From a virus, in the IMG/VR virus record IMGVR_UViG_3300009438_000030, positions 1-21,910 of that record: a stretch of 21,910 bases of DNA. One strand, 5' to 3'. Below the pieces are notes generated by a model, which did no database searches, was not told the DNA's origin, and saw nothing but the letters and a program-made list of their open reading frames with translations. A program made the translations under genes and the position numbers. Shown piece after piece: positions 1 to 21,910 of this stretch; the stretch's first letter is position 1, and the number at the start of each line of letters is the position of its first letter.

Positions 1-1686
1 AAGTGCCATAAGAGGTGATCCAAACGCGGACGCAACTATGTACTGATGTAGTTCAAACCCGTCACGGTCGTAGAAGTTAGCCATGTCGATCCACTCTTGC
101 AAAGTACCCTTGGGTTCAAACGCGTGGAACAAGCCCACTGTGGGAGTAGAGGGAGGGTTGGCCTTTATACTATCTGCAAATATTTCTTGGTTGCCTACTA
201 CAAACGATGAGTACGAATCGTCAGTCCACCCAAACTGCCTACGTGCTTCGTCCGCAACGCTGGTAGCCTGTAACTCGTTTACCCAAGTAGTCATATAAGT
301 CATAAGATCGTCCATCCTCGAAACAGCAACCCCATTCATGGACATCTGCTTCCGTAATTCTTCTTTGGAGGTAACGGAGGTAAGTGGGATTGTAAACTCC
401 CTAACTCCATCTTTAGGTAAGTGTAGTCTGACAACTACAGCCTCGCCCATCTCCACGTCTTGTATACGTTTAACCACGTACAGGTCATTGTGATATACGA
501 CCTTCTCATCAGGATCGCCCTCGGCATTGGTAGTCCGTATATAAACACCGCCGTTGGTTCCCCTAAAGAATGGTCTAGGGTACGCCGGAATAACGTAGGT
601 AGTAGCAGGTGCAAAGGGGAGGTCTAGTGCAGGTACTTCTACAATGTTGTCTGCTTCCGTTGCCTCCACCACGCTACTACCTAACACTATGGGAGATTTT
701 ATCTTGCCCCAGTTGGGGCAGTTCGGGCACACGTCAGGGTTAAACTCATCAAAAGACGTACACCTGTATGGGCCTTTAATAAGTTCCATCTTGTCCCGTG
801 TGTCTTCAGGAGTGTACCCCTCGTGCTTCTTGGATATGTTGTGAGCCGCAGATTCGGAGTCCACGCAGAACTTGGCGATAGACAGCCCCGCCCTCCACAT
901 AGGTTCACTGCAATTCTCTTGGTCTTTCCATATAGTCTTTATCTGGTCGCAACCAGTGCCGTTCATGGTCTTAGCTATGATGTCTTTAAACTTGTTTTGC
1001 TTGTTACCCATCAACGCATCCATGACAGCGTTGCTACCCGAGGGGGTCATTTTCTTGGGAACTGGTATCAACCCCCCTCCCAATAGCGTAGAGAACTTGT
1101 CAAAGTCCACGTCATCAGGATGGTCATCTCCAAAGAACTCTACAGGTGATGGTGGGTCGGTCTTGTAGTTGTGCGTAGCGGGTACACGCAGTACCCTAGC
1201 GGCATCGGCAGTGACAGCGGGGTCAGCCAGTAGTCCGTGTTCAGCACATAACTTCTTTAGGCGCTCTGCCACAGGGAGCCAGTCGTCCAGCCCTATCGAC
1301 TCCGAAAGGAACCAGTATGCGTGAACGCCCCGCCCAGAGTTAACCAGTTTAGGTTTGGGTAGTGATAACGTCTTACAGAACCCCTGTAATGCCACAAGGG
1401 CTTTATCTTGATCTGGATAGTCCTTGGTAGCCCCGCAGTCGAGGTCTAAAAAGAAAGACTTTAGCTGGTGTACGTTATCTACTTTGCGTGAGTTTGTTTC
1501 TTTAAATGTACTAAGTGCAAAATAAGAATCATACCCTTTGCTGTCTAGGTCACGTGCGGCATCAGCCATATCCCCTACGGAGGTGTAGAACTTCTGTACC
1601 CTCCTGTCATCCTTCGTACGGAAAGAGAACAAGCAGTAATGCCCATCTTCCCCCAATACCCTTCTTAAAAAACTTTCTACTTGCAT
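1..1686 (-). CDS. Primase-polymerase (AEP type) with DUF927-like C-terminal region, partial
   Basis: The frame is open from an ATG at 1686 to the window edge (562 residues), so the C-terminus is missing. The N-terminal ~190 residues look like an archaeo-eukaryotic-type primase/polymerase: a DLD pair at residues 81-83 in the context FFLDLDCG, and SGRGVHAYW with H122, matching the metal-binding and sxH motifs of that superfamily. A cysteine cluster follows (C309, C320, C323, with C274 or C259 as possible fourth ligand), probably binding zinc or FeS. From about residue 350 the sequence resembles DUF927 phage helicase-associated regions (for example RRQFGWTDDSYSSFVVG). It should prime, and possibly unwind, DNA at the phage fork together with the SSB directly upstream. 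The ribosome-binding site is a weak AGG. The assignment rests on motifs; the helicase Walker motifs would lie outside the window. Confidence 0.8.
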   Translation of the reverse strand, partial: MQVESFLRRVLGEDGHYCLFSFRTKDDRRVQKFYTSVGDMADAARDLDSKGYDSYFALSTFKETNSRKVDNVHQLKSFFLDLDCGATKDYPDQDKALVALQGFCKTLSLPKPKLVNSGRGVHAYWFLSESIGLDDWLPVAERLKKLCAEHGLLADPAVTADAARVLRVPATHNYKTDPPSPVEFFGDDHPDDVDFDKFSTLLGGGLIPVPKKMTPSGSNAVMDALMGNKQNKFKDIIAKTMNGTGCDQIKTIWKDQENCSEPMWRAGLSIAKFCVDSESAAHNISKKHEGYTPEDTRDKMELIKGPYRCTSFDEFNPDVCPNCPNWGKIKSPIVLGSSVVEATEADNIVEVPALDLPFAPATTYVIPAYPRPFFRGTNGGVYIRTTNAEGDPDEKVVYHNDLYVVKRIQDVEMGEAVVVRLHLPKDGVREFTIPLTSVTSKEELRKQMSMNGVAVSRMDDLMTYMTTWVNELQATSVADEARRQFGWTDDSYSSFVVGNQEIFADSIKANPPSTPTVGLFHAFEPKGTLQEWIDMANFYDRDGFELHQYIVASAFGSPLMAL

Positions 1687-1718
1687 AATATATACCTAAA
1701 TCCGAGAGGTATCGTAGC

Positions 1719-1740
1719 AGGGGCGCTTGCACGCCCTTTT
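1719..1740. other. GC-rich hairpin between SSB and primase genes
   Basis: GGGCG (1721-1725) and CGCCC (1732-1736) pair around a 6-base loop. On the plus strand the stem is followed by TTTT, so it looks like a short intrinsic terminator in that direction. On the minus strand, where the flanking genes lie, no T-tract follows, so it would be an mRNA hairpin in the primase leader. Function unknown. Confidence 0.35.
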
Positions 1741-1777
1741 CGGAATATGTCCTAGCTACAGTTTAGTCTTGCAGGGA

Positions 1778-2500
1778 CTAGTCGTCCCAGTCGGCCACTA
1801 TATCAGCCAGTGCATCGTCAGATGCTTTTGGTGCGGGTGCCTTCTTCTTAACTACTTTCTTCGGCTCCTCGACTTTTGCGGGTTCGTCATCCCCAAACAA
1901 CTCATCAGTTACTACTTCCGCGGGGGCAGGGGCAGGGGCTTCAGCTACTTCAAACGGGTTATCTTCCGCTGAGAACTGGAACCCACCTTCTACAGCACCG
2001 AAAGGCGATGCGGCTTCCATAGGTACATACTTAATAACCTGTACCGCACGTAATCGGAGAGACACACCCGCTTCGCGCATGTTGTATGGAGTAAACGTAA
2101 CCGCTACGTTGACAGTGCTACCTGTGGTAAGCATGAAGTCGTCTGGTAGTTTAACGCTTTTTGCGTCGTATTGTACAGGCTTAAACGTAGCGTCTTTACC
2201 GTACGCACCTTTCAGTGATGCTTTGTGCGTGTAAGTGCCATCTTCTTCTTTCTTGAAGGGCATATCAAACTTGTCGGGCCAACCCTTTTCTTTCTTGGCT
2301 TCATACGCTTTAACCATCTCCATGAACAGAGCCTTGGCTTGGTCTTTAGTCATGCGGAAGCGGGTCTCATACTTAGCGCCTTCGTCAAACGCGTCACACG
2401 GTACAGTGCGGTTCTCTGCGTTATCGAACTTGTAAGTCTTGTTAATACGGGGCCATAAGGCTTCGACGTTTGAGATTACATATTGATTATTTGTAGCCAT
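1778..2500 (-). CDS. Single-stranded DNA-binding protein, T7 gp2.5-like
   Basis: 240 aa. Residues ~1-160 have the pattern of the phage gp2.5-type OB-fold family, including VNVAVTFTPYN and VSLRLRAVQVIKY strands. A low-complexity Pro/Ala/Lys linker follows, then an acidic C-terminal tail ending DIVADWDD. Such tails in this family contact polymerase and helicase and modulate DNA binding. It should coat single-stranded DNA at the replication fork. Residues 165-174 (SPFGAVEGGF) recur at the end of the 225-aa protein encoded immediately upstream. The start is an ATG with AGGA about 8 bases upstream. It sits between the primase gene and that 225-aa gene in one minus-strand run. Fairly sure; an unrelated DNA-binding protein with an acidic tail is the alternative. 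Confidence 0.8.
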   Translation of the reverse strand: MATNNQYVISNVEALWPRINKTYKFDNAENRTVPCDAFDEGAKYETRFRMTKDQAKALFMEMVKAYEAKKEKGWPDKFDMPFKKEEDGTYTHKASLKGAYGKDATFKPVQYDAKSVKLPDDFMLTTGSTVNVAVTFTPYNMREAGVSLRLRAVQVIKYVPMEAASPFGAVEGGFQFSAEDNPFEVAEAPAPAPAEVVTDELFGDDEPAKVEEPKKVVKKKAPAPKASDDALADIVADWDD

Positions 2501-2518
2501 TTGATAAATCCTAATTAA

Positions 2519-3196
2519 TTAGTTTGCATTTAGCTCGAAACCTTCCACCACACCAAACGGAGACACAGGTTCACTTGTTGTAGGGATAGACATAGTGATA
2601 GCCTGAATAGTATCTTCATGGTCAATCATGGCCGAAACCCTCTCAAGTGTGTCTTCGTCTAAGCGGTCTACCGGCTTAAAGCAAAGTTTTGGTACTGCAC
2701 TATCCGCATCAAAATAAATCTTGGTGGTGATAGTAACTACAGGCGTGTCATGTTTAGCGAGTAACCGAGCATAGTTTTGCATACCCATATCTCCGCTATT
2801 AGCACTGCCAAATATAGACGTGGCAGGTATCTGTAACTGATACACCTCTTCGGGGTTATCCCGAAATACAACTGCTAACCGTTGTCCAAACCGGCAAGCC
2901 CTACCCCCATACTGGCCAGAACCTCTTATATTTTGAGGGCAGTCCATACAACGCATTGCTTGCCGTTGCTCTTGGGGTACATCTACTGAAGGTACTTGTG
3001 TGTCGGCAGACCAACACGTAGGTACCGCAACCCTATTGGGGTCGTACGCATCGCCATAGTAAGCGCGAGAAACTGGAGCGGCGTTTACTATAACCACATC
3101 CATATAACCTAAGTCTCTAGTAACTTCTTCACCATCAGCTATAACGTGAAACTTGCCACCACGTATGCTGATTCGGCGTAGTCCGTTGCTACTCAT
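2519..3196 (-). CDS. Conserved phage protein with four-Cys cluster, possible SSB relative
   Basis: 225 aa, function not established. Four cysteines (C61, C83, C86, C101) in a spaced C-x21-C-x2-C-x14-C pattern, with the core CMDCPQN, suggest a zinc or FeS site in the first half. The second half is strand-rich and ends SPFGVVEGFELNAN, almost the same peptide as residues 165-174 of the adjacent SSB. In both proteins it follows a hydrophobic 'I/V-Q-x-I' strand, so this protein may be a diverged SSB-fold relative or may share a binding partner. Its ATG overlaps the stop of the upstream helix-turn-helix gene (TGATG), implying coupled translation. A DNA-metabolism role is inferred only from position and the Cys cluster. 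Confidence 0.7.
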   Translation of the reverse strand: MSSNGLRRISIRGGKFHVIADGEEVTRDLGYMDVVIVNAAPVSRAYYGDAYDPNRVAVPTCWSADTQVPSVDVPQEQRQAMRCMDCPQNIRGSGQYGGRACRFGQRLAVVFRDNPEEVYQLQIPATSIFGSANSGDMGMQNYARLLAKHDTPVVTITTKIYFDADSAVPKLCFKPVDRLDEDTLERVSAMIDHEDTIQAITMSIPTTSEPVSPFGVVEGFELNAN

Positions 3197-3444
3197 CAGG
3201 CGTCTTCATCCAAGTCTAACTCTAACTGCTCGTACATCACGTCATCTTGGGGTGCTTCATTTACAACTGCCGTAGGCTTACCCAAAAGTTCGGCTTCTAA
3301 CTCCGGTAGCTTAAACCTGTAAGTAGAACCTACCTTTATATAGGTATCGCTCGGGATTTTATCGGTGCGTATCCACGCACGTACAGTAGAGATAGACACT
3401 GCAAAGTGCTTCGCTACGTTTTCAATTGGGACAAATGCCGCCAT
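3196..3444 (-). CDS. Small helix-turn-helix DNA-binding protein (excisionase/MerR-like HTH)
   Basis: 82 aa. Residues ~4-52 read as a compact winged HTH of the excisionase/MerR-like HTH_17 type: IENVAKHFAVSISTVRAWIR (helix-turn-helix), then a wing around YIKVGSTYRFKLPELEAEL. The C-terminus is acidic (LELDLDEDA). It may be a regulator or DNA-architecture protein acting on phage promoters; the target is not visible. The gene has a strong Shine-Dalgarno (AAGGAGG) and its ATG overlaps the preceding stop by one base (TAATG), so it belongs to the replication operon. It is one of three candidate regulators in this window for the palindromic operators at 11.9-17.8 kb. The HTH call is good; the role is inferred. 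Confidence 0.75.
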   Translation of the reverse strand: MAAFVPIENVAKHFAVSISTVRAWIRTDKIPSDTYIKVGSTYRFKLPELEAELLGKPTAVVNEAPQDDVMYEQLELDLDEDA

Positions 3445-3842
3445 TATTTCCTCCTTACTGAGACTACATATTCTGAGTCTACGTTAAGACCTTTAGGCAC
3501 AAGGTCGGGGTTCTCTTCCAAAAACTGCTTCATGTTTGCCTGATTTAGTCGTTTGTCTAATAACTCGGGTGCCTCATGCTCTAAAACAAATTCGTGCATG
3601 TTGCTCCAATCACTAGTCCAGTACCTAGTCTTGGCAGACCTATAAAACAATCCTGCGGAAGTCTTTACACTATCGACGCCCTGCTCCTTGCAGTACTCCA
3701 ACAAGGCTTTCTTTACCTTGTCCATCTGCTCAGTCAGTTTGCCGTCCTCTTCTTTAAACGCCGCCGATAGTTCTGAACGCTTATCTTTAATCTTGAGATA
3801 AACCTTGGTCAACTGTTCGGCGGTAGACTTTCCTTCACTCAT
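3444..3842 (-). CDS. Conserved phage protein, helical N-terminus, unknown function
   Basis: 132 aa from the ATG at 3842. This start is preferred over the in-frame ATG at 3872 because AAAGGAG lies 6 bases upstream of it. Residues ~1-55 are charged and helical (IKDKRSELSAAFKEEDGKL), likely a coiled coil. The C-terminal half has WTSDWSNMHEFVLEHEAPELL and ends EYVVSVRRK. The overall shape recalls Gam- or Gp157-like phage helper proteins, but no diagnostic motif is visible, so no function is assigned. It lies between the SNF2-type helicase and HTH genes, with a one-base overlap downstream, so a DNA replication or recombination accessory role is plausible. Confidence 0.7.
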   Translation of the reverse strand: MSEGKSTAEQLTKVYLKIKDKRSELSAAFKEEDGKLTEQMDKVKKALLEYCKEQGVDSVKTSAGLFYRSAKTRYWTSDWSNMHEFVLEHEAPELLDKRLNQANMKQFLEENPDLVPKGLNVDSEYVVSVRRK

Positions 3843-3891
3843 TACACGCTCCTTTACTAACGGGACGTACACTTTATTGCCTTATTATTAG

Positions 3892-5427
3892 CTAGTCAAG
3901 TATTTCTTTGTAAAGGTCAATCATTTTTGTGTGAATGTCTATTCTATTATCTAGTAGTGCGTAAACACGTTTCTCTGCGTGCGAACCTTGAAGCTGAACG
4001 ACGGTACATTTGTGATCTTGGCCTGATCTGTGTACACGAGCGTTGGCTTGCGCGTAGGTTTCCAAGGAACTTGTAGGTGCCCACCATACCACCGTGTTTG
4101 CCGCAGTTAGTGTTACACCGTGCGCCGCTGACTGAGGTTGTATGACCAACACTCGGGGATCATCAGCTTCTTGGAACCGTTTGAATATTTCGGTACGCTT
4201 ACCGGCACTTACATCTCCACGTATTATCTCCGTAGATATACCATCATCACGTAGCTTATTAGTCAGTAGGTCAATCGTATGCTTGAACGGTACGAACACT
4301 AGCACCTTCTTACTAGACTCATCTATTACTTCACGTAGTACCTTGTAGCGGGGGGATATGTCGAACTCTACTGCGTCCCCCTTGTCGGTATACACTGCCC
4401 CTGCGGATATTTGTAGTAACTTGTTCATGTTAACTGCGGCATTGGCAGCACTTATCTGTTCCCCTGCCGCCTGCATTACCATCTTGTTCTTCAGTTCTTT
4501 GTAGTACTTCAACTGTTGTCGGGTAAGAGGTACTTCTCTTTTGGTGTACACCATAGGTGGTAGGTCAAGGCACTCGTCTTTGGTAAATCGTATGGCTGGT
4601 TGCAGTACCCTATGCACCGTATTGGTAGCGTCTTCTTTGGGCACCCATTTGAAGTTTGTTACCTTACGCATCACTTGGTCACGGAACGATCCAAAAAATC
4701 TGGGCACGCCATTGGGGTTAACGAGTTTGGCTATACCGTATGCATCAGTTGGGCTTTGTGCAGCAGGGGTACCCGTCATCATCCACAGCCACGTGCTTGG
4801 CCCCACTAACTTGTTCATGGTCTTCCATCGTTTTGTTTGCGGGTTCTTGTAGTGCGTAGCCTCGTCAACGATTATGAGGTCAAACCCTCCATTAGCCACG
4901 GCATCCGCTACGATCTCCACCCCGTCATAATTTATTATCACGTACTCAGCATCGCCTTCGATTATCTTGGCGCGTTTGTCTTTTGCTCCATAGGCCACGT
5001 CTACCTTGCGGTGCATAGCAAAGCTAAATAAGTCGTTGCGCCATGCGGAATCCATAATAGATAGGGGGCACACCACCAGCACTCGACGTATCACCCCCTG
5101 CTTCATAAGGTAGTCTGACGCCCATATAGCACTGGCAGTCTTGCCTGTACCCTGCTCGTTAAAGCAGAAAGCCTTGCGGTTCAACGTGAAAAAACTAGCT
5201 GTAGTCTTCTGATGATCGAACGGAGTGTACTTACCTGTCCAATCGTACTTAGATTCTATGGGGGATGGCGCGTTGATGTTCATGTTGCGCAGTACCTGTG
5301 TCTCTTCTAATCCCCAGTTAACAAGTACTTGGTTGTTTGCTAACTCCCTGCTCTTTGGTATAACCGATGTAACCTTTGCGGGGTTACGTAGCGTAAGTAA
5401 TAACGCCTTATCATCTACTATCTTCAT
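3892..5427 (-). CDS. SNF2-family (superfamily 2) DNA helicase/ATPase
   Basis: 511 aa with the complete SF2/SNF2 motif set: Q-motif region FDHQKTTASFF (~70-80), Walker A GTGKT (93-97), motif II DEAT (188-191), motif III TGTP (218-221), and the C-terminal lobe ending in motif VI QANARVHRSGQ (460-470). The RVHRSGQ form is characteristic of SNF2 enzymes. Such phage helicases are thought to act in replication-fork remodelling or recombination; the exact substrate is not predictable. Length is typical for a minimal phage SNF2 protein with no accessory domain. The ATG has CGGAG about 7 bases upstream. A 240-base spacer separates it from the upstream basic protein, so it may have its own promoter there, although none was identified. 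Confidence 0.9.
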   Translation of the reverse strand: MKIVDDKALLLTLRNPAKVTSVIPKSRELANNQVLVNWGLEETQVLRNMNINAPSPIESKYDWTGKYTPFDHQKTTASFFTLNRKAFCFNEQGTGKTASAIWASDYLMKQGVIRRVLVVCPLSIMDSAWRNDLFSFAMHRKVDVAYGAKDKRAKIIEGDAEYVIINYDGVEIVADAVANGGFDLIIVDEATHYKNPQTKRWKTMNKLVGPSTWLWMMTGTPAAQSPTDAYGIAKLVNPNGVPRFFGSFRDQVMRKVTNFKWVPKEDATNTVHRVLQPAIRFTKDECLDLPPMVYTKREVPLTRQQLKYYKELKNKMVMQAAGEQISAANAAVNMNKLLQISAGAVYTDKGDAVEFDISPRYKVLREVIDESSKKVLVFVPFKHTIDLLTNKLRDDGISTEIIRGDVSAGKRTEIFKRFQEADDPRVLVIQPQSAAHGVTLTAANTVVWWAPTSSLETYAQANARVHRSGQDHKCTVVQLQGSHAEKRVYALLDNRIDIHTKMIDLYKEILD

Positions 5428-5667
5428 TTATCGCTCCGATACGAAATAGCATGAAGTGGGTGTCCACGTCACGCGAAAAAATTTAATTGCCCTGCTTCGT
5501 CCACAGATAGGGCTAGGTCTGCATTATGTAGGGACTAGCGATGAATATAGCACTAGCCCGTTAGACTACTCGATTTTATGCCGCTGATTCTTAATGCCAT
5601 AAGGAGAGGCACGACATCATTTAAAGACGCATCAAGCACGCGTCAACCCATACCAATAGGGAGTTCT
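5428..5667 (-). other. 240-bp intergenic spacer with coding-like fragments, possible decayed gene
   Basis: No intact gene was found in this unusually long gap of an otherwise packed operon. On the minus strand two short reading stretches look protein-like: a GTG-led 28-codon segment encoding DASLNDVVPLLMALRISG, and in another frame a segment encoding ADLALSVDEAGQLNFFA that ends near 5470. Between them lies an imperfect hairpin, GGGCTAG ... CTAGTCCC, at ~5531-5559. This could be a frameshifted remnant of a small gene or an RNA or regulatory element. No tRNA cloverleaf could be drawn. Confidence 0.3.
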
Positions 5668-5940
5668 TTACTTAGGCTTTCTACTGCCTTTCTTTTTATA
5701 GTTACGGCTACGGTTTTTTGAGCGGTCTTCTACTGTAACACCGTCTTTGTTAGTGCCGCCTTTGCTCAGTGCCTTCTTGTGACTAACGTCTTTACCTTCA
5801 CGCTTGTCAGCCTTGCCGTTACCGTTGGCGTCTTTACCTTCTCTATCCATCTTGCGTCTGGCGCGTTGCCGCTCCATCCTACGTTCAAACGTGTCACTGC
5901 CGACAGGGGCGTTGACCTGCTTCTTTCTTTTCTTACGCAT
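5668..5940 (-). CDS. Highly basic protein with EF-hand-like loop and degenerate HNH-like region
   Basis: 90 aa from the ATG at 5940, chosen because GGGAG lies 7 bases upstream and the ATG overlaps the upstream stop (TAATG). An in-frame ATG at 5964 lies inside the upstream gene. The protein is extremely rich in Lys and Arg. Residues 37-48 (DANGNGKADKRE) fit a calcium-binding EF-hand/dockerin-type loop: D1, N3, N5, G6, D9, E12. They are followed by DVSHKKALSKGGTN (51-64) and KNRSRN, which resembles the DVDHxxPLSKGGxN...N core of phage HNH proteins, with Ser replacing the usual acidic residue before His54. It may be a nucleic-acid-binding or degenerate HNH protein; catalysis is doubtful. Confidence 0.65.
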   Translation of the reverse strand: MRKKRKKQVNAPVGSDTFERRMERQRARRKMDREGKDANGNGKADKREGKDVSHKKALSKGGTNKDGVTVEDRSKNRSRNYKKKGSRKPK

Positions 5941-6611
5941 TAGTTTCTCCCATTGTGTACGCACTCGGTAACAATACAGTGCCTACGACATAATCCACTT
6001 TGGTGTGCATTCCACACATCGTTCTCAAAGGCTTGTTCCATGCGGTTGTAGTCTGATAACCACTTCTCCCATAGCCTAGGCTCATCCGGCTTGGAGTAGT
6101 CTTCCTTTATTAACTCACCACACACTACAAATAGTAGGCCACCCTTCACTTTCTCTAGCTTGGGGTACATCTTGAACATGCTCATAGCCATCAGTTCTAA
6201 CTGGCCTTTGTCCGCGTACCTAGTATTTTTACTTGTCTTATAGTCTACCACATAAGCTGTTTTGGTGCGTTTGTTTAGGATGACTAAGTCGGCAATACCA
6301 CGCCACCACACGTTGTCATCTCGGAACCCGCACGGCTCTAGGTTCTCAGTGAGTCCCATCTCCAACTCGCACAGCTTCTCGCCTTCTATGTTATTCAGGA
6401 CATCAAGTACATCTTTGCAGTAGTTGTACTTTTCGGGTAGCGGTTTGCCATCCCTAATGTATTCTTCCGCTGCCAAGTGTACGGCAGTACCATATAGCAT
6501 GGCCTCTGTCTCAGGTTCCTTATAGTCCTTCGCCACCTTGAGATGGTAGAACTTCTTAGGACACTGCTCAAACGACTTAATCTTTGAAAACGACCACGGT
6601 GCAATACTCAT
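5940..6611 (-). CDS. Cas4/RecB-like PD-(D/E)XK exonuclease
   Basis: 223 aa. RecB-family nuclease signatures are in order: WSFSKIKSFEQCPKKFY at the N-terminus with C17, GTAVHLAAE (41-49, H45), D108 in IADLVIL, the catalytic core VVDYKTSK with D123 and K125, and Q137. Three cysteines near the C-terminus (C208, C212, C217) together with C17 mimic the Cas4/AddB four-cysteine iron-sulphur arrangement, though the spacing (x3, x4) differs from the usual x2, x5. It should be a phage DNA exonuclease for recombination, end-processing or host DNA degradation. The ATG overlaps the upstream stop as ATGA. The nuclease family call is strong; the FeS cluster is inferred. Confidence 0.85.
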   Translation of the reverse strand: MSIAPWSFSKIKSFEQCPKKFYHLKVAKDYKEPETEAMLYGTAVHLAAEEYIRDGKPLPEKYNYCKDVLDVLNNIEGEKLCELEMGLTENLEPCGFRDDNVWWRGIADLVILNKRTKTAYVVDYKTSKNTRYADKGQLELMAMSMFKMYPKLEKVKGGLLFVVCGELIKEDYSKPDEPRLWEKWLSDYNRMEQAFENDVWNAHQSGLCRRHCIVTECVHNGRN

Positions 6612-6868
6612 TCCGATTCCTTACCCTTTATAACGCCAGCAGCTACTATTAGTTCACTAATTAATATGTGCAGCATTTCTTCGTCCATAATGATAGTGTC
6701 TTTGTGTTTGGTGTTTCCCACAACTTCGCACTGCTCTATGAGTATTATGTCCTCCTCGTCTATAGTTTCTCCAACCACTATAGTGAGGTACCCTCCTTCT
6801 GTTTCCGGTTCAGAGGTTTCATTATCTTTATTGCGCCTAAACTTATTAATGTCGGTTACTTTACCCAA
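6608..6868 (-). CDS. Small acidic conserved protein, unknown function, TTG start
   Basis: 86 aa. The reading frame has no early ATG. A TTG at 6868 preceded at 6 bases by AGGAG is the best start, and it overlaps the end of the upstream 63-aa gene. The product has a basic N-terminus (DINKFRRNKD), an acidic middle, and two hydrophobic stretches that are probably beta strands or an amphipathic helix (YLTIVVGETI, MLHILISELIVAAGVI) rather than membrane spans. No family recognised. The ATGA overlap with the downstream nuclease gene suggests they are translated together. Confidence 0.6.
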   Translation of the reverse strand: MGKVTDINKFRRNKDNETSEPETEGGYLTIVVGETIDEEDIILIEQCEVVGNTKHKDTIIMDEEMLHILISELIVAAGVIKGKESE

Positions 6869-7052
6869 GCCATGCTCCTAGTATCAAAGACAGAACCACC
6901 ACAAATACGGCATACGCCCGAGTGGTAACGAAAGGCTGCCCCATACACTCTGTTATGTTATCGCGTAGGGTTTGTAGTTTGTTGTCCGAACGCGCTAGTG
7001 CCTTATCTGCAAACTTATGCGCTTCTTTCATAGCTTTCTCTATGTCAGTCAT
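6861..7052 (-). CDS. Small membrane protein with one C-terminal transmembrane helix
   Basis: 63 aa. Residues 1-40 are charged and helical (MTDIEKAMKEAHKFADKA), and residues ~44-62 form one hydrophobic helix (TRAYAVFVVVLSLILGAWLG) reaching the C-terminus, so it would be tail-anchored with the N-terminus in the cytoplasm. No signal-peptide cleavage site is apparent. The ATG overlaps the DNA polymerase stop (ATGA) with GGGGAGG upstream, so its expression is tied to the polymerase. Function unknown; membrane anchoring of replication or an inner-membrane role such as a small holin-like protein are possibilities without direct support. Confidence 0.6.
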   Translation of the reverse strand: MTDIEKAMKEAHKFADKALARSDNKLQTLRDNITECMGQPFVTTRAYAVFVVVLSLILGAWLG

Positions 7053-8884
7053 CCTGCCGCCTCCCCGTAAGATTTACCGTTATCTGATTCGCACGTGATG
7101 GGTAAGCCTTCTGCCCACGGTGCGGTACTACTCATACACTCTTCGATATAGCGTGTAGCTTCTTCAAGTTCATCCTCTGGTACACAACATACCACGGAAT
7201 CGTGTACAGTCAAAGCCACCTTATACCTTTTAGCAATCGCCAACATCTGATCCCCGATGATACATCTAGCTACCGCTTGGCATACATTCTCTGTGACCTT
7301 ACCGCCATATATCCTAGTGTACCCGCGTCGAGTCTTGTACTTAAACTCTGGCCCACGCTCACCTTGTTCGTACTGTAAGTCGTCATACCGCATCTTGAGT
7401 CCAGACGGTAGTAGTATCCAACCATTACGCCCGTCAGCCCCGTACTTTACTATCCCGTTGGGGCCGAGACTACCGGAGTTACCACGCGACATCTCAACCA
7501 GCATGTTCTGACAATCACGCCATAACGTGTTTATCTTCCAGTTAGCATCTCGGTAGATTCGGATTACCCTTCGAGCTTCCTCTACATCCATGTGAGTACC
7601 GAACGACTGTAGCTGGTCTGAAAAGCGTACCGCACCCATACCATATCCTGCACCTAATATAGTAGTCTTACCTACAAAGCGTTGGTCTTTCGTGACCGCT
7701 TCTTCTGGTATGTTGTATATCTTAGACGCCATCTTTATATACACGTCTTCCTTGTCGGTAAACGCTTGAACTAAATCGTCCTGCCCTGCAAGCCACGCCA
7801 GTACACGCGCTTCGATCTGTGATGAGTCACAGTCAACCATCATGTACCCTTCGGGGGCAAGCATACTGTTCTTTAACTTCTTACCATTCACGCCACGGCT
7901 AGGTAGATTCTGAATATTGATCTTGTCATCGCCTCCCCACCTACCAGTGTGTGCCGCGTAGTATCTTACAGGTACTGGGAGAAGTCCGCGTTTAGCTATA
8001 CCTATAAACCTCTCAGTACGTGATTCCTCAAGCGTGCTCTTGGTGCCTAGCCTAGCAGTTACGAGTGCCTGCACCCTAGAGTCGGAGTGGTTCTCCAACG
8101 CCTTGAACTGCTCATCGTTCTTAGCGAATGCGAATGTTTCCTTGCCAGTGGTCAGGCTTGTCTTTGTAGGGGGTATCACACCTAACCCCTCAAGCAATTC
8201 GGCAAACTTAGGGTTGCTCATAAGTTCTTTCTTAGTAACACCAGAAGACGTTATTAGGTCTTCTTTTATCTGCTTGGTGTCTTCCAAGTGTTGCTCAAGT
8301 AGCCCTAAGTCCAGCTCCAGTACAGGCTCTACGAACATGCGTAGCGTACAGTCTATCAACCGTAGCTCGTTCTTTGGGAACCCTCTGCCCATGACATTAA
8401 ACAACTTATAGGTTAGCTCCACGTCATTGATGCAGTAGTCGCCATACTTATCTAACTCTGCGTCACTGAAGTCCAGCCTACGCTTACCTATCGCGTCTAG
8501 TACTTCCGTCCCTTTAGTGCCGAGGCCGTACCTCTGCGTAAGCGCATGGAGAGAGCCGCCAACTTCGACACCATGTAAAGCACGAGCAATACAAAGAGTG
8601 TCAGCGAGGACGCGAGGATGAACATCAAATAACCAACTGAGAATAGCGCCATCAAACAAAGTGTTGTGGCATAGAAGTACAGACGTACCCCAATCGAAAG
8701 TATGTAAATACTCCTTGAGTTCTTCGTGTGTGCCGCTTGCCCATTCTGTAGCATCGTTATTCACCTTTACACCTACACCCACTACCTCAAAACGAGGGTC
8801 ACGGATGTAGGCTTCTGTTGTCATCTTACGGAGAGAGAAGTCCTTGTCGTAGTACGTTTCAAAGTCAACCGTTATCAAGTCCAT
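7049..8884 (-). CDS. Family A DNA polymerase with 3'-5' exonuclease domain
   Basis: 611 aa from the second in-frame ATG (8884), which has AGAGGAGG at a normal distance; the ATG at 8890 touches the GGAGG. Proofreading domain: DFETYY with D7 and E9, D78, and YCINDVELTY with D154. Polymerase motifs: GRWGGDDKINIQNLP (~315-328), motif A DSSQIEAR with D353, motif B R402-K406-L410-Y414 (KTTILGAGYG), motif C TVHDSVV with H561 and D562. There is no 5'-3' exonuclease domain, as is usual in phages. The residue aligned with E. coli Pol I Phe762 is leucine (L410), a substitution seen in many virioplankton polymerases. This is the replicative polymerase and works with the SSB, primase and helicase downstream in the same operon. 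Assignment essentially certain. Confidence 0.97.
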   Translation of the reverse strand: MDLITVDFETYYDKDFSLRKMTTEAYIRDPRFEVVGVGVKVNNDATEWASGTHEELKEYLHTFDWGTSVLLCHNTLFDGAILSWLFDVHPRVLADTLCIARALHGVEVGGSLHALTQRYGLGTKGTEVLDAIGKRRLDFSDAELDKYGDYCINDVELTYKLFNVMGRGFPKNELRLIDCTLRMFVEPVLELDLGLLEQHLEDTKQIKEDLITSSGVTKKELMSNPKFAELLEGLGVIPPTKTSLTTGKETFAFAKNDEQFKALENHSDSRVQALVTARLGTKSTLEESRTERFIGIAKRGLLPVPVRYYAAHTGRWGGDDKINIQNLPSRGVNGKKLKNSMLAPEGYMMVDCDSSQIEARVLAWLAGQDDLVQAFTDKEDVYIKMASKIYNIPEEAVTKDQRFVGKTTILGAGYGMGAVRFSDQLQSFGTHMDVEEARRVIRIYRDANWKINTLWRDCQNMLVEMSRGNSGSLGPNGIVKYGADGRNGWILLPSGLKMRYDDLQYEQGERGPEFKYKTRRGYTRIYGGKVTENVCQAVARCIIGDQMLAIAKRYKVALTVHDSVVCCVPEDELEEATRYIEECMSSTAPWAEGLPITCESDNGKSYGEAAG

Positions 8885-9032
8885 CTTCATCCTCCTCTAT
8901 GTCTACTACTTCCATGTCTGCCTTGTGTTCGGACTCGGTGATATGCTTGGGGGCTTCCTTATCCCCAAACACATTATGCCAGTTCTCCCAAAACGTCTCG
9001 GCTGTTGGACGCTGACGGCTACCCTTACTCAT
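8865..9032 (-). CDS. Small conserved phage protein (MSKGS...RP family), unknown function
   Basis: 55 aa beginning MSKGSRQRPTAETFWENWHN. A longer frame reaching 9140 starts with TTG and would overlap the 57-aa gene almost entirely. The ATG at 9032 is better because it overlaps that gene's stop by 8 bases and gives the familiar N-terminus of a small phage protein family (MSKGSxxRP, then an aromatic-rich helix with FG). The C-terminal third is very acidic (VVDIEEDEDGLDNG). Its last bases carry the Shine-Dalgarno and first codons of the polymerase gene, so translation of the two is likely coupled. Function unknown. Confidence 0.65.
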   Translation of the reverse strand: MSKGSRQRPTAETFWENWHNVFGDKEAPKHITESEHKADMEVVDIEEDEDGLDNG

Positions 9033-9198
9033 CCAAGATACGCTCATCTTTGTATAGTTCGCTACCTGTATCCAATATCCATCTGCTACCTGTAAGTCCA
9101 TAATATATGCGAAATACTCGCCCATATTGAGACAGCCCAACTACCTTATCGTCACTTGGATCAAAAATAATCTGTATTATCCGTTCGTCAATCTTCAT
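9025..9198 (-). CDS. 57-aa hypothetical protein, beta-rich
   Basis: Reads MKIDERIIQIIFDPSDDKVV, then a GLSQYGRVFRIYYG-type strand-turn-strand and a SRWILDTGSE segment, ending KDERILDE. This pattern resembles small 'interrogate-the-dial' single beta-blade proteins common in phages and bacteria. The ATG at 9198 has GGGAG 6 bases upstream and lies inside the end of the DUF3310 gene (11-base overlap). Its stop overlaps the next gene by 8 bases. The fit of the ribosome-binding site and both overlaps supports it over the competing frame on the same strand. Function unknown. Confidence 0.65.
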   Translation of the reverse strand: MKIDERIIQIIFDPSDDKVVGLSQYGRVFRIYYGLTGSRWILDTGSELYKDERILDE

Positions 9199-9520
9199 TT
9201 TCAACTCCCTCTATTAACTTGTTTAGGTACCACTGCGCTTTCTTCAAGTCCTCTAGCGGCTTACCCTTTCGCTCATACCTCCAAAGGTATTTCAGACATG
9301 CGCCTTTGCAGTAACCTTGGAATGCTTCGGCAGTCATGCTCGCTTCTATACCCTCAATACATTCGATGTTGCCATAGGTATAGTGGTTGGGGTGGTTGAC
9401 CATATCGTCGGGCGGGTTGTCCATGGCCGTACCCCAATGCTCTAGCCCAGTTTTCTCTATCGCGGGGGCAAGGGCACGTAACCTATCCCAATCGGCTGGT
9501 GTTGCGTCATCAATACTCAT
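9188..9520 (-). CDS. DUF3310-family protein
   Basis: 110 aa from the ATG at 9520, which has GGAGG 5 bases upstream. An in-frame ATG at 9550 lies within the upstream gene and lacks such a site. Residues ~39-106 carry the DUF3310 signature: MVNHPNHY, then ECIEGIEA, FQGYCKGACLKYLWRYERKG and a terminal KAQWYLNKLI helix. DUF3310 proteins are widespread in tailed phages, sometimes annotated as nucleotide-kinase-like, but no activity is firmly known. The N-terminal ~35 residues are an additional variable segment. It begins one base after the VRR-NUC stop. The family call is strong; the function is open. Confidence 0.88.
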   Translation of the reverse strand: MSIDDATPADWDRLRALAPAIEKTGLEHWGTAMDNPPDDMVNHPNHYTYGNIECIEGIEASMTAEAFQGYCKGACLKYLWRYERKGKPLEDLKKAQWYLNKLIEGVENED

Positions 9521-9521
9521 A

Positions 9522-9809
9522 CTATCCTCCGAGGATTTGTTTAATATCATTCATATTGTCTTCGTTAACTACGTACGCAATTCCGTACGCCTCGCTTATC
9601 TCTCTGAGATTCTTTTCCTGTAAAGCTGTTGGCGTGTTCTTGCCTGCCTTACATTCGATCCCAAAGAACTTCCCGTTGTAGCAACCTACTATGTCAGGCA
9701 CTCCGCTCTTACCGTATCCCCCAGTAGCAGGGAAAAAGTAATAACACCCTAACGCTTTCAACTGCTCAACTATCTTCTTCTTAACCTTCCCTTCTGGCGT
9801 CATAGCCAT
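9522..9809 (-). CDS. VRR-NUC domain nuclease (PD-(D/E)XK)
   Basis: 95 aa and consisting only of the stand-alone virus-type VRR-NUC fold: TPEGKVKKKIVEQL helix with E6, GYGKSGVPDIVG with D39, FFGIECKAG with E52 and K54, and TALQEKNL with Q64. All catalytic positions of the family are present. VRR-NUC proteins are structure-selective nucleases (flap or Holliday-junction cleavage has been shown for relatives), so this one likely resolves branched phage DNA during replication or before packaging. The ATG has AAAGGAG 6 bases upstream. It leads a compact run with DUF3310 and DNA polymerase. High confidence in the family. Confidence 0.93.
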   Translation of the reverse strand: MAMTPEGKVKKKIVEQLKALGCYYFFPATGGYGKSGVPDIVGCYNGKFFGIECKAGKNTPTALQEKNLREISEAYGIAYVVNEDNMNDIKQILGG

Positions 9810-9830
9810 AACCCTCTCCTTTTAGCCGAG

Positions 9831-9840
9831 AACTGGTATC
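9831..9840 (+). repeat. AACTGGTATC motif copy, intergenic
   Basis: AACTGGTATC followed by AGT in the short gap upstream of the VRR-NUC gene. The same 10-mer recurs at 16753, 16846 and 16890 in the non-coding hub, and once inside the primase gene (1060). ACTG-GTAT-CAGT here is partly palindromic, so it could be a protein-binding site. Confidence 0.4.
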
Positions 9841-9850
9841 AGTCCCTCTA

Positions 9851-10129
9851 TTATTTAAATACCCAGAATGTGTGTTCGTCGATGCGCCTACCAATACCCT
9901 CTACAGGTTCGGTGGGCGGTGTAGGGTCACACATCATCAGCACCGAGAGCCTTTCTTCAAGCCACTCCGGTACATCTTCATCCAGATCATATAACCCCTC
10001 ACACTCCGAGTCAACACAATTCATACCCAAACACGTTACCTCAATACTATTGGTGTACCCCAGCGTAGTAACGCGGTAAGCGTTGGGCATTTCTGTCGGA
10101 TCGTTCCATATCGTATCATTGTGTGACAT
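9851..10129 (-). CDS. 92-aa hypothetical protein sharing a C-terminal module with its neighbour
   Basis: The ATG at 10129 was chosen over the longer frame because GAGG precedes it and the N-terminus (MSHNDTIWNDPTEMPNAYRV) looks genuine. It overlaps the end of the 311-aa gene by 14 bases. Three cysteines (C33, C38, C43) sit in the middle. Residues ~53-90 (VPEWLEERLSVLMMC ... GIGRRIDEHTFWV) parallel the final ~37 residues of the 311-aa protein, suggesting a duplicated module. No family or function recognised. Confidence 0.65.
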   Translation of the reverse strand: MSHNDTIWNDPTEMPNAYRVTTLGYTNSIEVTCLGMNCVDSECEGLYDLDEDVPEWLEERLSVLMMCDPTPPTEPVEGIGRRIDEHTFWVFK

Positions 10130-11051
10130 AGAACAGAGCCTCACTGTGACGGTACCCAACCTGCGGCACGTAGTCCCCCACCCCACATATAGACAGTGTG
10201 GACAGTTTACCCAACACGCCATCGGGTAAATCATCATAGTAAGTAGTAGCTCGAGGCGGCGTATTCCTCTCCATATTGTGCATATCCCCCACCGTACATA
10301 CATCGAACGCTTGCTTACCTAACCTCTCGTACACTCGAATAGCATACATAGGCATCTCTGCGTCATATTTGGATTGATCTTTCGCCCCTTTGGCCACGCG
10401 TAAAGACGTTAGGTTATCTGGTACAGTCTTATCTAAAAACTCATACCCAGAGTCCAGTAGCATGTACATCTCATTGAGTATTGGGGCGGTCACTTGTTCG
10501 CGTGTCTCGTTCCATTCCCCACCGAGCAATCGGCTCCACGCAGTGCAATGCTTAGTTTGAGTATCATCTACCGCACGCATTAACGCACTCCTACACTTAG
10601 TCCTACTGGCAAGCACTACCTCACTGTGCGTACATCTGCGCAAGTACTTCTTTGCATTCCGCATGGCCTGTACTGGTAAGGCAGTGACCTTTGTACGGAA
10701 CTCCGAAGCGTAGTTGCTGTGCTTGTTATTGACTATGTCTCTACTGTACACACTGTACACTATCTTCTCTTTGGTATGGCAGAACCCCACTTCTATCCAA
10801 CCCATAGTGTATTCGTCCTCGGGGTAGTAAACGTGATACACCGTGTCTCGATGACTGCTATCGTGGTCAGGGCGTACCTCACAACCTCTGAAGGCTTGCT
10901 TTATCTCATTGATAAACCAATTCAACTCGTAGCGGTTTGTCGCGTTACCTACGGGTGAAGGCAGGGCAATCTTCTGTGCGTCAGCAACTGTACATAGCCA
11001 GTACTTCCCCTCCTCGTTGTACGCATGTACGTACTTCCGATGTTCAGCCAT
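10116..11051 (-). CDS. 311-aa hypothetical phage protein
   Basis: No recognised domain or catalytic motif. The protein is soluble-looking and rich in Tyr, Cys and charged residues. It begins MAEHRKYVHAYNEEGKYW, has a helical middle (~130-200), and ends LPDGVLGKLSTLSIC ... VGYRHSEALFYV, the module also present at the end of the 92-aa protein encoded next. The ATG follows the 285-aa stop by one base, with GAGGTG as ribosome-binding site, so the 285- and 311-aa products are made from one message and may work together. The frame is clearly coding (long, compact spacing). Confidence 0.75.
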   Translation of the reverse strand: MAEHRKYVHAYNEEGKYWLCTVADAQKIALPSPVGNATNRYELNWFINEIKQAFRGCEVRPDHDSSHRDTVYHVYYPEDEYTMGWIEVGFCHTKEKIVYSVYSRDIVNNKHSNYASEFRTKVTALPVQAMRNAKKYLRRCTHSEVVLASRTKCRSALMRAVDDTQTKHCTAWSRLLGGEWNETREQVTAPILNEMYMLLDSGYEFLDKTVPDNLTSLRVAKGAKDQSKYDAEMPMYAIRVYERLGKQAFDVCTVGDMHNMERNTPPRATTYYDDLPDGVLGKLSTLSICGVGDYVPQVGYRHSEALFYVTQ

Positions 11052-11052
11052 G

Positions 11053-11910
11053 TTATTTCACCTCTCTGTATTCTTCATGTGACGTAGTGAACGCGCCCAT
11101 GTAGTTAACCCACGTATTGAACTTGGCGCGGAACTTCTTAGGGTCACTTGTTAGGCTGACGTTAGTAGTTGGGTTTGTGTCTCTCCAGTACCTGTTACCC
11201 ATGCTAGCTGATAACTCACACAGGAACGCGTGTACCATAGTGGTACGTTGCTCGTGTTGATCGTCCATCAGCATGTCTCTAAACGTGTCACCCCTGACTG
11301 TATTAGCGCCCCACGTTGCATCGCGGTTTGAATCCCAGCCCATAGTGCCCTCAAGTATCGGGGTCATAGTCCACGCCCAGTGCAAGTACTCGTCGATAGC
11401 TTTCTTGTACGGCGCCTTGGCTTCTTTGTTAACACGTACTCGTGTGATAGGTACAGGGTGCGGGTCGCTCGTCAATGTCCATGCCCCAGTCTGTTTACTG
11501 GTGGTAAACACCACCGGCTTGGCAACATCCTTGGGTAAGTAGTAGCGGCTGCCGTCATAACGTATGTACTGCTTGCCGCTATCCACAATGAAGTCCATGC
11601 CCAGAGGCATACACCGCTCAAGGAACGAGTACCTGCCATTGTGTGCATAGTCACCCGTCTCGTTACGAAACCATACTGTGTCAGTGCCATCGGCATTGCG
11701 AGTCCAGACCACTGCGGCAGTTCCGGCATAGCGTTGATGCTCCCCGTAATCTGATAACACGTACTGGTGTGGGGACACCTTGATGATACATTCCCACTTA
11801 CGTCTGCGGTCACCCATAGGCACTATGTTAGTACCCCTGATTGGTTTGGTGTTGTTGTACAAATGTTCCACGTGCGTGAAACTGTCTAGCCCATAATTAT
11901 ACATAGCCAT
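11053..11910 (-). CDS. 285-aa hypothetical phage protein, first gene behind a palindromic leader
   Basis: Begins MAMYNYGLDSFTHVEHLYNN and has a strand-rich first half with aromatic and Arg clusters (YVLSDYGEHQRYAG, VWFRNETGDYAHNGRYSFLERC) and a more helical second half (AIDEYLHWAWTMTPILEG). No family motif recognised, and no signal peptide or membrane span. The ATG has CGGAG in the segment CGGAGCAATATT, preceded by a perfect 20-bp palindrome (11932-11951). The AAA+ and 303-aa genes have matching leaders, so it is probably controlled in parallel with them. Function unknown. Confidence 0.75.
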   Translation of the reverse strand: MAMYNYGLDSFTHVEHLYNNTKPIRGTNIVPMGDRRRKWECIIKVSPHQYVLSDYGEHQRYAGTAAVVWTRNADGTDTVWFRNETGDYAHNGRYSFLERCMPLGMDFIVDSGKQYIRYDGSRYYLPKDVAKPVVFTTSKQTGAWTLTSDPHPVPITRVRVNKEAKAPYKKAIDEYLHWAWTMTPILEGTMGWDSNRDATWGANTVRGDTFRDMLMDDQHEQRTTMVHAFLCELSASMGNRYWRDTNPTTNVSLTSDPKKFRAKFNTWVNYMGAFTTSHEEYREVK

Positions 11911-11931
11911 AATATTGCTCCGAGTTGTTTT

Positions 11932-11951
11932 GTTATAACACGTGTTATAAC
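11932..11951 (-). promoter_or_regulatory. Perfect 20-bp palindrome in leader of the 285-aa gene
   Basis: GTTATAACACGTGTTATAAC is identical to its reverse complement. On the minus strand it is preceded by AACTAAAA and followed by AAAACAACTCGGAGCAATA and the 285-aa start. The flanks match the leaders of the 356-aa and 303-aa genes, which carry a different palindrome at the same place. It could be a dimeric-regulator operator or an mRNA hairpin. Confidence 0.65.
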
Positions 11952-11961
11952 TTTTAGTTAG

Positions 11962-12081
11962 TTAGCATATCCCCCGCATAAAGCAGTCGGTGTACGCCAT
12001 TTCGTTTACTGTCATGTACATCAGCAGTACTACTACTCCTGCCAGTATGTATATGATGTCCCCTTTCTTATTGTTATCCAT
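11962..12081 (-). CDS. 39-aa single-pass membrane peptide
   Basis: ATG at 12081 with AGGGG 6 bases upstream, starting 3 bases after the stop of the 73-aa gene. The sequence is MDNNKKGDI followed by a hydrophobic helix IYILAGVVVLLMYMTV (~9-25) and a short tail ending CFMRGIC. The basic N-terminus suggests it stays cytoplasmic. No known family; a small phage membrane protein. Supported by ribosome-binding site, spacing and membrane-helix composition. Confidence 0.55.
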   Translation of the reverse strand: MDNNKKGDIIYILAGVVVLLMYMTVNEMAYTDCFMRGIC

Positions 12082-12084
12082 ACG

Positions 12085-12306
12085 TTACCCCTGTTGTATG
12101 CGTTGCCACGCACGTTGCACTGTACCCACGTCATTGCGATCATAGTCACTGTCCACTGGCGTATCTCTAACGTGTTCATAGTAGAACTCCAACGCTTCTT
12201 CGACAGTGTTGATCGCCTCTTGCCACTCCATACGCAGTTCATCTGCGGTTGATAGATGCGCCCTACCTACTTCATGCACCCTTCCGTACTTATTATCTTC
12301 ACTCAT
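12085..12306 (-). CDS. 73-aa acidic hypothetical protein
   Basis: ATG at 12306 with AGGAG 6 bases upstream and an ATGA overlap with the wing-helix gene; a further upstream in-frame ATG (12327) has no such site. Reads MSEDNKYGRVHEVGRAHL, then amphipathic helices (ADELRMEWQEAINTVEEALEFYYEHV) and a C-terminal VQRAWQRIQQG. Entirely helical and soluble. No family recognised; it may be a small partner of a neighbouring protein. Confidence 0.6.
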   Translation of the reverse strand: MSEDNKYGRVHEVGRAHLSTADELRMEWQEAINTVEEALEFYYEHVRDTPVDSDYDRNDVGTVQRAWQRIQQG

Positions 12307-12587
12307 ACCAATCTCCTGTTTAGCCATTCGCCTGATAACTTCTCAGTGGGCGTACTGAAAGAACTTTTTTGTCTAGGGGTAGTGTTGCTCCTAGGTCTGC
12401 TACCAAACCTACTATCACCATACATAGGGCGCAGATGTGAGTCATGCACCTCCAATGCTTTGTGTAGTCTGGTAGCCATTGCGTTATGCGGCACGCCCGA
12501 TACACTCGCGTACTCTCTCGCCGTATACATGTGTCCTGTTACTAAGTCAGGGTGTGAACCCATAAACTTTATAAGTCGTGCCGCCAT
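12303..12587 (-). CDS. 94-aa protein with winged-helix-like N-terminus
   Basis: The first ~55 residues resemble a winged HTH: a HPDLVTGHMYTAREYASVSG helix pair, then PHNAMATRLHKALEVH as the likely recognition helix, and HLRPM. The rest is basic and low complexity (RFGSRPRSNTTPRQKSSF). The ATG overlaps the VWA gene's stop by one base (TAATG) with GAGGG upstream, so it is made with the AAA+/VWA island. It is a candidate DNA-binding regulator, possibly of the palindromic sites. The HTH call is from pattern only. Confidence 0.6.
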   Translation of the reverse strand: MAARLIKFMGSHPDLVTGHMYTAREYASVSGVPHNAMATRLHKALEVHDSHLRPMYGDSRFGSRPRSNTTPRQKSSFSTPTEKLSGEWLNRRLV

Positions 12588-13801
12588 TATATATCCCTCG
12601 ATTTGATGTGTACTGCCTTACCCTCATCGGGTACTGCGCCCTTGTTATCCAGTATCGCCCAGAGTATAGGGCAAGTCCAGTCACCCCAGCCAGAGTACAA
12701 GTAGCCATCAGTAAGGACGATACACGCTTGGGGCTTGATACCCTCGTCGGCCATGTACTGCGTGACACAGTTGACATCGGTACCACCACCACCCATAGGC
12801 TTGGTAGACTTGACCAGATTGTCTAGCTCGTGCATGTCGTATACCTCGTCACCCACAACACTGCTACCCCAGTACAGTAGACGTAGCTTGTCAGGTTTGA
12901 CTGTGTCGCATACACCCTTGACCTCAGACAGGAACGCTGTCAACTCTCGTTGTCTGACAGAGCCTGACGTGTCAATGGCAATGACCAACTCACCCACCTG
13001 CTCACTGATACCGCTAGGCATGATGATACCCTGACTCATCAACCTGCGATTGGGTCGAGCGTATGTAGAGTAGTCGCTACCTGCACACGTATTCTGGATG
13101 AACTCACGTAGCACCTCGCGCCAGTCAACCTGTGGCTGTAGTAACTCGTCGAGATCGCGGTTGCCTGTACCCCCCATCTTACCTGCGGCCATGGCACCCT
13201 GACGTATAGCCTCGTCAATGTCACGCGCCAACTCACGCTTGTCCTCGTCGGATAGAGACTGCGCACCCTCCCAGTCATGCTCGTCAAGTCCTGCGGTGCC
13301 GTCTTCACTCTGTCCACCATCACCCTGTGAGTCTTGCGACTGCTCGTCCTGCTCCTTGCGTAGGATGTTGAACACCTGTGCGCTGTCCATACCACGGAAC
13401 CGTTCATCGACTAGCCCACCCTCGGGCAGTGTGGCGAACCCATCTTGCCTGTTGTCATCGACGATCTTGATGTTGATAACGTAGTCACACGCGCAGTTAG
13501 CTAGGTGTGGGTCAATGTCATACATCCACTTCCATATCTCAAGGTGACGGTGTAGCTTGTGTCCCTCATCCTCGTGCAGTACTAGCCCACGCAATTCGGC
13601 ATCGGTCAGTCCGTCAACGAATGCACGTCCGTACTTCACATCACGCCCATTGGTACAGGCTGTCGGTATATCATCCTCGATAGTTTTCTCACCGATCATC
13701 AACACACCGGCTAGTGCTGTGTATCTAGGATGCCCCATGATGGCGACGACTGCTTTGGACAGTCGCTCCTCTGCTGTAAGTTGTTTACCTATAGTTAACA
13801 T
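12587..13801 (-). CDS. VWA-domain protein with metallopeptidase-like N-terminal region (DUF2201-like)
   Basis: 404 aa. The N-terminal ~150 residues resemble the putative metallopeptidase region found with VWA domains in phages (DUF2201): LVLHEDEGHKLHRHL at 73-87, then CDYVINIKI (105-113). The expected HExxH reads H76-E77-D-E-G-H81, one residue too long. A disordered acidic Ser/Gln/Asp linker (~150-185) follows. The C-terminal VWA domain keeps the full metal-ion-dependent adhesion site: DTSGS (277-281), GGGTD (T341), LTDG (D365). VWA proteins paired with MoxR-type AAA+ ATPases form chaperone or metal-insertion machines, and the AAA+ gene lies one gene upstream. The ATG has GGGAG at 7 bases, inside a small hairpin. 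Confidence 0.85.
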   Translation of the reverse strand: MLTIGKQLTAEERLSKAVVAIMGHPRYTALAGVLMIGEKTIEDDIPTACTNGRDVKYGRAFVDGLTDAELRGLVLHEDEGHKLHRHLEIWKWMYDIDPHLANCACDYVINIKIVDDNRQDGFATLPEGGLVDERFRGMDSAQVFNILRKEQDEQSQDSQGDGGQSEDGTAGLDEHDWEGAQSLSDEDKRELARDIDEAIRQGAMAAGKMGGTGNRDLDELLQPQVDWREVLREFIQNTCAGSDYSTYARPNRRLMSQGIIMPSGISEQVGELVIAIDTSGSVRQRELTAFLSEVKGVCDTVKPDKLRLLYWGSSVVGDEVYDMHELDNLVKSTKPMGGGGTDVNCVTQYMADEGIKPQACIVLTDGYLYSGWGDWTCPILWAILDNKGAVPDEGKAVHIKSRDI

Positions 13802-13988
13802 GATTTACTCCCGTAAATACTCGGACTCTACGTCCACACATACTACACCTTGATACCCAGTCACCGGCTGGCTTGGTACACCGACAATACCTATTGCGAG
13901 TATCCTCCGCGAACTCGTACCTACCACACGTCTTAAACTTGGTAGGGTGTAGTCTTAGTTGTAACAATTCGCTACGCGTTATCTTCAT
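13785..13988 (-). CDS. 67-aa Cys-rich, zinc-ribbon-like basic protein
   Basis: MKITRSELLQLRLHPTKFKT is followed by C21, a C35-x-C37 pair and a CSMC pair (C48, C51), giving a plausible four-Cys zinc site C35/C37/C48/C51. The C-terminus is basic (GRRVRVF). The ATG overlaps the AAA+ stop (ATGA) and the end overlaps the VWA start by 17 bases, so it is co-translated between the two partner genes. Possibly an adaptor or nucleic-acid-binding protein; function unknown. Confidence 0.6.
   Translation of the reverse strand: MKITRSELLQLRLHPTKFKTCGRYEFAEDTRNRYCRCTKPAGDWVSRCSMCGRRVRVFTGVNHVNYR
13803..13818 (-). promoter_or_regulatory. Hairpin presenting the VWA gene Shine-Dalgarno in its loop
   Basis: On the minus strand ATTTAC and GTAAAT pair perfectly around the loop GGGA, which is the core of the ribosome-binding site of the 404-aa VWA gene. 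The stem is short and AT-rich, so any effect on translation would be modest. Confidence 0.35.
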
Positions 13989-15055
13989 ACCTTGTCACTT
14001 GCGAACATGTAGTTGTTCTGCATAGCCCACGTGGTGAACTCCTTACTCTGCATCACAACATCGCGGTGCGCATACGAGTTAGCACGTATGCCATTGGCGA
14101 ACAGACCTTGCGCCTCCTTGTCGAGACGTTGCATGTACGTCACCCACGCATCAACCCAGTCACGTTGCATCGCACCCATAGCACGGAACACTGTCATACA
14201 TACTGCTGATGCTGACTCGGGTACTTTGGCATTGAGCGGATCGTCCTTGATAGACTGTAGGCTCGGTAGTTGGTCGGCCAGCTTCACAAACGCCATCATG
14301 TCCATAGCGCCACGATCACCGATAGTACCCATAAGTAAAGCTGTTAGGGTGTGATCGTCATACTGATCGCGTAACTTGAGCACGTCACTCGCGGCCTCCA
14401 ATGATCTTGGGGTGATAAACGCGGCACGCGACTGCTTGGGGTGGAAGATGTACGGGTTGTCATCGGGGTTCTTCACGTCCTCGAAGCCTTGCAACACCTG
14501 TGGAAACTCGCGCACGAACCCGAGCACACTGTGATCGACACCGTTACTGATACCCCAGTCGATAAACTCGTCACTGGTAGACTTGCGTGCTGTGACCACT
14601 GTGATGCGATTGCGTGCGTGTGGTGGTAGCAGATCGCCCACACCCTCTGCGCCTAGGTTGGTCGTGGCGAATATGATACTGCCCTCGGGGAATCGGTTGC
14701 GTTCCAACATATCACGTAGTAACGCGTTCTTGACTGATGCATTAGCCTTACCGTACTCGTCGATCATTAGTATCACCGGCTTGTCGAGGTGCAACCCCAA
14801 CTCCTCATTGGGTAGGTATGTCACGTACCCCTGCTCGGTGTTGAGTGATGGTATGCTCAGATCACCCAAGTCCTTGGTCGTACAGTCGAAGTAGCATGGC
14901 GTGTGGGTAGGGAATCTATCTGCTAACGTCTTTAACAGTGATGACTTACCGTTACCCATGTGACCCTGTATGAGTATGGTGCGTTGGTGGCCAACAGTAG
15001 CGATAGCGTTGGCGATCTGGTCTAGCGATAATGCGTACATATTTTGAGTGTTCAT
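13985..15055 (-). CDS. MoxR/CobS-like AAA+ ATPase
   Basis: 356 aa. Walker A is GHMGNGKS (31-38), Walker B VILMIDE (94-100) followed by YGKAN, sensor 1 is ATTN (130-133), and there is an arginine-finger region HARNR (147-150). The order and spacing match MoxR/CobS-type AAA+ proteins that act as chaperones or metal-insertion motors. In cellular systems these pair with VWA proteins (MoxR-VWA, CobS-CobT, RavA-ViaA). Here the VWA gene is two genes downstream and a 303-aa partner candidate is upstream. The ATG is preceded by GGAG in the conserved segment GGAGCAATACCATT and by the 18-bp palindrome (15078-15095). The ATPase assignment is strong; the substrate is unknown. Confidence 0.9.
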   Translation of the reverse strand: MNTQNMYALSLDQIANAIATVGHQRTILIQGHMGNGKSSLLKTLADRFPTHTPCYFDCTTKDLGDLSIPSLNTEQGYVTYLPNEELGLHLDKPVILMIDEYGKANASVKNALLRDMLERNRFPEGSIIFATTNLGAEGVGDLLPPHARNRITVVTARKSTSDEFIDWGISNGVDHSVLGFVREFPQVLQGFEDVKNPDDNPYIFHPKQSRAAFITPRSLEAASDVLKLRDQYDDHTLTALLMGTIGDRGAMDMMAFVKLADQLPSLQSIKDDPLNAKVPESASAVCMTVFRAMGAMQRDWVDAWVTYMQRLDKEAQGLFANGIRANSYAHRDVVMQSKEFTTWAMQNNYMFASDKV

Positions 15056-15077
15056 AATGGTATTGCTCCAATTGTTT

Positions 15078-15095
15078 TGTATACATATGTATACA
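15078..15095 (-). promoter_or_regulatory. 18-bp palindrome (operator or leader hairpin) before the AAA+ gene
   Basis: TGTATACATATGTATACA, identical at 16230, 16770 and 17822. On the minus strand it is flanked by AACTAAA upstream and AAAACAATTGGAGCAATA downstream, the latter including the AAA+ ribosome-binding site. Confidence 0.7.
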
Positions 15096-15105
15096 TTTAG
15101 TTTAG

Positions 15106-15294
15106 TTACAGCGTTTCAACAATGCGGCCATCAACGGCCACGATCTTGTAATACGACACGCGGTGCGTACGTAGCGTGCGTAGGTTCTTGTAGTGCTTGG
15201 TGCGCTTGTAGTTGCGCACTCGTAACACCGTTTGACCGTCAAGGTTTCCCAGTATCTGACGGTCGTTTGAGTCATAGGCTTCAACGTAATACAT
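15106..15294 (-). CDS. 62-aa basic hypothetical protein
   Basis: Starts MYYVEAYDSNDRQILGNLDG at an ATG (15294) one base after the stop of the 303-aa gene, with TTGGAG as ribosome-binding site overlapping that gene's last codons. A longer frame runs back into the 303-aa gene but lacks such a site. The middle is very basic and Tyr-rich (VRNYKRTKHYKNLRTLRTHR) and the end is a strand (YYKIVAVDGRIVETL). The beta-rich, basic character suggests nucleic-acid or protein binding. I recall similar small proteins beside AAA+/VWA genes in other phages, but no function is known. Confidence 0.65.
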   Translation of the reverse strand: MYYVEAYDSNDRQILGNLDGQTVLRVRNYKRTKHYKNLRTLRTHRVSYYKIVAVDGRIVETL

Positions 15295-15295
15295 A

Positions 15296-16207
15296 TCACA
15301 ACTCCAATGATGGTAGTGACTTGATGACATCGTCCACTGCCTGTTTGGTTTCGGCACGGAAAGACTCGTTATTGCGTAGCCCATCGGGAGTGACCCCGCG
15401 TAGCGTATCGTCTAGCTTACGCGCCATCTCGGACATCTGGCTGTCACCTGCTACGTTACACACGTTAAGCAGTTCTACCATGTCGAGCACGTTGTCAACT
15501 AATGAATCGCGAAACACTTTCTTCTTGTCATCGCCACCATAGTCTAGCCGGTCGGACATATTAGACAGTGCTTTGTACGTACGTTGCCACACGTCACTCA
15601 TCGCGGAATCCAACTGCTTGCGGTAGTACTCGTTATAGTGCGACTCCAACACGTCACGCTGCTCGTTGCCCACGTCAACACGAAAGTCACCGGCCTCGGG
15701 TAGCGGAATATATGAGATGTTGAACGCGAACTTGCTACGTATCGACGCCTCGGTCGGGTAGTCATCGGCCCGAAACAAACTACCGATCCGTGCCTGTGCC
15801 CTGCTCACCTCCCACGTATAGTTGTTACAGAACGTATCGACCATGTTCTCGAACTCGTTTTGCAGCTCGGTCATCTGCTGGTGGTACTTGAAGTATTGCG
15901 CGGTCGGTAGCAGTCGCATACCCAGATCGCTCCATGGCATTGTCATGCTGTAGTGGATGTTGCGTGCGCTTGCCACAAATTTCTGTATGGCGGTCAACTC
16001 GTCGCAGTTACCCAGTAACTTCTTATTGACTGATGCCGTACCGTTATCGGCATAGTTCTGGCTAGTCACTGATGCGGATGCTGACTTGTCTTTCTTGAGC
16101 CCCGTCCAGCAACTGATCTTCAACTCGCCCAACATGGCACTCGACCCGATTGATGGTGCGCTTGCCTGTGGTGCTGTTGTTACTACCATTTGATTTAGAT
16201 TGTTCAT
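15296..16207 (-). CDS. 303-aa DUF3150-like protein, putative partner of the AAA+/VWA pair
   Basis: A disordered N-terminus (to ~25) is followed by LGELKISCWTGLKKDKSASA, a helical core with NIHYSMTMPWSDLGMRLLPTA (~83-103), a KYHQQMTELQNEFENMVDTF coiled-coil-like stretch, then FAFNISYIPLPEAGDFRVDV, and a helical C-terminus ending DDVIKSLPSLEL. This matches my recollection of proteins (DUF3150-like) encoded next to AAA+ and VWA genes in phages. It begins the island behind a consensus promoter (16312-16339) and the 18-bp palindrome (16230-16247). It is probably a structural or regulatory third component. The gene is certain; the family name is tentative. Confidence 0.78.
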   Translation of the reverse strand: MNNLNQMVVTTAPQASAPSIGSSAMLGELKISCWTGLKKDKSASASVTSQNYADNGTASVNKKLLGNCDELTAIQKFVASARNIHYSMTMPWSDLGMRLLPTAQYFKYHQQMTELQNEFENMVDTFCNNYTWEVSRAQARIGSLFRADDYPTEASIRSKFAFNISYIPLPEAGDFRVDVGNEQRDVLESHYNEYYRKQLDSAMSDVWQRTYKALSNMSDRLDYGGDDKKKVFRDSLVDNVLDMVELLNVCNVAGDSQMSEMARKLDDTLRGVTPDGLRNNESFRAETKQAVDDVIKSLPSLEL

Positions 16208-16229
16208 AACTGTATTGCTCCGATTGATT

Positions 16230-16247
16230 TGTATACATATGTATACA
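16230..16247 (-). promoter_or_regulatory. 18-bp palindrome in the leader of the 303-aa gene
   Basis: TGTATACATATGTATACA lies ~60 bases downstream of the predicted transcription start and just ahead of AAATCAATCGGAGCAATA and the start codon. The position inside the leader favours a roadblock operator or RNA hairpin over a classic promoter-occluding site. Confidence 0.7.
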
Positions 16248-16311
16248 TTTAGTTTGTGCTGACACGTTTAGCTGTGTCGCCCCGTAGGCCATAACTCGAC
16301 CTACTAAAACC

Positions 16312-16339
16312 ATTATACAGGAATGGCGGCTTATGTCAA
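16312..16339 (-). promoter_or_regulatory. Consensus sigma-70 promoter for the 303-aa/AAA+/VWA unit
   Basis: On the minus strand a perfect TTGACA (16334-16339) and perfect TATAAT (16312-16317) are separated by 16 bases. Transcription would start near 16305, giving a ~100-base leader before the 303-aa gene that contains the 18-bp palindrome. This is the only full-consensus host-type promoter noticed in the window. Confidence 0.75.
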
Positions 16340-16378
16340 ATGGTACACAAACGTGTTGTTTAGTGGGTAGCGGTGTAG

Positions 16379-16408
16379 TGTACTACGTTGTACTAGTGTG
16401 TACCTACG
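16379..16408. repeat. Three 10-bp tandem repeats, TGTAC-phased
   Basis: TGTACTACGT, TGTACTAGTG and TGTACCTACG follow each other without gap, putting TGTAC at 16379, 16389 and 16399, close to one helical turn apart. They lie ~40 bp upstream of the -35 box of the 303-aa promoter, a position suited to an activator or repressor array. Confidence 0.5.
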
Positions 16409-16440
16409 TGTGGTCTGTAAGTTATTGATTTTAAAACAAT

Positions 16441-16729
16441 GTTACTTTGTTACCTTTTTCGTGGAAATATGAGGGTATTATTTTAAGGTGAAAGGGGAGG
16501 TAACAAAGGCAGGATTTTTTGAACTCCGGATACTATTTTTGTAAAAGGTAACATTATAAATTATTTATTAAAAAGAGTATAAAAAAGGCCATTTTCCGCA
16601 TATGCCTGATCATGCATTGTCACGAAACAGCACGTTTAGATACTTTTTGTATTGTTACTTTTTGGCCTAAAAAAAGGTAACATTGCGGTAACATTACAAG
16701 AAAAAAAGTAACATTGTAAAAGTAACAAT
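16441..16729. repeat. GTAACATT iteron region, candidate replication origin
   Basis: The AT-rich non-coding stretch holds GTAACATT at 16548, 16677, 16688 and 16708, GTAACAAT at 16722, GTAACAAA at 16500, and inverted GTTAC copies at 16441, 16449 and 16654. Several are preceded by A-tracts (AAAAAGGTAACATT). The copies at 16654 and 16677 face each other as a near-perfect hairpin around GGCC. Iterons in both orientations within AT-rich DNA, next to the replication block, are typical of origins or of arrays for an initiator or repressor. No gene with a ribosome-binding site was seen in 16248-16951. Confidence 0.55.
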
Positions 16730-16899
16730 GCGACCCGCCACGCGAGAGCTATAACTGGTATCTATAAAATGTATACATATGTATACAAGCCACACTGTCC
16801 ACGCGCTAACGTGCCATGGTGTGCGACCCGCAGCGCGGCAGCTATAACTGGTATCAGCAACGTCACGCGAGGCGCAACGCGGAGGCTGGAACTGGTATC
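16729..16899 (+). repeat. Three degenerate direct repeats ending AACTGGTATC
   Basis: Copy 1 (16729-16762) and copy 2 (16822-16855) share TGCGACCCGC, a GCG-rich middle and AGCTATAACTGGTATC. Copy 3 (~16869-16899) is weaker: GCGCAACGCGGAGGCTGGAACTGGTATC. The spacing is unequal, and an 18-bp palindrome lies between copies 1 and 2. Function unknown; possible protein-binding or phage-promoter-like elements. Confidence 0.5.
16770..16787. promoter_or_regulatory. 18-bp palindrome, intergenic copy
   Basis: TGTATACATATGTATACA just right of the iteron array, preceded by TATAAAA. It is not in a leader with the conserved GGAGCAATA context, so here it more likely acts as a DNA site. Confidence 0.65.
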
Positions 16900-16919
16900 A
16901 GCCGACTTTTCTCGGGGCG

Positions 16920-16945
16920 AAAAAAAAGCCCCGCCGGAGCGGGGC
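16920..16945 (-). terminator. Rho-independent terminator of the 197-aa/36-aa unit
   Basis: On the minus strand GCCCCG and CGGGGC pair around a 6-base loop (16928-16945) and are followed by eight T residues (16927-16920). It lies 6 bases past the stop of the 36-aa gene, closing that transcription unit before the repeat region. Confidence 0.85.
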
Positions 16946-16951
16946 CAGTTG

Positions 16952-17062
16952 TTATCCTTGTATCAGTAACCAAACCATAGTGAGTAGGACAGCACCAGCA
17001 GGGATTAGAAAAATCAGAGCCAGCGCCCCTAGAATTGTTTTAGTGATTTCATTTTTTGTCAT
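16952..17062 (-). CDS. 36-aa single-pass membrane peptide
   Basis: The ATG at 17062 has TGGAG 7 bases upstream. The product is MTKNEITKTI followed by one long hydrophobic helix LGALALIFLIPAGAVLLTMV and WLLIQG. It is the last gene before the terminator at 16920-16945 and follows the 197-aa gene after 41 bases. The size, ribosome-binding site and composition argue for a real gene; function unknown. Comparable phage peptides include small holin-like or superinfection-related proteins, but nothing here specifies that. Confidence 0.6.
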   Translation of the reverse strand: MTKNEITKTILGALALIFLIPAGAVLLTMVWLLIQG

Positions 17063-17103
17063 AACTTACTCCAGTGAGAATGGCCATCCTTGGCCGGTGG
17101 TGA

Positions 17104-17697
17104 TTAGTGGTTGACTACGATCTGCTGGGCCTTAGCTAGCAGGTCAATCAGTTTTACTACATCGAACTCCGGCTCCTCAATTGCCTGCGCTCGCTTGGCC
17201 GCCTGTTGTAGTGACTCCAGTACCTTGGCCGCCGATCCCGCCGCCTTGGCTGGGCCGGTGGATTGTTGGGGTGCTCTACCGCGCTTGCCCGTGGCTGTGG
17301 ACTTACTGGCTTTATGCTCAGGGTCTTGGCGTAATCGCATGGCCTCTTTATCGGCCGAGACTTTCCTGTTTACGTCCGTCCTTAACTTATTTTTCTTGGC
17401 TATATCCTCTTTGCTAAGTGCTGTGTTGGGCGTCTCGTATAGCTTCTGTGCCCATGCTCCGAATCCTTTCCGCCGTGCCGCAAATAGCGCCTCCCTTAAT
17501 TCTGGCGTGGCCGTCGATCCCTCAGCCTTAACTGGCAAGAAATCAGTCCAAAGCATGCCGTCGCTAATCATTTGATCATATGCCGCCTGCGCTTTCTTGC
17601 GGGCGCTTTCCTCACTGCCAGTGACTTTGCTTAATAAATCAGCCGCCTTCGAAGTGAACCGCTCAGGGATTGCTTTTGCTTCATTTGTATTTGACAT
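17104..17697 (-). CDS. 197-aa hypothetical protein in its own regulated unit
   Basis: Soluble, helical and basic in the middle. Begins MSNTNEAKAIPERFTSKAAD; residues ~30-95 form a helical domain (AQAAYDQMISDGMLWTDFLP ... FGAWAQKLYETP); ~96-130 are highly charged (AKKNKLRTDVNRKVSADKEA); a Lys/Ala/Gly-rich low-complexity stretch (~130-160) is followed by a terminal helix. No family recognised. GC-richer codon use than its neighbours is apparent. It is transcribed alone with the 36-aa peptide, has the 18-bp palindrome ~125 bases upstream and a terminator downstream, the layout expected for an autoregulated phage regulator. That role is inference only. The ribosome-binding site is AAGG. Confidence 0.7.
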   Translation of the reverse strand: MSNTNEAKAIPERFTSKAADLLSKVTGSEESARKKAQAAYDQMISDGMLWTDFLPVKAEGSTATPELREALFAARRKGFGAWAQKLYETPNTALSKEDIAKKNKLRTDVNRKVSADKEAMRLRQDPEHKASKSTATGKRGRAPQQSTGPAKAAGSAAKVLESLQQAAKRAQAIEEPEFDVVKLIDLLAKAQQIVVNH

Positions 17698-18093
17698 AAC
17701 TTAATACCTTGTAAAATGCGCGGGCTTGTAATGGTGCCGCGTTAACCAACCAAACCAGTGTTGGCTTGATGGTTCACATATTAACAGGTTTAGGCGTGAT
17801 CGCAATAGATAGGTTACAAATTGTATACATATGTATACATTACTGGCGATCTGGTAGGTTTAATCACAGATGGCCAGAATCCGATACCTACCCCGCCCCC
17901 ATGACCCGCTATGTCAGGACGGAGTCCCGGCGCTCTATATATTACTAATTTCCACGAATAAATCGTTATTTTTTGAGTTCGGCACCCCTACCCCCTCTAT
18001 ATAGGAACACCCCCCACCTCTTTTTCCGACCCCTTGTAAAAAATTTTTTATACTGTACGGTGTACGTTCTAGTAGGTATTACGTGGATAGCGA
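17698..18093. promoter_or_regulatory. Divergent intergenic region between leftward and rightward transcription
   Basis: About 400 bp with no convincing gene. It contains the 18-bp palindrome (17822-17839), a possible minus-strand promoter for the 197-aa gene (TTGCGA, 16 bases, TAATAT, weak), and on the right an A6T6 palindrome (18037-18050) overlapping TATACT (18049-18054), a possible plus-strand -10 box. TGTACGG-TGTACGT follows at ~18055. Transcription diverges here, so promoters in both directions are expected. Confidence 0.5.
17822..17839. promoter_or_regulatory. 18-bp palindrome in the divergent region
   Basis: TGTATACATATGTATACA, fourth exact copy, between the 197-aa gene and the rightward genes. 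Well placed for an operator controlling either or both directions. Confidence 0.68.
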
Positions 18094-18528
18094 GTGAAGA
18101 GAGTAAAAGACAGGCTAGACAACACGGCACATATAGGGAGAGTAGGTGAGTTTTTTGCTATGTATGTTTTAGAGCGTCACGGGGTAGAGTGCTACCATGT
18201 AGACCGTTCCGGCGTAGACCTATGGGGACAGTCGTACTACGAAGACATGTTCACGTTGCAGATAAAAGCAGCAAACCTAGCTACCCTGAAGAGGAAGGAT
18301 TCCAAAGACCAATACAAGTATTGTTTTAATATACGCAAAGAGCGTATAGCAGACTTCCATATGTTTATAGCTTTAGACATACAGCGAGTGATGGTAAAAA
18401 GAACAAAAGACTTGAAAGCGGCTTGCAGTTTACAGCTATCCGCAGATGCATTTACAGAAGAAGTAGAGGAGGAAGGGCTAGACCTCCTCCGTAATTTTAG
18501 AAGGGAAGGCCGTCCTCTAGGGCTATGA
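18094..18528 (+). CDS. PD-(D/E)XK-superfamily endonuclease-like protein
   Basis: 144 aa from a GTG at 18094; there is no earlier ATG, and the next ATG would remove the motif glutamate. The motifs are spaced as in small PD-(D/E)XK enzymes: GRVGEFFAMYVLERHG with E19, SGVDLWG with D42, and TLQIKAA with Q56-x-K58. The Q-x-K variant of the E-x-K motif is found in several families of this fold. C-terminal strands (CFNIRKERIADFHMFIALD) fit the core sheet. Candidate roles are Holliday-junction resolution or restriction-like cleavage. It is the first rightward gene, just upstream of packaging genes, so processing of branched DNA before packaging is plausible. The ribosome-binding site is weak. Confidence 0.72.
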   Translation: MKRVKDRLDNTAHIGRVGEFFAMYVLERHGVECYHVDRSGVDLWGQSYYEDMFTLQIKAANLATLKRKDSKDQYKYCFNIRKERIADFHMFIALDIQRVMVKRTKDLKAACSLQLSADAFTEEVEEEGLDLLRNFRREGRPLGL

Positions 18529-18641
18529 CAAATAGTCCTGCCACCACAAGTACACACGCCGAAACAATAAACACAGTAAAACCAAACACAAAGGAACCTC
18601 AGAACAGTAGGGGGTTGAAAGAGGCGCTATTGTACAAGTGA
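18525..18641 (+). CDS. 38-aa hypothetical peptide
   Basis: The ATG overlaps the stop of the nuclease gene (ATGA). The product is polar and Thr/Asn-rich (MTNSPATTSTHAETINTVKP), ending RGLKEALLYK. There is no strong ribosome-binding site beyond AGGG, so translation would rely on coupling. Coding status is uncertain; the alternative is non-coding spacer before the terminase genes. Confidence 0.4.
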   Translation: MTNSPATTSTHAETINTVKPNTKEPQNSRGLKEALLYK

Positions 18642-18660
18642 TCGAGTATGATCGGAAATG

Positions 18661-18666
18661 TATAAT
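18661..18666 (+). promoter_or_regulatory. Possible -10 box for the packaging operon
   Basis: TATAAT, a perfect -10 hexamer, lies in the AT-rich gap upstream of the terminase genes. No good -35 box is seen at 16-18 bases, so this would need an activator or is coincidental. Confidence 0.3.
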
Positions 18667-18767
18667 AATCATGTAAGACATATCATTTATGGTATGTAAC
18701 TGTTTCTTGTCTTGTGTAAACAAGTATGGTACAAAGGCACTCCGGTTTAACAACCTGCGATTACAAT

Positions 18768-19352
18768 ATGACGATTAAACTCGAACCCGAGACAGGGGTT
18801 CCGCTATTTGATGACGACCCCGCCGTGGACTTGAGTGTCCGTGCGCGAGCAGCGAAGACGACAGCCTTAGAGCTAGCAGAACATGGGTTAGAACTTAAAC
18901 CCAGCAAAGAAGATGAAGACGTGGCAGCTAAACTTGCCATAGCGTATGCCGATGATCCTGAAAAGACATCGAAAAAAGCAACAAACAAACGTATGGCTAA
19001 CCTGACCCCAGCCTCGCTGGTGCTAACTAGCAACATACTCACGGAATTTGGCGCCTCTGTAGTGGAGTCAGCCGTTTCTGTGCGCCACTTAGTAACGAAT
19101 AAGCTAATATTAGAGACCGAGAACCCCGACCCACGTGTCCGTATTCGAGCGTTGGAGTTACTGGGTAAGATTTCGGACGTAGGGTTGTTTGCAGAGAAGT
19201 CAGAAGTAACCGTTACGCATCAGTCAACAGATGATTTGAAGGCAAAACTGCGTAGGAAGCTAGAAAAGCTGGTAAATCCTGCGGATGAAGTGACACTGGA
19301 CGGTGAAGTTGTAGACGTAGACGCAGAATTGGGGGTAAGTACGGATGGCTAA
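18768..19352 (+). CDS. Putative terminase small subunit
   Basis: 194 aa from the ATG at 18768 (MTIKLEPETGVPLFDDDPAV). An in-frame ATG at 18726 would add 14 atypical residues, and neither has a good ribosome-binding site. The protein is helical throughout: ~60-110 (VAAKLAIAYADDPEKTSKKA ... LTSNILTEFG), a helical repeat RIRALELLGKISDVGLF (~132-148), and a charged coiled-coil-like stretch LKAKLRRKLEKL before an acidic tail. The position two genes before the large terminase and the helical architecture suit a small terminase that recognises phage DNA. No diagnostic motif exists for this family, so the call depends on context. Confidence 0.6.
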   Translation: MTIKLEPETGVPLFDDDPAVDLSVRARAAKTTALELAEHGLELKPSKEDEDVAAKLAIAYADDPEKTSKKATNKRMANLTPASLVLTSNILTEFGASVVESAVSVRHLVTNKLILETENPDPRVRIRALELLGKISDVGLFAEKSEVTVTHQSTDDLKAKLRRKLEKLVNPADEVTLDGEVVDVDAELGVSTDG

Positions 19353-19581
19353 GACGTATATCCACGTAAACCAACACAAAATCCGTGCCAACTTAAAGAA
19401 TGGGACGAACGAACCCGTAATTACCGTAAAACAAGGCAAGAAAAACACGTACTGTAGCTCTGTAACTATAAATGGGCCGTCTGAAGTGCTGCAAAGTACC
19501 ACAGATAAGCCGATTTTAAGCTGTGGGGCGCGAGTAGTCATGGTAACTACCGCTGATGTGACTATAAATGACTGCGCCTAG
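19345..19581 (+). CDS. 78-aa conserved hypothetical protein upstream of terminase
   Basis: MAKTYIHVNQHKIRANLKNG then a beta-rich pattern (PVITVKQGKKNTYCSSVTING, ILSCGARVVMVTTADVTI). It overlaps the preceding gene by 8 bases and the large terminase by 14. I recall similar small proteins immediately before terminase genes in uncultured marine phages, without known function. The tight overlaps support it being a real gene. Confidence 0.7.
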   Translation: MAKTYIHVNQHKIRANLKNGTNEPVITVKQGKKNTYCSSVTINGPSEVLQSTTDKPILSCGARVVMVTTADVTINDCA

Positions 19582-21127
19582 CACCTCTGTAGACTTTACT
19601 CAAGAAGAAATCCAGCATATGTTGGATAATATTGACATGTTTAGCGTTGATGAGGCGGTAGAGATAGAGAAACTTGTCGATGAACTAGACAAACGGCGTA
19701 CAGTTAAAGCCGCACATGACGATTTAATCGAATTTTGTAAACTTATGCAGCCTGACTACCTAGTTGGGAAGCACCACCGCATGTTGGCCGACCTCCTAAT
19801 GGCCATCGAGCGAGGAGATAAGGATAGGGCGTGCGTAAACATACCACCCCGTCACGGCAAGTCTCAGCTTGTATCTATTTTTTACCCGGCGTGGTACCTA
19901 GGGCGTAACCCGGACAAAAAGGTTATGATGGTGTCACATACTACCGATCTGGCTGTGGACTTCGGACGTAAGGTGCGGAATATTATCGCCAGTGAAGCCT
20001 ACGCAGACATATTTCCTACAGTAAAGCTCGCCAGTGACTCTAAATCAGCCGGTCGCTGGAGTACTAGTGTGGGCGGGGAGTACTACGCGTGTGGTGTTGG
20101 ATCAGCTCTAGCGGGCCGTGGTGCGCATTTACTGCTTGTAGACGACCCACACTCTGAGCAAGACGTGATTAACGGCAACTTTATTGTCTTTGAGAAGGCA
20201 TATGAGTGGTTCACATTCGGTGCTCGTACCCGTCTGATGCCGGGGGGTAGTGTGGCTATTATCCAGACACGATGGCATATGGACGACCTAACAGGGCGTG
20301 TTGTGAAGGATATGGCTCAGAACGAGCGTGCGGATCAGTATGAGGTCATTGAGTTCCCTGCAATACTAGATATAGACGACAAAGAGACAGGGAAGCCGGT
20401 ACAGAAGCCCCTGTGGCCCGAGTTCTTTGACCTCGAGGCGCTACTACGTACCAAGGCATCAATGCCTACGTTCCAGTGGAATGCTCAGTATCAGCAACAA
20501 CCCACCGCCGAAGAGGCCGCGCTAGTAAAAAGAGAGTGGTGGAATGAGTGGGATGCCGAGCGACCCCCGCCCTGCGAATATATAATTATGTCTTTGGACT
20601 CCGCAGCCGAAAAACACAACCGTGCCGACTATACGGCGTTGACTACGTGGGGAGTGTTCCTTAATGAGGAGACTTCGGCGTATAATATAATCTTGCTTAA
20701 CAGCATAAAAGAGCGTATGGAGTTCCACGAGCTAAAAGAGTTGGCTATGGATCAGTACACGGAGTGGGAACCAGATGCTTTTATAGTAGAGAAAAAGAGT
20801 TCCGGTGTAGCGTTGTACCAAGAAATGCGACGTATGGGCTTACTTGTACAAGAATATACCCCCCATAGAGGTTCTGGTGATAAACTAGCACGTCTAAACT
20901 CTGTATCCGACATCGTGCAATCTGGGTTAGTATGGGTTCCACAAACTAGATGGGCAGAGGAAGTAGTAGAAGAGATCGCAGGGTTTCCCTTTATGAGCCA
21001 TGACGATCTGGTGGATTCCACAGTTATGGCACTTATGCGGTTCAGACAAGGCGGATTTATACGACTACCTACTGATGAGCCAGAAGAAATTAAATATTTT
21101 AAACGACGCGGAAGCGGGTTTTATTAA
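19568..21127 (+). CDS. terL: Terminase large subunit
   Basis: 519 aa with both enzyme domains. ATPase: Walker A PPRHGKS (93-99), Walker B LLLVDD (188-193), coupling motif IIQTRWH (231-237). Nuclease (RNase H-like fold): D344 in MSLDSA, E408 in IVEKKSS, and SHDDLVDS (478-484) with D479, D480 and D483. This is the motor that packages DNA into the prohead and cuts it, docking on the portal encoded next (12 bases downstream). An N-terminal ~45-residue acidic helical extension precedes the usual KAAHDDLIEFCKLM start of the domain. The ATG lies within the upstream 78-aa gene. Essentially certain. Confidence 0.97.
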   Translation: MTAPSTSVDFTQEEIQHMLDNIDMFSVDEAVEIEKLVDELDKRRTVKAAHDDLIEFCKLMQPDYLVGKHHRMLADLLMAIERGDKDRACVNIPPRHGKSQLVSIFYPAWYLGRNPDKKVMMVSHTTDLAVDFGRKVRNIIASEAYADIFPTVKLASDSKSAGRWSTSVGGEYYACGVGSALAGRGAHLLLVDDPHSEQDVINGNFIVFEKAYEWFTFGARTRLMPGGSVAIIQTRWHMDDLTGRVVKDMAQNERADQYEVIEFPAILDIDDKETGKPVQKPLWPEFFDLEALLRTKASMPTFQWNAQYQQQPTAEEAALVKREWWNEWDAERPPPCEYIIMSLDSAAEKHNRADYTALTTWGVFLNEETSAYNIILLNSIKERMEFHELKELAMDQYTEWEPDAFIVEKKSSGVALYQEMRRMGLLVQEYTPHRGSGDKLARLNSVSDIVQSGLVWVPQTRWAEEVVEEIAGFPFMSHDDLVDSTVMALMRFRQGGFIRLPTDEPEEIKYFKRRGSGFY

Positions 21128-21138
21128 GAGGTTAGATC

Positions 21139-21910
21139 ATGGCAATTGAGAAAGGTATCTACGCCGCACCAGAAAGCATAGAAGACGTAGAAGTAGAAGA
21201 AGCGGACATGGAAGCGGACTTGTCTATCGAGATAGTTGATCCTGAAATGGTAACTTTATCCGACGGTAGTATGGAGATCACCCTGATCCCTGACGCTAAC
21301 GAGACTGACCTAATGGCGTTTGATGCTAACTTGGTGGACGCACTTGACGAAGGACTCTTAAACGAGTTATCAGGTGAGTTAATAGGTATGGTTGACGCAG
21401 ACGTGGACAGCCGTAAAGACTGGGCTGAAACATACGTTAAAGGGCTAGACATCCTAGGGTTTAAGTACGAAGAGCGTACGACTCCTTGGCAGGGCGCATG
21501 TGGCGTGAACTCTACAGTTCTAGCCGAGGCAGCTATCCGGTTCCAAGCAGAGACCATGAGTGAGACTTTCCCTGCGCAAGGGCCAGTAAAGGTAAAGGTT
21601 TTAGGTAAAGAGACTAAAGAGAAGCTAGAAGCAGCAGAACGTGTAAAAGCGGACATGAACTATGAGCTTACAGAGAACATGGTGGAGTACCGTCCAGAAC
21701 ACGAGAGAATGCTATATAGCCTAGGACTTGCAGGATCGGCGTTTAAGAAGGTTTACTTCGACCCCAATATAGGTAGACAAGCCGCTATCTATATCCCAGC
21801 AGAAGACGTTATCGTGCCTTACGGCGCATCTAACATCGAATCCGCCGAGCGCGTTACCCATGTAATGCGTAAAACCAAGAACGAAATAATGAAGCTGCAA
21901 GTGAGCGGCT
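21139..21910 (+). CDS. Portal protein, partial (N-terminal 257 residues)
   Basis: The ATG at 21139 has AGAGG 8 bases upstream and follows terL by 11 bases. The frame is open to the window end. The N-terminal ~75 residues are very acidic (ESIEDVEVEEADMEADL). They are followed by portal-like segments: SRKDWAETYVKGLDILGFKY, TPWQGACGVNSTVLAEAAIR, FQAETMSETFP, HERMLYSLGLAGSAFKKVYF and AEDVIVPYGASNIESAERVT. These match portal proteins of marine tailed phages as I know them. It should form the dodecameric ring through which DNA is packaged by the terminase. The C-terminus is missing. A large antisense frame here is rejected. Confidence 0.85.
   Translation, partial: MAIEKGIYAAPESIEDVEVEEADMEADLSIEIVDPEMVTLSDGSMEITLIPDANETDLMAFDANLVDALDEGLLNELSGELIGMVDADVDSRKDWAETYVKGLDILGFKYEERTTPWQGACGVNSTVLAEAAIRFQAETMSETFPAQGPVKVKVLGKETKEKLEAAERVKADMNYELTENMVEYRPEHERMLYSLGLAGSAFKKVYFDPNIGRQAAIYIPAEDVIVPYGASNIESAERVTHVMRKTKNEIMKLQVSG

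Follow-up and report, generated by a model that had tools for sequence, protein, structure and literature searches.

Dispersed palindromes in a phage early region look like docking sites of a previously undescribed virus-made DNA-binding protein

Why would separate genes of one virus carry the same kind of perfect palindrome just before their start codons? A preliminary description of the window (the whole 21,910-nucleotide stretch of viral DNA analyzed here) had reported such palindromes between conserved flanks in three minus-strand leaders, those of the 285-aa, AAA+, and 303-aa genes. The arrangement is exact: flanks AACTAAANG and GGAGCAATA each have three exact matches, every one in a leader, with 0.70 window matches expected for AACTAAANG and three reached in 6 of 100 shuffles. 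Two further exact copies of TGTATACATATGTATACA were absent from that description, one preceding the 303-aa start by approximately 560 bp and the other preceding the start of a 197-aa protein, c5, by approximately 125 bp, neither with an adjoining ribosome-binding site. The window thus holds four copies of TGTATACATATGTATACA and a single copy of GTTATAACACGTGTTATAAC (Table 1), and no other perfect palindrome with arms of at least 8 was found in it. With arms of at least 9, five are observed, compared to a mean of 0.10 and a maximum of 2 in 300 dinucleotide shuffles. The palindromes are real, far above chance level, and not chiefly an RNA feature of three leaders; the proposal that they tie distant genes together is confirmed and extends to the gene of the putative regulator itself.

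Table 1. Coordinates, strand, and basis of the features discussed
Feature	Position	Strand	Basis
c5, 197-aa all-helical protein, proposed operator-reading regulator	17104..17697	-	family identity, covariation, own site, AlphaFold pLDDT 87
c5 codons 104-120, predicted recognition helix (104, 108, 111, 115 on one face)	17338..17388	-	covariation, model
Putative operator TGTATACATATGTATACA upstream of c5	17822..17839	.	16 bp upstream of inferred -35
Inferred c5 promoter TTGCGA-16-TAATAT	17778..17805	-	weak, 8/12
Putative operator TGTATACATATGTATACA, non-coding stretch upstream of early operon	16770..16787	.	exact copy
Perfect sigma70-type promoter TTGACA-16-TATAAT upstream of 303-aa gene	16312..16339	-	sequence match
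Putative operator TGTATACATATGTATACA, 303-aa gene leader	16230..16247	.	begins 64 bp downstream of -10
303-aa DUF3150 gene, first large gene of proposed target operon	15296..16207	-	PF11348, E 1.9e-6
Putative operator TGTATACATATGTATACA, AAA+ gene leader	15078..15095	.	exact copy; site conserved in relatives
AAA+ ATPase gene	13985..15055	-	phrog_1297
DUF2201 metallopeptidase/VWA-like gene, downstream in operon	12587..13801	-	Pfam
Odd-type putative operator GTTATAACACGTGTTATAAC, 285-aa gene leader	11932..11951	.	same type as L033, L038 sites
285-aa gene behind odd-type putative operator	11053..11910	-	no Pfam or PHROG match at E 0.01

Do related phages share these sites? We examined two sets of loci, the first consisting of the window and 80 AAA+ relatives (81 loci) and the second of 107 loci. 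At least two dyads of one phage-specific half-site occur in 77 of the 81 first-set loci, and at least three in 70; in the second set, a dyad recurs at least three times in 101 of 107 loci, compared to 1 of 321 shuffles. More than a dozen half-sites were found across related phages. Half-sites are fixed and centers variable, the inverted repeats span 16 to 20 bp, and arm spacing is near constant within a type, at 2 to 5 bp in a scan of 0 to 25 bp. Centers occur in both orientations, not always in equal number. Arms of the TGTATACA and GTTATAAC types are palindromes in their own right, so direct and inverted repeats are indistinguishable there. The sites recur at particular places: upstream of c5 in every c5 gene for which 180 bp or more of upstream sequence was available (46 of 46), close to the DUF3150 gene start in 58 of 62 relatives (none at this start in 4), and in the AAA+ leader in 70 of 78 (none in 8). 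No site was found at terL (43), polA (44), c9 (41), or c12 (24). The eight long loci listed carry 4 to 11 sites each, and in the 58.3-kb record of L033 all six surround c5 and the early operon.

Phages bearing different palindromes can share flanking genes at identities of up to 100%. The window and L036 share 100% identity in the large terminase, 99% in the small terminase, and 92% in AAA+; their c5 proteins are 39% identical and their palindromes differ. Palindromes also differ between L008 and L038, where c5 identity is 49 to 50% and that of the other matched genes 81 to 98%. Between the window and L033, identity is 98% for AAA+, 95% for the DUF3150 protein, and 53% for c5, and L033 shares its palindrome with L038, the c5 proteins of those two phages being 77% alike. 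Difference between the palindromes of the window had been read as compensated change within conserved flanks; the flanks are indeed kept, but phages differ by replacement of one entire site with another. Most of the scattered sites and the reading helix of c5 look to have changed together in related viruses.

Which gene sets the half-site? From these comparisons, c5 is the one-gene map position of the putative determinant. It is unique among nine ortholog families of the first set in having no different-type pairs at 60% identity or above (0 of 863). The rule that c5 proteins at least 60% identical go with the same site fails in one clade of 11 second-set loci (nearest L076; 40 pairs), and the c5 helix changes there as well. 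On trees, the counts of type changes against their minimum (c5, 13/12; AAA+, 16/12; DUF3150, 16/12; c1, 15/11; small terminase, 13/9; terL, 10/8) set c5 apart just mildly. c5 was not found in 41 of the 107 second-set loci. A second determinant may lie between c5 and the DUF3150 gene, since the small unshared open reading frames there match nothing across types. An HTH_17/MerR-like protein (3196 to 3444) was set aside as the regulator because the natural experiments indicate the c5 region.

Within c5, residues 104, 108, 111, and 115 are the top 4 of 169 columns in predicting the half-site (familywise P = 0.0025 each), and they share one face of one predicted helix (residues 96 to 124 in the model). 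Residues 56, 55, and 79, outside the helix, score too (familywise 0.0025, 0.005, and 0.02). In pairs of c5 proteins less than 50% identical, identity of the recognition segment is 0.449 for the same core versus 0.239 for different cores; for the rest of the protein it is 0.258 versus 0.217, a small but significant excess.

What kind of protein is c5? Its AlphaFold model is helical throughout (Table 1), and it has no Pfam or PDB relative. PHROG matches are weak only; 5 of the 33 members match phrog_12501 ("HTH DNA binding protein"), the best at 8e-4, and none of the bacterial HTH families in Pfam rose above chance level for these 33. Structure searches at E 0.001, with two models against PDB and one of them against BFVD, returned no hit; the best VIA-align Z scores, 5.8 and 5.5, are usual background for helical models, and one run barely covered parts besides residues 148 to 197. 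Isolated phages gave no c5 match at E 0.01 and no DNA match. A search with two peptide patterns across 84,980 species matched 47 stretches, and none of them was confirmed as a prophage or host relative of AAA+. c5 looks like a previously undescribed virus-made DNA-binding protein, and the palindromes look like its docking sites.

Where do the sites lie relative to promoters? Around them, 44 promoters are observed versus 10.7 expected, 17 of them at 12/12 consensus, and in 38 the -10 ends 37 to 89 bp upstream of the putative operator. In 35 of 58 loci, a promoter of at least 10/12 precedes a site by 30 to 90 bp; this strong promoter was found in just 5 of 26 GTTAGTG-type loci versus 30 of 32 others. 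Of 39 distinct c5 leaders, 22 have the site followed by a TTG-type -35 and a -10-like hexamer in a loose scan that had no control; where such a -35 is found, the operator ends 16 to 48 bp upstream of it. The window's c5 site likewise lies upstream of the inferred c5 promoter, a position that would fit activation or control of the divergent side equally.

The sites and their concerted switching, the mapping to c5, the covariation of helix and site, and the promoter positions were all computed. The reading that we prefer, at a probability of about 0.8, is that the palindromes serve as DNA operators for the dimeric c5 encoded by the phage itself, which would silence the early operon, most likely by a roadblock, and whose sites and reading helix would change in concert. 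We infer binding and repression of the following kind. c5 would bind as a dimer, one helix per half-site, at one operator upstream of c5 and at others before or inside the early DUF3150/AAA+/VWA operon. Since a consensus sigma70 promoter precedes the operator at the operon start, bound c5 would most likely block elongating RNA polymerase, turning the operon off. A superinfecting phage with matching operators would be silenced by the same act; this immunity role is a guess, because no lysogeny gene was found, and integrase, resolvase, and ParA families (PF00589, PF00239, and PF13614) were found in none of the 17 records searched, no record being rated complete. Phages would escape one another when the reading helix and the sites change together. 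Leader sites were probably rewritten partly via conversion between leader cassettes within one genome, as suggested by one case in which a leader looks overwritten by a second leader from that genome. More tentatively, and at somewhat less than even odds, c5 may be a new sequence-specific DNA-binding family with an evolvable one-helix code (candidate pairs are GSRLGK or GSRLNK with AGTC, GSRLNR with AGGC, GAKLVKV with TATAC, GARRNDF with AGTG, and KDLRNAL with AGGG), conferring an immunity-like identity without recognized lysogeny genes; the helix would be replaced, cassettes would then be copied leader to leader, and the window phage would be in mid-switch.

The preliminary description had offered two readings, and operators of a dimeric regulator are strongly supported by computation. 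The other, that mRNA hairpins next to the ribosome-binding site, c5-bound or alone, control translation, draws on leader sites that end some 20 to 35 nt 5' of the three start codons, in probable leaders, and on arms able to form 7- to 8-bp stems. It is now highly improbable, given the fixed arms, free centers, and near-fixed spacing per type; G-U pairing is kept in 0 of 22 single-mismatch sites (many descended from one site), the window c5 site lies 5' of the inferred c5 promoter, and the three window and two relatives' leaders, folded as RNA, beat shuffles just modestly (z of -0.5 to -2.1). Dispersed palindromes also resemble parS-type sites, and the sites cluster in one region with the small terminase gene near c5, as might be expected if they served genome maintenance, replication, or packaging (ParB/parS-like or terminase-related), gene proximity being secondary. 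We consider this very unlikely, since site places before the DUF3150 and AAA+ starts are conserved, the sites of many types lie near consensus promoters, and no ParA-type ATPase was found in the 17 records searched, none rated complete. Were c5 an activator, the distance of its own operator from the -35 would be suitable; the early promoters, however, are near or at full consensus, and an operator downstream of the -10 is an unlikely place for activation, which makes this version of c5 control rather improbable.

Another intriguing question is the odd GTTATAAC site at the 285-aa gene, the source of the earlier suggestion of two related regulators. Operators of a dimeric regulator stand, and two regulators are less probable: 14 of the 17 records matched the c5 profile, with one c5 apiece, and close relatives have the second palindrome as their operator type, L033 and L038 carrying GTTATAAC at all of their sites found. 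Most simply, the odd site would be an unswitched site of older or neighboring specificity. Its conservation under another c5 is nevertheless poorly explained by a passive relic. Among five phages compared, which represent three c5 types, the 48-nt leader is 98 to 100% identical. Identity falls to 53 to 65% over the 100 bp upstream in 9 of 10 pairs and is 89 to 96% over the initial 180 nt of the gene. This pattern would suit a second regulator, of phage or host, reading the site, so that the window phage runs two live circuits. We regard that as possible though on the unlikely side, since the 14 matching records, none rated complete, have a single c5 each, GTTATAAC is the type of every site found in L033 and L038, and L042, L046, and L054 have a site of their own c5 type in that leader. 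A second c5 copy as the reader was sought in the 17 records, and none was found.

Stoperators of Cluster A mycobacteriophages (L5, Bxb1, and TipsytheTRex) are, by analogy, the closest known kind. There, as described in PMC6550527 and PMC9283540, one regulator acts at sites dispersed in short intergenic spaces, the consensus varies between phages along with the repressor, and promoter-distant sites block elongation. The c5 system likewise appears to have a single phage regulator covarying with its site consensus, and its putative operators lie downstream of consensus promoters, where they might likewise block elongation. In contrast, Cluster A has 20 to 30 asymmetric 13- to 14-bp sites genome-wide, a monomeric regulator with an N-terminal HTH, and a temperate life with integrase or parABS; c5 is a predicted dimer without a recognized domain, with fewer, symmetric sites and none of those genes found in the 17 records searched, which are not rated complete. 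Lambda/434 CI-type heteroimmunity, in which related phages have swapped repressor and operator specificity (PMC6550527), resembles the exchange proposed here, but it involves two tripartite operators rather than sites over several leaders, and no CI/Cro-like pair was recognized in the window families searched, c5 lacking a recognized HTH.

Among five named phage records (45 to 50 kb each), a dyad set was found in one, cyanophage MinM2, which also has MoxR, DUF3150, and VWA genes. Its 49.9 kb (OQ594354, the sole source of these figures; OL906435 and PP438419 are further records of the same length) contain 14 exact GGTTCAG-N-CTGAACC dyads and 18 with GGTTCA...TGAACC, 10 of the 18 sitting 11 to 28 bp before a listed gene start. 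GGTTCAGNCTGAACC is a candidate binding-protein target in this cultured phage. MinM2 has no detectable c5 homolog, and gp92 and gp72 were rejected as distant c5 proteins (hhalign probability, 0.2 percent; E, 0.26 to 0.29). HTVC027P, HTVC023P, 023Pt_psg01, and DSL-LC04 showed only A/T-rich recurrences of at most four copies, with AAGTTT three times.

How a regulator and many dispersed operators change specificity jointly is an open question for phage immunity, and the divergence of immunity specificities has been called poorly understood (PMC6550527). The dozens of related phages form a natural series, with the same genes, varied half-sites, point-level helix changes, and an apparent intermediate. 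An unannotated family, c5, can now be named as a probable DNA-binding regulator with predicted base-reading residues, and the predicted residue-base pairs are testable by a gel-shift series. If true, the c5 system illustrates the way in which an entire gene-control circuit can change its lock and key.

The DUF3150 (303-aa), AAA+ and 285-aa genes on the minus strand of the window are preceded by palindromes, as the preliminary description claimed, and the flanks shared by these three leaders were confirmed. The leader 18-mer recurs at two further places, and the farthest site adjoins the gene for c5, a proposed dimeric regulator with the palindromes as its predicted operators. Perfect palindromes with arms of at least 8 nt number five in the window, which carries terminase, DNA polymerase and the AAA+/VWA/DUF3150 set in a 21.9-kb virus record, and no others were found; shuffles of the window yield an expected 0.1 for arms of at least 9 nt. 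Another word, TGATACCAGTT, occurs five times (one copy with a mismatch; 0.39 expected), three copies sitting in a noncoding stretch upstream of the early promoter, and TGTTAC/GTAAC words are repeated often, as judged by eye, between the 16770 site and that promoter.

Positions of sites and associated features in the window
Feature	Position	Strand
GTTATAACACGTGTTATAAC site, leader of 285-aa gene	11932	
Recurrence of leader 18-mer	16770	
Recurrence of leader 18-mer	17822	
c5 gene (197 aa)	17104-17697	minus
Consensus promoter, 12/12 match	16339-16312	
TGATACCAGTT copies	1060, 9831, 16753, 16846, 16890	minus
TGTTAC/GTAAC words	16580-16720	

An IMG/VR scan with the exact 18-mer returned 27 stretches, 14 of them with at least 2 sites, and an AAA+ search supplied 80 loci (the best 80 of 290), making 81 with the window. 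These fall into 14 half-site types, five of them single loci (examples are GTTAGTG-NNN-CACTAAC, GTTAGGG, GTCTACA, TTAGGTA, CCTGAC and TTCGGGCA); half-site GTTATAAC is common to two types told apart by spacing alone. With one mismatch allowed, own-type sites occur at least twice in 77/81 loci and at least three times in 70/81, in a set containing near-duplicates (L032 closely resembles the window itself) and with types derived from the same data and assigned by majority count, except that fragments L034, L035 and L037 were moved by hand to the TTAGGTA type because of L036. A 22-bp perfect palindrome unlike c5 sites, TATCAAAAAGTACTTTTTGATA, lies 2.7 to 3.1 kb upstream of AAA+ in L014 and L051.

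A site counted as near a gene start if it fell within the 220 bp before the gene or its first 130 bp, a span chosen because ORF starts were called long. Sites lie near the start of c5 in 46/46 cases, DUF3150 in 58/62 and AAA+ in 70/78, followed by the 285-aa family (18/30), the 311-aa family (26/64), c4 (22/57), VWA (19/80) and, on the minus side, small terminase (5/44) and c18 (5/12). No site was found near the start of terL (0/43), polA (0/44), c9 (0/41) or c12 (0/24).

Of the two readings proposed in the preliminary description, an mRNA hairpin or operators, the sequence patterns favor sites acting as DNA over RNA. Half-site spacing takes one value in 12/14 types, the exceptions (counts in parentheses) being GTTAGTG with 3 (149), 4 (18) and 5 (1) and GTTAGGG with 3 (23) and 4 (1). 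A G-U pair is kept in 0/22 single-mismatch sites, several of which share descent from one site. Center triplets appear in both orientations (CCG 31/CGG 16 and TCG 12/CGA 11, with ACA 7/TGT 1 uneven).

In the first locus set, site type tracks c5. Different-type pairs reaching at least 60% identity number 0/863 for c5 (maximum, 0.55), the sole such case among nine ortholog families, whereas the other eight all have different-type pairs at 92 to 100%, in a comparison that counted near-duplicates. The window and L036 share 39% identity in c5 but 100% in large terminase, and the window and L033 share 53% in c5 but 98% in AAA+; the L033 c5 is 77% like that of L038, and both phages have the same palindrome. 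The C-terminal part of c5 is common to different types, which places the predicted specificity in the N-terminal ~130 residues. Between c5 and the DUF3150 gene lie small ORFs that frequently lack a match from one phage to another.

Among 52 c5 representatives, pairs below 50% identity (204 sharing the core of the half-site, 1,104 not) were compared. In the recognition segment (window c5 residues 110 to 120), same-core pairs are 0.449 identical and different-core pairs 0.239; outside it, c5 shows a small excess that is significant too (0.258 versus 0.217). When 169 columns are ranked, window residues 115, 111, 108 and 104 take the first four places (each at a familywise P of 0.0025), with core labels set by our own rule from half-site strings and a permutation that corrects shared ancestry only in part. 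Their spacing corresponds to one helix face, and the c5 model predicts a helix at 96 to 124. The next-best columns, 56, 55 and 79, lie outside it (familywise P = 0.0025, 0.005 and 0.02).

Two more scans gave 148 new loci, of which 107 overlapped neither the first set nor each other, overlap being judged from identical central stretches. A 6-mer dyad is seen at least three times in 101/107 of them versus 1/321 dinucleotide shuffles, and 66/107 have a c5 match. The nearest first-set c5 predicted the site correctly in 12/23 cases at 60% identity or above and in 11/41 below; two c5s had no BLAST neighbor. All 11 failures at 60% or above fall in one clade around L076, whose members, 67 to 78% like the L076 c5, go with GTTAGTC, GTTAGGC, GTTATAC or GTAGTC sites. 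Here helix and site pair as GSRLGK/GSRLNK with AGTC, GSRLNR/GSRLSR with AGGC and GAKLVKV with TATAC. Across 97 collapsed c5s, the 40 different-site pairs at 60% or above all come from this clade, at least one of them differing only in consensus string.

Wholly different palindromes sit inside near-identical flanks at the AAA+ leader (window, L033, L036, L038 and others). In 36 distinct phages with both leaders, DUF3150 and AAA+ leader flanks have a mean similarity of 10.9 within a phage versus 6.0 between phages (restricted permutation P = 0.0002), the excess over relatives being positive in just 21/34 phages. L008 and L039 differ at 28 positions across 8.5 kb, three within the AAA+ leader, and all three agree with the DUF3150 leader of L008 itself; we read this single clear case as probable conversion between leader cassettes of one genome. 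The GTTATAACACGTGTTATAAC site has the type of L033 and L038 and is retained in phages of the TGTATACA and TTAGGTA types. Its 48-nt leader is 98 to 100% identical among five compared phages, against 89 to 96% in adjacent coding sequence (180 nt) and 53 to 65% in the 100 bp upstream (9/10 pairs); the site either was left unswitched or has a different reader. L090, with a diverged c5-like protein at the c5 position, apparently provides a second unswitched site, a GTTAGTG site left at its AAA+ leader (-30) while its other sites are GTAGTCC.

Literature searches found no paper on DUF3150 phages, Pag-Yong1 or MinM2 and, among the matches listed in broader searches, no title describing such a system; as far as the portions consulted of two papers go (PMC6550527, PMC9283540), the stoperator system is the closest known. 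The record of a named cyanophage, Synechococcus phage MinM2 (L124; OQ594354, 15100-65014), has MoxR/DUF3150/VWA genes and contains 14 exact GGTTCAG-N-CTGAACC dyads, many just before start codons. A search of 17 records (six of 58 to 62 kb, none rated complete) turned up no integrase, resolvase or ParA-type ATPase, and an immunity role is therefore put forward as a hypothesis.

In the window, the predicted operator starts 64 bp downstream of the -10 of the consensus promoter. Promoter-like matches number 44 versus 10.7 expected (331 distinct site contexts, mononucleotide shuffling), and in 38/44 the -10 ends 37 to 89 bp upstream of the site. Such a promoter occurs in 35/58 loci with sufficient upstream sequence, 24 of these matching 12/12, and in 5/26 GTTAGTG loci versus 30/32 of other types. 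Where it is present, the predicted operator lies downstream, which favors a putative elongation block over promoter occlusion. Where an inferred -35 was detected (22/39 leaders in a loose scan), the site upstream of c5 lies 16 to 48 bp upstream of it, so control of c5's own gene may be of another kind.
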